From NCBI GenBank assembly GCA_017961295.1, contig JAGCXL010000023.1, forward strand, positions 1 through 64,000: DNA of 64,000 nt, given 5' to 3'. This DNA comes from Elusimicrobiaceae bacterium (GTDB taxonomy: Bacteria; Elusimicrobiota; Elusimicrobia; Elusimicrobiales; Elusimicrobiaceae). How positions within the stretch are numbered: the first letter of the stretch is position 1; every line of letters starts with the position of its first letter. Below the pieces are notes generated by a model. That model ran no database searches, was not told the origin of the DNA, and was given only the letters and a program-made list of their open reading frames with translations. A program made the translations under genes and the position numbers. Below, piece after piece: positions 1 through 64,000 of this stretch.

Positions 1-56
1 CGCCTGAGTCTAACAAAGGCAAAATCTTAGCCAAGTATTTGCCGATGGCGAAATAA
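1..56 (+). CDS. rpmI: 50S ribosomal protein L35, C-terminal end (partial)
   Basis: The frame beginning at base 3 reads PESNKGKILAKYLPMAK and stops at 54-56. A basic tail ending in a short leucine-proline motif is what L35 ends with, and the next gene is rplT, its usual neighbour in the infC-rpmI-rplT operon. Only about 17 codons are inside the window, so the call rests mainly on position. The product would be a small protein of the large ribosomal subunit. Confidence 0.7.
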   Translation, partial: PESNKGKILAKYLPMAK

Positions 57-67
57 GAGGTTGAAAC

Positions 68-418
68 ATGAGAATTAAATTCAGCGTTCCTAGACACGCA
101 AGAAAGAAAAAAGTATTGAAAGCCGCCAGCGGCTACTACGGAGATAAATCCCGTCGTTTACGCATGGCTACCCAACAATTGGGTAAATCCGGCGTACACG
201 CTTATGTGGACCGCAAAGACAAAAAAACCACCTACCGCCAAATGTGGATCACTCGCATTAACGCCGCGGTACGGGAAGAAGGTTTGTCTTATTCCAAATT
301 CATTAACGGCTTGACCAAAGCGAATATCACGCTTAACCGCAAAATGCTTAGCGAAATGGCAATTAAAGACCCGGCTTCTTTTAAAGCCCTCGTTGATACT
401 GCCAAAAAAGCCGCTTAA
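68..418 (+). CDS. rplT: 50S ribosomal protein L20
   Basis: The 116-residue protein is of full family length. It begins MRIKFSVPRHARKKKVLK and carries the conserved GYYGDKSRRLR and WITRINAAVREEGLSYSKFI segments of L20, a 23S rRNA-binding protein needed early in 50S assembly. The ATG follows GAGG at 58-61 with a normal spacing. It lies 11 bp after rpmI, so the two are co-transcribed. In other bacteria L20 represses its own operon by binding the leader upstream of rpmI, which is outside this window. A hairpin terminator follows directly. Confidence 0.98.
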   Translation: MRIKFSVPRHARKKKVLKAASGYYGDKSRRLRMATQQLGKSGVHAYVDRKDKKTTYRQMWITRINAAVREEGLSYSKFINGLTKANITLNRKMLSEMAIKDPASFKALVDTAKKAA

Positions 419-437
419 GAGCGTGTTTTAGTAAGTG

Positions 438-464
438 AAACGCCCCACCGAGTGTGGGGCGTTT
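438..464 (+). terminator. Intrinsic terminator of rpmI-rplT
   Basis: CGCCCCAC (441-448) pairs with GTGGGGCG (454-461) around a 5-nt loop. It is flanked by AAA/TTT and begins about 20 bp after the rplT stop. Confidence 0.85.
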
Positions 465-533
465 GATTTATATGGGCCTTTTTGGCGGGGCGGCCTAGGC
501 CCTTTGGCCCTGGTTTTAACACGGTATTTGCTC

Positions 534-548
534 TACAATATAGTTATG
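534..548 (+). promoter_or_regulatory. -10 box directly abutting the start codon (predicted leaderless start)
   Basis: TACAAT at 534-539 is followed by exactly 6 nt and then the ATG at 546. No Shine-Dalgarno sequence lies before the ATG. With a start site about 7 nt after the -10 box, transcription would begin on the ATG itself. No clear -35 box is seen. Confidence 0.55.
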
Positions 549-2144
549 AGAGTACGGATTTTCAAAGGAATAACCGTTTTACTAAGTGCGCTTATGCTTA
601 TGGCAAGTGCGCAGATGTCTTTTGCCGGTGGCAAGAAACTGCCCAAATTAAAAAAAGTCAAAGTAAATTCCTCTGTTTTACCCAAAGGCCCTACTGTGCC
701 GGTGGTGCGCCCGGTGGTTGCCCAAGTACGTCCGCTTGCTTCGGCGGTGGAACGCGCCGTAACGGCGCAAGTAGCCGCGCAGACGGCCCCGCGTGTAGCA
801 TTGTCTGCCCACTTACAAAAGGACTTTTTAACCGGGCCGCAAGCTCTTGCGTCTTATATACCGGGTTGGAAAAGTGAACTGCGCAGCAACGTATTTACCG
901 AAGAGCAATTACAAGTAATTGAACAAACCTTTAAACAGACCGATAAACAACTTTTTAAGTTAGACGAAGATGGCAACTGGCTAGCCCCGGCAGAGAATTC
1001 TACCGAGTGGGAATATGAGCGGTGGTTTGCCATGATACTTGATGAAAGCCCGGTAAAATTTAGTGAAGCGCAATTAAAAACCTTATTTGGACAAAAAGCG
1101 CGGTTTGAAGATGTTTTTACGCGGCTTAATTATCAAGCTTTTTTGTTAGTTAATAAACGCGCACCGAAAATCAACACGTCTGGGGAAGAAAGAAAATTGG
1201 CACGCCATGCCAACTATTTGCTTAAAACGCGCGACGGGCGGAAAATGAACCCGGAAGCAGAAGGTTATGTATATGGCGACATGCCCGCTAAGTTAAAAAC
1301 ACCTAAACCCAGTTACGGGCACAAAGGGCAATCAGCCAGAAGAACGCCGGAGGAAGTACTGGCGCAAGTGAAAGCCTTTATCAAAGAAACGGGACGTTTC
1401 CCCTTGCAACATGTTGCGGATGAAACGGAACGCTCATTGCGGCATGCGTTTTATAAAGCAAGTACAAAAGCTGAAGCGCGTGGACTTACTGACGATACGA
1501 GCAGGGAACTGCTAGCGTTAAAAGAACAATGGGTGAACAAGATTGCCGATAAGAGAACGCCGGAAGAGGTATTCACGCAAGTAAAAGAGTTTATTAAACA
1601 AAACGGGCGTTTTCCGCTACAATATAGTGGAGATAAAAAGGAAGATTCGTTACGCCAGGCGTTTGATAAGGCGTGTAAAAAAGCCGAAAATAAAAGTGAC
1701 GAAACAAGCCAGAAATTAATCTCTTTAAAAGAGCAGTGGGTAAAGCAATATGCGGGAGATAGAACCCCGCAAGAGGTACTCACGCAGGTGGAAATTTTTG
1801 TCAAACAATACGGGCGCTTCCCGGCACTACACGCCGAAGATGAAACAGAAAGTTCGTTGCGGCATGCGTTTGACAGGGCGAGTGATAAAGCCAAAGCACA
1901 GGGTCTTGCAGACCCTATAAGCAAGGAATTGTTGGCGTTGAAAGATAGATGGATAAGAGAAATAAAAACCCCGCAAGAGTGGTTGAATATTATGGAAAAA
2001 TGGGTAACGCAACATGGACGGTGGCCTTCTTACCACATCGAAGAAGAGCGGCAAGTATATCAAGGGTCATACAAAGCCATGTGGAATAATCCCAATGATC
2101 CGGCCAGCATAAAACTCAAAGAATTGCACGAAAAATATAAGTAA
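546..2144 (+). CDS. Secreted protein with four C-terminal GRFP repeats, function unknown
   Basis: I do not recognise this 532-residue protein as a named family. A signal peptide is clear (MRVRIFKG, a hydrophobic stretch, cleavage near SFA at residue 27), so it is exported. An upstream in-frame ATG at 435 would add 37 residues in front of the signal peptide and lies inside the rplT terminator, so 546 is preferred. A basic, alanine- and valine-rich linker follows. From residue 266 there are four tandem copies of a helical unit of about 70 residues, starting near residues 266, 337, 406 and 474. Each begins [RK]TP[EQ]E[VW], has GR[FW]P about 20 residues in, and the first three end in L..LK..W[VI]. 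The last copy is the most diverged. The unit vaguely resembles helicase-associated-type helical repeats, but no function follows from that. Confidence 0.8.
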   Translation: MRVRIFKGITVLLSALMLMASAQMSFAGGKKLPKLKKVKVNSSVLPKGPTVPVVRPVVAQVRPLASAVERAVTAQVAAQTAPRVALSAHLQKDFLTGPQALASYIPGWKSELRSNVFTEEQLQVIEQTFKQTDKQLFKLDEDGNWLAPAENSTEWEYERWFAMILDESPVKFSEAQLKTLFGQKARFEDVFTRLNYQAFLLVNKRAPKINTSGEERKLARHANYLLKTRDGRKMNPEAEGYVYGDMPAKLKTPKPSYGHKGQSARRTPEEVLAQVKAFIKETGRFPLQHVADETERSLRHAFYKASTKAEARGLTDDTSRELLALKEQWVNKIADKRTPEEVFTQVKEFIKQNGRFPLQYSGDKKEDSLRQAFDKACKKAENKSDETSQKLISLKEQWVKQYAGDRTPQEVLTQVEIFVKQYGRFPALHAEDETESSLRHAFDRASDKAKAQGLADPISKELLALKDRWIREIKTPQEWLNIMEKWVTQHGRWPSYHIEEERQVYQGSYKAMWNNPNDPASIKLKELHEKYK

Positions 2145-2161
2145 GGCGTTTTGTAAGAAAG

Positions 2162-2190
2162 CCCCGCCGATTTTCCGGCGGGGTATTTTT
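2162..2190 (+). terminator. Intrinsic terminator of the repeat-protein gene
   Basis: CCCCGCCG (2162-2169) pairs with CGGCGGGG (2176-2183) over a 6-nt loop, followed by TATTTTT. Confidence 0.85.
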
Positions 2191-2210
2191 GTTATAAAAA
2201 GGGTGTTGTT

Positions 2211-2390
2211 TCCGCGGTTGGCGGCCCGCAGGGTTTGGGAATCTTCTCTTGTTGTCATGCTGAACCGCGGCCTTTACCTTTGGGCCGCGCCCCGTAAGGT
2301 TGTGATACGGGGTCTAATTAAACAGATTCAGCATCTTCACCGCTTTTAACGACTTAAGGTGAGATCCCGTATCAAGTACGGGATGACAGT
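2211..2390. repeat. Interspersed palindromic repeat (copy A) in a 376-bp gene-free stretch
   Basis: The gap 2145-2520 contains the upstream terminator, this repeat and the pilin promoter. A 31-bp block at 2216-2246 recurs at 3048-3078 with one mismatch. Several nested inverted repeats surround it: CCGCGGTT (2212-2219) with AACCGCGG (2263-2270), CATGCTGAA (2256-2264) with TTCAGCAT (2328-2335), and ATCCCGTA (2364-2371) with TACGGGAT (2377-2384). The unit ends in GGGATGACAG, complementary to the TTGTCAT-type start. It looks like a REP- or MITE-type non-coding repeat. No reading frame in it is convincing. Confidence 0.7.
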
Positions 2391-2463
2391 TTATAAACAT
2401 ACCCCGGGGAGTTGTTCCTTGTTGGGGTCGTTTGCCTTTTAGAAAATTGCCGGCAAGAAAGCC

Positions 2464-2494
2464 TTGACTCGTTTTTTTTTTGCTACGATATGAC
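2464..2494 (+). promoter_or_regulatory. Probable pilin promoter
   Basis: TTGACT at 2464-2469 is a good -35 box. The best -10 candidates are TACGAT (2484-2489, spacer 14, short) or TATGAC (2489-2494, spacer 19, long). A run of ten T lies between them. The poor spacer lengths lower confidence. Confidence 0.4.
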
Positions 2495-2520
2495 CATACG
2501 ACGAAGCGAGGAAAAATGTT

Positions 2521-3006
2521 ATGTTAAGTGAAAAGAAAGCTTTTACGCTTATTGAGCTGTTGGTAGTAGTTTTAATCATCGGTATTTTGGCGGCGGTGGC
2601 GTTACCCAAATACCAAAAGGCCGTGGAGAAAGCCCGCATGGCCGAGGCCGTAAATAATGTGTATGCCATTGCCAGAGCTCACCAAATTTATTACTTGGGC
2701 AAGGGGTCATATTTGGGTGATACTGAAATTAATAAATTAGACATTACGATTCCGGGTGCCCTTGATTCTTCTTGGAGCCAAAATCGCATTAGGACAAAAT
2801 ATTTTATCTATTCGCCTGACGGTGCGGGTAACCACTATTTTGCACTGGCACAAAGAGTCCCCAAGGGCAGTGCAGGTAAGGTCTATTATATTTATATTTT
2901 GCCCGCAGAGCCTCAACGAGTACACTGCTATGTATACTCAGATGGTTCCGCTACCAATATTCAAAAGGAATTATGTAACCAACTTAACTCAAAAGGTTTC
3001 TTGTAA
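2521..3006 (+). CDS. Type IV pilin-like (pseudopilin) protein
   Basis: The 161-residue protein starts with a 7-residue leader MLSEKKA followed by FTLIELLVVVLIIGILAAVA. This is the prepilin cleavage site and hydrophobic N-terminal helix of the class III signal peptide family, with Glu at mature position 5. The residue before the cleavage site is Ala rather than the commoner Gly. The helix continues as PKYQKAVEKARMAEA, and a C-terminal globular domain with two cysteines follows. It would be processed by a prepilin peptidase and assembled into a type IV pilus or type II-like pseudopilus, but no assembly gene is nearby. GAGG at 2508-2511 sets the start at 2521. The gene stands alone between two copies of an interspersed repeat, and whether it is a major or minor pilin cannot be told. 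Confidence 0.88.
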   Translation: MLSEKKAFTLIELLVVVLIIGILAAVALPKYQKAVEKARMAEAVNNVYAIARAHQIYYLGKGSYLGDTEINKLDITIPGALDSSWSQNRIRTKYFIYSPDGAGNHYFALAQRVPKGSAGKVYYIYILPAEPQRVHCYVYSDGSATNIQKELCNQLNSKGFL

Positions 3007-3034
3007 ACGGTGGACAAGTTGTTATTCAATTAGG

Positions 3035-3148
3035 TTGTCATTCTCGAGGTTGGCGGCCCGCAGGGTTCGGGAATCTTCCTCATCCGTTTGTTTAATGTAG
3101 GGGGTAAACAGGCGGGAGATCCCCGACAGGGACACTCGGGGATGACAA
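3035..3148. repeat. Interspersed palindromic repeat (copy B)
   Basis: This element of about 114 bp starts TTGTCATTC and ends GGATGACAA, which are imperfect terminal inverted repeats. It contains the 31-bp block (3048-3078) shared with copy A at 30 of 31 positions. Near its right end ATCCCCGA (3119-3126) pairs with TCGGGGAT (3136-3143). It fills most of the gap between the pilin gene and the convergent glyA. Confidence 0.7.
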
Positions 3149-3177
3149 TATTTTTGATAACAGCGAGATTAAAGAAG

Positions 3178-4425
3178 TTAATTTAACTCCGGATAGAGCG
3201 GAAAGTCATCCAAAAACTTTTTGACTTGCGCGGCAATGTTCGCTAAATACGCGTCATCTTGCGTGTGTGTAAGCGCGTCGTCAATAAACGCGGCTACTTG
3301 CGCCATGTCTTTTTCTTTCATCCCGCGCGTGGTAATCGCCGGGGTACCGATACGAAGTCCGCTGGTCACAAACGGTTTTTCCGGGTCAAAAGGAATCGTG
3401 TTTTTATTAGCAGTAATGCCGGCTTTATCTAAAGCGGCTTCGGCTACTTTACCCGTCATTTTTTTATTACGCAAATCTAAACACATTACGTGGCAATCGG
3501 TACCGCCCGCTACTAAGCGGTAGCCGCGGTTGATGAGCTCCTTAGCAAGAGCTTGGGCGTTTACTTTAATTTGATGTTGATACGTCTTAAATTCGGGTTT
3601 TAAGGCTTCGCCAAAGCAAACCGCTTTGCCCGCGATAACATGCATTAAAGGACCTCCCTGCACACCGGGGAAGACGGCCGAATTAATGGCTTTGGCTAAA
3701 CTTTCTTTGCACAAAATAAGCCCGCCGCGCGGCCCGCGCAGCGTCTTATGCGTAGTAGTGGTTACCACGTCGGCATACGGAACAGGGCTCGGATATTCGC
3801 CCGCTGCCACCAAGCCCGCGTAGTGGGCAATATCACACGCTAAATACGCACCGCAACTATCGGCAATTTCGCGCAGTTTTTTCCAATCAAAAATACGGGA
3901 ATAGTTGGAAGCGCCGGCTAAAATCAGTTTGGGTTTGTGGGTGGCGGCCAGTTTGGCGGCTTCTTCGTAATCAATTTCTTCGGTGTCCGGGCGGACGTTC
4001 ATGGCAATCATATTATAAAGTTTGCCCGAAAAATTTAACGGGTGTCCGTGCGTTAAGTGGCCACCGTGCGAAAGATTTAACCCTAAAACGGTATCGCCGG
4101 GTTGTAAGAGGGCAAAATAAACCGCCATATTGGCTTGGGCGCCGGAGTGCGGTTGCACGTTGGCATGCTCGGCCCCAAAGAGCTTTTTGGCGCGTTCAAT
4201 GGCTAAAGTTTCTACTTGGTCCACAAATTCACACCCGCCATAGTAGCGCTTGCCGGGGTAGCCCTCGGCGTATTTGTTGGTAAGTACGGAGCCTTGGGCT
4301 TGCATCACCGCCAAAGAAGTAAAATTTTCGGAGGCAATCAGTTCCAATTTTTCGCGTTGGCGGGAAAGCTCTTTGGCAACTGCGGCAAAGATTTCCGGGT
4401 CGGTTTGTTGTAGGTTGGGATACAT
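3178..4425 (-). CDS. glyA: Serine hydroxymethyltransferase
   Basis: The 415-residue protein converts serine and tetrahydrofolate to glycine and 5,10-methylene-tetrahydrofolate in the cytosol, the main entry of one-carbon units. The fold-type I PLP motif [14 protein letters not shown] is present with the Schiff-base lysine at about residue 227, together with the N-terminal ELIASENF and the [13 protein letters not shown] segment. Length is normal for bacterial GlyA. GGAGG lies 8 bp before the ATG. It is divergent from the deoxyhypusine-synthase-like gene, and the two promoters overlap at 4469-4476. FolD (56642-57502), which uses its product, is elsewhere in the window. Confidence 0.98.
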
Positions 4426-4468
4426 AGAAAAACCTCCAAAATTTTTATTTAAATTTGCGTTGTTATTT

Positions 4469-4476
4469 AATATAAT
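4469..4476. promoter_or_regulatory. Overlapping divergent -10 boxes, glyA and deoxyhypusine-synthase-like gene
   Basis: On the plus strand TATAAT occupies 4471-4476. On the minus strand TATATT occupies 4474-4469. Each would give a leader of about 37 nt carrying a Shine-Dalgarno site (GGAGG for glyA, AGAGG for the plus-strand gene). No good -35 box is visible on the plus strand. Confidence 0.5.
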
Positions 4477-4519
4477 TTACTAAATAGCAGTACAAAAATC
4501 CAGTAAGAGGTGCAAGAAA

Positions 4520-5578
4520 ATGGCAAAACCAACGAAGAAAGACTTTCTCAAAAACACAATCAAACACATTGATATGAAAAAATACAATGTGGTACCGATG
4601 GTGGAAGCATTTGAGAATATGGCGTATGCATCGCGCGAAGTAGCCCGCGCCAGCAAAATCTACAATATGATGCTTAACGACAAAAATTGTTCCGTTATTT
4701 TGTGTATTGCCGGTTCTTTAATTTCTGCCGGGATGAAAAAAATTATTGTGGATATGATCCAAAACCACATGGTAGATGCTATCGTTTCCAACGGGGCCAA
4801 CATTGTGGACCAAGATTTCTTTGAAGCACTTGGTTTTAAACACTACATCGGAACCCCGTATAACCAAGATGATAACCTCTTGCGCGATTTGCACATTGAC
4901 CGCATTTACGATACCTATATTGACGAAGACCAACTCAAAGTATGCGATGAAACGATTTACAAAATCTGCAACGCTTTAGAGCCGCGCCCGTACTCTTCCC
5001 GCGAATTTATTTGGGAAATGGGTAAATGGTTAGAGAAGAAAGGCAAAGGCAAAGATTCTGTGGTCTATAATGCTTACAAATACGGCGTACCGATATTTGT
5101 GCCTGCCTTTAGCGACTGTTCCGCCGGGTTTGGTTTTGTAATGCACCAAGCCGAAAACCCCAAAAAACATATTTCCATTGACAGCGCTAAAGATTTCTTG
5201 GAACTTACGCAAATTAAAATGAAAGCTAAAGAAACCGGGCTTATGATGTGGTCCGGCGGTGTGCCGAAAAACTTTGCGCAAGATACCGTTGTGGCTGCCG
5301 AAGCGTTAGGGGCCGAAATCCCCATGCACAAATATGCGGTGCAAATTACCGTGGCTGACGTGCGCGACGGGGCCTTGTCCGGCTCTACGTTAAAAGAAGC
5401 TTCCAGCTGGGGGAAAGTGTCCACCGCCTTGGAGCAAATGGTATACGGCGAGTGCACCACTTTAATTCCGCTTATCATTGGTTATGGTTACCACAAAGGG
5501 GCGTGGAAAAAACGCAAAGCCACCAACTACGTCAAATTCCTACAAGACTTAGACGCTAAAGCTAAAAAAGCCAAATAA
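4520..5578 (+). CDS. Deoxyhypusine synthase family protein, possibly a homospermidine or other polyamine synthase
   Basis: This 352-residue protein belongs to the deoxyhypusine synthase family, NAD-dependent enzymes that transfer a 4-aminobutyl group from spermidine through a lysine-imine intermediate. The NAD-site SNGANIVDQD is at 90-99 and GGVPKN at 246-251. SWGKV carries the probable catalytic lysine at residue 299, corresponding to the WGK lysine of the eukaryotic enzyme. Bacteria lack eIF5A, so a true deoxyhypusine role is unlikely. Some bacterial members of this family are known to make homospermidine. The gene is divergent from glyA and followed 10 bp later by an envelope gene, with no polyamine genes beside it. 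Family assignment is firm; the substrate is not. Confidence 0.85.
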   Translation: MAKPTKKDFLKNTIKHIDMKKYNVVPMVEAFENMAYASREVARASKIYNMMLNDKNCSVILCIAGSLISAGMKKIIVDMIQNHMVDAIVSNGANIVDQDFFEALGFKHYIGTPYNQDDNLLRDLHIDRIYDTYIDEDQLKVCDETIYKICNALEPRPYSSREFIWEMGKWLEKKGKGKDSVVYNAYKYGVPIFVPAFSDCSAGFGFVMHQAENPKKHISIDSAKDFLELTQIKMKAKETGLMMWSGGVPKNFAQDTVVAAEALGAEIPMHKYAVQITVADVRDGALSGSTLKEASSWGKVSTALEQMVYGECTTLIPLIIGYGYHKGAWKKRKATNYVKFLQDLDAKAKKAK

Positions 5579-5587
5579 TGTAGTTCC

Positions 5588-6445
5588 ATGCGTCTAAAAA
5601 CCGCGCTTGTTAGTTTGTTACTGCTCTGCCCGTGTGCATACTGCTACGGGCAGTTGCGTTTTGCAAGCGTCGGGGGCGAAAAGGGATATTCCGCCATGCG
5701 TGCTACGTATGTGGCAGACTTGGATAACGGGTTTGTTTTTATCCCGCAGTACGGTTATTACCGCATGAGTGATAAAGAAATTGATGAAGAAGGGGCCACC
5801 TCGCGTTATGGGTTAGAGGGACGGTATGAACTTTGTGATAGTTTGCAATTATTGGCAGAAGGGATTTGGCAACCGCAAGCCGTAGGATATGAAGGGGTCA
5901 TTTATCGTGCCGGTGCTGCGTGGAAGCCGTTTTATTATTGGGGTGGGCTTAAAAACCCGGTACTTACGGCAAAATTCGGCCAGGAACGTATGCACAGTTA
6001 TGTAGATACAAACGGGCGCGATTTGCCGGGAGGAGCCTTTAAACAGGTGGGAACAACCGTTTTGACAGAGGCAGCGGTGGACGTAAAACGCTTTCACTTG
6101 CAAGCGGCGTGGCAGAAAGTGATAAAATATAGTAACCGTGTGCCGCAAGAAGTTACGTTTAGTTGGGCAGAAATTCCGTATATGACGGCGGTGCTGCAAG
6201 GGTATATTAAAGATGCCTACGCCGCACAAATAAGTTATATAACCGATTTTATTACACCTTACGTTTCTGTAGCTCGGTATCACTATGATCAGCGGCTTGA
6301 AATTGCCGGCGCCGTAAGCGCCGGATTGCAGGTAAAAATATGGGATGCAGACGTAACCGGCGGTGTAGAAGTATTTGAGCCGCGGCGTGAACAAAACCGA
6401 AAAACATATTTTTCGCTTTCTATAGACGTACCGATATGGGAGTAA
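5588..6445 (+). CDS. Exported, probably outer-membrane beta-sheet protein, function unknown
   Basis: The 285-residue protein begins with a signal peptide (MRLKTALVSLLLLCPCAYCYG). The rest is rich in alternating aromatic and polar residues in short strands (FIPQYGYYRM, YGLEGRYELCD), typical of outer-membrane beta-barrels. It ends in VPIWE, not in the terminal Phe usual for barrel-assembly substrates. The start lies 10 bp after the preceding stop with no visible Shine-Dalgarno site, so translation may depend on coupling. The next gene follows 4 bp later. I recognise no named family. Confidence 0.65.
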   Translation: MRLKTALVSLLLLCPCAYCYGQLRFASVGGEKGYSAMRATYVADLDNGFVFIPQYGYYRMSDKEIDEEGATSRYGLEGRYELCDSLQLLAEGIWQPQAVGYEGVIYRAGAAWKPFYYWGGLKNPVLTAKFGQERMHSYVDTNGRDLPGGAFKQVGTTVLTEAAVDVKRFHLQAAWQKVIKYSNRVPQEVTFSWAEIPYMTAVLQGYIKDAYAAQISYITDFITPYVSVARYHYDQRLEIAGAVSAGLQVKIWDADVTGGVEVFEPRREQNRKTYFSLSIDVPIWE

Positions 6446-6449
6446 ATTT

Positions 6450-6884
6450 ATGCAGACCCCGCAAGTGCACTGTAATATAGATGAAAAAATGGTGTCTTAC
6501 ACCCTGTTTTCTACGCGTTTACTGGCGGGCAGTACGTTACTATACGTATGTATAGGATGTTTGTTATATTATCGCGAATTTTTATTGAATGCTGTTGCGA
6601 TCGGATTCCCGGTGCCGCTGGCCTTGGGTGTGGTGATTGCACAACTATTTTGGGCTTTTTTGCTGATATTAGGGTGGTTCACGCGTTGGGTAGCGGGATT
6701 GTCCGTTTTGTGTATGGGAGGACTGGGAGTTGTGTTTTTTGCCTCCAATTTTAATAGAGTATATGTAGCCCTTTTAATTTTATTAATAGCAGCCTTGTTG
6801 CCCTCTTTTTTACTAGGGCCCGGGCGGCTTAGTTTAGATTTTATCCACGCACGCCGGCGCGTAGAAAAACAGTTTAGAGGTTGA
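6450..6884 (+). CDS. DoxX-like membrane protein
   Basis: The 144-residue protein has four predicted membrane helices, roughly at residues 20-45, 53-78, 80-103 and 106-123. It ends the hydrophobic region with LLGPGRLSLDFIHARRR, a GPGRLSLD ending characteristic of the DoxX/TQO-small-subunit-like family. Known members are inner-membrane proteins, some associated with thiosulfate:quinone oxidoreductase or with oxidative stress, and many have no assigned role. GGGAG at 6438-6442 gives a good ribosome site. It sits 2 bp upstream of the dnaX ATG, so it is co-transcribed with dnaX-recR. Family call moderate; role unknown. Confidence 0.6.
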   Translation: MQTPQVHCNIDEKMVSYTLFSTRLLAGSTLLYVCIGCLLYYREFLLNAVAIGFPVPLALGVVIAQLFWAFLLILGWFTRWVAGLSVLCMGGLGVVFFASNFNRVYVALLILLIAALLPSFLLGPGRLSLDFIHARRRVEKQFRG

Positions 6885-6886
6885 TT

Positions 6887-8593
6887 ATGGAAAATACAAA
6901 ACAATACGTCAGTTTAGCTAATAAATACCGCCCCCAAACTTTTGAAGATATGGTGGGGCAGGAAAGTATTTCCAAAACTCTGCAAAACGCATTAAAATTG
7001 GGGCGTATCGGGCACGCTTATTTATTTTATGGACCGCGCGGATGCGGTAAAACGACTACGGCGCGTATTTTGGCCAAAGCCCTAAACTGTACCGGCAGCG
7101 GGAGCAATGGGCCGACGGGCAAGCCGTGTGGAAAATGTCCGCAATGTTTGGAAATTGCCCAGAGCGCCGATTTGGATGTATTAGAATTAGATGCGGCCAG
7201 TAATACGCAAGTGGAAAAAGTACGTGAGGCGATTATTGATACGGTGGCTCTAGCCGCCAGTCGCGACCGTTTTAAAGTTTTTATTTTAGACGAAGTCCAC
7301 ATGCTTTCGGCCAGTTCGTTTAATGCGCTTTTAAAGACCATTGAAGAACCGCCGGCTCATGTGGTGTTTATCTTGGCTACAACCGAAAAACACAAAGTCC
7401 CTGCTACGATTGTCAGCCGCTGTCAGACGTTTCGTTTTCGACCTTTGACGGTGGATGAAATCAGCACGCATTTAGTGGAGCTAGCCGAAGCGGAAGGAAT
7501 TGATTTGGCCCCGGGGGCCGCTAAACTGATTGCCAAAAATGCAGGCGGAGCCATGCGTGACGGACTTACGCTTTTAGACCGCGCGATTGCCTATTGCGGG
7601 GATCATGTAGACGAAAAAGCCGTGGGCGAAATGTTGGGGCTTACCTCTAATGAACTTCTTAAAAATGCGATTTTTGCCTTGTGTCATAAAGACGGTGCAC
7701 AAATGCATGAAGTTTTTCAAACTTTGCAAACAGAAGGATTTGATGCCAACACTTTCTTAAAAGATTTGAAAAATACGCTGGGAGATTTGTTTTACTTTAC
7801 CTTGGGGCAAGGGAGTGAGCCTTTTGAAGGAGCAAGCGCTTTGGTAGAGGGAATATCGGCCGGATTTTTGGCGCGCCTAACACGCAAGCTCAATAAACTC
7901 ATAGAAGAAGTAAAATTTTCCGACAATGCGTTAGTGAGCGCGGAAGTGGGATTGTTTACCATTATGGACAGTGTACTGGATATTGATAGTTTTATCCGCC
8001 GTTTGGAAGCACTGGAGGGGGGGGAAGTTCCGCCTTCTACGCCAAGTACGCCGTTTATTCCGCCAACTAAAAAGATAGCTCCGCGAGCAACTTCTTCCAA
8101 AAAAACGGAGCCCAAAAAAGCGGTAGCTGCTGAACCAAAACCGATTATTACTCCGGCGGTGCAGACCGAACAGGTGCCGGCGTTGGATACTAAAATTTCA
8201 AACCGGCAAGTTTGGGATAAAATGATGACAAAATTTTCTTCCAGCCCATTTGTCTATGACGTGATGATTAATTCGACCGTAGAATTTACTACCCAAAACG
8301 AGTGGACCCTTACTTTTGCCACCGGCAAAGAATTTTACCAAATTCCGGCGCAACACAAACTAGCAGAGCTTTCCGCCGCGGCCAGTGAAATTTCCGGCCG
8401 AAAAATTACCATTAAACTAGTTGAAGATAAAAAAGTAGCGCCTGTTAAAGCGGATGTAAAACAAAAAGAAGCACATTTCATTTCCGATGAAGAACCTTTT
8501 GCTACGGGACCGTTTGACTCGGTTGAAGCGGCAAAAACCCCGGAAGAAATAAAAGAAATCTTAGAGATAATTCCCGGAGAGTTACTTGCTTAA
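6887..8593 (+). CDS. dnaX: DNA polymerase III subunit tau (possibly also gamma)
   Basis: This is the clamp-loader ATPase subunit of the replicative polymerase, 568 residues. Walker A GPRGCGKT is at 49-56, the zinc module cysteines at 68, 81, 84 and 87, DEVH at 135-138 and sensor-1 ATTEK near 164-168. Domain III ends near residue 375, followed by a Pro/Lys-rich linker and a C-terminal domain corresponding to the polymerase-binding tau region. The ATG at 6887 has GAGG 6 bp upstream; a TTG at 6881 is a less likely start. recR overlaps the end. Homopolymer tracts at 8017-8024 (G8) and 8099-8105 (A7) just after domain III could yield a short gamma form. Confidence 0.97.
   Translation: MENTKQYVSLANKYRPQTFEDMVGQESISKTLQNALKLGRIGHAYLFYGPRGCGKTTTARILAKALNCTGSGSNGPTGKPCGKCPQCLEIAQSADLDVLELDAASNTQVEKVREAIIDTVALAASRDRFKVFILDEVHMLSASSFNALLKTIEEPPAHVVFILATTEKHKVPATIVSRCQTFRFRPLTVDEISTHLVELAEAEGIDLAPGAAKLIAKNAGGAMRDGLTLLDRAIAYCGDHVDEKAVGEMLGLTSNELLKNAIFALCHKDGAQMHEVFQTLQTEGFDANTFLKDLKNTLGDLFYFTLGQGSEPFEGASALVEGISAGFLARLTRKLNKLIEEVKFSDNALVSAEVGLFTIMDSVLDIDSFIRRLEALEGGEVPPSTPSTPFIPPTKKIAPRATSSKKTEPKKAVAAEPKPIITPAVQTEQVPALDTKISNRQVWDKMMTKFSSSPFVYDVMINSTVEFTTQNEWTLTFATGKEFYQIPAQHKLAELSAAASEISGRKITIKLVEDKKVAPVKADVKQKEAHFISDEEPFATGPFDSVEAAKTPEEIKEILEIIPGELLA
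8017..8133 (+). other. Candidate frameshift or slippage sites for a short gamma form of DnaX
   Basis: A run of eight G (8017-8024) is phased G|GGG|GGG relative to the reading frame, an all-identical -1 slippery heptamer. The -1 frame then stops at 8068-8070. A run of seven A (8099-8105) lies 75 bp on, and the -1 frame there ends at TGA 8131-8133. Either event would truncate the protein just past domain III, as in the gamma subunits of other bacteria. No strong stimulatory hairpin was found. Confidence 0.35.
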
Positions 8594-9188
8594 TATCCGT
8601 CCGTTAGATAGACTTGTGCGTGCATTAAAACGACTGCCCGGTGTGGGACCGCGTCAGGCAGAACGCTTTGCTTCGTATTTTTTACGCGCAAGCCAGGGTG
8701 AGGTAGACGAATTTGTCACGGCACTTAGCGAAATGAAAAATTCAGTGGTGCTTTGTCCCAAATGCTTTGCTTATAGCGAAGGGGGGTTGTGCGAAATCTG
8801 CCAGGATTCTTCGCGCGATGAGAGCCAAATTTGTGTAGTGGAAGACCCGCAGGATATTGAAGCCATTGAAAAAACAGGTGCGTATAAGGGACTATATCAC
8901 GTGTTACATGGCGCCATTTCCCCCATGGAAGGACGAGGAGCCGAACACGTAAAAGTGCGTGAATTATTAGCCCGCGTACAACAAGCGAGACCCCAAATTA
9001 AAGAAATAATTTTAGCGACGGACCCGGATAGCGAGGGAGAAACGACCGCTTTATATTTAGCGGATTTATTACGTGGGCAGGTAGAACAAGTAACACGTAT
9101 TGGCTATGGCGTTCCTTTAGGCGGAGATATTGATTATATGGACGAGATGACGTTGGGCTATTCACTCAAAGGGCGTACTAAAATATAA
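8586..9188 (+). CDS. recR: Recombination mediator protein RecR
   Basis: This 200-residue RecFOR-pathway protein helps load RecA onto SSB-coated gapped DNA. The helix-hairpin-helix region RLPGVGPRQAERFA is at about 16-29. A Cys4 zinc motif uses C57, C60, C69 and C72, and a Toprim domain with ATDPDSEGE lies near 145-153. Translation starts at TTG (8586), overlapping the dnaX stop by 8 bp, with GGAG at 8576-8579. Later starts would remove the conserved N-terminus. dnaX-recR is a very common pairing; the small ybaB gene often found between them is absent. Confidence 0.97.
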   Translation: MLNIRPLDRLVRALKRLPGVGPRQAERFASYFLRASQGEVDEFVTALSEMKNSVVLCPKCFAYSEGGLCEICQDSSRDESQICVVEDPQDIEAIEKTGAYKGLYHVLHGAISPMEGRGAEHVKVRELLARVQQARPQIKEIILATDPDSEGETTALYLADLLRGQVEQVTRIGYGVPLGGDIDYMDEMTLGYSLKGRTKI

Positions 9189-9223
9189 GTTTTTTCTCAA
9201 TTTGGCGTTTTCTCAATTAATTT

Positions 9224-11080
9224 ATGCATCCTGATACTTATAAACGCCCTCTTTTATTTTTGCTTATTTCCCTGATTATAGGGATTTCGTTTTTCTATAA
9301 ACCTAAACCGGGGCCCCGGGATGTTTACACATTTCTGCCACAAAAAACAGTAACGCTCACCGGGCGAGTAGAAGGGTTTTATACGGCTAAACCCAAGTCA
9401 AATAATGTAATCCTAAAAGTGCTTTCTGTGGACGGCAAGCCTGCCGGCGGGAAGGTATATGCGCGATTGCCCGATTTTGAGCCGCAATGGAAAGATACCT
9501 TGCGGATAACGGGACGGTTACAAGAACCGTATGGAATAGATTTAATCGGTAATTTTAACTGGCGCAAATATTTGGCGCACAAATACGTATTTACTGAAAT
9601 AAAAAGTGAGAGCGTTTCCATAATAAAACCGGCGGCGTGGCCGTGGCGTGTGTTGCGTAGCGTACGCGAAGATATTTTGCGTGTATTTAATGAAAATTTT
9701 GAGCCTTCGTTAGCACACATTGCGGGGGGAGTATTGCTTGGCGAACGGGGCGATTTAACGCCGGAACTATTTACCGCATTTCAAGATAGTGGAGCTATCC
9801 ACTTGTTAGTGGCTTCCGGAGGAAATGTAGGGTTTGTTACACTTATGACCCTAGCGTTTTGCGGGTTATTAGGGATAGGGCGCAAGAAAGCGTTGAGGGT
9901 TACTTTGTTGATAGCCGGAGTCTATACTTTAATCGCCGGAGCAGATGCCCCACTGATGCGGGCGTATTTCATGACAATCTGCGCTGTAGTAGGTTATTAT
10001 TTGGGGCGTAATAGTGGCGTATGGCAAGGGCTTATCCTTTCGTGCGTGGTAATTTTAATTTGGCAGCCAGCCTCTTTGTTTGAGACAGGGTTTGAAATGT
10101 CTTTCTTGGCTACGGCGGGATTAATCATGGGATTAGCTAATTACCCGGTTCCCGCGAAGTGGCCGAAAATTGCCCGGTTTTTTGCGCAAATTTTTGTGGC
10201 TACGCTATCGGTACAGCTGGTATTACTCCCTATATTTACCAATGTGTTTTATAAAGTGTCGTTGACGGGGCTTGCTGCCAACATGGTACTGGTGCCGTTG
10301 GCATCGGTGCTTTTGGCACTTAGTTTTGCTTATTACGTGCTTAGTGTGCTACACGTGAAGATTTTGCTTTATTACCCAACGGTATTTTTCTTGGAAATTT
10401 TCCAAAAGTTAGTAGAATTTTTTGCCGGGTTTTCGTTTTCGTCTGTTCCCGTAACGGCTTGGGGCGTAGCAGCTATTGTAGCGTATTATGCGGTGTTGTT
10501 TTGGGTGTTTCATATACCGCAAAAAGCTTTTGCCAAAAAATTGCTAATTCCCACAGTAGTAATCATCCTGGGGGCGTTGAGCTTGCAAATTTATAATAAC
10601 AGTCAAACAAAAGTGTATATTTTGGATGAGTGGTACAAAAATACAGTACTTGTGAAAACCGACGGTAACTTGTTTGTGGTGGGGCCGCAACTGAACCCGG
10701 AGAAAATCCAAAATGCGCTACGCAAAGTGGGATATTTAAAGGCACAGGCCGTATTTATTACGGAGATAAAACCGTCTAAATTTAATTATACGGGGTTGGC
10801 TTCACTCGTCGTTTATCCGTTTGAAAATAATTGGCCCGAAGAAACGGACTGGACATTTGGCAAAACTTCCGTTAAACTAATATGGGGGTTACATGAAACG
10901 CAAACGGGGCGTTTGTGGCAAAATGTGGGATATAGCGGAAGCGAAAAAGATGACGTGTCTTATTGTTTTGCCGTTAAAAAGCAAACGGAATTTTGCGTGG
11001 GAGCCGCTGCTGAATTTGTACGCCTGCAAAACCGAAGTATTGAACCGGTACTCAACCACACGGTGGAGGTAAGGTTGTGA
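9224..11080 (+). CDS. comEC: ComEC/Rec2-family DNA uptake channel protein with degenerate C-terminal domain
   Basis: The 618-residue protein matches the inner-membrane channel for transforming DNA. It has an N-terminal OB-like domain (about 40-130) after one membrane helix. The Competence domain contains GVLLGERGDL and HLLVASGGNVGF, and many membrane helices run to about residue 450. The C-terminal part (about 460-618) sits where many ComEC proteins have a metallo-beta-lactamase domain. Here it is short and lacks any HxHxDH zinc motif, so it cannot be an active hydrolase. No Shine-Dalgarno site precedes the ATG, and the 35 bp before it contain a near-direct repeat of TTTCTCAATT. The stop overlaps the GTG start of the next gene. 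Confidence 0.9.
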   Translation: MHPDTYKRPLLFLLISLIIGISFFYKPKPGPRDVYTFLPQKTVTLTGRVEGFYTAKPKSNNVILKVLSVDGKPAGGKVYARLPDFEPQWKDTLRITGRLQEPYGIDLIGNFNWRKYLAHKYVFTEIKSESVSIIKPAAWPWRVLRSVREDILRVFNENFEPSLAHIAGGVLLGERGDLTPELFTAFQDSGAIHLLVASGGNVGFVTLMTLAFCGLLGIGRKKALRVTLLIAGVYTLIAGADAPLMRAYFMTICAVVGYYLGRNSGVWQGLILSCVVILIWQPASLFETGFEMSFLATAGLIMGLANYPVPAKWPKIARFFAQIFVATLSVQLVLLPIFTNVFYKVSLTGLAANMVLVPLASVLLALSFAYYVLSVLHVKILLYYPTVFFLEIFQKLVEFFAGFSFSSVPVTAWGVAAIVAYYAVLFWVFHIPQKAFAKKLLIPTVVIILGALSLQIYNNSQTKVYILDEWYKNTVLVKTDGNLFVVGPQLNPEKIQNALRKVGYLKAQAVFITEIKPSKFNYTGLASLVVYPFENNWPEETDWTFGKTSVKLIWGLHETQTGRLWQNVGYSGSEKDDVSYCFAVKKQTEFCVGAAAEFVRLQNRSIEPVLNHTVEVRL

Positions 11081-11565
11081 AAAAAGATGATATTTTAAAA
11101 CATATTTATTTTTTAAACGAAGCCATTAAAGAAGCCCGTAAAGGTATGAAAGCCAATGCGGGGGGACCATTTGGGGCGGTAGTTGTAAAAAACGGGAAAA
11201 TTGTGGCGCGTGGGCACAATTGCGTAACTTCTACCAATGATCCAACTGCTCATGCCGAAATGATGGCGATTCGAGCCGCTTGCAAAAAGTTGAAAAGTTT
11301 TGAGCTGAAGGGTTGTATTATTTATTCCTCCTGTGAACCTTGCCCGATGTGTTTGGGAGCTATTTATTGGGCACGTCCAAAAGCACTGTATTATGCGGCG
11401 GATCGGATGCGCGCGGCGGCCTCCAACTTTGATGATGCCGTGATTTACCGCGAAGTACCTTTGTCACCCGGCAAACGTACATTACCTACGGTGTGTATTA
11501 AGATTCCGGGGCATCATGTGCCTTTTGATGAGTGGGACGCCAAAGAAAACAAGACGGAGTATTAA
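11077..11565 (+). CDS. guaD: Guanine deaminase (cytidine-deaminase superfamily)
   Basis: The 162-residue protein converts guanine to xanthine. It closely follows the Bacillus GuaD pattern: GGPFGAVVVK, NDPTAHAEMMAIR, SSCEPCPMCLGAIYWARPKALYYAA, and a C-terminal tail ending in K-x-E-Y. Zinc ligands are H59, C89 and C92, and E61 is the proton shuttle. The long C-terminal tail fits guanine deaminase rather than tRNA-specific TadA. The GTG start overlaps the comEC stop (GTGA), with GGAGG at about 11064-11068. Its link to comEC is unclear; a role in recycling bases from imported DNA is only a guess. Confidence 0.88.
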   Translation: MKKDDILKHIYFLNEAIKEARKGMKANAGGPFGAVVVKNGKIVARGHNCVTSTNDPTAHAEMMAIRAACKKLKSFELKGCIIYSSCEPCPMCLGAIYWARPKALYYAADRMRAAASNFDDAVIYREVPLSPGKRTLPTVCIKIPGHHVPFDEWDAKENKTEY

Positions 11566-11570
11566 AAAGC

Positions 11571-11585
11571 TACAATATCAATATG
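11571..11585 (+). promoter_or_regulatory. -10 box abutting the rsmE start (predicted leaderless)
   Basis: TACAAT at 11571-11576 is followed by 6 nt and then the ATG at 11583. No Shine-Dalgarno site lies close to the ATG. The same eight bases (TACAATAT) precede the gene at 546 at the same distance. Confidence 0.55.
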
Positions 11586-12278
11586 CCTCAGTATTTTGCC
11601 GATATTAAACCGACGGAGTTCTTTTTAACGGATGCGGAAGCGCACCACGCGTGCGTGGTTGCGCGTCATAAAGAGGGAGATGTGATTCGGGTGTTTGACG
11701 GCACGGGAAAGCAATTTATGGGGCGCATTGAAAAAGTGCAGAAAAAATTCGTGCGCGGTACGCTTTTAAACCCATGCCCGGTACGTAAAGTGGCACTTGA
11801 TTTAACGTTGGCATTTGTACCTAACTCTCGCATTGGGTTAGAAGAAGTATTAGACAAGGGAACTCAACTGGGTGTAAGTGTATTTTTGCCGATTCTTTCC
11901 GCGCGCAGCGAATATGATGTTTTAAAGAAATTTGACGGTAAAAACGAACGGTGGCACCAAATTATGGTGTCTGCCTGCAAGCAATGTGATACACCGTTTA
12001 TTCCGCAAATTTTATCCCCTGTAAAGTTGGAACAGGCCCTTGCGCAAACCGGGCCGGCTTTACTGGCTTATGAGGCCGAATTTACGCATACGCTTTTTTG
12101 GGGCATGGCTCAACTTAAAAATCCGCATGCGGTGCGCGTGTATGTGGGTCCGGCAGGTGGGTGGACGGATGAAGAGGTTTCGTTGGCTAAAAGTCGCGGT
12201 GTACTACCTGTTACCTTGGGTGTGAATATTTTACGTGCCGAAACGGCGTGCCTGGCAGTGGCTGCCAAATTATTATGA
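11583..12278 (+). CDS. rsmE: 16S rRNA (uracil-1498-N3)-methyltransferase
   Basis: The 231-residue protein has an N-terminal PUA-like domain (H-H-A-C-V-V-A-R-H..GD.I..FDGTG) and a C-terminal SPOUT domain with the deep-knot motif YVGPAGGWTDEEV. The ending LGVNILRAETACLAV is diagnostic (family LG..ILR.ETA). It methylates U1498 of 16S rRNA in the 30S subunit using S-adenosylmethionine. An upstream in-frame ATG at 11532 would overlap guaD and add residues with no family match, so 11583 is chosen. The stop overlaps the mtaB start by 4 bp. Confidence 0.95.
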   Translation: MPQYFADIKPTEFFLTDAEAHHACVVARHKEGDVIRVFDGTGKQFMGRIEKVQKKFVRGTLLNPCPVRKVALDLTLAFVPNSRIGLEEVLDKGTQLGVSVFLPILSARSEYDVLKKFDGKNERWHQIMVSACKQCDTPFIPQILSPVKLEQALAQTGPALLAYEAEFTHTLFWGMAQLKNPHAVRVYVGPAGGWTDEEVSLAKSRGVLPVTLGVNILRAETACLAVAAKLL

Positions 12279-13504
12279 GTACTTTTTTTATTAAAACCTT
12301 CGGGTGCCGTGTCAATCAAGTAGAAAGCCAAGCTATTTTGGAGCAATTTAAACGTGCCGGATTGGTTCCTGCCGAGAGTTTTGAAACGGCAGATATTTGT
12401 TTGTTAAATACCTGCAGCGTCACCCACCAAGCCGATAAAGATGTAGAAAAATTAATTCGCCAAATTTTACGCCGCAATCCCCATGCGCGGCTGGTATTAA
12501 CCGGTTGCTACGCAGCTACCCACAAAGCCCATATTCAGCAAACATTTCCAACGGCAGAAATCGTGGGAAAATATGATTTGGGGAGTGTTTTATTTGAGCA
12601 AAAGGATATTTGTTGGACGGTGTCCGGCCATGAAGGGCACAGCCGCGCATTTATTAAAATCCAAGATGGATGCGATAATTTTTGTTCGTACTGTATTGTA
12701 CCGTATGCGCGCCAAGAAAAACGATCCAAGCCGGTAGCAGATGTGTTAAGCGAAATTGCGCAACTGGTGCAAAACGGATTTTTGGAAATAGTGCTTACCG
12801 GCATTAATATCGGCAATTATTTGTGCCCCAAAACCGGAGCCGATTTGGCGGCGTTGTGTGAACAAATTGCGCAGCTGCCGGGTAAATTCCGGGTGCGGTT
12901 TTCGTCCATAGAATTGCCTACGGTAACGGACGCAATTATTGCGCAAATGCATAAAAACCCAAAACGGTTTTGCAATTATTTTCACTTACCGCTGCAAGCG
13001 GGGTGCGATAAAATTTTGGTCGACATGAACCGTCACTACACGACGGCAGATTATGCCAAACGTGTGGAAGATTTGCGCCGGGAAGTGCCGCAAATTGGTA
13101 TTTTTGCCGACGTTATTGCCGGATATCCTACCGAAACAGAAGCCGATTTTGAAACAACCTATGCGTTTATTAAAATGCAACGCTTAGCCGGGTTGCACGT
13201 GTTTAGTTATTCCCCGCGCCCCGGTACTCCGGCCGCGAAACTACCGCAACTTCCGCCCGAAGAAATTAAACGCCGCGCCGATAAATTGCGTACCCTGGAC
13301 AAAGAATTACGCGCCGCCTTTGCGGCCGGTTTGGTGGGCACGCAGCAAGAAGTGTTTATAGAAGAGAAAAAAGGCCAAAACGTGCATGGCATTTCCTCTA
13401 ACTTTCAGCAAGTGTTACTTCCTTCAAATACACAAGTACAGGGTTTGGTACGCGTAAAAGTGGTACGTGCGCAAGAAAATGTGTGCTACGGGGAAGTGGT
13501 TTAA
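12275..13504 (+). CDS. mtaB: tRNA t6A37 methylthiotransferase MtaB
   Basis: This 409-residue radical-SAM enzyme of the MiaB family converts t6A37 of tRNA to ms2t6A. The N-terminal UPF0004 domain begins FFIKTFGCRVNQVESQ, with cluster cysteines at residue 11, in LNTCS and in LTGCYA. The radical-SAM CxxxCxxC lies in GCDNFCSYCIVPYAR. GCRVNQ rather than the MiaB/RimO-type motif marks the MtaB branch. It overlaps rsmE by ATGA, so both RNA-modification genes are translationally coupled. It ends 16 bp from the convergent nagZ with no obvious terminator between them. Confidence 0.93.
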   Translation: MSTFFIKTFGCRVNQVESQAILEQFKRAGLVPAESFETADICLLNTCSVTHQADKDVEKLIRQILRRNPHARLVLTGCYAATHKAHIQQTFPTAEIVGKYDLGSVLFEQKDICWTVSGHEGHSRAFIKIQDGCDNFCSYCIVPYARQEKRSKPVADVLSEIAQLVQNGFLEIVLTGINIGNYLCPKTGADLAALCEQIAQLPGKFRVRFSSIELPTVTDAIIAQMHKNPKRFCNYFHLPLQAGCDKILVDMNRHYTTADYAKRVEDLRREVPQIGIFADVIAGYPTETEADFETTYAFIKMQRLAGLHVFSYSPRPGTPAAKLPQLPPEEIKRRADKLRTLDKELRAAFAAGLVGTQQEVFIEEKKGQNVHGISSNFQQVLLPSNTQVQGLVRVKVVRAQENVCYGEVV

Positions 13505-13520
13505 AAGCTACGTCCAAATT

Positions 13521-14945
13521 TTATAATTTCATGGGAAGTTTGCCTACCGGTTCAAACAGTCCCATTACACACTCGGCGGCGGCTTGTTGAAATACCGGCG
13601 AGGGACTAAAGGCCAACAGTTGCCCCTCTGTGTTGACGTTGCGTGCGGCAAAGGGATTAGCAAAACAAATTAGCAGTGTGCGCCGTACATTTTTAACGGC
13701 GTTATTAACAAAATTAGTTTCTTCTTCGGTAAGGCCGATTTTCCCCGAAAAGGGTTTATAGCGGCGCCAAAATAAAATAATCAGCGTATCTGTTTCTTGC
13801 GGGGATTTAAAATCTTCGGTAATAATTCCGTAAGCGCGCAAGGTGTCAATAAACGGAACGGAAGAAAAATTTTCATCATTTCCTACATTTAACAAATGTA
13901 CCGTATCCCCCGGCTCTACCGGCGGGAAATGCCCCAAGGGAACAAGGGCCTTGCGCGCAACCCGTTGCGAAAATTCCGCCGCCGAAAACGGAACTTTGCG
14001 TGCTGTAGCGGCCAGTTCATCTGCCTGGGCGCAAAGCTCATTAAGTACACGCTCGGCCCGCTTTAAAATTTCGTCCGGAAATACTTGCAATTTCAAAAAT
14101 TCAATGAGTTCCATGGGCTTTTGCGGTACTAAAAGGATATGGGCGCCGGCGTCTAAAGCTTGCAGGGCAGCTTGTTTTTCATCCCCTAGTGCTTTCATAA
14201 GAAGGGCATCTGTGCATACACAGCGGGTAAAACCCATAGTTTGTTGTAGCAATCCGTGGATAATTGTTTTGGAAACGGAAGCAGGGTTTTTGTTATCTAA
14301 CGTAGGAACCAATAAGTGGCCTGCCATGACGCTATGAGCGAAAGGCAAAAGATGCACAAAAGGAACGAGGGTTTCGTTTTGCAATTGGGTAAGCGTATCC
14401 GTTACCACCGGCATGGCCATGTGAGAGTCGGTAGTTGTATTGCCATGACCCGGAAAATGTTTTAAGCAGTTTAAAGCACCCCCTTGCGCGAGTCCCTTCA
14501 TAAAGGCACCGGCCAGGCGAGTAACTTGTTGGGGGTCGGCACCGAAAGAACGGGTGTTTACAATGGGATTGGCTGCGTTATTGGCTAAATCCACGACGGG
14601 GGCAAAGACCCAATCTACTCCAATGCGTAACGCCTCACGTGCGGTGATGTACCCTTTTTCTAACGCTAACGCTTCATCTTCTGTGGCACCCAGGGCTAAA
14701 TTGGAAGGCAAAAGTTCGGCGTCCGGCAGCCAACGGCCCAGGCCGTCTTCGTAATCTGCGGCGATTAAAATGCGCGGCAGGGGAGAGGCGGCGCGTAACT
14801 TGCGCGTTAACGTGGCCACCCTAGTTTTAGTGCCGCCGTAAAGGCAAAAACCGCCTACCCCGGCACGTGCTAACGCAAGGGCTTCTTCTTCGGGGGTTTT
14901 GTCAAACCAAAACCCGGGGAACACTAAACGGGCGGTGTTAAGCAT
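13521..14945 (-). CDS. nagZ: Beta-N-acetylhexosaminidase (GH3, NagZ-like)
   Basis: The 474-residue protein is a glycoside hydrolase family 3 enzyme that removes GlcNAc from GlcNAc-anhydroMurNAc (peptides) during cell-wall recycling. It has the NagZ signature KHFPGHGNTTTDSHMAMP, whose DSH histidine is the acid/base, and the nucleophile aspartate in CVCTDALLMKAL. No signal peptide is seen, which fits a cytoplasmic recycling enzyme. About 110 residues follow the catalytic barrel, longer than in minimal NagZ. It is the last gene of a five-gene operon and overlaps anmK by 8 bp, with GAAGG as ribosome site. The operon context strongly supports the recycling role. Confidence 0.92.
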   Translation of the reverse strand: MLNTARLVFPGFWFDKTPEEEALALARAGVGGFCLYGGTKTRVATLTRKLRAASPLPRILIAADYEDGLGRWLPDAELLPSNLALGATEDEALALEKGYITAREALRIGVDWVFAPVVDLANNAANPIVNTRSFGADPQQVTRLAGAFMKGLAQGGALNCLKHFPGHGNTTTDSHMAMPVVTDTLTQLQNETLVPFVHLLPFAHSVMAGHLLVPTLDNKNPASVSKTIIHGLLQQTMGFTRCVCTDALLMKALGDEKQAALQALDAGAHILLVPQKPMELIEFLKLQVFPDEILKRAERVLNELCAQADELAATARKVPFSAAEFSQRVARKALVPLGHFPPVEPGDTVHLLNVGNDENFSSVPFIDTLRAYGIITEDFKSPQETDTLIILFWRRYKPFSGKIGLTEEETNFVNNAVKNVRRTLLICFANPFAARNVNTEGQLLAFSPSPVFQQAAAECVMGLFEPVGKLPMKL

Positions 14946-16020
14946 AGGTTACCTTCCCTAGGATAGCATTTTTTCGCGCTCCGGTGGCGGATGCACAGTG
15001 ATTTGTTTTGTGTTGCAAACATAACCAAGCAAACAAGGCAAAAGCTGCAGCTTCCTTGGCTTGCGGATCAATGCCGTGGGCGGCGGAAGTGGTAATCTTT
15101 ACGAGCGGTAAAAGCTCTTGTAAAAAACGCATGAGTGTTTTGTTGTAAAAACCGCCGCCGCTGATGATAAGTTCTTTTGGTGCCGGTTTAGGCACAAAAC
15201 AGAAAATATTTTGGGCAATGCACGCGGCAGTAAAATATGTGAGTGTGGCCAATAAATCGTATGAATTTTTAATAGGAAAATATTTCTTTAAATAGGCAAA
15301 CCCGTACGTATTTTTATCTAAACTTTTAGGCGGTTTTTGATTGAAAAATTTTTGTTTTAACAGCTTGTTTACAAGTGTTTTGTCGGGTGTTCCTTTTGCG
15401 GCAAGAGCCCCGTTTTTATCAAACGGTTTTTTAAAGTAATGTTGGCAAGCCAAATCAATAAGCGTATTGCCGGGGCCGCAATCAAAACCGATAATTTTAC
15501 TGTTTTTACCGATGACAGATAAATTGGAAATGCCCCCGATATTTAGAAGCATTTTGGGGGATTTTTGCCCAAAAACATATTGGTCAAAGAATGGAATTAA
15601 AGGGGCTCCCTGTCCACCTAATGCCATATCCATCGCTCGAAAATCACTCACTACCGGGACATGAAACGCGACCGCCAAAAAAGACGGTTCGCCAATTTGC
15701 AGGGTGTTAGGTGGAGTATCTTGCGGGCCATGATAAATCGTTTGTCCGTGCATCCCTATCGCGGCGATTTGAGAAGAAGACAAGTGAAAATCTTTTAAAA
15801 ATTTTTTTACAGTTTGGGCGTAATAGATACCGATTTGATAATGTAGTTTGCTTAATTGGGAGGCAGTCAGTTTGTACGCGGTTAAGAGTTTTTGTTGAAA
15901 AATTTTTTCGTACGGATAATTTTTACAATGTATGATTTGAAACGGCTTTGGGTATATGGCACAGATGGTAAGTCCGTCGGCACTGGTACCACTCATGAGC
16001 CCTAAAACCAGTTTATGCAT
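14938..16020 (-). CDS. anmK: Anhydro-N-acetylmuramic acid kinase
   Basis: The 360-residue kinase phosphorylates and opens 1,6-anhydroMurNAc to MurNAc-6-phosphate. Family hallmarks are the N-terminal GLMSGTSADGL, MHGQTIYH, and GFDCGPGNTLIDLAC for ATP/substrate binding. The ATG at 16020 has GGAGG 6 bp upstream; a start 5 codons earlier is possible but breaks that spacing. It overlaps murQ by 8 bp and nagZ by 8 bp. Its product is the MurQ substrate, so adjacent genes encode consecutive steps. Confidence 0.96.
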   Translation of the reverse strand: MHKLVLGLMSGTSADGLTICAIYPKPFQIIHCKNYPYEKIFQQKLLTAYKLTASQLSKLHYQIGIYYAQTVKKFLKDFHLSSSQIAAIGMHGQTIYHGPQDTPPNTLQIGEPSFLAVAFHVPVVSDFRAMDMALGGQGAPLIPFFDQYVFGQKSPKMLLNIGGISNLSVIGKNSKIIGFDCGPGNTLIDLACQHYFKKPFDKNGALAAKGTPDKTLVNKLLKQKFFNQKPPKSLDKNTYGFAYLKKYFPIKNSYDLLATLTYFTAACIAQNIFCFVPKPAPKELIISGGGFYNKTLMRFLQELLPLVKITTSAAHGIDPQAKEAAAFALFAWLCLQHKTNHCASATGARKNAILGKVTYA

Positions 16021-16897
16021 GGAGGGCCTCCGCAAGGTGCCCGCCCGATTTTTGAAGCCGTTTTTGAGCTTGCGTGCGGGTACATTTTTTACGGTGCATG
16101 ATAATGGCTATTTTGACGTTTTTGCCGGAGTCTGTTAACAAGAGGCGGGCTGTTTCTTCATCGGTATGGGCTACCGTGCAAATAAGACGTACGGCACGTG
16201 AGATTAGTTTTTGATTGGTGGGTTGTACATCAATCATCAAATTTCCATACGTTTTGCCGCAAAGCACCATAGCTCCCGTGGTAATAGCATTAAGCGCCAT
16301 TTTGGTTGCAGTTCCAGCTTTCATACGCGTGGACCCAGTAAGCGCTTCCGGCCCGGTAGGTAAAAAAATGTGGGTTTGTGCGTGCTTGGTATCCGCTTGC
16401 GCGTTGCAAGAGATAAGGGCCGTATGAGCGCCGATTTTACGTGCTTGTTTGAGTGCCCCTTGCACGTAGGGGGTATTACCGCTGGCGGACAGACCGATTA
16501 TATAATCCCCGGGGCGAGCCTTGCGGGAAACTTCTTGAGCACCTTGTTTTGCGTTATCTTCCGCTCCTTCCTGGGAACGAAACACTGCTTTTTTTCCCCC
16601 GGCCATAAGCCCGATAATTTGCGAAGGTTTGGTACCAAAAGTAGGGACACACTCTGCGGCTTCTAAAATCCCTAATCGGCCGCTCGTGCCGGCCCCGATA
16701 AAAATAATTTTGTGCCCGGTTGCGTACGTTTTGGCGGCCTGTACTAAAACGGCGGCAATTTCTTTGCCGGCACTTTTAACCGCACGTGCTGCGTTAAAAT
16801 CTTCGGTGTTAAATGCACGTGCCAGCTGACGAGGAGAAAGGGTATCTAGCCCGGTAGTGCGGGGGTTGATTTGTTCGGTAATAGGAAGTTTTTTCAT
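16013..16897 (-). CDS. murQ: N-acetylmuramic acid 6-phosphate etherase
   Basis: The 294-residue SIS-domain lyase cleaves the D-lactyl ether of MurNAc-6-phosphate to give GlcNAc-6-phosphate. It has the family N-terminus TEQINPRTTGLDTLS, the SIS phosphosugar site FIGAGTSGRLGILEAAE, and SRTMKAGTATKMALN (here TGSTRMKAGTATK). A helical C-terminal domain completes normal length. The ATG overlaps the ampG stop (ATGA) with no own Shine-Dalgarno site, suggesting coupled translation. Confidence 0.97.
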   Translation of the reverse strand: MKKLPITEQINPRTTGLDTLSPRQLARAFNTEDFNAARAVKSAGKEIAAVLVQAAKTYATGHKIIFIGAGTSGRLGILEAAECVPTFGTKPSQIIGLMAGGKKAVFRSQEGAEDNAKQGAQEVSRKARPGDYIIGLSASGNTPYVQGALKQARKIGAHTALISCNAQADTKHAQTHIFLPTGPEALTGSTRMKAGTATKMALNAITTGAMVLCGKTYGNLMIDVQPTNQKLISRAVRLICTVAHTDEETARLLLTDSGKNVKIAIIMHRKKCTRTQAQKRLQKSGGHLAEALHA

Positions 16898-18180
16898 ACG
16901 CGTTTTTCGGCCTGATCAATGGCTTTAATGTGAAAGGCCAGCGGAACAATCGCAAAAGTAATTAAACTAATAGCAAACGCTACCCAAAAGAACAGTTCAT
17001 ATCCCAGGACCGCTTGCATTTTGCCCGATAACATGGAAGGAACCATCATCCCCAGTGCCATAATACCGGTGGAAATAGCATAATGGGACGTTTTATACTT
17101 GCCTTGCGACACATACATAATAAATACGGTTAATGCCATCATGGCCAGCCCATAGCCGAAATTTTCTAATGTGAGCAACGTGGCTACCGTCATAAGATTG
17201 GGTTTAACAGAGGCCAGGTAAATATAAAACGTATTGGGGAGTACGAGTGCAATTGCAAAGGGCCAAATACATTTTTTAAAACCAAATTTCCCAAGTAGCC
17301 ACCCGCCTAATAAATTGCCCGCAATAATGGCACCCAGACCGAAGGTTCCTTTGATAAGGCCGTAGTCTTGTAAAGAAATACCCAGAGCCCCTTCGGCGGC
17401 GGGCTTTAGTAAGAAAAGAGGAACAATTTTTTCCAAAAGAGCTTCCCCAAAACGATAGAGCAAAATAAATAACAAAATATAGAGAATATTAGGTTGGGTA
17501 AAATATTCGCCAAACGATTCCTTCCACGCGCGTGCTTGCGGTACGGCGGCCGGTTTGTCATCGGTCGGTTTTGGTAAGATAGCCTGGTGGTATGCTGCGC
17601 AACCGGCAAAAAATAATCCAAGTGTCCCCAAAAAGATGGCCCAGTTGTAGGGGGAAGGGACGACATTTTTGCCTAAATATCCGGTAACGGAAACTAAAAC
17701 ACCGCTGCCCAAAATCATGGCGATACGGTAAAAAATTGTACGGATACCTACGAAATAGCCTTGTTGTTGAGGCGTAAGTGCAAGCAGATAATATCCGTCG
17801 GTAGCAATATCCAAGGTAGCCGACACGAAGGCCCCGATAAAAAATCCCAAAAGCGAGAGAACGAAAAAGCTATTGGTTGTATTGGAAGCGTGCGCAACGG
17901 CGTAAAAACAAATGAGTCCGGCTAACGCTAAAAGTACGGCACTCATGGCAGTTTGTGCACCCAAAAGCCAACGGCGCTTGGTGGAACGGGCATCTACGAG
18001 CGGGCTCCAAAACATTTTGAGGACCCAGGGTAAATATAACCAGCCGGTCCATAATGTAATTTGTTCATTAGAATATCCCAAGGCTCCATATAAAATGACC
18101 GACACGGTATTGATGATAATGTAAGGGAACCCTTCGGCCAAGTAGAGCGTAGGGATATACAACCAGGGGTTTCGGTTCAT
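16894..18180 (-). CDS. ampG: AmpG-type muropeptide permease (MFS)
   Basis: The 428-residue, 12-helix major facilitator protein starts with LYLAEGFPYIIINTVSVILYGALGYSNEQITLWTGWLYLPWVLKMFWSPLVD, cut here only for recognition: the AEGFPY and LPW..K..W.P..D motifs are typical of AmpG/PucC-like permeases. AmpG imports GlcNAc-anhydroMurNAc peptides across the inner membrane. Position directly upstream of murQ-anmK-nagZ makes this substrate very likely. It overlaps both neighbours by 4 bp (ATGA). No ampD or AmpC regulator gene is in the cluster. Confidence 0.82.
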   Translation of the reverse strand: MNRNPWLYIPTLYLAEGFPYIIINTVSVILYGALGYSNEQITLWTGWLYLPWVLKMFWSPLVDARSTKRRWLLGAQTAMSAVLLALAGLICFYAVAHASNTTNSFFVLSLLGFFIGAFVSATLDIATDGYYLLALTPQQQGYFVGIRTIFYRIAMILGSGVLVSVTGYLGKNVVPSPYNWAIFLGTLGLFFAGCAAYHQAILPKPTDDKPAAVPQARAWKESFGEYFTQPNILYILLFILLYRFGEALLEKIVPLFLLKPAAEGALGISLQDYGLIKGTFGLGAIIAGNLLGGWLLGKFGFKKCIWPFAIALVLPNTFYIYLASVKPNLMTVATLLTLENFGYGLAMMALTVFIMYVSQGKYKTSHYAISTGIMALGMMVPSMLSGKMQAVLGYELFFWVAFAISLITFAIVPLAFHIKAIDQAEKRV

Positions 18181-19187
18181 CTAAAGGAGTATCCTCCCCC
18201 TAAGAACCGGGCAAGGGGTTGGGTGGCTTCGTGCTGTTCCATAATCATTTTGATAATGGCCGTAAGCGGTACAGCCAGTAGCGCGCCCATGACACCCCAA
18301 ACAAGTGCCCAAAAGATTAAACTGGCTACTACTACAATGGGGTCCAGATTCATTCCTTTGCCTAGCCAACGGGTTTCTAAAATGTTGCCCACTACAAAAT
18401 GTACTGCGGTGAGCAAAACCAAAACTAAGAGCATTTGCCAGTCAAACCCGTACTGCAAAAATAGAACGGGCAGAGGTGCCACAGTGGCAATAAACGGGCC
18501 AATGTTGGGAATAAAATTTAGGATGAACGTAAGAACAGCCAACATCATGGCTAGTTCCGTTTTTACACTAGTGAGCACAAGCCAAGTACATCCGGCAGCC
18601 AAGATAGACACTCCGATTTTTACAAGCAGATAAAACGAGATTTGTTTTTGTAATCTGCCAACGAGGGAAGGTTTTTCCGCAGAGGCTTTTCCCATAAAAA
18701 TAAAGATTACAAACAAGGTAATCAGCAACGTGTTGGTAAAAAAGGACATGATTAAACTTCCTACGCTTTTAACCATATTAAATACGGGGATTTTAGTAAA
18801 AGAGTCTGTAATAAAATCAGCATTGATGTGGATATGATGTTTGGCGGCTTTGGCAACAATCCAATCCAAACTATCGTTTAAGCGGTCAGCGTAAATATCC
18901 GCACCGGAGATGAAACTTTCAATAGAGTTGGAAATAAAAGAAATAGAAGCGATAATTACCGTCATAAAAGCTAAGAAGTTTAGCGCAATACCTAAATTAT
19001 ATGGAATCTTCCAATGGCGGCTAAACCAGTTAGCGGAGGAATTGGCTAGCATGAAAATGAATAACGCAATTACAAACGGCATTAAAACCGTTTTGGTGTA
19101 AACAAGTACCCAGGTAAAAGCACTTGCGGCTAAAATCATTAAACAAATGGTATTAATGGGTGCAAATTTGGAAGTAGTTTCGTTCAT
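18177..19187 (-). CDS. AI-2E family (PerM-like) transporter
   Basis: The 336-residue protein has about eight membrane helices and belongs to the UPF0118/AI-2E transporter family. Evidence is the two N-terminal helices, the soluble insert (about 85-150), and the C-terminal FIPNIGPFIA and ALVWGVMGALLAVPLTA segments. Members include TqsA-like and sodium- or lipid-related exporters, so the substrate cannot be inferred from family alone. It opens the peptidoglycan-recycling operon, overlapping ampG by ATGA, which makes an envelope-recycling link plausible. The ATG is preceded by TATACT and 6 nt, with no Shine-Dalgarno site. Confidence 0.85.
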   Translation of the reverse strand: MNETTSKFAPINTICLMILAASAFTWVLVYTKTVLMPFVIALFIFMLANSSANWFSRHWKIPYNLGIALNFLAFMTVIIASISFISNSIESFISGADIYADRLNDSLDWIVAKAAKHHIHINADFITDSFTKIPVFNMVKSVGSLIMSFFTNTLLITLFVIFIFMGKASAEKPSLVGRLQKQISFYLLVKIGVSILAAGCTWLVLTSVKTELAMMLAVLTFILNFIPNIGPFIATVAPLPVLFLQYGFDWQMLLVLVLLTAVHFVVGNILETRWLGKGMNLDPIVVVASLIFWALVWGVMGALLAVPLTAIIKMIMEQHEATQPLARFLGGGYSFR

Positions 19188-19193
19188 AAAAAT

Positions 19194-19221
19194 AGTATAG
19201 CAAAAAAGAGGACTCGTGCAA
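19194..19221 (-). promoter_or_regulatory. Promoter of the peptidoglycan-recycling operon (predicted leaderless)
   Basis: On the minus strand TTGCAC (19221-19216) is followed by a 16-bp spacer and TATACT (19199-19194), then 6 nt, then the ATG at 19187. It lies just downstream of the tRNA-Val terminator. Confidence 0.65.
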
Positions 19222-19222
19222 T

Positions 19223-19249
19223 AAAAAACCCACCGCTTAGGTGGGTTTT
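19223..19249 (-). terminator. Terminator of tRNA-Val
   Basis: On the minus strand AAAACCCACC pairs with GGTGGGTTTT around a 5-nt loop, followed by further T residues. Confidence 0.85.
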
Positions 19250-19254
19250 AAATA

Positions 19255-19326
19255 TGGGCAGTACAGGATTTGAACCTGTGACCTTCCGCGTGTGAGGCGG
19301 ACGCGCTACCGCTGCGCCAACTGCCC
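19255..19326 (-). tRNA. tRNA-Val (anticodon CAC)
   Basis: The 72-nt cloverleaf is on the minus strand. The acceptor GGGCAGT pairs with ACTGCCC with discriminator A, and the anticodon loop CTCACAC sits on a CCGC/GCGG stem. The T-arm contains GGTTCAAATCC. The CCA end is not encoded. It decodes GUG valine codons. Confidence 0.95.
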
Positions 19327-19348
19327 GAAAATGGGCCACTTCTCTCCT

Positions 19349-19377
19349 ATTGTATCATATTTATGGTGAGCAGGCAA
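19349..19377 (-). promoter_or_regulatory. tRNA-Val promoter
   Basis: On the minus strand TTGCCT (19377-19372), a 17-bp spacer and TACAAT (19354-19349) form a canonical housekeeping promoter, ending 22 bp before the tRNA 5' end. Confidence 0.8.
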
Positions 19378-19383
19378 ACAACG

Positions 19384-20391
19384 TTATAACAAGTTGATAC
19401 CATGGGCAGCACAGTCTTCACGCATATTCTGCGGCCATAAAGAGGACTGGACCTCGCCGATATGGGCTTTGCCTAACATTAGCATACATAGACGGCTTTG
19501 ACCAATACCGCCTCCGATAGTAAGTGGGAGTTGGTCCGAGGCAATTTTTTGGTGATACGGATATTTTAAACGGTCTAAACAATGTGCGGCTTCCAGTTGA
19601 GTTTTTAAACTTCGTGCGTTTACGCGGATTCCCATAGAGGAAATTTCAAACGCATCTTGTAAAACTTCATTGTAAACCAGCAAATCGCCGTTTAATTGCC
19701 AATCGTCATAATCCGGGGCTCGCCCATCATGCGGGAGACCATTTTTAAGCGGAGCACCTATTTGGCTGACAAACACGGTGCCGTATTCTTGCGTGATGGC
19801 TTTTTCGCGCTGTTTGGGGGTTAAATCGGGATATTTTTCTTCTAATTCTAAAGTAGAAATGAAGTGAACTTGCGGCGTAATACGCGTTTTTATTTGCGGG
19901 TAATTTTTTTTGAGTTCAGCCAAAGTGTCTGTTAAAACGCCTACAATTTTACAGACTATTTCTTGCAAAAATTTTGTGTTTCGTTCTTCCGGGGTAATAA
20001 TCTTTTCCCAATCCCATTGGTCTACGTAAATGGAGTGTAAATTGTCGGTTTCCTCGTCGCGGCGTATGGCGTTCATATCTGTGTAAAGTCCGGTTCCCGG
20101 AGCAAAATGATACCATTTAAGTGCCATGCGTTTCCATTTGGCAAGCGAGTGCACAATTACAGCGTCCACTCCGGTTTGTTTAATATCAAAACTAACGGGG
20201 CGTTCTACCCCATTTAAATCATCGTTAAGGCCACTACTTTTTTCTACAAATAAAGGGGCGGAAACACGTTGCAAATTTAAAGCAGCTGCCAATTTAGATT
20301 GGAAGGTGTCTTTAATCAGCTTAATAGCTTTTTGAGTTTGGCGCAGGTCGGTGGTGCTTTGGTAACCAACAGGGAAAATAAGTTTAGACAT
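19384..20391 (-). CDS. asnA: Aspartate-ammonia ligase
   Basis: The 335-residue enzyme makes asparagine from aspartate, ammonia and ATP. It is the class II-synthetase-like AsnA, not the glutamine-dependent AsnB. Recognisable segments are QRVSAPLFVEKSSGLNDDLNGVERPVSFD, shown here only as its parts FVEKSSGLNDDLNG and VERPVSFD, then HSLAKWKR, YTDMNAIRRDEETDN, and the C-terminal LTIGGGIGQSRLCMLML. Length matches the family. It starts 3 bp after the marC stop and has no clear Shine-Dalgarno site, so it is probably translated by coupling. The tRNA-Val promoter lies just after its stop. Confidence 0.97.
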   Translation of the reverse strand: MSKLIFPVGYQSTTDLRQTQKAIKLIKDTFQSKLAAALNLQRVSAPLFVEKSSGLNDDLNGVERPVSFDIKQTGVDAVIVHSLAKWKRMALKWYHFAPGTGLYTDMNAIRRDEETDNLHSIYVDQWDWEKIITPEERNTKFLQEIVCKIVGVLTDTLAELKKNYPQIKTRITPQVHFISTLELEEKYPDLTPKQREKAITQEYGTVFVSQIGAPLKNGLPHDGRAPDYDDWQLNGDLLVYNEVLQDAFEISSMGIRVNARSLKTQLEAAHCLDRLKYPYHQKIASDQLPLTIGGGIGQSRLCMLMLGKAHIGEVQSSLWPQNMREDCAAHGINLL

Positions 20392-20394
20392 GGG

Positions 20395-21075
20395 TTAAGT
20401 GTTATGTACGTGGATAAAGTCCGCATTTAAGGTGCCAGGAAGCAACTGTGCGATGCCGTCAATCATAAACTGCATAGCAATCGCACACAGAATCATACCC
20501 ATAAAGCGGATGACAATTTGAGTACCGTTGGGGCCGATTTTGCTAAAAATATAACGTGCGCTTACTAAACAAATTCCTACAATACAGGCACTTAAAAATA
20601 ATACAAAAATCATACTCATTGTCATGGCCAAAGTGGTGCTTTTTTCGGCGTACAAGATAACGGTAGTAATTGAGCCCGGGCCGATAAATAACGGCATGGC
20701 TACCGGTACTAAAATATGGCTTAAACTATTGCGGGCTTGGTCAAATGTAGTGCCGGAAGAAGCAGCGGTTTGGATCCCGCTGTTTTCAAATTTGCTTTTC
20801 CCTTGTAACATGCGCAATCCTACGCGCAAAATAATAATAGCCCCGGCCAAACGGAAGGCGGGGATGGTGATACCAAACATTGTTAAAATACGATTGCCGC
20901 ATAAAAAGAAAATGAGGAGCAGCCCGAAAATAGAACACGCCATAAGTAGCGCAACGGCGCGTTGTACTTTGGGGGTTTCGTTTTCTACATGTTCCAAAAA
21001 AATCGGTACGTTACCGATAGGGTTTAAAATGGCAATAATACCGATAAACGAGTTAACGACAAGACTCCAATCCAT
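20395..21075 (-). CDS. MarC family membrane protein (UPF0056)
   Basis: The 226-residue protein has six predicted helices and the family N-terminus FIGIIAILNPIGNVPIFLEH, plus MPLFIGPGSITTVIL in the second half. MarC proteins are inner-membrane proteins of uncertain function, originally but wrongly linked to multiple antibiotic resistance. AAGGAG lies about 12 bp before the ATG, a long spacing. TATACT on the minus strand (21125-21120) is the likely -10 box. It is divergent from uvrB and co-directional with asnA. Confidence 0.9.
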   Translation of the reverse strand: MDWSLVVNSFIGIIAILNPIGNVPIFLEHVENETPKVQRAVALLMACSIFGLLLIFFLCGNRILTMFGITIPAFRLAGAIIILRVGLRMLQGKSKFENSGIQTAASSGTTFDQARNSLSHILVPVAMPLFIGPGSITTVILYAEKSTTLAMTMSMIFVLFLSACIVGICLVSARYIFSKIGPNGTQIVIRFMGMILCAIAMQFMIDGIAQLLPGTLNADFIHVHNT

Positions 21076-21164
21076 ATTCGGTTTGGGCTCCTTAACAAAG
21101 GAAATAACAACTTATTAATAGTATATAAAATTAGTAGAACTGTGTTACGGACACTTTTATTAAG

Positions 21165-21179
21165 TAAAATGTATCTATG
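21165..21179 (+). promoter_or_regulatory. -10 box abutting the uvrB start (predicted leaderless)
   Basis: TAAAAT at 21165-21170, 6 nt, then ATG at 21177. No Shine-Dalgarno site and no clear LexA-type palindrome are visible in the 100-bp intergenic region. Confidence 0.5.
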
Positions 21180-23165
21180 GAACGGTTTGAACTGGTTTCT
21201 AATTTTTCGCCGGCAGGGGATCAACCTAAAGCCATTGAGGCACTTGTTAAAGGGGTGCTGGCGGGCGATACGCGGCAGACACTTTTGGGGGTGACAGGCT
21301 CGGGCAAGACGTTTACCATGGCCAACGTAATTGCCCAGCTAAACCGTCCAACGCTTATTTTATCTCCCAACAAAGTACTGGCCGCGCAGTTGTATGGAGA
21401 GTTCAAACAATTTTTCCCCCATAATGCCGTAGAGTATTTTATCTCTTATTACGATTATTACCAGCCGGAAGCGTATATCCCACAGACGGACACTTACATT
21501 GAAAAAGATTCTGCTGTTAACGAGCAAATTGATAAGTTGCGTTTAAAAGCCACGACCTCTTTGCTTACACGCAAGGACGTGATTGTGGTGGCCTCTGTGT
21601 CTTGCATTTACAATATCGGTTCGCCGGATAGTTTTAACGAAATGCGTATTTATGTTAAAAAAGGTGCCGAAATGACTCGCGGTCAGCTTTCCGGACATTT
21701 AATCAAAATTCAATACCAGCGCGATGAACTGGAATTTACGGCGGGGAAATTTCGTATGCGCGGACCGTTTACTGATGTAATGACACCGTACTCACAAAAT
21801 GCAATCCGCGTAGAAATTGCCGGGAAAACCATTGCTCACATTTATGAAATTCACCCTATTACCGGCAACGTGCTGGCTGAACTTACGGAGGCGTGGATTT
21901 ATCCCGCTAAACATTTTGTGGCAACGGAAGAAGATACACAAAATGCGCTTGCGCAAATTGAAAAAGATTTGGAGATTCGTCATACTCAGCTGATTTCCCA
22001 AGGCAAAGAAATGGAAGCCTACCGCCTAAAACAACGTACGGAGTATGATTTGGAAATGATACGACAAGCCGGGTTTTGCAGCGGGATTGAAAATTACTCG
22101 CGCTATATTGACGGCAGAAAAGAAGGGGAACGTCCCCAATGTTTGTTAGATTATTTTAAACGGTTTAAAGATTTTTTGATGTTTGTGGACGAATCCCACG
22201 TGGCGCTGCCGCAAGTGCGCGGTATGTTTAATGGGGACCGCGCGCGCAAACAGATGTTGGTGGATTTTGGGTTCCGGTTGCCATCGGCTTTGGATAACCG
22301 GCCGCTTAAATTTGACGAATTTGAAAAATTGTTACCGTCTACTATTTTTGTATCGGCTACACCGGGCCCGTATGAATTAACGGTCAGTGGAAACCACATT
22401 GTAGAGCAAGTAATTCGGCCTACGGGTTTAGTGGACCCGGAGGTCATTGTGCATCCCACGCAAGGGCAAATTGACCACCTGGTAGAAAAAATTGAGCAGC
22501 ATACCAAAAAGAAAGAGCGAACGCTTGTTTTGGCACTTACCAAAAAAACGGCCGAAGACTTAAGCGAGTTTTTTATTACCAAAAAAATTAAAACGCGTTA
22601 TCTGCATAGCGATATTGATTCCCTGGAACGGGTAGAAATTTTACGTCAGTTTAAGCAGGGTGAGTTTGATGTGTTGGTAGGGATTAACTTGTTGCGCGAA
22701 GGGATTGATATTCCGCAGGTGGGGCTCGTTGCTATTTTAGGTGCTGACAACGAGGGTTTTTTAAGAAACACTACCACGATTATTCAAATTTCCGGTCGGG
22801 CGGCACGCAACGTGGGGGGAGAAGTAATTTTGTATGCAGACCGTGAAACTGACTCTATTAAATATGCGCTTAACGAAATGAACCGCCGGCGGGAAATCCA
22901 GCAAGCGTACAATAAAGAACACCATATTACCCCTAAAACGATTCAGAAAACAGAGGCGGATTTACAGGAATTTGAGCGTAAAACACAAACAAGTGCTTTT
23001 GGTATTTTGCGTGAAAGTTTGCCGGAACCGACAGCCAAAAATATTAAACATTTAGAAAGAGATTTGGAACAACAAATGCGTGAGGCCGCCGATGCGCTGG
23101 ACTTTGAATTAGCGGCGGAACTACGCGACCGGTTATTTGAACTCAAACAAATGAAATTAAAATAG
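21177..23165 (+). CDS. uvrB: UvrABC excision nuclease subunit B
   Basis: The 662-residue protein is the damage-verifying helicase-like subunit of nucleotide excision repair. Walker A GVTGSGKTF is near residue 38. The beta-hairpin YYDYYQPEAYIP inserts at the lesion, DESH and the SATPGPYE motif follow, and QISGRAARN is motif VI. The C-terminal UVR motif (EAADALDFELAAELRD) binds UvrC or UvrA. Length and start agree with the family. The stop codon is immediately followed by the -10 box of the next gene. Confidence 0.99.
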   Translation: MERFELVSNFSPAGDQPKAIEALVKGVLAGDTRQTLLGVTGSGKTFTMANVIAQLNRPTLILSPNKVLAAQLYGEFKQFFPHNAVEYFISYYDYYQPEAYIPQTDTYIEKDSAVNEQIDKLRLKATTSLLTRKDVIVVASVSCIYNIGSPDSFNEMRIYVKKGAEMTRGQLSGHLIKIQYQRDELEFTAGKFRMRGPFTDVMTPYSQNAIRVEIAGKTIAHIYEIHPITGNVLAELTEAWIYPAKHFVATEEDTQNALAQIEKDLEIRHTQLISQGKEMEAYRLKQRTEYDLEMIRQAGFCSGIENYSRYIDGRKEGERPQCLLDYFKRFKDFLMFVDESHVALPQVRGMFNGDRARKQMLVDFGFRLPSALDNRPLKFDEFEKLLPSTIFVSATPGPYELTVSGNHIVEQVIRPTGLVDPEVIVHPTQGQIDHLVEKIEQHTKKKERTLVLALTKKTAEDLSEFFITKKIKTRYLHSDIDSLERVEILRQFKQGEFDVLVGINLLREGIDIPQVGLVAILGADNEGFLRNTTTIIQISGRAARNVGGEVILYADRETDSIKYALNEMNRRREIQQAYNKEHHITPKTIQKTEADLQEFERKTQTSAFGILRESLPEPTAKNIKHLERDLEQQMREAADALDFELAAELRDRLFELKQMKLK

Positions 23166-23180
23166 TAAAATATAAGTATG
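23166..23180 (+). promoter_or_regulatory. -10 box abutting the biotin-ligase-like gene start (predicted leaderless)
   Basis: TAAAAT at 23166-23171 starts on the base after the uvrB stop. Six nt later comes ATG 23178. The trailer ATAAGT is also found before the ATG at 46130. Confidence 0.5.
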
Positions 23181-23732
23181 GAAAAAACAATTACCTTAAA
23201 AACAGTTAAAAAAGTAATCGGGTTGGAAGAAACTTCCAGCACGCAGGGTTTGGCGCGCAGTTTAGCCGCCACGGAAACGGACGGCACACTTATTTTAGCG
23301 TGTCACCAAACGCAGGCCGTAGGACAAAAAGGGAATCCTTTTTATGCGGGAGAGGGCGGTGTGTATTTTACGCTTATATTGGACCCGCAAACTAAAATTT
23401 CTTCTTCCAAATTGACACTGGCTATGTCCAACGCCATTAGTGATGTAATTAGTAATGTGCTTGGAATTAAAACGAAACTCTCTAAATCCGGCGAAATTTT
23501 ATGCTACGATAAATCTGCACGTTCTTGGAAAAAATGCGCAGGGGTTTTGGCTGAACGGAGCGAGTATGGTACCTGGCTTTTGGGTGCGGGAATTTATTTA
23601 AATAATCGCTTGCCGATTGGGCTACGTACAACGTGTATCAGCCTAAAATCTATTTTGGGCGGCGAAACCAGCAAAGAGCTATTCTTAGATGAAGTTTTAA
23701 ATAATTTTTGGAAGGAATACGCATTTTTGTAA
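23178..23732 (+). CDS. Diverged biotin/lipoate ligase-fold protein (BirA-like)
   Basis: The 184-residue protein shows the biotin-protein-ligase outline: EETSSTQ at 17-23, a glycine-rich segment then GGVYFTLIL at 60-68, KKCAGVLAE at 118-126, and GAGIYLNN at 136-143. The catalytic GRGRxGR loop is replaced by VGQKGNP, and the KWPND motif by KLSKSGEI. There is no N-terminal DNA-binding domain, so it is not a BirA-type repressor. It could be a catalytically altered ligase, or a ligase with relaxed motifs. It directly follows uvrB with its own -10 box. Fold assignment moderate; activity doubtful. Confidence 0.6.
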   Translation: MEKTITLKTVKKVIGLEETSSTQGLARSLAATETDGTLILACHQTQAVGQKGNPFYAGEGGVYFTLILDPQTKISSSKLTLAMSNAISDVISNVLGIKTKLSKSGEILCYDKSARSWKKCAGVLAERSEYGTWLLGAGIYLNNRLPIGLRTTCISLKSILGGETSKELFLDEVLNNFWKEYAFL

Positions 23733-23745
23733 TTTGTAGCAAATA

Positions 23746-23780
23746 AAAAACCGCCCGGCGTAAGTAGCCGGGTGGTTTTT
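23746..23780. terminator. Bidirectional terminator between convergent genes
   Basis: AAAAACCGCCCGGC (23746-23759) pairs with GCCGGGTGGTTTTT (23767-23780) with one G-T pair. It has T runs on both strands and serves both the ligase-like gene and the receiver gene. Confidence 0.85.
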
Positions 23781-23794
23781 ATTTTCAGAAATTT

Positions 23795-24166
23795 TTACAT
23801 TTCATCGCCAATGTGTTTTTTAATTTTGGCCACCAAATCCGTCAGGATAAAGGGCTTAGAACAAAAGTCCTTTACCTGTGGATACGGACGGAAAATCGGT
23901 GCTGATTCTACCAAGGCCGAAGTTACAATCACGGGGATATTGGACAAACTTTCATCCTGTGACATAATTTTGACGATGCCTGCTCCATCCAGCCCGGGTA
24001 ACATAACGTCTAACAGTACCAAGTGCGGGTGAAACTGTTTCATCGTGTTGATCGCATCGCGTCCGGTTTGGCACGAGGTAACTTCATATCCTTCGCGGAT
24101 TAATACCAACGATAAGAGTTCAATAATACTGATTTCGTCTTCTACAATTAAAATTCTTTTCTGCAT
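23795..24166 (-). CDS. Single-domain response regulator receiver protein
   Basis: The 123-residue protein is a CheY-like receiver domain only. Acidic pocket residues are E9 and D10, the phospho-acceptor D53 lies in LLDVMLPGLDG, the switch residue T82 is in VTSA, and K104 is in CSKPF. No output domain is present, so it must signal by protein contact or pass phosphate on. No histidine kinase or chemotaxis gene is nearby. A GAGG site precedes the ATG. The promoter overlaps that of the divergent tilS gene. Confidence 0.93.
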   Translation of the reverse strand: MQKRILIVEDEISIIELLSLVLIREGYEVTSCQTGRDAINTMKQFHPHLVLLDVMLPGLDGAGIVKIMSQDESLSNIPVIVTSALVESAPIFRPYPQVKDFCSKPFILTDLVAKIKKHIGDEM

Positions 24167-24186
24167 TTCAAATACCTCTATAATTT

Positions 24187-24194
24187 ATTATACT
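24187..24194. promoter_or_regulatory. Overlapping divergent -10 boxes, receiver gene and tilS
   Basis: The octamer ATTATACT gives TATACT on the plus strand (24189-24194) and TATAAT on the minus strand (24192-24187). The plus-strand box lies 7 nt before the tilS ATG, with no Shine-Dalgarno site. The minus-strand transcript has a short leader with GAGG. Confidence 0.6.
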
Positions 24195-24201
24195 TTTTTA
24201 T

Positions 24202-24930
24202 ATGCGCCAAAAAAACTTTAATGCGGCTATCCTTCCTAAAATGCGCTCTTTTACGTCCAAATTATTAGGGCGCAAAGATTGCGTATTGGTGGGTTTATCA
24301 GGAGGGGCGGATTCGGTTTGTTTGCTTCATTTTTTACAGTATTTGGCAAAAGAAAAACATTTCGCTTTAGCGGCTGTGCATGTTAATCACGGACTACGCG
24401 CGCGTGCCGCCAATGCGGATGAAAAATTTTGCAAAGGACTTTGTAAAAAGTTGGATATCCCGCTATTTGTTAAGAAAGTGGATGCCCGTGCCGTAGCACA
24501 AAAACAAGATTTAAGCCCCGAACACGGTGCCCGCAAAGCCCGTTATAAAGCTTATGAACAAGTGGCCAGAAAATGGGGGGCTACCAAATTAGCTTTGGGT
24601 CATCATGCCGATGACCAGGCTGAGACTTTTTTGCTTAATCTATTGCGCGGCACAAAAGCGCGGGGGTTGGCGGGGATTCCGCTTCGCCGGCCTTTATGCA
24701 CGGGGGTGGAAATTGTGCGCCCTTTGCTGTGTATTACGCGTGCGGATGTGGAAACGTATTTAAAACAAAATAAACTTCCATATGTAACGGACCAAACAAA
24801 TTTTGACGATATTTATAGACGTAATTGGGTGCGTAATACGCTTTTGCCTTTATTAGAAACCAAACAGCCAAAAATCCGCGAGCACTTGGCTCAATTTGCT
24901 ACGCAATTGTACACACTTACCCAGAAATAA
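24202..24930 (+). CDS. tilS: tRNA(Ile)-lysidine synthase, short form
   Basis: The 242-residue protein is the ATP-pyrophosphatase that adds lysine to C34 of tRNA-Ile (CAU), changing its codon reading to AUA. The PP-loop SGGADS is at 33-38, with HVNHGLR, GHHADDQAETFLLNLLRGT and the RPLL region following. It stops after the N-terminal catalytic domain and lacks the C-terminal tRNA-binding domains of longer TilS proteins. The next 53 bp hold no continuation in another frame, so this is a naturally short version rather than a frameshift. The gene is essential in most bacteria. Confidence 0.93.
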   Translation: MRQKNFNAAILPKMRSFTSKLLGRKDCVLVGLSGGADSVCLLHFLQYLAKEKHFALAAVHVNHGLRARAANADEKFCKGLCKKLDIPLFVKKVDARAVAQKQDLSPEHGARKARYKAYEQVARKWGATKLALGHHADDQAETFLLNLLRGTKARGLAGIPLRRPLCTGVEIVRPLLCITRADVETYLKQNKLPYVTDQTNFDDIYRRNWVRNTLLPLLETKQPKIREHLAQFATQLYTLTQK

Positions 24931-24971
24931 AATAGGCCTTTTTTTTACTTTTTTACGGCGAGGCAATTTGC

Positions 24972-24986
24972 TAGTATATTTCTATG
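24972..24986 (+). promoter_or_regulatory. -10 box abutting the murE start (predicted leaderless)
   Basis: TAGTAT at 24972-24977, 6 nt, ATG at 24984. No Shine-Dalgarno site is present. Confidence 0.45.
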
Positions 24987-26438
24987 TTTAAAAGTGATGT
25001 GCTTGCGTATGCCGCGCAACATAATTTAGCAATAACAGGGCTTACCTTCCGTTCGCAAGAGGTGCAAACGGGGAGCGTGTTTTTTGCGCTTAAAGGAGCC
25101 AATACCGATGGGAATTTGTTTATTGCGCAGGCTATTAAGCGTGGGGCGATTTTGATTGTTTCTGCGCAACCAGCTACGCAAGATTTTGGGGTTCCGTTTT
25201 TTCTTTCCCAAGATATTGATAAAGATATGGCCGACGCCGCCTATGAATTTTATGGTTTTCCGTCTAACAACCTGCATATGTGGGGTATTACGGGGACGAA
25301 AGGGAAGACATCTATTGCATATTTGTTGGAAAGTATTTTAAAAACAGCTGGGCGAAAAATCGGCGTATTGGGTACCGTAAATTACCGCGCCAATGGGGTA
25401 GAAATTTGCAAAGCACCCAACACCACACCTGCCGCGCTTACACTTTTTAAGTTGCTCTCGCAGATGAAACAAGCAGGTTGTACAGACGCGGTGATGGAAG
25501 TATCTTCTCATGCATTAGAATTGCAGCGGGTGCGCAATATTTGGTATGACACCGCTATTTTTACCAATTTGCAGCGCGACCATTTAGATTTTCATAAAAC
25601 ATTTGAAAATTATTTTGCCGCCAAAGTGAAATTATTTGAAAACTTGGCTGACCCGGCTAACTTAAAACCCAACCGCGTAGCGGTCATTAACGCCGACGAC
25701 CCCTACGGGCAACTGTTGATTGCCCAGTTGAAAGGACGTGTAAAAATAGTAACCTTTGGATTAGAAAAAGAAGCGGATTTTAAAGCGGAAAATATTCAAG
25801 AATTTTTAACGCATACGGCGTTTACGGTTAACGGCGTGCCGATGAAAATTAATTTGTTGGGCAAGCATAATGTATACAACGCATTAGCCGCTTGTGCGGC
25901 AGCACACGCAAACGGAATTGACTTGCAAGATATTGTACAAGGTTTGGCGGTTTTGCCCGGGGTGCCGGGACGTATGGAGCGCGTGGACGCGGGACAGAAC
26001 TTTTTTACGTATGTGGATTTTGCTTACACCAATGAATCGTTGCAACGTGCGTTTGATACCGTCCGTCCGTTTAAAAAAGGCCGTATTTTGCTCGTATTTG
26101 GGTGTGGCGGTCAGCGCGATCGCACCAAACGCCCGCTCATGGGACGTACGGCGTGCCAAGAGGCAGATGTGGTGTTTTTGACAAACGATAATCCGCGTTG
26201 TGAAGATCCTAAACAAATTTTTGATGATATTTTGGCCGGTATGCAAGGGTGCTCTAATTATGTCATAGAACCGGACCGTAAAGCCGCCATTGAACGTGCG
26301 TTGCAAGAAGCGCAAAAAGAGGATATAGTTATTATTGCCGGCAAAGGACACGAGGACTATCAACTTATCGGCACAGAAAAACGGCATTTTTCCGACCAAG
26401 AAACGGTGCGTGCGTTTTTGAGGAGTAAACATGTTTAA
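24984..26438 (+). CDS. murE: UDP-N-acetylmuramoyl-tripeptide synthetase (diaminopimelate-adding)
   Basis: The 484-residue Mur ligase adds the third stem-peptide residue to UDP-MurNAc-Ala-Glu in the cytoplasm. The ATP-site motif ITGTKGKTS is at 102-110, the carbamylated-lysine region follows HAxxL..R, and the DNPR motif at 402-405 marks meso-diaminopimelate specificity rather than lysine. The end is overlapped by murD for 8 bp. MurF is not in the window; the classical murE-murF-mraY order is broken here. Confidence 0.96.
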   Translation: MFKSDVLAYAAQHNLAITGLTFRSQEVQTGSVFFALKGANTDGNLFIAQAIKRGAILIVSAQPATQDFGVPFFLSQDIDKDMADAAYEFYGFPSNNLHMWGITGTKGKTSIAYLLESILKTAGRKIGVLGTVNYRANGVEICKAPNTTPAALTLFKLLSQMKQAGCTDAVMEVSSHALELQRVRNIWYDTAIFTNLQRDHLDFHKTFENYFAAKVKLFENLADPANLKPNRVAVINADDPYGQLLIAQLKGRVKIVTFGLEKEADFKAENIQEFLTHTAFTVNGVPMKINLLGKHNVYNALAACAAAHANGIDLQDIVQGLAVLPGVPGRMERVDAGQNFFTYVDFAYTNESLQRAFDTVRPFKKGRILLVFGCGGQRDRTKRPLMGRTACQEADVVFLTNDNPRCEDPKQIFDDILAGMQGCSNYVIEPDRKAAIERALQEAQKEDIVIIAGKGHEDYQLIGTEKRHFSDQETVRAFLRSKHV

Positions 26439-27789
26439 TTTAGCCAATTTTCCATGTAAAAAAGCCACCGTTTTAGGTGGCGGCAAAAGCGGACAGGCCG
26501 TAGCCCAGTTATTGGCGGCACACGGGTGCGAAGTGCTCATTAGCGATGAAAATACCGTTTCGTTAGCGGTGCCCTCAGCGGATATTACTTTGGAAACCGG
26601 CGGCCATACAGAACAAGTGTTTTTGGCAGATTTTATTGTGAAAAGCCCGGGAATTTTCCCCGGCAGTGCGGTGTTATTAAAAGCGCGGGAGTTGGCAATC
26701 CCGGTATTTAGTGAACTGGAAGTGGCGCTATCGTTTGTGCCGCCGGGCGTGCAAATTTTGGCCGTAACCGGAACCAACGGAAAAACAACATCGACTACTT
26801 TGCTAGGAAAGATTTTAGAAAAGAAATTTTTGCGTGAAAATTTGGGGCATACCGTAAAGGTATGTGGCAATATCGGCAATCCCATTTCAACCTGTGTGGA
26901 CTCTGTAAAAAACGGAGACGCACTTGTCATAGAAGTTTCCAGTTATCAACTAGAAGACAGCACTTATTTTCACCCGCATATTGCCGGGTTGCTTAACATT
27001 ACGCCGGACCATTTGGATCACCATAGCGGTATGAAAAATTATATTGCCGCTAAAGCATGTATTTTTAAGGATCAAACCAAACAAGATATTGCCGTATTAA
27101 ATGCGGCGGATGGTGTGTGTGCGCAACTGGCGGAACAAATTAAAAGCGAGATTTGGGCATTTTCTGCCCAACCGAAACATTGGATGAAAACCGACGTATT
27201 TTACGACGGAGATGAGTTGATTTTTAGTGAGGGAGCCCATTTGCGCCCGCCCAAGTTGCGCGGAATTCACAATATTGAAAATGCCATGGCCGCCGCTTTA
27301 ATGGCGTTGCGCGCCGGAGCGACCGCGCAAGATGTGCAAGCCGCGTTTGATGATTTTCACGCCATGGAACACCGTATTGAACCAGTGGCGATCGTGCATG
27401 GGGTTAGCTATATTAACGACTCCAAAGCGACCAATTTGGATTCCACCATTACGGCTTTAAAGAGTTTTGAGAAAGAAAAAAATATTTGGCTCATTTTGGG
27501 CGGGCGCGATAAGGGCGCCTCGTATGAAGTATTGCTGCCCTATCTAAAAGACCATTGCAAATGTGTGTTATCCATTGGGGAGTGCATGGATAAAATTGAA
27601 AAAGAACTCCGGGGAGCATTTCCCATTGTACGTTGCACAACGCTTGAAAAAGCGGTTGCCTATGGTGCGCAGCATGCCCAACAAGGTGATGTCGTATTGT
27701 TATCCCCGGCGTGTGCAAGCTTTGACCAGTTTAAAAGTTTTGAGCACCGCGGGGAAGTATTTAAACAATTGGTGAAAAAATTGGTATGA
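26431..27789 (+). CDS. murD: UDP-N-acetylmuramoylalanine-D-glutamate ligase
   Basis: The 452-residue protein adds D-glutamate to UDP-MurNAc-L-Ala. It has an N-terminal Rossmann domain (VLGGGKSGQAVAQLL), the ATP site VTGTNGKTTSTTLL, EVSSYQLE, and the ligase C-terminal domain with NDSKATN and LILGGRDKG. GAGGAG at about 26420-26425 lies within murE. The ATG overlaps murE, and its stop overlaps the following outer-membrane protein gene by 4 bp (ATGA), tying cell-wall and envelope genes into one transcript. Confidence 0.97.
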   Translation: MFNLANFPCKKATVLGGGKSGQAVAQLLAAHGCEVLISDENTVSLAVPSADITLETGGHTEQVFLADFIVKSPGIFPGSAVLLKARELAIPVFSELEVALSFVPPGVQILAVTGTNGKTTSTTLLGKILEKKFLRENLGHTVKVCGNIGNPISTCVDSVKNGDALVIEVSSYQLEDSTYFHPHIAGLLNITPDHLDHHSGMKNYIAAKACIFKDQTKQDIAVLNAADGVCAQLAEQIKSEIWAFSAQPKHWMKTDVFYDGDELIFSEGAHLRPPKLRGIHNIENAMAAALMALRAGATAQDVQAAFDDFHAMEHRIEPVAIVHGVSYINDSKATNLDSTITALKSFEKEKNIWLILGGRDKGASYEVLLPYLKDHCKCVLSIGECMDKIEKELRGAFPIVRCTTLEKAVAYGAQHAQQGDVVLLSPACASFDQFKSFEHRGEVFKQLVKKLV

Positions 27790-28463
27790 AAAAAATCATT
27801 GTACTGTTAAGCGTGTTATTTTTGACGGGTTTGGCAAACGCGCAAAATGCCTATACCGAACATGAAATTGACGTAGGAATCCGGCAGGGAGATACGTTGT
27901 TTTCTCTGTTTGTGGGGGGAGCCACCCCCATGGCCGCGAACGCTTTTAATGTGGACATAAACGACACCCACGAAGAAATGAAATGGGGCAAAATGGGTGT
28001 GCAGTACGGGGTGTCCGTCTTTTACTTTGTGCACGATTTTGTGGGGGTGGGTTTGGAGGCAAGCGGCGTAAATAGTACTTATGCGCAAAAGTGGATTGGA
28101 AACACACAATACAAAACGGCTACCGATTTGTGGAACGGGATGATATTGGGACGAATTAATATTAATCCGTATCAGCCGGTGCGGGTGTATGTGCCGGCTG
28201 GGGTAGGCCTTACTTGGGCCCGCAACCGCTGGGAAACAAACGACGGGCAAGAATCCCCGATAGAAAAAAGTTTGTCCTATGGATATTTTGTAGGGCTTGG
28301 AATAGAAACTAACTTTAGAGGGAAGGACAAATCAATTGGTTTGGAAGTGCGCTATAGCGGATTTGGGGCTGATTTGGATAACCGGTTAGCCGGGGCAATA
28401 ATTCGTGAAAAAAACAAATTAGAGTACTTATCAATTCTGCTAAAACTAAATTACCGGTTTTAA
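27786..28463 (+). CDS. Outer-membrane beta-barrel protein (paralogue 1)
   Basis: The 225-residue protein has a cleavable signal peptide (MKKIIVLLSVLFLTGLANA) and a mature chain of about eight amphipathic strands. It ends in LKLNYRF, the C-terminal phenylalanine signature recognised by the BAM machinery. It is clearly a paralogue of the protein at 28777-29550: shared blocks are GI[RS]QGD, the KWG..G..YG.S..YFV segment, GRIN[IV]NP, and [LF]GLE[VM]RY[SN]GF. It is translated from ATGA overlapping murD, and a terminator follows. The size suits an OmpX/OmpW-like 8-stranded barrel; function unknown. Confidence 0.8.
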   Translation: MKKIIVLLSVLFLTGLANAQNAYTEHEIDVGIRQGDTLFSLFVGGATPMAANAFNVDINDTHEEMKWGKMGVQYGVSVFYFVHDFVGVGLEASGVNSTYAQKWIGNTQYKTATDLWNGMILGRININPYQPVRVYVPAGVGLTWARNRWETNDGQESPIEKSLSYGYFVGLGIETNFRGKDKSIGLEVRYSGFGADLDNRLAGAIIREKNKLEYLSILLKLNYRF

Positions 28464-28490
28464 TTTTTAATGCAAATTTTAAGAAGATTT

Positions 28491-28518
28491 CCCGTATTGT
28501 AAAATACGGGATTTTTTA
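28491..28518 (+). terminator. Terminator of murE-murD-barrel operon
   Basis: CCCGTAT (28491-28497) pairs with ATACGGG (28504-28510) around TGTAAA, then ATTTTTTATT. Its loop also forms part of the next promoter's -35 box. Confidence 0.85.
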
Positions 28519-28525
28519 TTATACT
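28497..28525 (+). promoter_or_regulatory. Promoter of the structured leader and second barrel gene
   Basis: TTGTAA (28497-28502), a spacer of exactly 17 bp, and TATACT (28520-28525) predict a start near 28532. The -35 box lies in the loop of the preceding terminator. A second -10-like TACAAT at 28531-28536 would start transcription at about 28543, the first base of helix P1. Confidence 0.7.
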
Positions 28526-28531
28526 GTAGGT

Positions 28532-28739
28532 ACAATTTGATTCTGTTTTTGGAAGTGTATGCGGAATACACGGGGTGCTTGGAACAAGCGCTGCCTTCGA
28601 AGCCAAAAACAGCCGATATTAGGCACAAGTAGGCCCGCGGTTCTGCTTGTGCCGAGTGTTTGCCGTTGCCCATGCAACGGCAGGCTGCGGCTGTTATATT
28701 GGATCTTTCGAAGGCATCCAGTATAGCAGCCGATTTTTT
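28532..28739 (+). ncRNA. Structured attenuator leader RNA (candidate riboswitch), unrecognised class
   Basis: The 313-bp gap 28464-28776 has no gene but folds extensively. P1: 28543-28552 pairs perfectly with 28603-28612 (10 bp). Inside it are P2 (GTGTAT 28555-28560 with ATACAC 28566-28571) and P3 (28575-28581 with 28585-28591). Then come P4 (28622-28632 with 28643-28653, 11 bp with one U-G) and P5 (28661-28669 with 28674-28682, 9 bp). Last is a 17-bp terminator helix with two G-U pairs (28688-28704 with 28716-28732) and a T6 tract. CGGCTGTT (28688-28695) in the terminator's 5' strand is also complementary to AACAGCCG (28608-28615), whose first five bases belong to P1. The terminator loop 28707-28715 is complementary to the P1 junction 28593-28601. 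I recognise no known riboswitch consensus. It could also act as a separate small RNA. Confidence 0.7.
28688..28739 (+). terminator. Intrinsic terminator inside the leader (attenuator)
   Basis: A 17-bp stem (28688-28704 with 28716-28732, two G-U pairs) carries an 11-nt loop and is followed by ATTTTTTG. It ends 38 bp before the second barrel gene. No good promoter lies between them, so expression requires read-through. Confidence 0.85.
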
Positions 28740-28776
28740 GCGCTCTTCCTACAGAAAAATTGTAAGGAGAAAACGT

Positions 28777-29550
28777 ATGAAAAAAATCGCAGTAAATATG
28801 ATGCTGTTGCTTGCTGTGGCGGGCCTAACGTCGGCACAGCCATATTCTTTTACAGCACAATCGGCCGATCGAAGAGGGAAAACCATTGACGATTCTTACA
28901 AAACGGTTGGCAGACGTCCCGTTAATGCAGGGATTAGTCAAGGGGATAGCATGGTGTCTTTGATGCTGGGGGTAGGTGTACCGTTGGGGGACAGCGGTAT
29001 AGATATAGAAGAAAGCAGCAAGCCTAAATGGGGCGGAGCCGGATTTAATTATGGGCTCTCTTATTTGTATTTTGTAAATGAGTCTTTGGGACTTGGTTTT
29101 GAGGTAAGCGGCATGAATACTGCAAATGCTACCAAAGATTATTCCGGCTTAGGGTATTCCGAGCATTATACGAACAGTATGGATTTATTCAATGCCATGT
29201 TAACGGGGCGCATTAATGTAAATCCGCAAGAAGAACATTGCCGCGTTTATTTCCCGTTTGGAGCCGGATTCACTTCAGCGAAAGGTACTTTTAAAGTAAA
29301 GGCAGAAGATTCTTATTATGGGTCTTTTGATGAAAGATATTCGGCAACAACGACCTCTTTAGGATACTTTTTGGGGCTTGGATTTGAATCTACGGTGGGG
29401 GATATAGATAATCGCATTTCGGTCGGATTGGAAATGCGCTACAATGGGTTTGCGTTTGATACCGATAAATTGATATCCAATCACCCGTTAAATGGGAAAA
29501 AACACTACAGTTATTTATCGTTTTTGCTAAAGGTAGGATACCGCTTTTAG
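28777..29550 (+). CDS. Outer-membrane beta-barrel protein (paralogue 2), under leader control
   Basis: The 257-residue protein has a signal peptide (MKKIAVNMMLLLAVAGLTSA) and a barrel ending in LKVGYRF. It is a paralogue of the preceding barrel but longer, with an extra N-terminal segment of about 30 residues and an acidic, Ser/Tyr-rich loop near the middle. AAGGAG (28764-28769) is 7 bp before the ATG. Longer in-frame starts back to 28660 would run through the leader's hairpins and hide the signal peptide, so they are rejected. The attenuator leader suggests that this paralogue, unlike the first, is conditionally expressed. Confidence 0.82.
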   Translation: MKKIAVNMMLLLAVAGLTSAQPYSFTAQSADRRGKTIDDSYKTVGRRPVNAGISQGDSMVSLMLGVGVPLGDSGIDIEESSKPKWGGAGFNYGLSYLYFVNESLGLGFEVSGMNTANATKDYSGLGYSEHYTNSMDLFNAMLTGRINVNPQEEHCRVYFPFGAGFTSAKGTFKVKAEDSYYGSFDERYSATTTSLGYFLGLGFESTVGDIDNRISVGLEMRYNGFAFDTDKLISNHPLNGKKHYSYLSFLLKVGYRF

Positions 29551-29570
29551 TGCTTCCCAAATACTACTCA

Positions 29571-29597
29571 ACAACCCCGCTAATTAGGCGGGGTTGT
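29571..29597. terminator. Terminator between convergent barrel gene and tlyA
   Basis: ACAACCCCGC (29571-29580) pairs with GCGGGGTTGT (29588-29597). The tlyA stop codon lies in the loop and stem, so the hairpin is shared by both directions. Confidence 0.75.
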
Positions 29598-30345
29598 TGC
29601 GTGTAATGTGCCACAAAAATTCTGTGTTACCATGCGTGCCTTTAATCGGGCTCTCAATCACTTCACCGGAAACCGCGTTGTATTTTGCGCGTAAGTTTTC
29701 TTCAAAAAAATCTTGCACACGTTGAATAGCCAATTGGCGGTTTTCGTCGGTTTTAACAATGCCGTGCGGCACTTGTTTGGGGGTCAGCTCAAACTGCGGC
29801 TTAATTAAAAAAACAATTTCACTTTGCGTAGCCATTACCTTAAACAGCGGCTCCATAATCAGGGTAAGTGAAATAAAAGAAACATCCACTGCGGCAAATT
29901 GCGGGGGAGTGTCAAACAAGTCAGCCGTCATATAGCGGGCGTTTGTTTCGGGCTTAAAAATGAAATTTTTATAACGGCGCATTTCGTCGGCTAATTGCCC
30001 TTTGCCGACGTCCACGCCATAGACGGTTTTGGCCCCGGCTTGAATCATACAATCACTAAATCCGCCTGTGGCAACCCCAATGTCCACGCAGGTTTTATCT
30101 TTTAAATCGATGTGCCAATGTGCTAACGCGTGCGCCAATTTGAGGCCCCCACGTGAAACATACGGGCAAGATTTTTCTTTTAGAGAAATTTGATCTTCGG
30201 GTAGGATACTACGGTCCGCGCGGGTTTCCACTTGGTTATTTACAAGTACTTCGCCCGCCATAATGGACGCTTGCGCGCGGTTGCGGCTGTTAAAAAAACC
30301 TTGTTCCACTAGCGCATTGTCCAGGCGCAGTTTATTCTTTGCCAT
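29584..30345 (-). CDS. tlyA: TlyA family rRNA 2'-O-methyltransferase / hemolysin-like protein
   Basis: The 253-residue protein has an N-terminal S4 RNA-binding domain (LRLDNALVEQGFFNSRNRAQASIMAGEVLV, quoted only as RLDNALVEQG and RAQASIMAG) and an FtsJ-like methyltransferase domain with CVDIGVATGGFSD. YGVDVGKGQL and the catalytic-lysine regions follow. In mycobacteria TlyA methylates ribosomal RNA; hemolysin is a historical name. ATG 30345 has GAGG 6 bp upstream and overlaps xseB by 14 bp. An upstream start 13 codons earlier is less likely. The xseB-tlyA linkage is common in many bacteria. Confidence 0.92.
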   Translation of the reverse strand: MAKNKLRLDNALVEQGFFNSRNRAQASIMAGEVLVNNQVETRADRSILPEDQISLKEKSCPYVSRGGLKLAHALAHWHIDLKDKTCVDIGVATGGFSDCMIQAGAKTVYGVDVGKGQLADEMRRYKNFIFKPETNARYMTADLFDTPPQFAAVDVSFISLTLIMEPLFKVMATQSEIVFLIKPQFELTPKQVPHGIVKTDENRQLAIQRVQDFFEENLRAKYNAVSGEVIESPIKGTHGNTEFLWHITRNNPA

Positions 30346-30580
30346 CTTCTTCCTCGGCAAGGTTCGTATCAAAAGGCGTGGCAATAAATTGCGAGCCTTT
30401 CTTTTTGAGTTCCTGTACTTTAAATTTAACCGTTTCCAATTTTTGGGCTAGGTCTTTGGAAAGAGTAATGCCTTCTTCAAAGAGTTTGACAGAAGCGTCT
30501 AAATCGGTTTGTTCGGCTTCCAGTTTTTCAACAATTTCTTCCAACCGGGCCAGTTGTTTTTCAAAGGTTATTTTTGGCAT
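30332..30580 (-). CDS. xseB: Exodeoxyribonuclease VII small subunit
   Basis: The 82-residue helical protein carries the family pattern FEKQLARLEEIVEKLE, then LDASVKLFEEG and the LAQKLE..K.KVQEL segment. It assembles with XseA into exonuclease VII, which degrades single-stranded DNA. GGAGG lies at the very end of xseA, 2 bp away, giving translational coupling. It extends slightly past the usual family end with an acidic tail. Confidence 0.95.
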   Translation of the reverse strand: MPKITFEKQLARLEEIVEKLEAEQTDLDASVKLFEEGITLSKDLAQKLETVKFKVQELKKKGSQFIATPFDTNLAEEEDGKE

Positions 30581-30582
30581 AT

Positions 30583-31788
30583 TTATTTGACCTCCGTATG
30601 AATCATACCGTCTTGTACTTGTACGTAAATGGTTTCGCCGGGAGTGGTTTGACGCACGTGGCTAATGACCGTTCCGTCTTGATTGCGCGTAATACTGTAT
30701 CCGCGTTTTAGGACCGCTTGTGGGCCCAAAGCTTTTAATTTTTGGCGGGCCACATCAAAGCGGTGTGAAAAATCGGTCAGTTTGTTTTCCCAGGCGTTTT
30801 TCAACCGCAAGGAAAATTCGTCTAGTTGTTGTTCTTTGTCTTGTGTTAACATTTCCGGATTTTTAAAAGTGCGCGAATTTACAGCCAAATCAAAGCGGCG
30901 TTTAAAGCGTTCATAAAATAACGATACGGCTTGAAGCATACGCTTTTGCAAATTGGCAATTTGCTCGGCGGTGTTTTGCGAATTTTGCACCACCAGTTCC
31001 GCCGCCGCAGAAGGAGTGGGGGCACGCAAATCGGCCACAAAGTCGACAATGGTAAAATCAACCTCGTGCCCAACGCAGGAAATAACCGGAATTTTGCTTT
31101 TAAAAATGGCGCGGGCCACTATTTCTTCGTTAAATGCCCACAAATCTTCCATACTTCCGCCGCCGCGGCCTACGAGCAAAACGTCCAAAGCGGGGGTAAA
31201 TTTATTTAAATCTTCTATCGCTTGCGCAATTTGCGGGGCCGCTTCATCCCCCTGCACCAAAACGGGTGCAATAAATATTTCCAAGTGCGGATTGCGGCGT
31301 TTTAACACCGATAAAATATCGCGCACCGCGGCCCCGGTGGGCGAAGTAACTACGCCGATACGCTGGGGATAAGCGGGGATTTCTTTTTTGTGTTCCGGCG
31401 CAAAAAGGCCTTCCTCTTCTAATTTCTTTTTGAGTTTTTCAAATTCCAAATAGAGATTGCCTTTGGAAAGAGCTTCCACTTTTTTAACCACAATTTGATA
31501 CTTGCCGGACTTGGCATACACATCTAAACTGCCCCATACACGTACTTGTACACCGTCTTGAAGTTCTAACGCATATTTGCGCGCGTCCCACTTGAACATG
31601 ACGGCGGCTAAAAGGGCTTCGCGGTCCTTTAGATTAAAATAGAGGTGTCCGTTGGCAGATTCGCTTAAGTTGCTAACTTCGCCTTCCACAAAAATATCGC
31701 GAAACACTCCACCCATCATTTGTTTGACGGCCAGCGTGATAGCGGTAACGGTAAAAACTTGACCTCTAAACGGGGCTTCGGGCTCCAT
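30583..31788 (-). CDS. xseA: Exodeoxyribonuclease VII large subunit
   Basis: The 401-residue protein has an N-terminal OB-fold (GEVSNLSESANGHLYFNLKD) and the catalytic region with GVVTSPTGAAVRDIL, LVGRGGGSMEDLWAFNEE and ISCVGHEVDFTIVDFVADLRAPTPSAAAE (recognised in parts GHEVDFT and DLRAPTPSAAAE). A coiled-coil C-terminus contains LKRGYSITRN. It starts 1 bp after rarA with GGAG upstream. Confidence 0.97.
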   Translation of the reverse strand: MEPEAPFRGQVFTVTAITLAVKQMMGGVFRDIFVEGEVSNLSESANGHLYFNLKDREALLAAVMFKWDARKYALELQDGVQVRVWGSLDVYAKSGKYQIVVKKVEALSKGNLYLEFEKLKKKLEEEGLFAPEHKKEIPAYPQRIGVVTSPTGAAVRDILSVLKRRNPHLEIFIAPVLVQGDEAAPQIAQAIEDLNKFTPALDVLLVGRGGGSMEDLWAFNEEIVARAIFKSKIPVISCVGHEVDFTIVDFVADLRAPTPSAAAELVVQNSQNTAEQIANLQKRMLQAVSLFYERFKRRFDLAVNSRTFKNPEMLTQDKEQQLDEFSLRLKNAWENKLTDFSHRFDVARQKLKALGPQAVLKRGYSITRNQDGTVISHVRQTTPGETIYVQVQDGMIHTEVK

Positions 31789-33033
31789 TTACTCTCCTTT
31801 GAGTTCTTTGAGCTTTTGGATAAGCGCGGCTTCACGCCCTAACGTGCCGGGTTCAAAAAATTTGACCGGGTCGGGCATGTAAAGTTGTTTTACGTAGTGA
31901 TTTTTAAAATCGTGTGCGTATTTGTAGCCGCGGTTTTTGCCGCCGCTGCGCAAATGATCTGGAACCGGGCGGTAGCGGCCTTCGCGCACTTCTTGCAAAG
32001 CTTTATCTACGGCCAGGTAGGCCGAGTTGCTCTTGGGGCAACAGGCTACATAAATCGCCGCGTGTGCCAGTGGAATACGAATTTCCGGCATGCCCAGTTC
32101 TTCGGCGGCCGCAAAAGCGGCCTGAGCAATCATAATGGCGTAAGGTTCCGCGAGGCCGACGTCTTCACACGCGCAGATTAAAATGCGCCTTGCAACAAAG
32201 CGCGGGTCCTCTCCGCTTTCCAGCATGCGGGCCAGCCAATAGACGGCGGCGTCGGGGTCGCTTCCGCGCATAGATTTAATAAAAGCCGAAATAATATCGT
32301 AATGGTCATCCCCTTTTTTATCATAACGCAAGTGGCGTTTTTGGATACACTCTTGTGCAATTTTGAGTGTGATGTGTTTTTTTCCTTTTTTGTCAGGCGC
32401 TGTGGTCACAAATGCCAGTTCGGCAGCGTTTAACATTTTGCGCGAATCCCCATTGGCTTGCGTGATAAAAAATTCAGCCGCGTCTTTGTCAATTTTGGCG
32501 TTTTCGGTCTCAGCGGCGCGGGTTAAAATTTTGAGTAAGTCAGCGTCTTCCAGTGGTTTAAATTCAAATACGGAAAAGCGCGAGAGTAAGGCATTGTTGA
32601 TGTAAAAATACGGGTTTTCCGTCGTAATGCCGATTAAAATAATATCTCCGCGCTCTACGGAGGGCAAAAGGACATCTTGCTGGGTTTTGTTAAAGTGATG
32701 AATTTCGTCCAAAATAACCAGGGTACGGCGCTCGTCAAAAGACGGAGTAATGGCGCGCTCTTTGGCTTCGGCTAACACTTTTTTAAGGTCCGCTACGCCG
32801 GCGGCCGCGGCGTTGAGTTCTACGGTATAGGATTGCGTGCGCGAGGCGATAAAGCGTGCCGTAGCGGTTTTGCCGCAACCGGGCGGGCCGAAAAAGACGG
32901 CCGATTTAATCATATCGGCCTCTAACAAGCGGCGCAACATCTTGCCCGGCCCCAGTAAATGGGGTTGGCCTGCAAAATCTTCCAGTTTTTTAGGCGCTTG
33001 GCGCGCGGCAAGGGGCATTGTTTCGTCGGTCAT
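31789..33033 (-). CDS. rarA: Replication-associated recombination protein A (AAA+ ATPase)
   Basis: The 414-residue protein resembles clamp-loader subunits and acts at stalled replication forks. Walker A GPPGCGKT is near residue 50, Walker B is [16 protein letters not shown], sensor 1 ITTENP follows, and the C-terminal tetramerisation domain has [23 protein letters not shown] (parts [14 protein letters not shown]). The family's AEAKERA and RKMLNA segments are also present. It overlaps zapA-like by ATGA and is followed directly by xseA. Confidence 0.96.
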
Positions 33034-33320
33034 TTGAGTTCTTGGGCAGATTTTAATTTCAAAATCAGTTCGTCCACGCGGTTGAGTTCTTCCTGGCGTT
33101 TGCCGCCTTCGTTTTGGCTTTTTAAGTACGCCTCCGCGGCAAAATGCAGTGCGGCGTGAAGTGCTTGCTTTAAGGTGTCAATTTCGCCATCCATTTGTAC
33201 TTGTAGCATGTAGGCTTCTACTTGAGAGGCCAGTTCGGTTAGTTCCATGCCACCCAGGCCGGAGTTTTCCACCTCCAGCGGGATGCGTTTAATTTCTACC
33301 TGGATAATATCTTTTGCCAT
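33030..33320 (-). CDS. ZapA-like cell division protein
   Basis: This 96-residue protein begins with a short beta segment (IIQVEIKRIPLEV). A long helix with ELASQVEAYMLQVQ, then HAALHFAAEAYLKSQNEG and a C-terminal coiled coil complete it. That layout fits ZapA, which bundles FtsZ filaments at the division site, but identity is low. It is the first gene of zapA-rarA-xseA-xseB-tlyA. A TAGAAT box on the minus strand (33335-33330) lies 9 nt before the ATG, so the leader would be very short. A coiled-coil gene follows pheT (36988-37248), and ZapA/ZapB-type pairs near pheST are seen in other phyla. Confidence 0.5.
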   Translation of the reverse strand: MAKDIIQVEIKRIPLEVENSGLGGMELTELASQVEAYMLQVQMDGEIDTLKQALHAALHFAAEAYLKSQNEGGKRQEELNRVDELILKLKSAQELK

Positions 33321-33356
33321 ATATAACCCATTCTACATTTTTTTTGTATTTTCTTC

Positions 33357-33464
33357 CTAATTTTGTGCATTTCGTTGTTGCGAGCCTCCTTACGTACTTG
33401 CGGCCCGTTGGGCCGCTTAGTACGTACGCTACGTCGGCATGCGCCTAGAACTGCACAAAATTAG
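33357..33464. repeat. 108-bp palindromic element with perfect 13-bp terminal inverted repeats
   Basis: The element starts CTAATTTTGTGCA (33357-33369) and ends TGCACAAAATTAG (33452-33464). Its centre is a near-perfect palindrome: TACGTAC (33391-33397) and GCGGCCC (33400-33406), then GTT, GGGCCGC (33410-33416) and GTACGTA (33420-33426). It contains no gene. It could be a MITE-type insertion, a protein-binding or topology element, or encode a hairpin RNA. I see one copy in this window. Confidence 0.7.
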
Positions 33465-33513
33465 TTTGAAACTACTGCGTGCTGATAAATAGTGATTTGA
33501 TTTAGGTAAGGAT

Positions 33514-33540
33514 ATTCCGCACGCGTTACGCGTGCGGAAT
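33514..33540. promoter_or_regulatory. Perfect 12-bp inverted repeat immediately upstream of the pheS -10 box
   Basis: ATTCCGCACGCG (33514-33525) and CGCGTGCGGAAT (33529-33540) are separated by TTA. It occupies the -35 and spacer region of the pheS promoter, so it may be an operator. It lacks the long T tract of a terminator. Confidence 0.5.
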
Positions 33541-33544
33541 TTAC

Positions 33545-33559
33545 TATAATAATATTATG
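33545..33559 (+). promoter_or_regulatory. -10 box abutting the pheS start (predicted leaderless)
   Basis: Consensus TATAAT at 33545-33550, 6 nt, ATG at 33557. There is no Shine-Dalgarno site. A leaderless transcript would leave no room for a T-box or leader-peptide attenuator. Confidence 0.6.
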
Positions 33560-34597
33560 ACTATTTTAGAATTTAAAAATGCGTGCGAAACCCTCGCGCA
33601 AGAATACAAAACCAAAATTAATGCCGCGCAAACCGTTGCCGAAGTAGAAGAGTTGCGTGTAGCGGCCTTGGGCCGCAAAGGTGCCCTTACCGAACTATTA
33701 AAGGGGCTTAAAGATTTTTCTATAGAAGATAAAAAACAAGCCGGCCCCATGGGAAACGCCCTTAAAGCCGAGCTGACAACTGTATTGGATGAAAAAGCGC
33801 AATTTTTTGCCGTCAAAGAAATTAACGACGAACTGAGTAAAACAAACATTGATTTGACCTTGCCCGGTTATCCGGTAGCTTGCGGTCATAAGCATCCGCT
33901 TTCTGTAGCACAAGACCGCATGACCACGATTTTGGCTCGCTTGGGGTTTGAGTGGGCCGAAGGTCCCTGGGTGGAAGACGAAAAACATAATTTTGATTTG
34001 TTAAATGTACCGCTGCACCACCCGGCGCGCGACGCCCAGGATACTTTCTTTGTGGATACTAAAGCGCCGCTGGTGTTGCGTTCCCATACTTCTAATGTGC
34101 AGAGCCGGTATATGGAAAAACACAAACCGCCGTTGCGTATTATGGCACCGGGGCGTGTTTTCCGTAACGACAGTTTAGACGCTACCCACAGCCCGGTGTT
34201 CCACCAAATTGAGGGACTCTATGTGGATAAAAATGTCAGTCTGGCTGACCTTAAAAGCGATTTGACCGCTTTTATGAAAGGGCTGTTTGGCGATAAGGCC
34301 GAAATTCGCTTCCGCCCGTCGTTCTTCCCGTTTACCGAGCCTAGTGTAGAAGTGGATGTAAAGTGTGTTTTCTGCCAAGGCAAAGGGTGCAACGTGTGCA
34401 AACAAAACGGTTGGATTGAAATGTTAGGAGCCGGGGTTGTTCACCCAAACGTGCTTAAAAATTGCGGCATTGATCCGAGCGAATTTAGCGGCTATGCGTT
34501 TGGTATGGGTGTGGAACGGCTGGCTATGATGATGCTAAACATCAAAGATATCCGCGCGTTTTACGAAAATGATGTGCGCTTGCTAAAACAATTTTAG
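33557..34597 (+). CDS. pheS: Phenylalanine-tRNA ligase alpha subunit
   Basis: The 346-residue class II aminoacyl-tRNA synthetase subunit has an N-terminal coiled coil (residues 1-90). The catalytic core follows: motif 2 around RVFRNDSLDATHSPVFHQIEG (recognised in FRNDSLDATHSP), FRPSFFPFTEPSVEVDV, a CFCQGKGCNVCKQNGWIE-type Cys-rich insertion (seen in parts), and motif 3 GMGVERLAMM. It forms an alpha2-beta2 enzyme with PheT. The insertion with three or more cysteines is found in many but not all PheS. pheT starts 9 bp later. Confidence 0.98.
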   Translation: MTILEFKNACETLAQEYKTKINAAQTVAEVEELRVAALGRKGALTELLKGLKDFSIEDKKQAGPMGNALKAELTTVLDEKAQFFAVKEINDELSKTNIDLTLPGYPVACGHKHPLSVAQDRMTTILARLGFEWAEGPWVEDEKHNFDLLNVPLHHPARDAQDTFFVDTKAPLVLRSHTSNVQSRYMEKHKPPLRIMAPGRVFRNDSLDATHSPVFHQIEGLYVDKNVSLADLKSDLTAFMKGLFGDKAEIRFRPSFFPFTEPSVEVDVKCVFCQGKGCNVCKQNGWIEMLGAGVVHPNVLKNCGIDPSEFSGYAFGMGVERLAMMMLNIKDIRAFYENDVRLLKQF

Positions 34598-34606
34598 GGA
34601 GATTTT

Positions 34607-36988
34607 ATGAAAATTCTATATTCTTGGTTAAAAGATTTTATTGAGTTGGATTTATCTCCCGAAGAGTTGGCTAAAAAACTGACCGTTTTGGGTATTGAAG
34701 TGGCCTCTATAGAAACGACAGGTGCGGATTTTGAAGGAGTCTATGTGGCCCAAATTACTAAAATTGAAAATCACCCCAATTCCGACCATTTGCATTTAGT
34801 TACGCTCGACAAAGGAAACGGCGTTACGCAGCGTGTTGTGTGCGGTGCGCCTAACGTGGCCGTAGGGCAAAAAGTGCCGCTTGCCAAAGTAGGGGCGCGG
34901 CTTGGGAAAATTGTACTTAAACCAGCTGTCATCCGCGGAGTGGAATCGGAAGGAATGATTTGTTCTTCTGATGAATTGGGGCTTACCCATACCCGGGCGC
35001 ATGGAATTTTAGTATTGGATGAAAACTTGTCGCTAGGTACGGACGTTTCTACACTTTACGGAAAACCGGACACGATTTTTGAATTGGAAATTACTTCTAA
35101 CCGCCCGGATTTACTCTCCCACTTGGGCGTGGCGCGCGAACTAGGGGTATTGCTTAACAAGCCCGTAAAATTGCCCGAAATTAAAAACATCAAGGGCGAA
35201 GGATCGGCTCTACCGGTGGAAATTCAAAACGCCGAAGGATGCGGGCGGTATATTGGGCGTATTATCCGCGGTGTGAAGAACGCAGAATCGCCGGAGTGGA
35301 TGAAAGAACGATTAGCCGCTATGGGGCTTAATCCCAAAAATGCACTAGTGGACGTTACCAACTACGTAATGTTTGAGCTGGGGAACCCGCTCCACGCGTT
35401 TGATTTGCGCGAAGTGGAAGGCGGCAAAGTGATTGTGCGTAATGCAAAGGTTGATGAAAAATTTACTGTACTGGGCGGGCGCGAACTTGCACTAACTGAA
35501 AACTGCTTGTTGATTGCCGATGAAAAGAAGGCCACTGCGTTAGCCGGCATTATGGGCGGCGCAAACAGCGGCATTAAAGACGACACGCAAGATATTTTTA
35601 TTGAGGCGGCGTATTTCAATCCGCCGACCGTTAACAAAACAGTCAAAAAATTTGCCATTTCGTCCGATTCCTCCCAACGCTTTGAACGCGGAACGGATAT
35701 TGAAGGCGCCATGTTGGCTATGCAGCGGGCGAGCGATTTGTTTGTGCAAATTTGCGGGGGCAGCGCCAGTGAAATCAACGACGTTTATCCGCAAAAATTT
35801 GAAAATAAAACTGTAGAATTTACCCCCGCGGAAATTAACGCCATTTTGGGCGCTAATATCCCGGACGAAAAACTCAAAGATATTTTTAGCCGGTTGGCGG
35901 CAACGTTTGACGCAAGCGGAGTTGTTTGGAAATTCCAAGCGCCTACGCACCGCAGAGACCTCAACCATAAATGGGACCTTGCGGAAGAGGCCGCGCGCTT
36001 TGCCGGATATGACCAAATCCCGGTATCCGCTACGCGGGCACATGTAACATTTGCCGATAATCCCAAAGGGATTGATTTGGGTAAAATCTACACCCATGCG
36101 CTTATTGGGGCGGGATTTTGCGAATGCAAAAATATTGATTTTGTCGGTGAGAAAGAGTTGAAACTTTTTGGCGCTGACGAGAAATTTTGCATTCGTGTAA
36201 AAAACGCACTTGCGCAAGGGTGGGATTATTTGCGCCCAACGCTGCTTGCTTCACTTATCAAGAATGTAGAGAGCAATTTGCGTTTTGGAAACAATGATTT
36301 AAAATTATTTGAAACCAGCAAAACTTTCCAAAATATGAAAGGGTTCCCGGTGGAAAATTATACCGTAGCCGGGGTATTAACCGGAAATATTGAAGAAAAT
36401 AAATTCTTTGGGCTCCCCAGCCGGCCGGTAGATTTCTATTGGTTAAAAGGGTTATTACAAACTGTTTTGCAAAAAGCCGACGTGACGTTTGCTCCGTCTA
36501 AAAATGTACCTGTTTATATGCACCCCAAAATCAGTATGGATGTTGTGCAGGGGGGTAAAGTAATTGGCGTATTTGGCAAGGTGCACCCGCTTACCTTAAA
36601 AGCTATGGGTGTAAAAACCAGCGAAGTATGGGCTTTTGAGTTTGCTACCAAACAAATTGAAAAGAATTATTCTGCGCGTGATTTTAAACCGGCGGCAGAT
36701 GTGGCCGTGTTCCCGCCGTCTTTGCGCGATTTGTCTGTGGTGTTAAACGAGAACGTCACCTATGCACAAATTGCCAGCGCTTTAGACAAAACGCCGCTTG
36801 ATGTGGAGTTGGCGTATCATTTGATTGATGTGTATCAAGGTAAAAACTTGCCGCAAGGGAAAAAGAGCGTGACGTTTAGCTTGGCATTTAGCAAGAAAGA
36901 CGGAACACTTAAAGATAAAGAAATTGATACCGCCTTTGCACGTATTGTGGAACAACTTAAAAACCAAGTAGGGGCGGAACTGCGCTAA
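34607..36988 (+). CDS. pheT: Phenylalanine-tRNA ligase beta subunit
   Basis: The full-length 793-residue subunit has the N-terminal EMAP-like tRNA-binding domain (VAQITKIENHPNSDHLHL), then B3/B4 editing region, B5 domain, and class II-like core. The C-terminal ferredoxin-like anticodon domain has FPPSLRDLSVVLNENVTY. GGGAG lies 6 bp before the ATG. The stop overlaps the next start by one base (TAATG). Confidence 0.98.
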   Translation: MKILYSWLKDFIELDLSPEELAKKLTVLGIEVASIETTGADFEGVYVAQITKIENHPNSDHLHLVTLDKGNGVTQRVVCGAPNVAVGQKVPLAKVGARLGKIVLKPAVIRGVESEGMICSSDELGLTHTRAHGILVLDENLSLGTDVSTLYGKPDTIFELEITSNRPDLLSHLGVARELGVLLNKPVKLPEIKNIKGEGSALPVEIQNAEGCGRYIGRIIRGVKNAESPEWMKERLAAMGLNPKNALVDVTNYVMFELGNPLHAFDLREVEGGKVIVRNAKVDEKFTVLGGRELALTENCLLIADEKKATALAGIMGGANSGIKDDTQDIFIEAAYFNPPTVNKTVKKFAISSDSSQRFERGTDIEGAMLAMQRASDLFVQICGGSASEINDVYPQKFENKTVEFTPAEINAILGANIPDEKLKDIFSRLAATFDASGVVWKFQAPTHRRDLNHKWDLAEEAARFAGYDQIPVSATRAHVTFADNPKGIDLGKIYTHALIGAGFCECKNIDFVGEKELKLFGADEKFCIRVKNALAQGWDYLRPTLLASLIKNVESNLRFGNNDLKLFETSKTFQNMKGFPVENYTVAGVLTGNIEENKFFGLPSRPVDFYWLKGLLQTVLQKADVTFAPSKNVPVYMHPKISMDVVQGGKVIGVFGKVHPLTLKAMGVKTSEVWAFEFATKQIEKNYSARDFKPAADVAVFPPSLRDLSVVLNENVTYAQIASALDKTPLDVELAYHLIDVYQGKNLPQGKKSVTFSLAFSKKDGTLKDKEIDTAFARIVEQLKNQVGAELR

Positions 36989-37248
36989 TGCAAGAAAAAT
37001 TAAAACAGCTGGAGCTTTTAATCACGCAAACACTCACCCGCCAAAAGGAACTGGCGGGGGAGAACGCGTCTTTAAAAAACCGGCTGCGTAATTTGGAACA
37101 GAGTAATTTGGAACTTAAAGACTTGCAAACGCAGTTGCGCGAGTTAAAAGAATGGAAGAAGAATACACAAAATGTACTGCGTCGCTTGGCCGCGCGGGTG
37201 GATAAAGAGTTGGAAAAAGCTAAAGAAGAACAAAATAAGATTGTGTAG
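36988..37248 (+). CDS. Small coiled-coil protein (ZapB-like?)
   Basis: The 86-residue protein is almost entirely heptad-repeat helix (LKQLELLITQTL, ENASLKNRLRNLEQ, LQTQLRELKEW). It has no signal peptide or membrane segment. Position right after pheT, with a ZapA-like gene across the intergenic region on the other strand, suggests a ZapB-type division factor. Coiled coils of this size are not diagnostic. Translation is coupled to pheT through TAATG. Confidence 0.6.
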   Translation: MQEKLKQLELLITQTLTRQKELAGENASLKNRLRNLEQSNLELKDLQTQLRELKEWKKNTQNVLRRLAARVDKELEKAKEEQNKIV

Positions 37249-37266
37249 CAATTTGCAATTAACAAA

Positions 37267-37290
37267 GCCCCCTCAAAAGAGGGGGCTTTT
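37267..37290. terminator. Bidirectional terminator between the coiled-coil gene and tRNA-Gly
   Basis: GCCCCCTC (37267-37274) pairs with GAGGGGGC (37279-37286) around AAAA, with AAA and TTTT flanks. It serves both strands. Confidence 0.85.
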
Positions 37291-37293
37291 AAA

Positions 37294-37367
37294 TGGAGCG
37301 GGCGAAGAGAATCGAACTCTCGTCTCAACCTTGGCAAGGTCGCGTTCTACCATTGAACCACGCCCGC
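37294..37367 (-). tRNA. tRNA-Gly (anticodon GCC)
   Basis: The 74-nt cloverleaf on the minus strand has acceptor GCGGGCG with CGCCCGC and an encoded TCCA end. The anticodon loop is TTGCCAA on ACC/GGT, and the T-arm contains GTTCGATTC. It decodes GGC and GGU codons. Confidence 0.97.
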
Positions 37368-37391
37368 AAAAATCGGTCTAACTACCTATAT

Positions 37392-37420
37392 AGTATAGCA
37401 CATTTAAGGTAGGTATACAA
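37392..37420 (-). promoter_or_regulatory. tRNA-Gly promoter
   Basis: Minus strand: TTGTAT (37420-37415), a 17-bp spacer, TATACT (37397-37392), about 24 bp before the tRNA. The -35 box starts only 3 bp after the preceding stop codon. Confidence 0.8.
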
Positions 37421-37423
37421 GAG

Positions 37424-38302
37424 CTATTTCGTCTTTGTCCGGTGCGTTGTTGCCAAAAGTTGGGGGGCAATTGACTTTAGATAATTGTTTTCTCGTACGG
37501 CTTGGCGAATTCCTGGGTTTTGGCGTAAAGCACTTAAAACAGGGCTGGCGTTGATGATTTGGACGGCTTCTTGCGGATGATCGCGGTAGTATTTGACGGC
37601 TTTGCTAATGAGCAACTGGCTCATGAGTCGGCTTGAGCCAATTTTGCGGACCATGTCCGGGTTAGCAAGCACCTGTTTAACTACGTCACTTTCAAAAAAT
37701 TCGGTTAAAGTGGGGGTGTCTTGTGCAAAAGCGGCTAAAAGTTGTGGATCTTCCAACAATGGGGCTACATCGGCCCGGGCAGCAAAGGCATCGGCCACTT
37801 CTTTACGGTTAAGTAAATAGTGCATAAGGTCCACATCTTTTAAGTTGGCAGCAAAATTTTCGGTTAGTGCCCACGGCGCCATGCCGATAATTCCATAATT
37901 TTTGGGTGTAATAGACTGATAGTTAAAGCGGTTAACAATAGGTAGCGTAGTTCCTAATTCATCTACGGCTACGTTGCGGTCCTGCCCTTCTTGTACTTGC
38001 ACATAAGTTACACCTACCGAAGGGTTAAAATCTGTATCGGCGGTAAGGCCTTGCAAGGTTTCAGGGTCCAATGCGGTGCTAAGATCTTCTGCACGAGATT
38101 TAGCATTTAACATAACCAACCACACCAAAGCGGCTACAACCAATACTCCCAACGCAATTGCTAAGGCTAACGAGTTCACTAAAGCAGAAGATTTTTTGGA
38201 CCTCGTTTGCTGGGTTTGAGTGGCGGCAGCGGGGGTTTTAGTTGCTTTCGGATTGTACTTTTGCGGGTTACGTAAACGATCTATAATTTCTTCCGTTTTC
38301 AT
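37424..38302 (-). CDS. Single-pass membrane protein of unknown function
   Basis: The 292-residue protein has a basic cytoplasmic N-terminus with a Thr/Ala/Gln-rich linker (20-40), one membrane helix (about 43-67), and a periplasmic domain of about 225 residues. The latter is dominated by helices with acidic and alanine-rich surfaces (DVAPLLEDPQLLAAFAQD, cut to this part). No catalytic motif or family is recognised. The type II topology and soluble domain suggest an envelope scaffold or binding role. Its promoter overlaps that of the divergent thioesterase gene, and GCAGG lies upstream of the ATG. Confidence 0.7.
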   Translation of the reverse strand: MKTEEIIDRLRNPQKYNPKATKTPAAATQTQQTRSKKSSALVNSLALAIALGVLVVAALVWLVMLNAKSRAEDLSTALDPETLQGLTADTDFNPSVGVTYVQVQEGQDRNVAVDELGTTLPIVNRFNYQSITPKNYGIIGMAPWALTENFAANLKDVDLMHYLLNRKEVADAFAARADVAPLLEDPQLLAAFAQDTPTLTEFFESDVVKQVLANPDMVRKIGSSRLMSQLLISKAVKYYRDHPQEAVQIINASPVLSALRQNPGIRQAVRENNYLKSIAPQLLATTHRTKTK

Positions 38303-38323
38303 AGTTAGAAACCTGCCAAATCA

Positions 38324-38331
38324 AGTATAAT
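38324..38331. promoter_or_regulatory. Overlapping divergent -10 boxes, membrane protein gene and thioesterase
   Basis: The octamer AGTATAAT gives TATAAT on the plus strand (38326-38331) and TATACT on the minus strand (38329-38324). It is the reverse complement of the octamer at 24187-24194, which has the same role between the receiver gene and tilS. Confidence 0.6.
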
Positions 38332-38366
38332 TTATTATATGAAATCTATAGCCAAAGAGGAAAGAT

Positions 38367-38759
38367 ATGCAAAAAACTATTTTTTATCATGATACCGATT
38401 GCGGAAATGTGGTGTATTACGGAAACTATTTAAAATATTTTGAAGAAGCACGCACTTTATACATGGCGCAAAAAGGGTTTTCGGTGCCGGCACTGATGCA
38501 GGAAGGAAAATTTTTTGTGGTGGCCCGGCAAGAAGTAGAATATAAATATCCGGTGCGCTACGGCGATGTAATTACCGTAGATACAAAAGTGGTAGAAATT
38601 TCAGACATTAAAATTGTGTTTGCAAACACAATCACAAATCAAAACGGGCGTTTATGTACCAAAGGAAAGACTACTTTGGTATGTGTAGACAAAAATGGAG
38701 TCCCTACCTCTATGGGAGCATCTGTAAAAGCGGCGATGAGCCCGGCTCTAGCTCTATAA
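38367..38759 (+). CDS. YbgC/4-hydroxybenzoyl-CoA thioesterase family acyl-CoA thioesterase
   Basis: The 130-residue hotdog-fold protein has the family motif FYHDTDCGNVVYYGNYLKYFEEAR, with the catalytic aspartate at 11 in DTDCGNVVYYGNY. Such enzymes hydrolyse short- or long-chain acyl-CoA. In proteobacteria YbgC is linked to tol-pal, but no tol-pal genes are nearby here. GAGG lies before the ATG. Substrate not predictable. Confidence 0.9.
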   Translation: MQKTIFYHDTDCGNVVYYGNYLKYFEEARTLYMAQKGFSVPALMQEGKFFVVARQEVEYKYPVRYGDVITVDTKVVEISDIKIVFANTITNQNGRLCTKGKTTLVCVDKNGVPTSMGASVKAAMSPALAL

Positions 38760-38828
38760 ATGGAACTATAAACAACACAGGGCGGAACGAAAGTTTCACC
38801 TTGTGTTTTGGGTAAACCAAAGAAAAGT

Positions 38829-39956
38829 CTATTTGGAAAAATCTAAGGCCGTAGGAAGTAACACTTCTTGCATGGTAGATAAAGCAAAAGAATCGGTCAT
38901 GCCGGCGATATAATCGGCAATGGCGGTATCAATTTCTTGGGCGTTTTCTTGATAAAAATTTTTCATAGATTTTAAATAATTTCCAAATCCGCGTGCGGCC
39001 TGTTGCGGTTCGCACAGGTAAGCTGCATAATCAAATCCATGACGGGCGAACTGGTTTTGAAAAAAATCAAACAAGTCTCGCAGTGATTTAGCGACAATTT
39101 CCTTGCGGCGCAACATATCTTCGTTGCAATAAATACGTTGGTAATTAAAATCGCGCAGTTGGGAAATAAGGTGGAATTTTTCATCTGAAAAACCGATAAA
39201 ATCTTTATCTTTGGAGTGGTCGATTAAATCAAGAGTAAGGGTATTAATGATTTCTCCATTTGAAGAACCCACTTCTTTACGTACGATGGCAGGGATATCT
39301 TCTTTGGTAATAAGATCTGCTTTAATAGCATCTTCAATGTCGCGCCCGAAATAAGCAATTTTATCGGCCAAACGGACAATGCAGCCTTCGTAGGTAGAGG
39401 GCATTTGGCGACGTCCGGTAATAGATTCTAAATCGTTAGGAGTTTTGCCGGGGCGTAGTGCATTGTTTTGAAAATCTTCTCCACAATGGCAAATGATTCC
39501 GTCCTTGACAGCAAAGGTTAGATTGAGCCCCTCTCCGTAGTTGGCAATATGTTCTACCACGCGGTAACTGTTTAATTCATGCAAAAAGCGTTTGCCGGAC
39601 GGTTTTAAACAGGCATCAATGGCGCGTTCTCCCTCGTGCCCAAAAGGAGCGTGCCCGATGTCGTGCCCTAAGCCCACGGCATAGGCAAGGTCTTCACTGA
39701 GTTGCCAATTTCCGCTTTTATTTAAGCCGCGGCAAATAGTGGCCGCTATTGTAGCTACATGCAAGACGTGCTCAATGCGGGTACAAATATGATCGTTTTT
39801 AGGGGCAAAGAAAACTTGTGCTTTGTGTTTGAGACGGCGAAACGGCAAAGAATGGATGATTTTGGTTTGATCCCGAAAATATTCATCACGCAAATCCGGC
39901 GTATGCGGGTGGGTACGTTTTAAATAAATTTCATCCGAAAACGGGTTTTTTATCAT
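38829..39956 (-). CDS. dgt: dGTP triphosphohydrolase-like HD-domain protein
   Basis: The 375-residue protein has the HD-domain signature of deoxynucleotide triphosphohydrolases: RRLKHKAQVFF, RIEHVLHVATIA, GHDIGHAPFGHEGE, and a C-terminal RDLFDFFQNQ region. It matches the shorter Dgt-like group that hydrolyses dNTPs to the nucleoside plus triphosphate. The frame is open upstream to 40124, across coaD. The family N-terminus (NPFSDEIYLKRTHPHTPDLRDEYFRDQ, in part) and a TATCAT box 6 nt before it put the start at 39956. No Shine-Dalgarno site is present. Confidence 0.9.
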   Translation of the reverse strand: MIKNPFSDEIYLKRTHPHTPDLRDEYFRDQTKIIHSLPFRRLKHKAQVFFAPKNDHICTRIEHVLHVATIAATICRGLNKSGNWQLSEDLAYAVGLGHDIGHAPFGHEGERAIDACLKPSGKRFLHELNSYRVVEHIANYGEGLNLTFAVKDGIICHCGEDFQNNALRPGKTPNDLESITGRRQMPSTYEGCIVRLADKIAYFGRDIEDAIKADLITKEDIPAIVRKEVGSSNGEIINTLTLDLIDHSKDKDFIGFSDEKFHLISQLRDFNYQRIYCNEDMLRRKEIVAKSLRDLFDFFQNQFARHGFDYAAYLCEPQQAARGFGNYLKSMKNFYQENAQEIDTAIADYIAGMTDSFALSTMQEVLLPTALDFSK

Positions 39957-39961
39957 AAAAT

Positions 39962-39968
39962 TATGATA
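39962..39968. promoter_or_regulatory. Overlapping divergent -10 boxes, dgt and coaD
   Basis: Plus strand TATGAT at 39962-39967; minus strand TATCAT at 39968-39963, which is 6 nt from the dgt ATG. The two genes are only 46 bp apart. Confidence 0.5.
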
Positions 39969-40002
39969 CCATAATAGAAGATAAACGTGTAAAGGAGTTT
40001 CT

Positions 40003-40470
40003 ATGAAAGCAGTAGTTTTCCCGGGAAGTTTTGATCCGGTTACAAACGGACATTTGGATTTAATTCGGCGTGCGTGTGCCATTTTTGGAGAAGTGGTTGT
40101 GTTGGTGTTACCCAATGCGGCCAAAAAAACACGGTTTAGTTTGCAAGAGCGGATAGATTTTTTGAAAGAATCTTTAGCGCAGGATAAAAATGTGCGGGTA
40201 GAGGGCAGCCAAGGCCTTTTGGTAGATTATATGAAGAAAAACGGGTATACAACCGTAGTGCGCGGAATTAGAAATGCGCACGATTGGAACCCGGAACGGA
40301 CGAACGTTTACTTTAATAAGCAGCTATACCCGCAGTTGGAAACGGTGTTTTTACCCGCGGGGGAAGAATACCAGTTTATTAGCTCTACCGCTATCAAAGA
40401 AGCTGCCGCCGGCGGAGCGGATGTTTCCCCCTGGGTTCCGGCGTGTGTGGCAAAAGAGCTAAAAAGCTAG
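40003..40470 (+). CDS. coaD: Phosphopantetheine adenylyltransferase
   Basis: The 155-residue nucleotidyltransferase makes dephospho-coenzyme A from 4'-phosphopantetheine and ATP. Motifs are PGSFDPVTNGHLDLI at 7-21, YTTVVRGIRNAHDW, and EYQFISSTAIKE at about 121-132. Length is typical. AAAGGAG lies 7 bp before the ATG. A terminator follows. Confidence 0.98.
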   Translation: MKAVVFPGSFDPVTNGHLDLIRRACAIFGEVVVLVLPNAAKKTRFSLQERIDFLKESLAQDKNVRVEGSQGLLVDYMKKNGYTTVVRGIRNAHDWNPERTNVYFNKQLYPQLETVFLPAGEEYQFISSTAIKEAAAGGADVSPWVPACVAKELKS

Positions 40471-40492
40471 AATTTTTAAGAAATTGATTATA

Positions 40493-40525
40493 AAAAAGGA
40501 CCTATATGTAAAATAGGTCCTTTTT
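40493..40525 (+). terminator. coaD terminator
   Basis: AAAAAGGACCTAT (40493-40505) pairs perfectly with ATAGGTCCTTTTT (40513-40525). Confidence 0.9.
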
Positions 40526-40852
40526 CTTTTGCGCAGCAGCTTTAAATTTCATAACATATTAGTGGAGAAGGTTAAATTGTTATGTACCAGTGCAACACCA
40601 CTCAATTTGCGTGTTTGTGCTCCGCCCGGCGAGAAAATTCGCTAACGCCGCGGGTCGGGTTCCTTTTTTGCATTTTCCTTTCTTTATTGTCCACACATTT
40701 TAAAAACAAGCAAACCACAACTTATAGTATATACCTGCAGTGCATTTACCCATTTGATTTATATAGGGCCAAAAGATACTTTAAAATAGGACTTTTGGCC
40801 CTGTTTTTTTGCTATTTAAATTGCGATTATATATATAAGAGAGGAAAATTAT
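40526..40852 (+). other. Gene-free leader region before the 1146-residue gene
   Basis: The 382-bp gap after coaD contains the coaD terminator, then about 170 bp in which I see no gene. An open frame from 40582 has no ribosome site and no sensible protein. A possible -10 box TATAGT lies at 40723-40728. A second terminator-like hairpin is at 40765-40810, then a very AT-rich stretch leading to GAGG (40841-40844) and the ATG at 40853. Confidence 0.5.
40765..40810 (+). terminator. Intrinsic terminator or attenuator upstream of the 1146-residue gene
   Basis: AGGGCCAAAAG (40765-40775) pairs with CTTTTGGCCCT (40792-40802) over a 16-nt loop, followed by GTTTTTTT. It lies 43 bp before the ATG and well past the coaD terminator, so it may terminate a short leader RNA. 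Confidence 0.7.
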
Positions 40853-43800
40853 ATGCGTAAGCTACTTTCGCTTGTGCTGAGCGTAAGTATTTTAGCTAGT
40901 AGTATTACACCGGCTATGGGGCAAGCCCTGGCCGGCCGTAGCGTTGCCAAAGGCGTACGCAAAACGGTTACTTTGGCCGATAAACGGGCGCTTACAAAAC
41001 TTAATCAAAATGTTGCCCGCCGGGTATCGGCTGCGCAAGTGCGTGCTTTGCCCGTGAGCATTTTGCAAACCCGTATTTTACAAGGGAACGTGAAAGGATT
41101 GGCTGCGGATATTTTAAAACGTCCGGTAGCGGTACGTGCCCCGATTCTTCGCAATGAATTTGTTACTCTCTCTTTAATTCCTGGTGCTGTAACGGCGGCT
41201 CAACGGGCACAAGCGGTAAAAGCTTATCAAATTCAATTAAAAAACACGCAGCAAGCTCTTAAAGTTTCACAAATAGATTTGGACTCTTTCTTAACCTATG
41301 CTAAAGAAAATCTGACGGATGAAAACGTATTAGCAGTCCAAGGGGTACTGGCGGATGCTTCTGCCTTGGGACTAGTGGGAACGAAGGAAAATGCCCCGGT
41401 TCTTATTGATTTTTACAAACAAGCACAAGGAACGGTGTTTGAAGATGTGGCGGCACTTATTACCGCACGCGGTTTGTTACGCATGCAGGCGTATGAAGAA
41501 TTGGAAAACTGGCTCAATGAGTTGGAACCCAAAGATATATTGGGGGGGACAATTTCTTATATTGCCCAACGGCAGTTGCCCATAGCTGTGAAGCCCGCCG
41601 ACTTAAATTTGCATCCTACCGCTGTTAATAAAAAACTAGCCGATTTCTTAAAAATCAATTTTGAATCCAACCGTTTGCATGCCGACCCTTCCATGGCAGC
41701 AACCGACCAGTGGGTATCCTTAGAGAGTCCGCGCGTAGTACCGGCTGCCCAGAGGATCGAACAACAAAAAGTTGCCGTGCAGCAAACAGTTAAAACCCCG
41801 GTAAGAGAGGACGTTTCTGCTGGAGTAGTGCAAGAGAAAGCTTCCAAACGGATGAATAATATCCAAAAACTATTAAAACGTGGAGAAGAATTTGATCGCA
41901 AAACTTTCCCGGTGGAGGTTATGGACGTAGCGGGGCAGGCCCAAGAAGTGCCGGTAACCTTTAGCATTGGGGGCAGCTTATCCGCGGAAGGATATGACCA
42001 TGTGGTTTTTCGCGAAGATCCCGGTTTTGAAAACAAATATATCATTGAATTGCACGACCATGGCAAGGAACCGATTAAAATGGGGCATTTCTATATGGCC
42101 CTGTATAATAACGACGTAGGGGCGCTTGTAAAGGCCGCCCAAAAAGCCGGGGTAAAATTGCGCTTAAAATTGGAACATACCGCCAACGTGAACTATGAAA
42201 CGATTACAAAACCGGTCTATGATAAAGAAGGAAATATCCTTCCGTTAGAAGTGAGTGTGCAATTAGGTAAGCCCCTTTGGGCACGGGAATTGAACCAAGC
42301 ATTTGTTCACTGGATGGAAAGCAGTATGGGCCTGACGGTAAATCACTCTCAAAATATTTTAAGAGATGCTAAACTGGTGCTTCGCAATAACGGTGAATTA
42401 TGGATGCAGCTTGAAGGCAGCAAAACCTTGACCCCGCTCCCGCAAGAATATTATGTACGTTTGCCTAAACACCAAGTGCAAAATATAGTCAGCTTATTGC
42501 CTGCGGTAGAAAAAGGACAATCTTTTAACATTATTCTTTCCCCTACTTCCAATCGTGTAAATATGGTGGCGCGCGATGCCTCGCTGACCAACGTCAGCTT
42601 GGGAAAAACAATGGGAAGTGTGGTATATAACTCCTTAGGAGTACAAAAAGAAAGTGCCCAAGCCATGATGTTTGTTATTAACTATGTGATGCCAGGGTTT
42701 GCCTCGCTCATGACCCCGGCTCTTAAGAAATATGGGGAAAAGAATTTGCTGACGCTTTCGTTAGGAATGTCTGTAGCGGCAGGTGTGTTGGCTACCTTGG
42801 GTGGATTTAACGGATTTGTGGAAGGCGTTACGTTGGGACCGGTGCAAAAGGGGTTGTTTATTGGAGCACTGCTCCTAATGAGCGGGGCCAGCATTATTAA
42901 ACAATTAGTTTCTAATATGCTCATCCGCGCTAACCGTGGCGAAGTGGTGCTCACTTCTACCGAAAAGAAAACTGCCCAAGCGATTGTCCAAGAACGTTCT
43001 ACCGTTCAAGGCAGTGCCCTAATTGCAAAACGATTTAAAGAATTTTTTACCAAAAAATCAGAGATGTCTTTGCGGGATTTGGTGCTTTACAATAAAGGTT
43101 TTGTGTATAAAAACGTAGGTACACTTTTATTCTTGGCTTCTCCGTTCTTAATTGAATATGGCACGCTGGGGCTTACCGGAATTGATTTGGGTATTGACTA
43201 CTCGGCCAGCTTCCCACTTTACGCAGGGTATAGTTCCTACGTTATGTGGAAAGTGCTTCGCTCTAAACTGCGTGATGCTTATACCGCCAAAAATTTACTA
43301 CAAAGCCAACAGATGCTTTCCAATATGTTAAAAACCGGTGCCAAAGCATTGGCTGGACAACATGTTACCAAAAACACCATTGACGATGTAGCGCGTTCAT
43401 TTAAAGATTCGTTAGATGCGTTGGCATTCGCGCATATTAAAGTAAATCCTACGCAGCAAAAGAAACAATTCTACCAAGAAGCCAAAGAACACATTTTAGC
43501 GGATTTAGAAAATAGTTTAAAGAAAGGACACCACATGCCGGCTACGCAGGCACATGAATTAGTGGAACAAGTGACGGCTTCCATTAAAGTGCAGGAAAAT
43601 AATTTGGGCAACATGCGCAAAATGTTAAAAGCTCCGGGAGTGGGGGCATTGGCTACGGCTATGACATTAGCCACCGTGCACGAATTTGGAATATCCAATT
43701 CTTTTGCGGGGACAATGGATCATTTAATTCAAGGCGAACTGGCCAACTTTTTAATGGCTACTTCCCTCTACGTGCCGCTGATTATCGGCCGTTTGGGGGG

Positions 43801-44293
43801 AAACTGGATTAGCCGCCGTATCAGCCCGGATACCATGTATTTGCTTTGTTCCGCTTTATCTGCGATCGGTACGGCCGTGATGATAGGGGCCGGTAATAGT
43901 GTTCCCTTGATCATTACAGGGGCGGCCATTGCTAGTTTGGGGGTGGGTAACTTCTTTACCCAAATGTATGACTATATTATGAATAAATATCCCAAACAAA
44001 ACCGTGAGATTTCCTCTATCCTGGCCCTGACCATGGGAGTAGCCGGATTAGGGGCAGTTCCTGCCGGTTGGATTACGGCAGAAAAAATGGGCGCTCCGCT
44101 TGATTTGTGGTACGCTGGAGCAGCTCTTGCGGCTAGCTTGGTCTTAACCCCCGGGATGATGAAAAATTCTTCTATTATCAAAGGGGTTAAACAGGCCGTT
44201 AGCCAACCGTGGAAAAAACTTAAAAACAACGTGAAAAAATGGTTTAATCGCGGGGGGAATGTACCGCCTGTGGCAGAAGTTTCGGCAAATTAA
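40853..44293 (+). CDS. Large exported-domain/MFS-like fusion membrane protein, function unknown
   Basis: The 1146-residue protein starts with a signal-like helix (MRKLLSLVLSVSILASSITPAMG). About 580 residues follow: an alanine/arginine-rich segment, a helical stretch (about 140-240) that could be HEAT-like, and a mixed alpha/beta domain (about 350-590). From about residue 605 there are roughly eleven or twelve membrane helices with a major-facilitator look (VMPGFASLMTPALKK, a long central loop at about 720-755, and a second loop rich in charged helices at about 820-930). The tail is basic. I know of no named family with this order. GAGG is 8 bp before the ATG. An upstream hairpin may attenuate it. 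Confidence 0.75.
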   Translation: MRKLLSLVLSVSILASSITPAMGQALAGRSVAKGVRKTVTLADKRALTKLNQNVARRVSAAQVRALPVSILQTRILQGNVKGLAADILKRPVAVRAPILRNEFVTLSLIPGAVTAAQRAQAVKAYQIQLKNTQQALKVSQIDLDSFLTYAKENLTDENVLAVQGVLADASALGLVGTKENAPVLIDFYKQAQGTVFEDVAALITARGLLRMQAYEELENWLNELEPKDILGGTISYIAQRQLPIAVKPADLNLHPTAVNKKLADFLKINFESNRLHADPSMAATDQWVSLESPRVVPAAQRIEQQKVAVQQTVKTPVREDVSAGVVQEKASKRMNNIQKLLKRGEEFDRKTFPVEVMDVAGQAQEVPVTFSIGGSLSAEGYDHVVFREDPGFENKYIIELHDHGKEPIKMGHFYMALYNNDVGALVKAAQKAGVKLRLKLEHTANVNYETITKPVYDKEGNILPLEVSVQLGKPLWARELNQAFVHWMESSMGLTVNHSQNILRDAKLVLRNNGELWMQLEGSKTLTPLPQEYYVRLPKHQVQNIVSLLPAVEKGQSFNIILSPTSNRVNMVARDASLTNVSLGKTMGSVVYNSLGVQKESAQAMMFVINYVMPGFASLMTPALKKYGEKNLLTLSLGMSVAAGVLATLGGFNGFVEGVTLGPVQKGLFIGALLLMSGASIIKQLVSNMLIRANRGEVVLTSTEKKTAQAIVQERSTVQGSALIAKRFKEFFTKKSEMSLRDLVLYNKGFVYKNVGTLLFLASPFLIEYGTLGLTGIDLGIDYSASFPLYAGYSSYVMWKVLRSKLRDAYTAKNLLQSQQMLSNMLKTGAKALAGQHVTKNTIDDVARSFKDSLDALAFAHIKVNPTQQKKQFYQEAKEHILADLENSLKKGHHMPATQAHELVEQVTASIKVQENNLGNMRKMLKAPGVGALATAMTLATVHEFGISNSFAGTMDHLIQGELANFLMATSLYVPLIIGRLGGNWISRRISPDTMYLLCSALSAIGTAVMIGAGNSVPLIITGAAIASLGVGNFFTQMYDYIMNKYPKQNREISSILALTMGVAGLGAVPAGWITAEKMGAPLDLWYAGAALAASLVLTPGMMKNSSIIKGVKQAVSQPWKKLKNNVKKWFNRGGNVPPVAEVSAN

Positions 44294-44307
44294 TGCCAAA
44301 CACATAT

Positions 44308-44338
44308 AAAAAGTGCCCGCTTTTAGCGGGCACTTTTT
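44308..44338 (+). terminator. Terminator of the 1146-residue gene
   Basis: AAAAAGTGCCCGC (44308-44320) pairs with GCGGGCACTTTTT (44326-44338). It is also usable on the minus strand for the PHP gene. Confidence 0.9.
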
Positions 44339-44353
44339 GTTGGGCCTCACAAA

Positions 44354-45163
44354 TTAAAACAGCTTGTTCATTAACCGGTCAAAATGATTTTTAGGTAGTT
44401 GCAATCCGGGAGCAAGGGTGCGTCCTCCTTTTGGACCGTGAAAATCAGACCCGGCGGTTGCAAAAAGGCCATAGCGGTCTGCTAAATACAAAAGTTCCTG
44501 GCGCATGGCAAAACTGTGCGCCGGATAAAACACTTCTATTCCGTCAAGGCCAGCTTCTACCCAAGCCGGGAAATCCCACTGATTACTCACAAGCCCGGGG
44601 TGCGCTATAACGGCCAGCCCGCCTACTTTTTTAATATGTTTAATGGCCTCTACTGCGCTTACACCAATAGCGGGAACATACCCCGGTTGGCCTTCTAACA
44701 AATATTTGCGGAAAGCAGCTTGGCGGGAAGGAGCATATCCTTTTGCCCGTAAAGCATCCGCCACGTGCGCACGCGAAACAGTATTGGCGGCACGGGAAAA
44801 TACATCTTCTTCACTAATTTCTATGCCGGCAGCCTGTAATTGGGCAATTACCTTTTTGATACGACCTTGCCGAGCTGTGCGGTTATCTGCCAAAAAGGTT
44901 TGAAATTCCGGGTTAGTTAAGTCTATGTTGTATCCGGTAAAATGCAGGTGGTCATGATCGCAGGTGCTGATTTCAACTCCCGGTACAAAGCGTAATTTGC
45001 GTTCTTGCGTTAAAGCGGCAGCTCGGGCGACGCCGTTGGTTGTATCATGATCGGTAAGCGAAAAGATTTGTACACTGCGCTTTAAGGCTGCGTGCACCAC
45101 TTCTTCGGGCGTACAAGTGCCGTCCGAAAATGTGGAGTGAGTGTGCAAATCTACTACGGGCAT
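44354..45163 (-). CDS. PHP-domain phosphoesterase (RNase AM / TrpH-like)
   Basis: The 269-residue protein has PHP metal-binding motifs: VDLHTHSTFSDGT at 4-16, LTDHDT near 37-42, the PGVEIST segment, VIAHPG, and TAGSDFHGPK near the end. In the family, YciV/TrpH is a 5'-3' exonuclease acting on RNA and short oligonucleotides and on 3',5'-nucleotide bisphosphates. It starts 3 bp after the NFU gene stop, so the two are co-transcribed. Confidence 0.9.
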   Translation of the reverse strand: MPVVDLHTHSTFSDGTCTPEEVVHAALKRSVQIFSLTDHDTTNGVARAAALTQERKLRFVPGVEISTCDHDHLHFTGYNIDLTNPEFQTFLADNRTARQGRIKKVIAQLQAAGIEISEEDVFSRAANTVSRAHVADALRAKGYAPSRQAAFRKYLLEGQPGYVPAIGVSAVEAIKHIKKVGGLAVIAHPGLVSNQWDFPAWVEAGLDGIEVFYPAHSFAMRQELLYLADRYGLFATAGSDFHGPKGGRTLAPGLQLPKNHFDRLMNKLF

Positions 45164-45166
45164 GGG

Positions 45167-45391
45167 TTAGACGCGTTCCACCGCCGTTACACTGGGAACA
45201 ACTTCTTTAATGCGGCGTTCCACAACGGCTTGCAGAGTCATTTGAGCGTGTGGGCAGCTACCGCAATGACCGCGCAGTCCTACGGTAACAATTCCGGTTT
45301 TTTCGTCTACGCTTACCAATTCAATATCGCCGCCGTCGGCTTGTAAAATCGGGCGGATTTCATTGATTACTTTTTCTACAGCTTCTTTCAT
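45167..45391 (-). CDS. NifU C-terminal domain (NFU) iron-sulfur carrier protein
   Basis: The 74-residue protein consists of one NFU domain: IRPILQADGGDIELV, GLRGHCGSCPHAQMTLQ with the cluster cysteines C43 and C46, and a terminal helix. It carries or transfers Fe-S clusters to client proteins such as the radical-SAM enzymes in this window (MtaB, HemW). AGAGG lies before the ATG and TATAAT on the minus strand further up. Confidence 0.95.
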   Translation of the reverse strand: MKEAVEKVINEIRPILQADGGDIELVSVDEKTGIVTVGLRGHCGSCPHAQMTLQAVVERRIKEVVPSVTAVERV

Positions 45392-45529
45392 AAAAAATAC
45401 CTCTTTTTTGTTTTTTATATTATAGCTTTTTTAGCGTTTATGCGCCGATAAGAAAAGTACTTGCAAAATCCTGCCGAGTATTGCTATACTGATAATATAA
45501 GGTTTTTGTATATATTGCAAAGGAGAATT

Positions 45530-45997
45530 ATGAAAAAACTGATCGCTTTAGTTGCCCTTGTTTTATTTGTAAGTGCCCCGGCCTTGGCCCAAAAGTATGC
45601 CAGTGTCAATGCCAAACGTGCTAATATTCGCACCTGTGCGGGGACCAACTGTGCTGTTAAGTTTTATGCGTGGCGCTATACCCCGGTTATTATGATTAAA
45701 ACCAATGAAGATAAAGACTGGGTGCTTGTGAAAGATTTTGAAGGATATCAAGGGTGGATTTCTGCCTCATTGTTAAGCCCGCAAGGGGGCATGTCTGCCA
45801 AAATTGATCTAAACGTCCGTCAAAATCCGTCTGCTAATTCCGAAATTGTTTGTACGGTGGAAAAAGGATATCCGTTTAAATATATTTCCAAACAAGGCAA
45901 ATGGATTCAGGTAAAAGATGAACCTGAAAAAGCCAAATCCGGCGTATGTAAAGGGTGGGTATATAATGCCAACCTGTGGGGTTTCTTTAAGCAATAA
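45530..45997 (+). CDS. Exported protein with two bacterial SH3 domains
   Basis: The 155-residue protein has a signal peptide (MKKLIALVALVLFVSAPALA) and two SH3-like units: AKRANIRTCAGTNCAVKFYAWRYTPV (seen in parts) at about 28-85, and KIDLNVRQNPSANSEIVCTVEKGYPF (in parts) at about 88-150. Each has the N[IV]R..PS/AG pattern and W-V. SH3b domains usually bind cell-wall peptides. No catalytic domain is attached. AAAGGAG lies 6 bp before the ATG; longer in-frame starts would precede the signal peptide. Confidence 0.85.
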   Translation: MKKLIALVALVLFVSAPALAQKYASVNAKRANIRTCAGTNCAVKFYAWRYTPVIMIKTNEDKDWVLVKDFEGYQGWISASLLSPQGGMSAKIDLNVRQNPSANSEIVCTVEKGYPFKYISKQGKWIQVKDEPEKAKSGVCKGWVYNANLWGFFKQ

Positions 45998-46093
45998 TTA
46001 GACTCCCCGTTGAAGTTTTGTTTTTACTTACGCAACCTGTAACGAAATGTTTTGGGTTGCGTTGTTTTTGGTTGATACAATTTGGCGAAACCC

Positions 46094-46123
46094 TTGCCAA
46101 ACTTACATGCTTTAGGGTACAAT
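46094..46123 (+). promoter_or_regulatory. Promoter abutting the start at 46130 (predicted leaderless)
   Basis: TTGCCA (46094-46099), spacer 18 bp, TACAAT (46118-46123), 6 nt, ATG at 46130. It is the leaderless candidate with the best -35 box in the window. Confidence 0.65.
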
Positions 46124-46129
46124 ATAAGT

Positions 46130-46606
46130 ATGAAGAAATTAATTGTACTTTTATTGGCAGTAATTTGTGCAGGTGCTTGTTACTACTATTGTAAACATTT
46201 GCCCGTACAAGAGGGTCGTTTCGAGTTAGCCGGTACGGTAACTGTGCCGGAGCGCTTGTTGGAACTGGCACAGGCCGATAATAATTCGTGTGCAATTATC
46301 GTGAAAAACGAGGCTGATGTGCCCGTGGCGATTAAACGGGTAATCAATCCCAAGTTCCCTTTGGAGTTTACACTGGGTGAAGAAGATTTGCTGACCGAGA
46401 GCGTGGGAAGTGATTTGAAATTAGAAGTACAGATTAACAGCCACGGTCAATTAGGCATTATTAAAGAAGGAGATGTTTTTGGCAGCGTAGATGGTTTTAT
46501 TACGTCTAATGCTAAAGATATTAAAGTAGAAGCCGGCAAAACTTTAGGCAAGGTGCAATTAGCCAAAAGTGCCAAAGGGAATTTCTTTCGTACGGCCGCA
46601 AGGTAG
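46130..46606 (+). CDS. Exported protein resembling the C-terminal domain of CcmI/NrfG-type cytochrome c biogenesis proteins
   Basis: The 158-residue protein has an N-terminal hydrophobic segment (KKLIVLLLAVICAGAC) that could be a signal anchor or a weak lipobox with Cys 17. The remainder resembles the C-terminal periplasmic domain of CcmI (GTV.VP..L, AIIVKNEADVPVAIKRV, FPLEFTLGEEDLL). In CcmI this domain follows TPR repeats and binds apocytochrome; here it stands alone. No other cytochrome-maturation gene is in the window, so the role is open. The in-frame extension upstream of 46130 precedes the hydrophobic segment and is rejected. Confidence 0.5.
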   Translation: MKKLIVLLLAVICAGACYYYCKHLPVQEGRFELAGTVTVPERLLELAQADNNSCAIIVKNEADVPVAIKRVINPKFPLEFTLGEEDLLTESVGSDLKLEVQINSHGQLGIIKEGDVFGSVDGFITSNAKDIKVEAGKTLGKVQLAKSAKGNFFRTAAR

Positions 46607-46623
46607 AAAGTATTTGTTTTTTG

Positions 46624-46650
46624 AAAAGCCCCCTTTTGGGGGCTTTTTTT
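46624..46650 (+). terminator. Terminator of the CcmI-like gene
   Basis: AAAAGCCCCC (46624-46633) pairs with GGGGGCTTTT (46638-46647) around TTTT, then more T. Confidence 0.9.
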
Positions 46651-46689
46651 GTAGTTAAATTTCCGCGCGCGCGTTCTTAAAGAATATAG

Positions 46690-46705
46690 TAAAATATAAC
46701 TTATG
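46690..46705 (+). promoter_or_regulatory. -10 box abutting the start at 46703 (predicted leaderless)
   Basis: TAAAAT at 46690-46695, 7 nt, ATG at 46703. No Shine-Dalgarno site precedes the ATG. Confidence 0.45.
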
Positions 46706-47377
46706 AGAAGGGGTCTATTTTTAATTGCCACTTTAACCGTGTCTTCTGCATTATACGCGCAAGGTTTGCTCACGCGCACAACGGCGCGTGAATTGTTTGG
46801 TGCGTATAACCCAATGCTTTTGCAGGAAGCGCAGCAAGATGAAAATTTAAATCAATTAGTAGAAGAGGTGCTTAACCAGTATCTTGTAGACGAACCGGCT
46901 GATACACTTGAAAATCGTTATATGCTAATCGCCTTAGCACGCAATTTTGAAAATTCAATTGCTCTAAATCAAACTTTGGAAGAGTATAAGCAGGCTTTAC
47001 TTTATTCTCAACAGGGCATAGATGTGCAGAACTCAGCCCGCGCGCATGCGCAAGATTCCTTAAATTCCATTTATTCACGTATATGGGCTGTAAGTGTACA
47101 AGTTAAAGAGGGTCTTCTTTCTCGATATCAACAAGCCTATCGGACGGTAACAAATCTTGAAGAGAAACAAGATTTATTAGCCGCTATCAATGCAGTAAAA
47201 ACGGATTTAAAAAGTTTACATACAAATACCGGGGAACAGTTAGTAAGTTTAACCCACGCTACCTTAGCTCAGGCCGAGGCGCAAGCGGCGGCCTCGCAAT
47301 TACAACGTGCGACTTTGGTAGAAGAAGCAAAAAATTTAAATATTAAAACAAAACACAAAAAACCAGTAGCCGGTTAG
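46703..47377 (+). CDS. Exported helical protein, function unknown
   Basis: The 224-residue protein has a signal peptide (MRRGLFLIATLTVSSALYA) and an all-helical, glutamine- and alanine-rich mature chain with coiled-coil potential (about 100-210). It ends in a basic tail (KTKHKKPVAG). There are no cysteines, no membrane helices after the signal peptide, and no recognised domain. It lies 47 bp upstream of secA and may be co-transcribed with it. It begins after a terminator with its own -10 box. Confidence 0.7.
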   Translation: MRRGLFLIATLTVSSALYAQGLLTRTTARELFGAYNPMLLQEAQQDENLNQLVEEVLNQYLVDEPADTLENRYMLIALARNFENSIALNQTLEEYKQALLYSQQGIDVQNSARAHAQDSLNSIYSRIWAVSVQVKEGLLSRYQQAYRTVTNLEEKQDLLAAINAVKTDLKSLHTNTGEQLVSLTHATLAQAEAQAAASQLQRATLVEEAKNLNIKTKHKKPVAG

Positions 47378-47424
47378 TATTATTACGGCGGACTTCAGAT
47401 TTCTATTTTTTAAGGATTTTAACG

Positions 47425-50022
47425 ATGATTCAAACTGTAATTAACAAAATTTTTGGAACCAAAAGCGAACGTGATTTAAAGAAAGTTCAACATTATGTAG
47501 ATACCGCTAACGCATTAGCTGCCGATATGGAAAAACTGACAGATGATGCGTTAAAGGCCAAAACACAAGAGTTTAAGGCCCGCTTGGCTGGCGGGGAAAC
47601 ATTGGACGATCTTTTGCCGGAAGCCTTTGCGGTAGTACGTGAAGCGGCCAAGCGTGTGATTGGTTTACGTCCGTATGATGTGCAACTTTTGGGTGGCATT
47701 GTGCTGCACCAAGGTAAAATTGCCGAAATGCGTACCGGGGAAGGGAAAACGCTTGTAGCTGTATTACCTTCTTATCTCAATGCGCTTACCGGCAAAGGGG
47801 TGCATGTGGTGACCGTGAACGATTACCTGGCCAAGCGTGACCGCCAATGGATGGGCCCGATTCACGAATTTTTGGGGCTTACCGTCGGTTTTATCGGGCA
47901 CGATATGCCCAATTCGGAACGCCGGGAAATGTATCAAAAGGATATTACGTATGTTACCAATAACGAATTGGGCTTTGATTATTTGCGTGACAACATGGTC
48001 ATTAGCCGCGAGGACCGCGTTTTGCGCCCGCTCAATTACTGCATTGTGGACGAAGTGGACTCCATTTTAATTGATGAGGCACGTACTCCGCTTATTATTT
48101 CCGGTCCATCTGATCAAAGTACAGATAAATATTATATCGTAAACCGGCTGGTGCCTTCGTTAAAAGTGCGTATTATTACCGAGAAAGACGAAGTAAAAGC
48201 AAAATATGAGGGCATTAAATTGGACGAAGGGGTAGATGCCATTATTGACGAAAAAGCGCATACCGCCACGCTAACCGATACCGGAATTGCCAAAGCCGAA
48301 AAATTTTTAAACGTTACCAATTTGTATGATGATGTACAATCGGAGTGGGTCCATCACATTAACCAAGCACTTCGGGCACATCACTTGTATGAACGTGACG
48401 TAGATTATGTGGTCAAAGATGGTGAAGTAATTATTGTAGACGAGTTTACCGGCCGGTTGATGCCCGGCCGCCGTTGGAGTGACGGACTGCACCAGGCAGT
48501 AGAGGCCAAGGAAGGTTTGCAAATTAAAGAAGAAAACCAGACCTTGGCTACCATTACGTTCCAAAATTTCTTTAAGCTATATAACAAACTTTCCGGTATG
48601 ACGGGTACCGCCATGACCGAAGCCAATGAGTTTTGGCAAATTTATAAATTGGACGTGGTGGAAATTCGTCCTAACCGTCCGTCCAAACGTATTGACTATC
48701 CGGATTCGGTATATTTGACCGAACGTGCTAAATTTAACGCGATAGTGGAAGAAGTGGAAGAATTATGGAAAAAAGGAGCCCCGGTTTTGGTGGGTACGCG
48801 CAGTATTGAAAAATCGGAAAAGCTAAGCCAAATGTTGCGCCAAAAAGGGATTCCGCATAAAGTATTAAATGCCAAATATCACGAAATGGAAGCCCAAATT
48901 ATCAGCCAAGCAGGCCGCAAGGGTGCGGTTACGATTGCTACCAACATGGCAGGGCGCGGAACGGATATTGTACTGGGCGGGAACCCAACTACGCCGCAAG
49001 AACAAGAGGTTGTTGTAAAATTAGGCGGGTTACATGTGATTGGTAGTGAACGGCATGAAAGCCGTCGTATTGATAACCAGTTGCGTGGGCGTTGTGCGCG
49101 CCAGGGCGATCCGGGTACTTCTCGTTTTTACATTGCACTGGATGATGAGCTGATGCGTTTGTTTGCAAACTCGCAAAAAATTGCATCTATTTTGTCGCAT
49201 GTGGGAATGAAGGAAGGCGAAGCTATTGAATCTTTTGTGCTTACGCGCCAAATTGAAGGAGCGCAGCGTATGGTGGAAGGGCGTAACTTTGATATCCGCA
49301 AACAGCTTTTAGATTACGACAAAGTAATGAATCAACAACGCACCGCTATTTACGGAATCCGAAATGCCATTTTAGATGGGGAAAATATGACGGATAAGTC
49401 CCATCAAATGATGGAAGAAATTGTGGCGGAATTGGTAGAACAGTATTATCATCCGCAACATCCGCAACGTACAGACTTTGAGGCTCTTAATACGGGATTG
49501 CGCCGTTTCTTTCCGATTCCGTTTGAATTAACGGCAGAAAATGTGGGAAAGAAGACACAAGAGCAACTAGTTGGGCAAGTAATGGACGCTGTGAAGGAAT
49601 TGTATGCCCAACGGACTTTGTACTTTGCCGAACAGGGAATTAATTTCGGCGAAGTAGAGCGCATGCTTTTGCTGCAAATTATTGATAGTGCATGGAAACA
49701 AAACTTGTATGAGTTGGACCAATTGCAAAATAGTGTTAGTTTACGCGGCTATGCGCAAAAAGATCCGCTGATTGAATATCAGAAGGAATCGTATAAGTTA
49801 TATGAATCCATGATGAACCATATTCGTGATTTAATGGTTAGTTATATCTTCCGCTTGCAGTTGCCTCCGCGGCGTACAGCCGCCGAGCGCGCGCAAGAGG
49901 CTGCCGCCAAAAACCCGGATCGGGACCAGAATGCCCCTGTGCAAAAACACATCGGACGTAATGACCCGTGCCCGTGTGGAAGCGGAAAGAAATATAAAAA
50001 ATGTTGTGGAGCTAATCAATGA
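47425..50022 (+). CDS. secA: Preprotein translocase ATPase SecA
   Basis: The 865-residue motor drives secretory proteins through SecYEG. It shows the ATPase motif AEMRTGEGKTLVA, the DEVDSILIDEARTPL motif, GMTGTAMTE, and IATNMAGRGTDI with HESRRIDNQLRGR. The C-terminal zinc-binding tail RNDPCPCGSGKKYKKCC binds SecB or phospholipid. Length is typical for a compact SecA. AAGGA precedes the ATG. It heads a run of seven genes that overlap or nearly touch. The exported proteins encoded around it depend on this system. Confidence 0.99.
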   Translation: MIQTVINKIFGTKSERDLKKVQHYVDTANALAADMEKLTDDALKAKTQEFKARLAGGETLDDLLPEAFAVVREAAKRVIGLRPYDVQLLGGIVLHQGKIAEMRTGEGKTLVAVLPSYLNALTGKGVHVVTVNDYLAKRDRQWMGPIHEFLGLTVGFIGHDMPNSERREMYQKDITYVTNNELGFDYLRDNMVISREDRVLRPLNYCIVDEVDSILIDEARTPLIISGPSDQSTDKYYIVNRLVPSLKVRIITEKDEVKAKYEGIKLDEGVDAIIDEKAHTATLTDTGIAKAEKFLNVTNLYDDVQSEWVHHINQALRAHHLYERDVDYVVKDGEVIIVDEFTGRLMPGRRWSDGLHQAVEAKEGLQIKEENQTLATITFQNFFKLYNKLSGMTGTAMTEANEFWQIYKLDVVEIRPNRPSKRIDYPDSVYLTERAKFNAIVEEVEELWKKGAPVLVGTRSIEKSEKLSQMLRQKGIPHKVLNAKYHEMEAQIISQAGRKGAVTIATNMAGRGTDIVLGGNPTTPQEQEVVVKLGGLHVIGSERHESRRIDNQLRGRCARQGDPGTSRFYIALDDELMRLFANSQKIASILSHVGMKEGEAIESFVLTRQIEGAQRMVEGRNFDIRKQLLDYDKVMNQQRTAIYGIRNAILDGENMTDKSHQMMEEIVAELVEQYYHPQHPQRTDFEALNTGLRRFFPIPFELTAENVGKKTQEQLVGQVMDAVKELYAQRTLYFAEQGINFGEVERMLLLQIIDSAWKQNLYELDQLQNSVSLRGYAQKDPLIEYQKESYKLYESMMNHIRDLMVSYIFRLQLPPRRTAAERAQEAAAKNPDRDQNAPVQKHIGRNDPCPCGSGKKYKKCCGANQ

Positions 50023-50450
50023 ACAAAATAATAAAAAATATGCTTTTGATCTTGTGTACGATAGGAGTTATGTGTTTGCTTCCGGTGTTTTTACTGCATG
50101 ATGCGCCGATTCCGGTGGATGTTGTGCGGCTAGATATGCAGGAATTAGCAGCCCAAAAAGAGGCAGTTGCCAAGGCTGAAAAACAAGCACGTAGTCAAGC
50201 GCGTGTGCGGCGTGTATACTCGTGTAGTGTGGATGAAGATTGCATTATTGTCGAAAAAGATCCGTGCGGATGTACGATAGGTCCCAGCGGAGTAACGGCG
50301 ATTAACGTAAATCATATTTTGGATTTTAATAGCATGAACAATCAAAAGTCAGTTACAAAAACGTGCCCGGAACAAGTTTCCAAAGAAAGAGAGTGTAGCC
50401 CGTCAGCCCGGCCGGTTTGTAAGGCTAAACGCTGCAGTATTAGTTATTAA
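50019..50450 (+). CDS. Membrane-anchored protein with an eight-cysteine periplasmic cluster
   Basis: The 143-residue protein has one N-terminal membrane segment (about 6-27), a charged helical stalk (35-65), and a C-terminal domain with eight cysteines at 69, 75, 83, 85, 116, 126, 134 and 139. Spacing resembles small eight-cysteine-cluster domains found as isolated secreted modules. The cysteines could form four disulfides in the periplasm. It overlaps secA by ATGA and precedes lnt by 2 bp, so it is made together with the export machinery. Function unknown. Confidence 0.75.
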   Translation: MNKIIKNMLLILCTIGVMCLLPVFLLHDAPIPVDVVRLDMQELAAQKEAVAKAEKQARSQARVRRVYSCSVDEDCIIVEKDPCGCTIGPSGVTAINVNHILDFNSMNNQKSVTKTCPEQVSKERECSPSARPVCKAKRCSISY

Positions 50451-50452
50451 AT

Positions 50453-52048
50453 ATGTCTGAGTTGAAAGCCCCTAGTCGTTTTAGTGTTTTGTTTCACCAA
50501 GCAAGCCGTTTGTTTTTTATAACGGTCTGTGCGGTGATTACGGCAGGGCTTTTTTATTTGAGTTATCCCAAAAATTCTTTTGCCTTTGCGGCTTGGTTTA
50601 TCTTGGCTCCGTTTATTTGGGGCGTTTGCCATGTGCGTACGATGGCGGGAAGTTTTGGGTACGGGTGGCTTACCGGACTCATGAGCAATGCGACTTTATT
50701 GTCCTGGATTTACTACACCTGCCTACATGGCGGAGGCCTCTCTAAACCGCTTTCGTTAGCGGCATGGCTGGGGTTAAGTGCTTTACTGGCAATCCCTTTT
50801 GCTATATTGGGTGGGGCGTGCCATTTCCTTAAAAAAACGGGAGGATTCTTTCCGCTATTAGTGGCTTGTGGTTGGGTGGCTTTGGAGTGGCTACATCAAA
50901 CGATTGCGTTTTACGGGCTTGGATTCCCGTGGATTATGCTGGGATATACGCAGTGGAACATACCGGACGTTTTGTATATTGCTTCATTTACCGGGGTTTA
51001 CGGGCTTAGCTTTTTACTGGCTTTTGTAGGAAGTAGTATCGGTTGGTGTTTTGCTTTGCCCGGGCTTAAAAAGGGATTGTGGCATTTGGGGATTGCTACC
51101 GTGGTGTTTTGTTGTGTCTATGGGTTTGGCCGGCATATGCAAGCGCGTTATGCTCATTTTGCCAAACACCCACATTCTCTTCTAAGTGTGCAAACGGCTA
51201 TTATGCAGCCTAATATTGACCAATATAAGAAATGGACCGCCGAGTATGAAGATGAAATTGCCCAAAATTTGCAAAATATGGGAGCTTCTTTGGCAGATCA
51301 AAACGTCTATTTGGTGGTTTGGCCGGAAAGTACGGTGCCAGGTACATTAACCGAAGAGAGATATTTTGATTTGTTTTCCCGCATAGGACAAACTTCGGGG
51401 GCATATCAACTGGTTGGTTCTAATATATCATCCCGGACGGATACGCAATATGTAGGGGCATATTTGATGGCACCGGGGGCAAATGCACTTTCGGCTTACC
51501 GTAAAATTAAGTTAGTTCCGTTCGGAGAGTTTATTCCCTTTCACACACTTCTCAAGCATTTTACCCAAAACATAGAAGTAATGGGTGCTCTGGGAGCTTT
51601 TACCCCGGGAGAGATGGAACAACCGTTATTGGAAGCTGGTGGCATTAAGTTGGGAACGACTATTTGTTATGAGTCTATTTTTCCACAACTGTGGCGTTCT
51701 CTCAATCGCCAGGGGGCACAACTTTTTGTAAATATTACTAATGATGCTTGGTTCTTTAATACGGCAGCCCCATACCAACACTTAGCGGTAAACGTGCTGC
51801 GTGCGGCTGAAAACGGATTGCCGGTTGTACGTGCGGCCAATACCGGGTTTTCGGCGTATATAGATGCTTTTGGACATGTAAAAGCTACCTCAGGTCTTTT
51901 TACGCAGGAGGTACTTACCCAAAATGTACCGCTGTCGGTGCTGGAACGTACTACTTTTTACGGACAATGGGGGGACTGGTTTGCGTGGCTGTGTGCAATT
52001 TTGTTTTTTACCATTTCCGTTTCCACCGTAGTTTTTTTCTATGAATAA
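50453..52048 (+). CDS. lnt: Apolipoprotein N-acyltransferase
   Basis: The 531-residue integral membrane enzyme adds the third acyl chain to lipoproteins. After about six membrane helices comes the nitrilase-like domain, with the catalytic triad E292 in [10 protein letters not shown]351 in [12 protein letters not shown], and C405 in TICYES. A C-terminal helix ends the protein. Its presence supports a Gram-negative envelope and processing of lipoproteins such as the one at 56229-56645. It starts 2 bp after the preceding stop without a Shine-Dalgarno site and overlaps prfB by 8 bp. Confidence 0.96.
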
Positions 52049-53162
52049 TATTGAATTTAAAGACGTTGAACAAAAGATAGAAGAATTGTCTATCCGGGTG
52101 GCAAAAATAGAAGCTATCGATAAAATTGCCCAAAAAAACAAAGAGCTGGAAACTTTGGAAGCACGTTCTGCCGTACCGGAATTTTGGAATAATCCGCAAC
52201 AAGCCAAAGAAATTTCGCGCCAAATCGATTTTTTAAAAACATCTATTGAAACTTTTTTTCACCTTAAAAAACATGTGGAAGATGCGCGGGCGTTGTTTGA
52301 CTTGTGCAAAGAAATGCAAGATCAAACGGAGCTAAATAATCTTTTTGAAAGTTTATCCCAAATTGAGAAACAAGTTGCCCAAAAAGAAGGGGAAATCCGC
52401 CTGAGTGAACCCAACGACAAACTAAATGCGATTTTAACCATTCATGCCGGCGCCGGGGGGACAGAATCATGTGATTGGGCGCAAATGCTCGTGCGTATGT
52501 ATACGCGTTGGGCGGAACAACATGGTTTTAAATTTTCAATTTTAGATTCACAACCCGGCGACGAGGCAGGAATTAAAACGCTTTGTGCCATGGTGGAGGG
52601 TCCTTTTGCTTATGGCTACTTAAAAGGGGAAAATGGGGTACACCGGTTGGTGCGTGTTTCTCCGTTTGATGCCAATGCGCGGCGGCATACGTCTTTTGCT
52701 TCGTGTGACGTGCTGCCGGATATTGATGAAGACATCAATATTGAAATCCCGGAAAGTGACATTGAACTGGAAACTTCCCGTGCCGGAGGACATGGCGGGC
52801 AAAACGTAAACAAGGTGGAAAGTGCGGTACGCCTGCTACATAAACCTACGGGAATAGTAGTTTCTTGCCGTATTGAGCGTAGCCAATTGCAAAACCGCCA
52901 AACCGCTCTAAAAATGCTTAAAGCCAAACTCTACGAATTGGAAATGGACAAAAAACGCGGGGAGGCCGAAAAACGCTATGGACAAAAAGGGGAAATTGCG
53001 TGGGGGCACCAAATTCGTTCGTACGTATTTATGCCCTATCAACTGGTTAAAGATTTAAGAAGCGGTTTCGAAACAAGCCAAATTGATTCAGTCATGGACG
53101 GTGATCTAGACCCGTTTATTTTGGCCTACTTAAACTACGAAGCCGAACACAAAAAAGCATGA
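52041..53162 (+). CDS. prfB: Peptide chain release factor 2
   Basis: The 373-residue factor ends translation at UGA and UAA. The RF2-specific tripeptide SPF is at 207-209, and the peptidyl-transferase-centre motif GGQ at 252-254 within [15 protein letters not shown]. The reading frame is continuous: no in-frame TGA and no CTTTGA-type programmed +1 frameshift occurs in the N-terminal region where E. coli and most other bacteria have it. The frameshift autoregulation is therefore absent. It overlaps lnt and hemW. Confidence 0.97.
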
Positions 53163-54262
53163 AGCGCGGGTTGTATATCCACATTCCTTTCTGCAAACAA
53201 AAGTGTAACTATTGCGATTTTGCCTCTTTTGCCGGGCAAGAACGGATGATAGATGTATATTTACAAGCTCTTGGGCACGAAGCCGCTTTAAATAAAGAAA
53301 TTGCTTGTCAAACGCTTTATGTGGGAGGCGGTACGCCCAGTTTGTTGGCTGTACACCAAATGGAGCGCTTGGCAAAAATTATTTGCAAAAATTTTGGTCC
53401 TATTCCTAATTTTGAAGAAAGTACTTTTGAGGCAAATCCGGAAAGTTTAACTCCTGCCAAAATAGCTGCGTTACGTAACGCGGGGTTTAACCGGATTAGT
53501 ATCGGGCTGCAAAGCTTTCATAATGACGAACTTAAAACGTTGGGCCGCGTGCATACGGCGGAACAATTTTGGCAGGCTTACCAAGCGGCAATTGCAGGGG
53601 GATTTACAAATATAAATGTAGATTTAATTGCCGGACTACCTGGGCAAACCTTGGGAAAATTTGTAAATAGCTTAAAAAAACTTTTAAATTTAGGCCCACA
53701 GCATATTTCCGTCTATGGGCTGCAAATAGAAGAAGGAACGCCTTTTTTTACACAAGGCCTAGAATGTGACCAAGTACTTATGCGGCGTATGTTAGAAGAA
53801 ACGGACAAGCTGCTATCTATTGCAGGATATCATCATTATGAAATTTCTAATTATGCCTTGCCCGGATACGAGGCCAAACACAATATTCTTTATTGGCAAA
53901 ACGCAGAATATGTGGGCCTGGGTTGTGCGGCTGTTTCGTACCGCGGGGGGGTGCGCCGTCAAAATACACCGGTTTTAAAAGATTATATTTTTGATATGGA
54001 AAATGGGAAAACTCCGGTTTCTTTTTCGGAACAACTAACCGGTAAAGCACAAGTAGGGGAAAGTTTAATGTTGGCATTTAGACAGTTAGATGGGGTTTGC
54101 CTTTCCAACGAGCAGAGAAAACTGTTCGGGCCCGAAATAGAACGGCATGTTCAAAACGGACTTCTCACCTGCGTAAATAAAAAGGTAAAATTAAGTGCAG
54201 AGGGGTTATATTTAGCCAATGAAGTTTTTCGTAGTTTTGTAGCCCCGTTTGAGGATGCATGA
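53159..54262 (+). CDS. hemW: Radical SAM heme chaperone HemW
   Basis: The 367-residue protein begins [21 protein letters not shown] with cluster cysteines at 12, 16 and 19. [18 protein letters not shown] and [13 protein letters not shown] follow, as in HemW and oxygen-independent coproporphyrinogen oxidase HemN. The CxxxCxxC without the extra cysteine of HemN (CxxxCxxCxC) points to HemW, a heme-trafficking protein rather than a coproporphyrinogen dehydrogenase. It overlaps prfB by ATGA and the next gene by 4 bp. Confidence 0.9.
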
Positions 54263-54972
54263 ACGTAACGCCGGTTCACACAGAATTATTTAAAGAAGGG
54301 GCCGATTTACCGGCTTTTATCTTGCGTTTTGCTCCAAATGTGGAAGAAAACACAGTATTGGCGGTGTCCTCGAAAGTAGTGGCTCTTTGGAAAAATAACA
54401 CGGTTCCCTATGAAAGTTGGGTGCAAAAAGAAAGACTGATTAAACAGCATAGCCAAGCTGCTTTAAAAACGCCACTTGCGTGGCTGACAATTAAAGACGG
54501 TATGATTATGACCAATGCCGGGATTGACGAGAGTAACGCCAAAGGAAAGTTAATTTTACTTCCGGATTGTTACGCGGCGGCTGATGAGTTGCGCACAAAG
54601 CTTAAACAAAAGTGGCATGTGCAAAATTTGGGTATTGTGATTACAGACAGTATGATTTTGCCCTTGCGTGCGGGGGTAGTAGCGGCAGCGGTAGGGTATG
54701 CCGGTTTTAAAGGAGTAACCGACTTGCGCGGGAAGCCGGATCTTTTTGGACGACCACTCCAAACAACGTTAGTAGATGTGGCGGACAGTTTGGCTACTTC
54801 GGCAGCACTTGTAATGGGAGAAGCCGACGAGCGATGTCCGCTTTGCATGATTGAAAATGCACCCGTATATTTTACGGAAAAAACGGACCGAAACGAAATT
54901 AAATATCCGGTTCAAAACGATTTGTATACGCCTCTTTTGCAGGCGACAAAATTAATAACAAAGGAGAAATAA
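54259..54972 (+). CDS. CofE/F420-gamma-glutamyl ligase family protein
   Basis: The 237-residue protein matches the coenzyme F420-0:L-glutamate ligase family: VLAVSSKVVAL at the N-terminus, VITDSMILPLRAGVVAAAVGYAGF in the centre (cut here in parts), DLRGKPDLFGRPLQTT, and ADSLATSAALVMGEADE. CofE adds glutamates to F420 in archaea and actinobacteria. No F420 biosynthetic or F420-dependent gene is visible, and relatives in non-F420 bacteria are annotated as folate gamma-glutamate ligases. The substrate here is unknown. It is co-transcribed between hemW and mscL. Confidence 0.82.
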   Translation: MNVTPVHTELFKEGADLPAFILRFAPNVEENTVLAVSSKVVALWKNNTVPYESWVQKERLIKQHSQAALKTPLAWLTIKDGMIMTNAGIDESNAKGKLILLPDCYAAADELRTKLKQKWHVQNLGIVITDSMILPLRAGVVAAAVGYAGFKGVTDLRGKPDLFGRPLQTTLVDVADSLATSAALVMGEADERCPLCMIENAPVYFTEKTDRNEIKYPVQNDLYTPLLQATKLITKEK

Positions 54973-55434
54973 ATGAAAAGTATTGCTAATGAATTCAAGC
55001 AATTCGTCATGCGTGGCAATGTAATTGATATGGCAGTTGGTATCATTATCGGAGCCGCGTTTACAAAAATCGTAAACTCTATGGTGGCCGATGTGCTCAT
55101 GCCGCCGTTGGGGCTTTTGTTGGGTAAAGTAGATTTTTCCAACTGGTTTATTGTGTTAAAACCCGGTGCCGACGGCGTACGCGATTTTACCACCATTGCA
55201 GCCGCGCAAGAGGCGGGTGCTACCACCCTTAACTTGGGTTTATTTTTAAACGCCATTATTAGTTTTTTAATTGTAGCGTTTTGTGTGTTTCTTTTGATTA
55301 AGGCCATCAATAAACTCAATAAACCGGCCCCGGCTCCTGCCGCCGCTCCAACGACTAAAAAGTGCCCGTTCTGCTGTAGCGAAATTGCTTTAGAAGCTAC
55401 CCGCTGCCCGCACTGCACTTCCGAAATTAAATAG
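54973..55434 (+). CDS. mscL: Large-conductance mechanosensitive channel with C-terminal zinc ribbon
   Basis: The 153-residue protein has the MscL N-terminus (FKQFVMRGNVIDMAVGIIIGAAF), the pore helix TM1, a periplasmic loop (about 52-85), and TM2 (about 87-111). It opens under membrane tension to release solutes in osmotic downshock. After an Ala/Pro linker the tail has CPFC and CPHC (C131, C134, C145, C148), an unusual zinc-ribbon addition in place of the ordinary cytoplasmic helix bundle. It starts on the base after the preceding stop, with AAGGAG upstream. Confidence 0.96.
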   Translation: MKSIANEFKQFVMRGNVIDMAVGIIIGAAFTKIVNSMVADVLMPPLGLLLGKVDFSNWFIVLKPGADGVRDFTTIAAAQEAGATTLNLGLFLNAIISFLIVAFCVFLLIKAINKLNKPAPAPAAAPTTKKCPFCCSEIALEATRCPHCTSEIK

Positions 55435-55448
55435 GTTGTTTTAATTTT

Positions 55449-55474
55449 AAATGGCCCCCAAACGGGGGTCATTT
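55449..55474 (+). terminator. Probable mscL terminator
   Basis: AAATGGCCCCC (55449-55459) pairs with GGGGGTCATTT (55464-55474) with one G-T pair. The T tract is delayed by GCG, so efficiency is uncertain. Confidence 0.6.
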
Positions 55475-55495
55475 GCGTTTATCTTTTTATTTTTT

Positions 55496-55510
55496 TACAC
55501 TATAGATATG
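55496..55510 (+). promoter_or_regulatory. -10 box abutting the GDPD start (predicted leaderless)
   Basis: TACACT at 55496-55501, 6 nt, ATG at 55508. No Shine-Dalgarno site is present. Confidence 0.4.
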
Positions 55511-56197
55511 ATTTATTTTTCTCACCGCGGAGCCAATACGCTGCGTGTCCAAAACACTTCTGAAGCCTTTGCCTTGGCCCATACACAAGGGGCACGCTAT
55601 TTTGAACTGGATGTGCACTTGCTAAGAGACAGCTCTTTGGTTGTCCATCATGATTATTCTCTTTTAAGTACTGCGGGAGTGGACGTGCAACTTAAAGATT
55701 TAACGGCTGCGGATTTAAAAAAATATCCACTTAACAATCAATTTACACATCAGGCAGTTTATGTGCCTTTGTTAGAAGATGTTTTGCCGCTAATTACACC
55801 CGGTTTGATGTTATTAAACATAGAGCTTAAAAATGATGGCAACTGTTATCCCGGATTAGAAGAAACTCTTTTAAAAAATCTCCCAACTAGCCTGTTACCT
55901 AAAGTTTTATTTTCCAGTTTTGATTATTCTGCCTTGCAACGCTTGCGTGCCCTTGCACCCAAAGTTCGCATTGGACAACTCACGCGTTCTTTTAATGTAC
56001 AGCAAGCCCTTGACATACAAGCGGAAAGTGTACACACCAACTATACGCGTTTTACACCGCAAATGGCGCAAATTTGTCATGAAAACGGTCTTAAAGTCTA
56101 TTGTTATACGGTAAATGATAAAGAACTGGCGACCCGGCTAGCAACGCAAGGGGCCGATGGTATTTTTACAGATAAAATTACTGATTTTTTAGCATGA
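55508..56197 (+). CDS. Glycerophosphodiester phosphodiesterase
   Basis: The 229-residue cytoplasmic protein has the GDPD TIM-barrel motifs: FSHRGAN at the N-terminus (catalytic His), FELDVHLLRDSSLVVHHD (second His, metal Glu and Asp), LNIELKN, and VYCYTVND..........GADGIFTD at the end. It hydrolyses glycerophosphodiesters from phospholipid turnover to glycerol-3-phosphate and an alcohol. There is no signal peptide. An upstream in-frame ATG (55451) lies inside the mscL terminator and is rejected. Confidence 0.92.
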   Translation: MIYFSHRGANTLRVQNTSEAFALAHTQGARYFELDVHLLRDSSLVVHHDYSLLSTAGVDVQLKDLTAADLKKYPLNNQFTHQAVYVPLLEDVLPLITPGLMLLNIELKNDGNCYPGLEETLLKNLPTSLLPKVLFSSFDYSALQRLRALAPKVRIGQLTRSFNVQQALDIQAESVHTNYTRFTPQMAQICHENGLKVYCYTVNDKELATRLATQGADGIFTDKITDFLA

Positions 56198-56226
56198 AAA
56201 ACCCCCCGCTTAGCGGGGGGTTTTTT
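56197..56226. terminator. Bidirectional terminator between GDPD and the lipoprotein gene
   Basis: AAAAACCCCCCGC (56197-56209) pairs with GCGGGGGGTTTTT (56213-56225) around TTA. Confidence 0.9.
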
Positions 56227-56228
56227 GA

Positions 56229-56645
56229 TTATTGGTAATAGTCTTCTTCGGTATTAGAACCGGCGTTGCTACTGCCGCTGCCTTGCATGCCGTAGTATTG
56301 TTCTGGAGTGTAGCGTTTGGGTTTTTTCCATAGGCGTTTTTCACTCTTATATTCCTGCGCGGAATATTCGCCGGGAACTTTGGGATTTTGACGTTTATCA
56401 AAGAAATAGACTTCCGTATCTTTTTCTGTTTCGGGAATTACATTAAAAATATATTCCGATTCTTTATTAGGTTGTAATTCGCGGCGTTGGACCGTTTGTT
56501 TTAAATCTTCCAGGTAGTCTTCTTTGGTTAGGTAGATTTTTTTGGCATAGCGCTCACCACCGATTTCACGGTTATTATTGGATTTACAGGCGGCTAAAAA
56601 ACTAACCGCAGCTATAAAGATAAATAGAAACGCTAATTTTTTCAT
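56229..56645 (-). CDS. Small lipoprotein, function unknown
   Basis: The 138-residue protein has a signal peptide with lipobox LAAC, the modified cysteine at residue 20 (MKKLAFLFIFIAAVSFLAAC). The mature part is strongly hydrophilic, rich in Lys, Glu and Tyr, and ends in a Ser/Gly/Asn-rich tail with EEDYYQ. The residue after the Cys is Lys, so outer-membrane sorting is plausible. It overlaps folD by ATGA and is the last gene of a ten-gene minus-strand run. No family recognised. Confidence 0.8.
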   Translation of the reverse strand: MKKLAFLFIFIAAVSFLAACKSNNNREIGGERYAKKIYLTKEDYLEDLKQTVQRRELQPNKESEYIFNVIPETEKDTEVYFFDKRQNPKVPGEYSAQEYKSEKRLWKKPKRYTPEQYYGMQGSGSSNAGSNTEEDYYQ

Positions 56646-57502
56646 AAGTTCCTCTCTCTTGAAAGTACCATATTTTCTAGCAAGACTGCAAGCGTTACCG
56701 GGCCCACCCCACCGGGAACTGGGGAGTAGTTAATTGCGCGCTCGTCTAGTGCGGACGGGTCCGCATCCCCGATTAACTGGTTATTATGCCAATTGGTGGA
56801 AATGTCTATAACGGTGCTACCGGGTTTTAGCCAAGTTGCGTTTAACAGGCCGGGAGTTCCAGCGGCCGAGCAGACAATGTCGGCATCTTTTACGGCACGC
56901 GGCAAGTTGGTTTGGCGGTGGCAAATTTTAACTGTTGCATTTTTGCAGGTTAATAAATGTGCCAATGGGCGTCCTACAGTAGAAGAACGCCCAATAACGG
57001 CAATTTCTTTGCCGGCCAGGTCAATGTGGTGAAATTCTAGCAATTTAATAACTGCCATGGCCGTGCAAGGTACAAAGCCGGGCAGGGCTTCTATTTCGGC
57101 CCAGGTTTTGCACAAAAACAAGTTGCCCATGTTGACGTTGGACATACCGTCCACATCTTTTTGCGGGGCTAAATATTCGGCGTAACGGGTAGCTGCTAAA
57201 TGGGGAGGTAGCGGACGCGGGATTAAAATAGCGTCCGGTGTTTCTTGCCGGGAAAGTTTTTTAACAAGATCCACAAATTCTTGGGCGGAGGTTTTGTTGT
57301 TTACTTCGTGTACGTGCGTTTTAAGACCAATTTTTTCCGCCGCTGCCACTTCTTTTTTTAGGTACAAGTACGCCCCGTAATCCTCCGTAGAACCAATGGC
57401 ACATAGCGTGATAGGTTTCCCTGTTTTTTGATAAACAGCTTTCGCCCGCTTAGCCAGCGGACTTTTAATTTGGTTAGCAAGCGTACGTCCTTCTAAAATC
57501 AT
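56642..57502 (-). CDS. folD: Bifunctional methylene-THF dehydrogenase/cyclohydrolase
   Basis: The 286-residue protein interconverts 5,10-methylene-, methenyl- and 10-formyl-tetrahydrofolate. The catalytic YLYLKK segment is near residues 46-51, and IPRPLPPH corresponds to the usual QLPLP loop. KDVDGMSNVNMG, the NADP-site VIGRSSTVGRPLAHLL, and the C-terminal PVPGGVGPVTLAVL are present. The usual PLP(P)H has PRP where most FolD have QLP, a modest deviation. It starts 2 bp after lepA. Confidence 0.95.
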   Translation of the reverse strand: MILEGRTLANQIKSPLAKRAKAVYQKTGKPITLCAIGSTEDYGAYLYLKKEVAAAEKIGLKTHVHEVNNKTSAQEFVDLVKKLSRQETPDAILIPRPLPPHLAATRYAEYLAPQKDVDGMSNVNMGNLFLCKTWAEIEALPGFVPCTAMAVIKLLEFHHIDLAGKEIAVIGRSSTVGRPLAHLLTCKNATVKICHRQTNLPRAVKDADIVCSAAGTPGLLNATWLKPGSTVIDISTNWHNNQLIGDADPSALDERAINYSPVPGGVGPVTLAVLLENMVLSRERNL

Positions 57503-57504
57503 AA

Positions 57505-59334
57505 TTACTCCTCATCAATTTTGAGCATAGCCACAAACGCTTCTTGCGGAATATTTAAACTGCCAATAGATTTCATGCGTTTTTTACCTTCTTTTTGTTT
57601 TTCAAGCAGTTTGCGTTTACGTGTGATATCACCGCCATAACATTTGGCAATAACGTCTTTGCGATACGCGGGAATTGTTTCACGCGCGATAATTTTTCCG
57701 TTAATAGCAGCCTGTACGGCTACTTCAAATTGTTGGCGGCCGATGAGTTCTTTTAATTTGGCACACAGGGCGCGGCCGATGGTTTGGGCTTTTTCTTTAT
57801 GTACAACGGTAGAAAGTGCATCTACGGGCGTTCCGTGTAGTAAAATTTCCATGAGGACTACATCGGAACTTCTAAAACCGGCCACTTCGTAATCAAAAGA
57901 GGCATACCCTTTGGAAACAGATTTTAATTTGTTGTAAAAATCAATCACCATTTCGCCCATGGGCATTTCGTACTTAATAATGACGCGCTGGTTGGATAGG
58001 TGATCCATGCTCATAAATGTGCCGCGTTTTTCTTTAAGTAGCGTCATCACTCCGTCCATAAATTCCACGGGTGTTACAATGGTGATATGAATTACGGGCT
58101 CTTTAATATCTAAAATGTCTCCGTATGGCGGAAAGTTGGCCGGGTTATCAATAATTTTGTATCCGGGATCGTCAGGTGCTTCCGGCAAAGCGGCCAGCTC
58201 TTGTGAGTGTGTTTTGCGCGGGGTGAATTTAACGTGATAAACGACGTTAGGGGACGTTGCGATTAAGGACAAATTAAATTCACGTTCCAAACGCTCTTTG
58301 ACGATTTCAATATGTAAAATTCCCATAAAACCTAACCGAAAACCAAAACCGAGCGCTTTGGAAGTTTCGCTTTGGTATTGGAAGGAACTGTCCGACAAAT
58401 GGAGTTTTTCTAGCGCTTTGCGTAGCAGTGGAAAATCGGTAGTTTCCACCGGGAAAATACTGGCAAATACAACCGGTTTGGCATCTTCATAACCGTGTAG
58501 TGGTTCTGTGGCCGGATTTTCGGCCAGAGTAATTGTGTCACCTACTTTTACTTGGTGGATATCTTTAATTCCGGCGGCCAAATAACCTACCTCACCGGCG
58601 GATAGCACGTCGCATTTGTGCAGTTGTTTGGGCGTCATAAAGCCGATTTCTTCGGCTTTATAAGTGGCGCCCGAAGACATAAATTGTACGTTTTGCCCCG
58701 GTTTTAAACTGCCGTCTACCAGACGGATATACATAATCACGCCGCGGAACGGATCGTAATAAGAATCAAAAATAAGTGCGCGTAGAGGTTTGTCTGCTTG
58801 ACCAGACGGAGCGGGGATATCGGTGATAATACGGTCCAATAAATGCTCAATGCCCAGCCCAGTTTTGGCGCTCACGCGTTCGGCCTCAATAGGTTCTTTT
58901 AAAATATCCCACAACTGCTCTTCCGAAGCGTCCGCATCAGATTGGGAAAGGTCCACTTTGTTCATGACCGGGATAATTTTAAGGCCCAGACTTTGTGCCA
59001 AATGCGCATGAGCCACCGTTTGCGCTTCCACGCCTTGGGAAGCATCCACTAAAAGAAGGACTCCTTCGCACGCTCGCAACGAGCGTGCTACTTCATATGA
59101 AAAATCCACGTGTCCGGGAGTATCAATAAGATTTAAAATGTAGTCTTTATATTTAATGCGCACAGCTTTAGCTTTGATAGTAATACCGCGTTCACGTTCC
59201 AGGTCCATACCATCTAACAGTTGAGCCTGCATCTTGCGCTTGGGAACAGTTCCCGTATCTTCTAAAATACGGTCCGAAAGGGTGGTTTTGCCATGGTCTA
59301 TATGGGCTACAATGGAAAAATTACGAATTTTCAT
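57505..59334 (-). CDS. lepA: Elongation factor 4 (LepA)
   Basis: The 609-residue translational GTPase has G1 AHIDHGKTTL at 9-18, RERGITIKAKAV, DTPGHVDFSYEV, and NKVDL. Domains II, III and V follow, then the LepA-specific C-terminal domain (YGGDITRKRKLLEKQKEGKKRM, recognised as GGDITRKRKLLEKQK). It acts on stalled or mis-translocated ribosomes and in 30S biogenesis. It overlaps ptsI by 14 bp, an unusual pairing of PTS and translation genes in one transcript. Confidence 0.98.
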   Translation of the reverse strand: MKIRNFSIVAHIDHGKTTLSDRILEDTGTVPKRKMQAQLLDGMDLERERGITIKAKAVRIKYKDYILNLIDTPGHVDFSYEVARSLRACEGVLLLVDASQGVEAQTVAHAHLAQSLGLKIIPVMNKVDLSQSDADASEEQLWDILKEPIEAERVSAKTGLGIEHLLDRIITDIPAPSGQADKPLRALIFDSYYDPFRGVIMYIRLVDGSLKPGQNVQFMSSGATYKAEEIGFMTPKQLHKCDVLSAGEVGYLAAGIKDIHQVKVGDTITLAENPATEPLHGYEDAKPVVFASIFPVETTDFPLLRKALEKLHLSDSSFQYQSETSKALGFGFRLGFMGILHIEIVKERLEREFNLSLIATSPNVVYHVKFTPRKTHSQELAALPEAPDDPGYKIIDNPANFPPYGDILDIKEPVIHITIVTPVEFMDGVMTLLKEKRGTFMSMDHLSNQRVIIKYEMPMGEMVIDFYNKLKSVSKGYASFDYEVAGFRSSDVVLMEILLHGTPVDALSTVVHKEKAQTIGRALCAKLKELIGRQQFEVAVQAAINGKIIARETIPAYRKDVIAKCYGGDITRKRKLLEKQKEGKKRMKSIGSLNIPQEAFVAMLKIDEE

Positions 59335-61060
59335 GGTTATTATCTTCCACTAACGCGCGAATTTCGGCAGAACTACCCATGAGCAAGGCGGCTTGTGCTA
59401 AATCGCAACAATGTTCAAAATTAGAATTACGGATATTGTTTTTTACACGCAAATACATGCGCGGAGTAACGGAGAGACCGTCCACTTGCCATCCTAAAAG
59501 CAAGGGGAGCATTTTAGAGTCCGAGGCAATTTCTCCACAGATGGAAACAAATTTATTACGTTTGTGCGCGGTTTGAATAATACTGTGAATCGTACGTCCT
59601 ACGGCCGGGTGACAAGGATCGTACATGTGAGCCACTTCCGGATTGACGCGGTCCACCGCTACTAAATATTGGATTAAATCGTTCGTGCCGATAGAAATAA
59701 AATCCAACTCGTTAATCATCCCATCCAAGGCAATCGCGGCGGCAGGGACTTCTATCATAGCACCTAAAGCGATTTTATTGAGAGGTTTTTTGCCGGCTTT
59801 TGCAAAATCTTTCAGTGCCTCATTAAAAGCCGTTCGTACATGGCGTACTTCTTCTACCGAAGAGACCATAGGGATCATTACTTTTATTTGGGCCGGGACT
59901 TCACAGGCGGTGCGCACAATAGCGCGCAGTTGCGTATGTAGCAAATCCGGGTTTTTTAATAAAAGACGCACTCCGCGGCAACCCATAAAAGGATTGTCAT
60001 CGTCATCTAATTCGTCTAGCGGGAAATCGGGCATTTTATCTGCGCCTAAGTCGGCCAAACGAATCGTTGCCGGGCGCATATCAAAGCGTTTGGCTACGGC
60101 TAAGTAAATCTTATATTGCGCCTCTTCGGAAGGAGGAACGGGCGTGTTCATAAACAAAAACTCCGTACGCAATAGTCCTAACCCGTCGGTAATAAGAGTT
60201 TTATTGAATTTGTTGTCCGTGCGGGGATCATAATTGACATATAGATGTACGCGTCGTCCGTCTTGGGTAACTACCGGTAAATGGTTAATCGTTTTAAGCA
60301 ACGATTCCGTCTTTTTAAGCTCACGCTTAATTTGGCGGTAATTGGCCAAGGTGTAACGGTCCGGATTAATTACTAAGAGGCCGTTTTCGCCATCTATAAT
60401 CAACGTGTCTCCATTGGCCACATCTTTAGAAGCGGTAGATAACCCCACTACGGCGGGTATATTTAAACTTTGCGCCAAAAGTGCTGTGTGGCTGGTTTTA
60501 CCTCCGATATCGGTACAGAACCCTAAAATTTGGTTTTCCGGCAACGCAATAGTATCCGATGGGAATAAATCGTGCGCTACTAATAAAGACGGTTTTTTAA
60601 TGGAAGCTAAAAAGTCTTTCTTATTACCTTCTAAATTGGCTAAAAGACGTTTCCCGGCGTCGTAAATATCATTGCGACGTTCTTTGAAAAAGGGATCTTC
60701 AATTTTATCAAAATTGGCGGCAAGCTCTTGTATGGTAAGGGAAATGGCGGAGTGGGCCGTTAAAAAATCTTGTTTGATTTTTTGTATGACAGATCCTTTT
60801 AAAGCCGGGTCTTGTAAGATCAGTTTATGGGTGTCCATTAAACTGGCATATTCCGGGCCCAAAGTTGTGCGTACTTTGACGGAACTTTCATCCAATTCTT
60901 GTAAGGTTTTTTGTAAAGCATGCTCTAATTTGGTCAATTCTCCGTCAACGGCTTCTAATGCAATGTAATGCTTAGATACCGTAAGTGTTTGCCCCGGTAA
61001 TAAAACGGCCTTACCGATGGCAATACCTGGACTGGCGGGAATTCCTTTTAATACAAGCAT
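59321..61060 (-). CDS. ptsI: PTS enzyme I
   Basis: The 579-residue phosphoenolpyruvate-protein phosphotransferase starts the PTS phosphate relay. The N-terminal HPr-binding helical domain (about 30-145) is followed by the phospho-His loop GGKTSHTALLAQ with H191. The PEP-binding barrel has LLRTEFLFM, DKMPDF, GCRGVRLLL, SIGTNDLIQY, and the catalytic cysteine in SICGEIASD. Length matches the family. It begins 9 bp after ptsH. Confidence 0.98.
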   Translation of the reverse strand: MLVLKGIPASPGIAIGKAVLLPGQTLTVSKHYIALEAVDGELTKLEHALQKTLQELDESSVKVRTTLGPEYASLMDTHKLILQDPALKGSVIQKIKQDFLTAHSAISLTIQELAANFDKIEDPFFKERRNDIYDAGKRLLANLEGNKKDFLASIKKPSLLVAHDLFPSDTIALPENQILGFCTDIGGKTSHTALLAQSLNIPAVVGLSTASKDVANGDTLIIDGENGLLVINPDRYTLANYRQIKRELKKTESLLKTINHLPVVTQDGRRVHLYVNYDPRTDNKFNKTLITDGLGLLRTEFLFMNTPVPPSEEAQYKIYLAVAKRFDMRPATIRLADLGADKMPDFPLDELDDDDNPFMGCRGVRLLLKNPDLLHTQLRAIVRTACEVPAQIKVMIPMVSSVEEVRHVRTAFNEALKDFAKAGKKPLNKIALGAMIEVPAAAIALDGMINELDFISIGTNDLIQYLVAVDRVNPEVAHMYDPCHPAVGRTIHSIIQTAHKRNKFVSICGEIASDSKMLPLLLGWQVDGLSVTPRMYLRVKNNIRNSNFEHCCDLAQAALLMGSSAEIRALVEDNNHENS

Positions 61061-61069
61061 ATAATTACC

Positions 61070-61339
61070 TTAAAATTCCTCATTAAATTTATCATTAAAT
61101 AATTTTTCCAATGCTTCGGCAGCTTGAACTTCATCATTGCCTTTGGTGGTGAGACGGATACTGGAACCAAATTCCGCCGCCAACATCATCACCCCCATGA
61201 TACTTTTAGCATTGATGGTAACATTGTCTTTCGTGAGTTCGATTTCACTTGCAAACCCGGCTGCCGTTTGAGCAATTAAAGCGGCGGGGCGGGCATGTAA
61301 GCCTAATCGGTTTAAAATTTTTAATTCTTTTTGTATCAT
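61070..61339 (-). CDS. ptsH: Phosphocarrier protein HPr
   Basis: The 89-residue protein accepts phosphate from enzyme I at H15 (GLHARPA) and passes it to the IIA/IIB proteins. S46 in KSIMGVM is the regulatory site phosphorylated by HPr kinase in organisms that have it, so HPr-Ser-P control is possible. ATG at 61339 gives the family length; a TTG 8 codons earlier is less likely. It starts 2 bp after the IID stop without a visible Shine-Dalgarno site. Confidence 0.96.
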   Translation of the reverse strand: MIQKELKILNRLGLHARPAALIAQTAAGFASEIELTKDNVTINAKSIMGVMMLAAEFGSSIRLTTKGNDEVQAAEALEKLFNDKFNEEF

Positions 61340-61341
61340 AG

Positions 61342-62169
61342 TTAAAATAAACAAGCCACGCAAAACGTAAGTAAGGAAATAATATATAAGTACATATTAG
61401 GAATACGTAAACTACGGGTAACCAGACTAATGCTAACAAAAAACAAAACAAGTACCGAGCGGGTAATAAAAGCCAAGGAAAAAGGTTCTTGAATATTATG
61501 TACGAAATAATACACGCCCCAGAGCAATAAAATAGCAGCAAATACAATGCCCATACGCTTAATATTGTAAATTGTTTTATTCCAATCGAACTGAGTAAGA
61601 CCGAAACAACCGTTATTTTCTGCATGGTAACTTAGCGCAATTCCCTTCCATTTGACAAGAACAGCGATACTGTTAAACGCAATAAAGGCAACTAAACACC
61701 CGTTCCAAATTTCCCAGTAGGAAAGAAGAGGGGATAGGTTTAATTCAAAGAAGTTAATATCTAAGAGTAGCCAAATACACAAAGCCATCAGGAGCGTAAA
61801 GGGTTTTAAAACCCCCCAGAATAAGCGATCTCCAATAGAGGCTGTAGTGATAGATAAACTGCGTTTAATCCCGTTCCACTCACTTAAGCGTTGTTGGTAA
61901 ATGGCCAAGGTTTTTGACTGAGCTAACAATTCCTCTTGTTTGGCGAGGGATCCTATGCAAAAGGACGCCATCATGGGTTGCGTATTGAAATTTTCCAAAT
62001 ACCGCTGTAGTACAGAGGGAACCGCTTCCTTGTCCGCTTGGTATAATTTTTTTAGGAAAGGATACATGACAAAAGCCAGTCCTAAGTTTTGATATTTGGC
62101 AAAATTCCAACCCGTTTGAATGAAAAACGAGCGAATAAATAAGCGAATTTGTAATAAAGGCGTGAGCAT
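61342..62169 (-). CDS. PTS mannose-family IID component
   Basis: The 275-residue membrane protein matches the IID/ManZ family. It has an N-terminal cytoplasmic domain with RLFIRSFFIQTGWNFAKYQNLGLAFVMYPFLKKLY (seen in parts: QTGWNFAKYQNLG), FNTQPMMASFCIGSLAKQEE, and C-terminal membrane helices. With IIC it forms the sugar channel. The GAGG before its ATG overlaps the last IIC codon. Members carry mannose, glucose, glucosamine, sorbose or fructose; the sugar cannot be told here. Confidence 0.92.
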   Translation of the reverse strand: MLTPLLQIRLFIRSFFIQTGWNFAKYQNLGLAFVMYPFLKKLYQADKEAVPSVLQRYLENFNTQPMMASFCIGSLAKQEELLAQSKTLAIYQQRLSEWNGIKRSLSITTASIGDRLFWGVLKPFTLLMALCIWLLLDINFFELNLSPLLSYWEIWNGCLVAFIAFNSIAVLVKWKGIALSYHAENNGCFGLTQFDWNKTIYNIKRMGIVFAAILLLWGVYYFVHNIQEPFSLAFITRSVLVLFFVSISLVTRSLRIPNMYLYIISLLTFCVACLF

Positions 62170-62171
62170 AA

Positions 62172-62774
62172 TTACCTCGCTTTAAGCCGGAAAGTGGATA
62201 ATAAAGTAACCAGGCCAATCCACGGAACTGCCATATAAGAAAATTTTCCAGCCAGGTGTAGTTTTTCCGGCAATAGAGGAATAAATTTGGCTAACGGTAT
62301 CCCCACAATACCACTAAAAAATAAAATAAACACAAAATTTAAAACCAGGGACATAAATAAAGCAGACATGATGCAACGGGATAGATGAACCGGATTATGA
62401 ACGATTTTTTGCTCTTGTTGGGCTACCCATCCACAACGACGTTTGCGTAGAAATATCTCGAGTTCCGAAAATAAAATAGCACCGATAACGCCAAAAAAGA
62501 ACGCAAAATACAACGGTATTTTTAACGCAAATAGTGCTAATGTAACAGTGCAGCAAACAGTGGCACTTGGGGGAAGTATACAACCTAAAGGGCTCATATC
62601 TAAAAATAACAGTTCGGTAAAGATACCAACCTGAAGCCCGGCGAGCGGTTCACCGATTAATAACCCTAGTAACGGGCCGGCAATAATTCCGCGTGAGAAC
62701 GTAAGCTGAAAGGCATACGTGGTATCCAATTCTAGCAGTGCACCTAGCCCGCACAAAGCCAGTAGTGTGGTCAT
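62172..62774 (-). CDS. PTS mannose-family IIC component
   Basis: The 200-residue polytopic protein starts LALCGLGALLELDTTYAFQLTFSRGIIAGPLLGLLIGEPLAGLQVGIFTELLFL; SRGIIAGPLLGLLIGEP and GI.TEL.FL typify ManY/SorA-type IIC. It is on the short side (family about 250). It overlaps the IIB gene by ATGA. Confidence 0.9.
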   Translation of the reverse strand: MTTLLALCGLGALLELDTTYAFQLTFSRGIIAGPLLGLLIGEPLAGLQVGIFTELLFLDMSPLGCILPPSATVCCTVTLALFALKIPLYFAFFFGVIGAILFSELEIFLRKRRCGWVAQQEQKIVHNPVHLSRCIMSALFMSLVLNFVFILFFSGIVGIPLAKFIPLLPEKLHLAGKFSYMAVPWIGLVTLLSTFRLKAR

Positions 62775-63238
62775 TTAAGGGCCTCCTCTACGGAAATAGA
62801 TTTGGCATTGGGGACGGCGCGGGTTTCAATTTGGATTCCTAATCCCTTAATTACTTTAAGCCAATGTTTATCTTGCTCATCCAAGAACACATTTTCTGCT
62901 AGTTTTTGGGCATTATCTTTAAAGTGCATGCCACCGATATTGATGGATTTTATTTGTAACCCGTCTTCTATTAAATCGGCCAGTTCCTGCAGCGTTCCCA
63001 TCAAGGCTAAAATACGTTTGTTGGATTTGCGCGCATATTGTACGCATGCGTGGGAATCTAACACGGTTAATTCGTATTCATAAGGCAAACTTAAACGTAG
63101 TAAATTTTTGTTGAGCATCACTGCCCTGTGTTTGGAACAGGGAATCAATACTTCGTCTACGTTTAGTTCGGGTAGCCAGGCCTGGACAATTTGTCCGTGA
63201 ATCAGCCGGTCATCTACCCGCGCGAAAATAATGGGCAT
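62771..63238 (-). CDS. PTS mannose-family IIB component
   Basis: The 155-residue soluble protein carries FARVDDRLIHGQIVQAW with the phospho-histidine H14, which receives phosphate from IIA and gives it to the sugar. IGGMHF and the C-terminal GI.IE.R.VP segments agree with the family. It overlaps IIA by one base. Confidence 0.95.
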   Translation of the reverse strand: MPIIFARVDDRLIHGQIVQAWLPELNVDEVLIPCSKHRAVMLNKNLLRLSLPYEYELTVLDSHACVQYARKSNKRILALMGTLQELADLIEDGLQIKSINIGGMHFKDNAQKLAENVFLDEQDKHWLKVIKGLGIQIETRAVPNAKSISVEEALK

Positions 63239-63645
63239 TACAATCCTTTAATCAGTAGTTCGGTTGCGTTAATAACGGCACGTTTTCCGTCGGATTCAAT
63301 TTTTTCCGCCAGTTCTTTTGCATTTAATTTCTTGCGGCTGTTAATGGCCGTTAAAAGCATGCTTAAGTTTAAACCCGTAATAACGTGACAGTTATTTAAA
63401 TCTTTACTGGCGGTTAACGAAATATTCGTGGCGCTGCCGCCAAAAATATCAGTTAGTACAATAGCACCATCGGGGCAGGTTTCTAAAAGAGCTTTTAATC
63501 TGGCTGCTTCTTTTTCTACCGAGGAAGCGGTTGTTACCGCAAAAGTTGCAAAACCGTCATCGGCCGGTTTGCCGATAATCAGCTCTGCCGTTTCTAACAT
63601 TTCTTTAGCCAATTGGCCATGGGTTACTAATACAATTTTTACCAT
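63238..63645 (-). CDS. PTS mannose-family IIA component
   Basis: The 135-residue protein has VTHGQLA with the phospho-histidine H9, and DIFGGSATN near residue 70, typical of the EIIA-Man fold. It is a separate polypeptide, not fused to IIB as in E. coli ManX. It starts 2 bp after rapZ. Confidence 0.95.
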   Translation of the reverse strand: MVKIVLVTHGQLAKEMLETAELIIGKPADDGFATFAVTTASSVEKEAARLKALLETCPDGAIVLTDIFGGSATNISLTASKDLNNCHVITGLNLSMLLTAINSRKKLNAKELAEKIESDGKRAVINATELLIKGL

Positions 63646-63647
63646 AA

Positions 63648-64000
63648 TTAGTTTCCTATATCTCTGTGAAATTCCGAAGCGGTAAGCCCGGCTTCGTTCA
63701 AGCGTTTGGCTAGTTCATGGGCCATAAACACGCTGCGGTGTCTGCCGCCGGTACAACCCATGGCAATGGTCAAATAACTTTTTCCCTCTTTAATGTATTT
63801 GGGAATTAAATATTTAACCAAACTAGTAAATTTGGTTGCAAATTCTTGCGTTTCTTTGAAGGAAGAAATATAATCTTGCACCGGTTTGTCCAGGCCGGTT
63901 TTATTTTTTAGAGCCGGAATATAGTAGGGATTGGGCAAAAAGCGTACATCCATAACAATATCGCAGTCTTTTAAAATACCATGCTTAAACCCGAAGGAAA
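63648..64000 (-). CDS. rapZ: RapZ/YvcJ-family nucleotide-binding regulator, C-terminal part (runs off the window)
   Basis: The visible 116 or so residues begin beyond the window edge with [26 protein letters not shown], recognised as the FGFKxG and [11 protein letters not shown] motifs. They end with [23 protein letters not shown]. This is the C-terminal domain of RapZ, which binds sRNA and glucosamine-6-phosphate in enterobacteria, and of YvcJ in firmicutes. The N-terminal Walker motif lies outside. Its position upstream of PTS IIA and HPr is common (often hprK-rapZ-PTS) and suggests a metabolic signalling role. A Met internal to the frame at 63953 is not the start. Confidence 0.92.

What the first reader, a model, noticed from the sequence alone, without database searches (positions are those of the whole stretch)
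28532..28739. Candidate new riboswitch-like attenuator RNA between two outer-membrane protein paralogues
Seen in sequence: a consensus promoter (TTGTAA-N17-TATACT) starts a gene-free 200-nt leader with five helices before an intrinsic terminator 38 bp ahead of a barrel gene. P1 (28543-28552 with 28603-28612) is a perfect 10-bp helix around two hairpins. CGGCTGTT at 28688-28695 can pair either with the 3' side of the terminator or with AACAGCCG at 28608-28615, which overlaps P1. P1 folding thus favours termination and P1 opening favours antitermination. Nine loop bases of the terminator (28707-28715) are also complementary to the P1 junction (28593-28601), so a kissing contact could stabilise the folded state. 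Mutually exclusive helices plus a long-range loop contact are hallmarks of riboswitches. I see none of the known consensus cores (TPP, cobalamin, SAM, lysine, FMN, c-di-GMP, T-box). The ligand is unknown; an envelope-related signal is a guess from the regulated gene.
Basis: partly seen in the sequence, partly recalled or inferred. Interest (0 to 1): 0.82.

Follow-up and report, generated by a model that had tools for sequence, protein, structure and literature searches.

The report
Multi-copy attenuator RNA before pilin genes
The spot holds one member of an undescribed family of about 210-nucleotide folded RNAs, present in up to about 60 copies per genome in gut Elusimicrobiota, which sits in front of pilin, outer-membrane, sugar-transferase and DNA-modification genes and looks like an on/off switch with a private lock in each copy and a self-pairing loop.

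Summary
In detail: every helix named is in the sequence, the leader folds far better than shuffles (z -7.3), and Rfam has no match. It is not unique to the strain. It belongs to a family I could not find described: 5 copies in this genome, 3 to 63 in each of eight relatives counted fully, limited to Elusimicrobiaceae and probably Endomicrobiaceae. About 60% of roughly 260 copies precede type IV prepilin genes; the rest precede barrels, glycosyltransferases, DNA methylases and other accessory genes, a median of 41 nt before the start codon. Covariation is massive. The terminator-loop contact is a private 9-11 bp helix, different at almost every locus yet almost always complementary. The P4 loop is self-complementary in all 41 distinct loops of 6 nt or more (18 expected), usually with the 2-6-1 layout of retroviral dimer loops. 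Best reading: a cis-acting transcription attenuator that swaps terminator for antiterminator by strand exchange, probably with RNA-RNA dimerisation. The trigger is unknown; a metabolite riboswitch is not shown.

The parts
28490..28511 (+). intrinsic terminator of the upstream barrel gene; overlaps the -35 of the leader promoter
28497..28525 (+). promoter TTGTAA-N17-TATACT; start of transcription inferred near 28532
   Evidence: 9/12; -10 box recurs at a similar place in relatives
28532..28739 (+). leader RNA, family member (covariance-model match 28530-28739, 180 bits)
28532..28540 (+). conserved 5' element ACAATTTGA, unpaired in the model
28543..28552 (+). P1 5' strand
   Evidence: 97.7% of cells paired
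28555..28571 (+). P2 hairpin
28574..28592 (+). P3 hairpin
28592..28602 (+). K5: 5' strand of the private long-range helix K
28603..28612 (+). P1 3' strand
28608..28615 (+). antiterminator strand 1 (AACAGCCG), pairs with 28688-28695
28622..28653 (+). P4 hairpin
28635..28640 (+). CCGCGG, self-complementary P4 loop sequence of this copy; the MFE fold pairs its CC with its GG around a 3-nt loop, so it lies outside the 6-nt-loop statistics
28658..28685 (+). P5 hairpin
28688..28704 (+). terminator 5' strand; its first 8 nt form antiterminator strand 2
28706..28716 (+). K3: 3' strand of helix K, in the terminator loop
28716..28732 (+). terminator 3' strand
28734..28739 (+). terminator T tract
   Evidence: 135 of 146 copies have at least 6 T in 9 nt
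28777..29550 (+). regulated gene: 257-aa predicted outer-membrane barrel, paralogue of the upstream gene (no Pfam match itself at E<=0.01)
27786..28463 (+). upstream barrel gene (PF13505), follows murD directly and has no such leader

Best explanation
A cis-acting transcription attenuator of a new, many-copy family. The leader is transcribed from its own promoter. In state A, P1 and the terminator hairpin form and RNA polymerase stops at the T tract. In state B the 3' strand of P1 leaves its partner and pairs with the 5' strand of the terminator, continued by helix K, and transcription runs into the gene. The change is a strand exchange in which K is a private clamp that fits both states and keeps each leader folding on itself. 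The self-complementary P4 loop most likely pairs two leader RNAs (same or sister copy), so the level of leader RNA, or a factor acting on the dimer, may bias the choice. Shown by computation: the helices, their covariation, the two exclusive folds, gene association, copy number, loop self-complementarity. Inferred: that read-through varies, that dimers form, and what triggers the switch.
For: Structure: 90.7% of cells paired against 79.9% in shuffles, 320 double changes against 107. K covariation score 0.840 against 0.208; own-copy helices of 9-11 bp against a usual 4-5 bp for crossed copies, repeated on a second set of 89 copies and in the second family. G-U exceeds A-C in all seven helices (K itself too), so the + strand RNA is the functional molecule. 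Antiterminator pairing of at least 7 bp in 113 of 130 rows, including subfamilies in which the paired sequence is quite different (AATAATCG type). Before the terminator 3' strand is made, state B is within 1 kcal/mol of the best fold in 85% of copies; at full length state A wins by a median of 4.6 kcal/mol, as expected of a switch decided during transcription. Strong T tracts. The gene starts a median of 41 nt after the terminator and only 18 of 198 such gaps hold a -10-like hexamer, so genes must be read through the terminator. P4 loop: 41 of 41 distinct loops hold a palindrome of 4 nt or more (shuffled 17.6 +/- 3.0), 32 of 41 one of 6 nt or more (3.4 +/- 1.6), with no enrichment in P2, P3 or P5 loops.
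Against: No expression data; read-through has not been observed. Within the main subfamily the antiterminator helix hardly varies, so its covariation rests on the divergent subfamilies. State B energies use forced pairs and ignore pseudoknot energy in state A. 46 of 246 copies have P4 loops shorter than 6 nt, some not self-complementary, and the short subfamily lacks P4, so dimerisation cannot be needed everywhere. Many prepilin genes have no such leader: one genome has 106 prepilin matches and 3 leaders.
Confidence: 0.7

Rival explanations
1. A metabolite riboswitch: the P1-P3 domain (and perhaps P4/P5) binds a small molecule that locks state A or B.
For: Leader position, exclusive folds and a multi-gene regulon are typical; type IV pilin genes elsewhere are under c-di-GMP riboswitches (PMC6200980, PMC6366702). 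Some unpaired positions are conserved: ACAATTTGA, GAA after P1, the segment between P4 and P5.
Against: No Rfam aptamer matches. Conserved unpaired sequence is thin; P4 is missing in one subfamily; the regulated genes share no metabolic pathway.
Confidence: 0.2
2. A stand-alone, always-terminated small RNA (about 210 nt) that acts in trans, perhaps as a dimer, and merely lies before genes.
For: Own promoter and strong terminator; self-complementary loop.
Against: Fixed orientation and short distance to the gene in copies with quite different genes, and little room for another promoter. Antiterminator complementarity would then have no use.
Confidence: 0.13
3. A DNA-level element, such as a recombination or mobile-cassette site, that travels with accessory genes.
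For: Many copies, accessory gene cargo, and private sequence that can change wholesale between near-identical loci.
Against: G-U against A-C asymmetry shows selection on the RNA of one strand; promoter, terminator and gene spacing are conserved; no match in phage, plasmid or viral collections.
Confidence: 0.05
4. Protein-dependent antitermination: a host RNA-binding protein reads the conserved parts and opens the terminator; self-complementary loops matter little.
For: Conserved unpaired segments and P1 sequence.
Against: No candidate protein identified; strong loop self-complementarity would be unexplained.
Confidence: 0.12

Closest known systems
c-di-GMP riboswitches upstream of type IV pilin genes (Clostridioides difficile pilA1; PMC6200980, PMC6366702)
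   Same: Leader RNA in front of a type IV pilin gene
   Different: No Rfam match to any c-di-GMP or cGAMP class; dozens of copies per genome; private pseudoknot; no ligand known
Terminator-loop pseudoknot riboswitch candidates (example in PMC11109978)
   Same: Terminator loop pairs with an upstream part and could govern termination
   Different: There a weak single candidate near one-carbon genes; here 9-11 bp, different at almost every locus, in a family with full covariation
Retroviral dimerisation initiation site (HIV-1 DIS; PMC4066764, PMC5874298)
   Same: Self-complementary apical loop; the commonest layout here is a 9-nt loop with 2 nt, a 6-nt palindrome, 1 nt, which is the HIV-1 DIS layout as I remember it
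   Different: A works-like comparison only: bacterial leader, many different palindromes, no dimer shown
GOLLD, ROOL and OLE RNAs (PMC12286853)
   Same: Bacterial structured RNAs that form RNA-only homo-oligomers; ROOL also comes from the rumen
   Different: No Rfam match; much smaller; ends in an intrinsic terminator before a gene
T-box leaders
   Same: Terminator/antiterminator choice in a long leader, many copies per genome
   Different: No T-box match in Rfam; regulated genes are not amino-acid related

Membership tests
Any Rfam 15 RNA family | covariance-model score at or above gathering | tested here: not met
Transcription attenuator (general kind) | intrinsic terminator before the gene in the leader | tested here: met
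Transcription attenuator (general kind) | alternative pairing that excludes the terminator, conserved across relatives | tested here: met
   weak variation inside the main subfamily
Transcription attenuator (general kind) | read-through changes with a signal | not testable with these tools
   needs transcription assays or RNA-seq
Riboswitch | direct binding of a metabolite or ion | not testable with these tools
   no binding data
Riboswitch | densely conserved unpaired aptamer core | tested here: inconclusive
   only short conserved unpaired stretches
c-di-GMP-I, c-di-GMP-II and cGAMP riboswitches | match to the Rfam models | tested here: not met
Self-complementary kissing-dimer loop (DIS-like) | apical loop with a palindrome that stays palindromic as sequence changes | tested here: met
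Self-complementary kissing-dimer loop (DIS-like) | dimer formation | not testable with these tools
   needs native gels or analytical ultracentrifugation

The most novel reading that the evidence does not exclude
A bacterial gene-control RNA that works as a dimer with a two-level address: a shared self-complementary loop lets leaders of one class meet, and a private 10-bp code makes each leader act only on itself, giving locus-by-locus control of dozens of surface and DNA-modification genes of the kind that other bacteria switch by phase variation.
Probability: 0.2. Interest if true: 0.95.

Novelty: new variant of a known kind. Interest (0 to 1): 0.8.

Why it matters
It would be one of the most numerous leader-RNA families known for its genome size (up to about 60 copies in about 1.4-1.5 Mb), would link type IV pilins, barrels, glycosyltransferases and DNA methylases in one regulon of a little-studied gut phylum, and would be a candidate for natural RNA dimerisation in gene control. 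The private helix offers a natural library of more than 100 different compensated sequences in one fold. What signal it reads is directly testable in a test tube.

Tried and rejected
Known RNA class: no Rfam match even at a weak threshold. Pattern hits in Treponema and Paenibacillus: not matched by the covariance model, taken as chance. Phages, plasmids, viral contigs: none. K as a guide to a third site nearby: not clearly above chance (31 against 20.4 +/- 4.6 for 8-mers, 5 against 3.5 +/- 2.2 for 9-mers). Selection against cross-pairing of K inside one genome: no difference from between genomes. K as plain neutral drift: does not fit well, since K is either kept at 77-89% identity elsewhere or rewritten at 98%. 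Sequence relation of the window barrel to the leader-linked barrels of relatives: not detectable by BLASTP. Literature: no description found, but most subscription papers are not held.

Full report
What is at the site. The window belongs to a 897-kb, 67%-complete draft genome. Relatives that carry the same element are named Elusimicrobiaceae or Elusimicrobiales, from rumen and gut. It folds with -97.7 kcal/mol, z -7.3. The second barrel starts 37 nt after the T tract. No Rfam family matches.

It is a family. A BLASTN search of 61 genomes of the genus found matches in 44. I aligned 43 copies and built a covariance model. In 295 genomes spread over the phylum it matched 88, all in two families and 9 of 89 genera. 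One is Elusimicrobiaceae by the names; the other is probably Endomicrobiaceae, because Candidatus Ruminimicrobiellum, in that family, carries it. Full counts: 5 in this genome; 63, 57, 23, 20, 15, 12, 3 and 3 in eight relatives; up to 26 in the second family. A single-contig genome of 1,643,562 bases, which by size I take to be Elusimicrobium minutum (from memory, not verified), has one copy, before a zinc-ribbon gene that also carries the leader in several other genomes.

Covariation. For P1-P5 and the terminator, 90.7% of cells pair against 79.9% in shuffles and at most 48% in slid versions; double-change cells are 320 against 107. G-U exceeds A-C in all helices, so the functional molecule is the RNA of the + strand.

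In 146 distinct copies the own pairing is 9-11 bp in nearly all, while K5 of one copy with K3 of another usually gives 4-5. The same holds for 89 copies from two genomes plus this one, and for most copies of the second family. Positions with all four Watson-Crick pair types are common. K is 97% Watson-Crick (that figure is flattered because the longest helix is chosen, so the crossed control matters more). K changes oddly. At one locus with 99.3% identity over 1,178 upstream bases and about 98% in the rest of the leader, K has been rewritten on both sides (L026 against L029), while other pairs keep K unchanged at 77-89% identity elsewhere. I found no third site that K could target. K therefore looks like a locus-specific code; whether selection or imported sequence rewrites it is open.

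The switch. The 3' strand of P1 can pair either with the 5' strand of P1 or with the 5' strand of the terminator. This holds in 113 of 130 rows with 7 or more pairs. In divergent subfamilies the shared sequence has changed from ACAGCCG to AATAATCG or related forms in all strands together, which is the best evidence that the exchange is constrained; inside the main subfamily the strands hardly vary. The consensus fold of the alignment chose antiterminator plus K over the terminator. When the transcript ends just after K3, antiterminator plus K is within 1 kcal/mol of the best fold in 85% of copies; once the terminator is complete it wins by a median of 4.6 kcal/mol. K fits both states.

The self-complementary loop. 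P4 loops of 6 nt or more exist in 200 of 246 copies, and every one holds a palindrome of at least 4 nt. Of 41 distinct loops all do (17.6 +/- 3.0 in shuffles), and 32 hold 6 nt or more (3.4 +/- 1.6). At least ten different 6-nt palindromes occur (TAATTA, TTATAA, TCATGA, TTCGAA, TTGCAA, CTCGAG, TCTAGA and others). The usual layout is 2 nt, 6-nt palindrome, 1 nt. P2, P3 and P5 loops show no such excess. The window copy has CCGCGG at 28635-28640, in a shorter predicted loop. The five copies of this genome include CCGCGG, TTCGAA, TAATTA and TCATGA. Different sequences with one symmetry argue for pairing between two RNA molecules rather than for a protein site. I infer dimerisation; it is not shown.

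What it controls. Of 265 copies, 157 precede a prepilin motif, 85 another gene, 17 no clear gene, 6 lie at a contig end; the set leans on two rich genomes and includes a few antisense model matches. In this genome three of five copies precede prepilin genes, one the barrel, one an operon. Among the other genes are family 2, 8 and 9 glycosyltransferases, OMP_b-brl barrels, EcoRI-type and other DNA methylases, GmrSD_N, PLD/SNF2 proteins, TPR and zinc-ribbon proteins. Pilins, surface proteins, sugar transferases and DNA methylases are the classes that other bacteria control by phase variation (established knowledge). That is a lead, not a result. Not all prepilins have a leader: one genome has 115 prepilin matches and 57 leaders, another 106 and 3.

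Promoter. A -10 box lies upstream in 81 of 144 copies, in one large group about 17 nt before P1, so the RNA starts near the conserved ACAATTTGA. Many of the other copies have an extra hairpin there instead, often preceded by AGGAG, with possible promoters further up.

Verdict. Riboswitch in the strict sense is unproven. I found no earlier description in the library available, with the caveat that most subscription papers are not in it.

Noticed in passing
leaders such as L021, L026, L032, L014 (upstream of P1): In many copies without an adjacent -10 box, an extra hairpin (often TAAGCC...GGCTTA) sits just before ACAATTTGA, preceded by AGGAG; possible longer 5' form or short reading frame.
   Followed up: partly
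G041, G073, G047, G090: 83 to 115 prepilin-motif matches in genomes of 1.4-1.6 Mb, an extreme expansion; only some carry the leader.
   Followed up: partly
L020, L030, L042, L047, L210 downstream genes: Several leader-linked prepilin genes have extra N-terminal preambles, some with a recurring motif (VILNxIQDL, NTRRG) before FTLIELL, as if repeat elements were inserted in the signal peptide region.
   Followed up: no
L226 1268-1460 and 1501-1700 (minus strand): Two tandem leaders before an EcoRI-type methylase gene; both have the same K5, but only the upstream one keeps full K pairing.
   Followed up: partly
L026 and L029: Syntenic loci, 99.3% identical upstream, whose leaders differ mainly in helix K, rewritten on both sides.
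   Followed up: partly
L212 (G000:C6:6706-6949): Most divergent copy of this genome; no gene close by, a second hairpin follows, then an operon whose second frame looks to me like a DegT-type aminotransferase (not tested).
   Followed up: no
window 28490-28511: The terminator of the upstream barrel gene contains the -35 hexamer of the leader promoter, so the two transcripts abut.
   Followed up: no

What the first reader, a model, noticed from the sequence alone, without database searches (positions are those of the whole stretch)
40853..44293. Unusual fusion: signal-peptide exported domain of 580 residues followed by an MFS-like membrane half
The N-terminus looks secreted, yet the last 540 residues hold about twelve membrane helices with large charged loops between them. 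MFS permeases with such a big periplasmic N-terminal domain are not a class I know. It could be a transporter with its own capturing domain, or a receptor. An upstream attenuator-type hairpin suggests regulation.
Basis: partly seen in the sequence, partly recalled or inferred. Interest (0 to 1): 0.5.

Follow-up and report, generated by a model that had tools for sequence, protein, structure and literature searches.

The report
Exported-domain MFS protein lacking helix one
A gut bacterium of the Elusimicrobium group makes a membrane transporter-like protein whose front half appears to be sent out of the cell interior, and the transporter part seems to have given up its first membrane helix to allow this; relatives share the arrangement, but what it carries is unknown.

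Summary
Window 40853-44293 (+) encodes a 1146-residue protein: Sec-type signal peptide, exported-type N-terminal region of about 570 residues, then a Major Facilitator Superfamily (MFS) core. Ten loci from public assemblies carry relatives, 49-89% identical. No family model searched covers the full length; Pfam MFS_1 matches only the C-terminal half.

The N-terminal part is a helical domain plus two tandem copies of one small beta-rich domain. The MFS core has 11 hydrophobic helices; the segment where helix 1 belongs is polar (mean insertion cost 7.5, other helices 1.1-4.4, 28 sequences, one exception) but holds an invariant lysine. Loop charges fit normal MFS orientation from helix 2 on, so without helix 1 the N-terminus is outside, as the signal peptide demands. 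Against: sister proteins keep a hydrophobic helix 1 behind the same N-domain, and AlphaFold puts the polar segment in the helix-1 slot.

Among 340 genomes of the phylum the module is found in the window's own family (three genera) plus one ordinary-looking MFS elsewhere. I read it as an inner-membrane MFS transporter with its own periplasmic capture or gating domain; location, transport and substrate are inferred, not shown.

The parts
40853..40924 (+). Signal peptide, residues 1-24
   Evidence: Sequence; similar in 11 of 13 aligned rows, 2 lacking the start; 29 of 34 frames
41030..41782 (+). N-terminal helical domain, about residues 60-310 (N-domain found only in the window's genus)
   Evidence: AF2 pLDDT 56-85 per block over 71-220; second-look Z up to 8.8 to helical repeat proteins, weak for helical repeats; family profile A5
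41894..42268 (+). Beta-rich domain A, about residues 348-472
   Evidence: AF2 pLDDT 55-82 per block; tandem copy of domain B by hhalign, probability 95.5, P 1.4e-8
42359..42568 (+). Beta-rich domain B, about residues 503-572, with R536, P538, K539 invariant in 28 sequences
42569..42646 (+). Polar remnant of MFS helix 1, residues 573-598, with K585 (GKT motif)
   Evidence: Mean insertion cost 7.5 against 1.1-4.4 for other helices, 28 sequences, L068 an exception; K585 invariant in 28
42647..44164 (+). MFS core, helices 2-12, residues 599-1104
   Evidence: Pfam MFS_1 E 3.1e-8 on 930-1126; 19 of 28 sequences match MFS_1 at E 0.01; Foldseek and VIA matches to MFS structures, Z up to 25.6
43265..43627 (+). 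Helical insert between helices 6 and 7, about residues 805-925, cytoplasmic by charge
   Evidence: AF2 pLDDT 53-84 per block over 811-920; charges
44165..44293 (+). Positively charged C-terminal tail and stop codon
   Evidence: Net +4.4 on average over 28 sequences
40766..40810 (+). Terminator-like hairpin and T run, ending 42 bases before the start codon
   Evidence: Nearly invariant in 9 sequences, window and 8 of 10 loci; one place in the held genome
40582..40860 (+). Possible upstream small ORF overlapping the start of the gene
   Evidence: Open up to the hairpin in the same 9 sequences, with only weak third-position bias; no NCBIfam match

Best explanation
It is an inner-membrane MFS-type transporter that carries its own periplasmic domains. 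The signal peptide sends the N-terminal ~570 residues (helical domain, then two copies of a beta-rich domain) through Sec into the periplasm. The MFS core then inserts from helix 2 onwards with the usual orientation (helix 2 enters from outside, C-terminus inside). MFS helix 1 normally starts in the cytoplasm, which an exported N-terminal domain forbids; here helix 1 has lost its hydrophobicity and survives as a short polar segment carrying an invariant lysine, which I infer sits at the periplasmic mouth of the transport cavity and links the capture domains to the core. Shown by computation: signal peptide, domain layout, MFS relationship, polar helix 1, loop charges, spread within the phylum. 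Inferred: periplasmic location, capture or gating role, transport, substrate (unknown).
For: ORF and signal peptide. MFS: Pfam MFS_1 3.1e-8 in the C-half, 19 of 28 sequences; of the 50 Foldseek rows listed for the module model 48 have MFS titles (two read only 'protein A') and all 50 VIA rows listed are MFS (family names from my knowledge), best Z 25.6, 359 aligned, rmsd 4.1. Helix 1: mean insertion cost 7.5, sd 1.5, in 28 sequences against 1.1-4.4 for the other eleven helices; same measure 1.8-3.5 for helix 1 of 5 ordinary MFS proteins of the same genome. Partial natural control: in three tandem proteins (L043-L045) the second MFS has a hydrophobic helix 1 (2.3-2.4) and MFS_1 matches from profile position 2-4 on, while the first is of the polar type (6.4 and 7.5 for L043 and L044); their 5' ends lie beyond the contigs, so their signal peptides were not seen, and that the linker is cytoplasmic is inferred. 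Positive-inside: the 6 loops expected inside are net positive, the 5 expected outside net negative. In 17 proteins of 1146-1300 aa no segment between signal peptide and helix 2 costs less than 3.9. A similar signal peptide and the N-domain head 7 of 24 paralogues with no other hydrophobic segment. K585 invariant in 28.
Against: A sister group of paralogues (13 aligned, 864-993 aa) has a signal peptide and the N-domain but a hydrophobic helix 1 (mean 3.5) and normal loop charges, so an exported-type N-domain does not always go with a polar helix 1. AF2 packs the polar segment into the helix-1 slot of a 12-helix bundle (the aligned range starts at model residues 54-75, i.e. 559-580, in 48 of 50 VIA rows), though pLDDT there is about 28-42 and AF2 may favour complete MFS folds. 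The stretch just before the remnant is net positive (+1.4). L068, the most divergent member, has a hydrophobic helix 1 (2.6), although it also has upstream hydrophobic segments. Costs of real helices overlap the 3.9-6.5 seen in the N-terminal region (helix 2 mean 4.1, helix 6 mean 4.4), so a span there is not strictly excluded. Longer relatives (L049, L059, L061, L063, L064, L066) have one to three segments at or below 4.5 before the core, so their topology is unclear. No transport, binding or localisation data exist.
Confidence: 0.5

Rival explanations
1. Ordinary 12-helix MFS with the N-terminus inside: the polar segment does span as helix 1, the large N-terminal region is cytoplasmic, and the signal-like helix is either not used or is an anchor.
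For: AF2 builds a 12-helix MFS with the polar segment in the helix-1 position; the sister group has a signal peptide, the N-domain and a hydrophobic helix 1 with normal charges.
Against: Mean insertion cost of 7.5 over 28 sequences against 1.8-3.5 in 5 ordinary MFS; the conserved signal peptide with its cleavage motif; signal peptide and N-domain in 7 of 24 paralogues with no other hydrophobic segment.
Confidence: 0.2
2. Pseudo-transporter: a receptor, chaperone or envelope scaffold that uses an MFS fold as membrane anchor and no longer transports.
For: Polar replacement of a helix that lines the MFS cavity (cavity role recalled); very variable N-terminal parts, in frames of 1146 to 4510 aa; one relative carries a Trypsin_2 domain after two MFS-like units.
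Against: Charged and polar residues in or near the core helices are invariant or nearly so in 28 sequences (K585, K753, Y973, R980; E944 nearly), as expected of a working transporter.
Confidence: 0.25
3. Misassembly or a frame artefact joining two genes.
For: The window's genome is a fragmented draft (38 contigs, 66.65% complete).
Against: 8 of 10 loci from public assemblies carry it as one complete frame of 1147-1300 aa (L038 is cut by the contig end, L040 lacks the start of the frame); 72 of 340 phylum genomes match the module profile.
Confidence: 0.01

Closest known systems
Major Facilitator Superfamily, Pfam MFS_1 (PF07690)
   Same: C-terminal six-helix half matches (E 3.1e-8); loop-charge pattern and predicted fold of MFS
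   Different: Polar helix 1, ~570 residues of exported-type domain in front, 120-residue insert between helices 6 and 7; N-half not matched by the profile
Mycobacterial Rv1410 with lipoprotein LprG (PMC10576003; only the search listing and start of abstract seen)
   Same: An MFS transporter said to act with a periplasmic lipoprotein
   Different: There two separate proteins; here one chain. No sequence or structure comparison made
Eukaryotic MFS with large outside domains (OCT1, URAT1, SV2A)
   Same: Appear among the structural matches of the core
   Different: Their outside domain lies in a loop within the bundle (recalled), not at an exported N-terminus
Sister paralogues of 864-993 aa in the same genus (L069, L093, L106 and others)
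   Same: Signal peptide, N-domain, MFS_1 core
   Different: Hydrophobic helix 1 and MFS_1 matches from profile position 6-12 to the end in the three scanned; beta domains A/B were not looked for in them

Membership tests
Major Facilitator Superfamily | Sequence match to an MFS profile | tested here: met
   MFS_1 E 3.1e-8, 33.3 bits against a cut-off of 33.4 for the whole protein; 34.8-35.1 bits, over the cut-off, for the module alone; C-half only
Major Facilitator Superfamily | MFS fold | tested here: met
   All 50 listed VIA rows are MFS by my knowledge, Z 22.0-25.6; model confidence is low (pLDDT 46.4)
Major Facilitator Superfamily | Twelve hydrophobic membrane helices | tested here: inconclusive
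   Eleven; helix 1 polar. Whether the segment spans cannot be tested here
Major Facilitator Superfamily | Both termini in the cytoplasm | tested here: inconclusive
   C-terminus inside by charges; N-terminus has a signal peptide
Major Facilitator Superfamily | Transport of a solute | not testable with these tools
   No experiment

The most novel reading that the evidence does not exclude
A class of MFS proteins with inverted N-terminal topology: Sec-exported domains were fused in front of the core, and helix 1 was given up so that the chain enters the bundle from the periplasm, leaving an 11-helix N-out transporter whose former helix 1 became a polar gate carrying an invariant lysine.
Probability: 0.4. 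Interest if true: 0.65.

Novelty: new variant of a known kind. Interest (0 to 1): 0.45.

Why it matters
MFS proteins are among the commonest transporters and are described as N-in, C-in twelve-helix bundles (general knowledge). A family that exports its N-terminus and does without a hydrophobic helix 1 would show how that rule can be broken, and would give single-chain examples of a transporter fused to its periplasmic partner. It also marks an unexplained protein family in a poorly studied gut phylum.

Tried and rejected
Full-length matches were sought in Pfam, NCBIfam, PHROGs and the PDB sequences; none covers the protein. AF2 on the full length (11 sequences) gave pLDDT 48.7 and no Foldseek match at E 0.001 or better; the module alone gave pLDDT 46.4 but an MFS-like bundle. 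A profile comparison of the two MFS halves of the family found no internal repeat (hhalign probability 0.6). Rfam on 40300-41100 gave only hits below the gathering scores. The upstream small ORF as a real gene stays undecided: open up to the hairpin in 9 of 9 sequences; pairwise changes by codon position, with L031 left out, 580, 576 and 693. That the hairpin is a genome-wide element was rejected for the held part of the genome: one place. Literature: seven searches, of which I saw only listings and starts of abstracts (one search listed 20 of 78 papers, 15 of 2,694), showed no paper on such a fusion; a paper on the E. minutum genome (Herlemann 2009, recalled) is not held, so earlier mention is not excluded. 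Outside the phylum only a scan by short peptide patterns was made. In one search at most 3 candidates per genome were scored, so copy numbers there are lower bounds.

Full report
What is there. The frame 40853-44293 (+) encodes 1146 residues. The window lies in an 897,454-base draft genome of 38 contigs, 66.65% complete. Ten related loci were found in genome contigs; 7 of 10 record titles name Elusimicrobium (1), Elusimicrobiales (5) or Elusimicrobia (1), and 3 read 'uncultured bacterium'. By NCBIfam the window has coaD directly upstream (E 4.3e-49), a dGTPase-like gene before it, a PHP phosphatase-like gene downstream, an SH3-domain gene and secA. In the loci the PHP gene lies downstream in 10 of 10, with one extra 559-aa gene between in 5 of 10; a coaD-like frame directly upstream is listed in 6 of 10, my listing hiding overlapping frames and two loci starting or breaking inside the gene. 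There is no evident functional partner next to it.

Layout. Residues 1-24 are a signal peptide. About 60-310 is a helical domain; AF2 is fairly confident over 71-220 and its closest structures are helical-repeat proteins, Z up to 8.8, which for helical repeats may mean only a common arrangement. Residues 348-472 and 503-572 are two copies of the same small domain: profile comparison gives probability 95.5, P 1.4e-8 over 59 columns. The second copy carries R536, P538 and K539, invariant in 28 diverse sequences including the window. From about 599 to 1104 follow the MFS helices, with a 120-residue helical insert between helices 6 and 7.

MFS identity. Pfam MFS_1 matches residues 930-1126 at E 3.1e-8, 33.3 bits against a cut-off of 33.4, and slightly over the cut-off when the module is given alone. 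Of 28 sequences 19 match MFS_1 at E 0.01 or better. The profile of the family finds no MFS chain in the PDB by sequence. The AF2 model of residues 506-1135 has low confidence (pLDDT 46.4), yet 48 of 50 listed Foldseek rows have MFS titles (two read only 'protein A') and all 50 listed VIA rows are MFS by my knowledge of these families, with Z 22.0-25.6. I take the MFS fold as established and its fine detail as not.

Helix 1. With one measure applied to every helix in 28 sequences, helices 2-12 have mean insertion costs of 1.1-4.4 and the helix-1 segment 7.5 (sd 1.5); one member, L068, is an exception at 2.6. The same measure gives 1.8-3.5 for helix 1 of five ordinary MFS proteins of the same genome; these are five of the seven MFS_1 places, the others being the protein itself and a frame with stops. 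The segment is nevertheless conserved, with K585 invariant in 28. Loop charges are net positive for all six loops expected inside and negative for all five expected outside; the short stretch before the remnant is net positive too (+1.4), which does not help the N-out reading. Helix 2 therefore runs from outside to inside, and whatever precedes it without spanning is outside, in line with the signal peptide. In 17 proteins of 1146-1300 residues no segment between residue 41 and helix 2 costs less than 3.9; real helices can cost as much (helices 2 and 6), so this is support, not proof.

Controls. Three proteins (L043, L044, L045) carry two MFS units in tandem. The first is of the polar-helix-1 type (6.4 and 7.5 for L043 and L044; L045 was not in that table). 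The second has a hydrophobic helix 1 (2.3-2.4) and matches MFS_1 from profile position 2-4 to 344-345, below the cut-off in L045. Their 5' ends are beyond the contigs, so signal peptides were not seen, and the cytoplasmic side of the linker is inferred. Against this, 13 sister proteins of 864-993 aa have a signal peptide and the N-domain yet a hydrophobic helix 1 (mean 3.5) and ordinary loop charges. In them either helix 1 does not span or the N-domain is not outside; I cannot say which. This is the main weakness of the reading. A global profile alignment sets the remnant against the helix 1 of the sister group, but the significant local match lies in the C-half (P 8.3e-6).

Export. Of 24 chosen paralogues with the N-domain, 7 have no hydrophobic segment apart from the N-terminal one, and 17 have MFS-like sets. 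The same head on soluble and membrane proteins argues that it is an export head rather than a membrane helix of the MFS. Of 34 frames matching the module and not cut at the 5' end, 29 start with a signal peptide by my simple criteria and reading.

Spread. The N-domain profile matches 27 of 199 genomes (the window's own and genomes of at least 90% completeness), all in the genus of the window, where 11 further genomes lack it, with one to six copies each. Five of those 11 (G036, G047, G063, G073, G132) do have the module, so module and N-domain part company. Frame lengths vary widely: 1817, 2029 and 4510 aa in members with most of the module, and a 3965-aa relative with two MFS-like units and a Trypsin_2 domain.

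Upstream. A hairpin followed by a T run ends 42 bases before the start codon; its arms are nearly invariant in the 9 sequences aligned and it occurs once in the held genome. Because it hardly varies, covariation cannot test it. A small frame, 40582-40860, is open up to the hairpin in the same 9 but evidence for coding is weak.

Verdict. A real, lineage-specific variant of the MFS with an exported-type front part and a degenerate first helix. Transport is likely by descent but not shown; the capture role is an inference from layout. Novelty is that of a new variant of a known kind.

Noticed in passing
window 40582-40860: Small upstream frame (92 aa) starting MYQCNTTQFACLC; up to the hairpin it is open in 9 of 9 sequences (window and 8 loci), with LPxRxKPQT in 7 of 9.
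   Followed up: partly
window 40766-40810: Near-invariant terminator-like hairpin in the leader, one place in the held genome; possible attenuator.
   Followed up: partly
L075 1766-13660: 3965-aa relative with signal peptide, two MFS-like units and a Trypsin_2 domain near the C-terminus, on a single-contig genome of 1,643,562 bases (which I recall as the size of E. minutum).
   Followed up: partly
L059 96-13625: 4510-aa frame with a beta-domain and MFS module at its C-terminal end.
   Followed up: no
L070, L094, L096, L098, L100, L103, L108: Paralogues with signal peptide and N-domain but no further hydrophobic segment; no Pfam family in the three scanned (L070, L094, L103).
   Followed up: partly
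L072 2113-6864 and 7085-11878: Two tandem ~1590-aa relatives, each with signal peptide and MFS-like C-terminal part.
   Followed up: no
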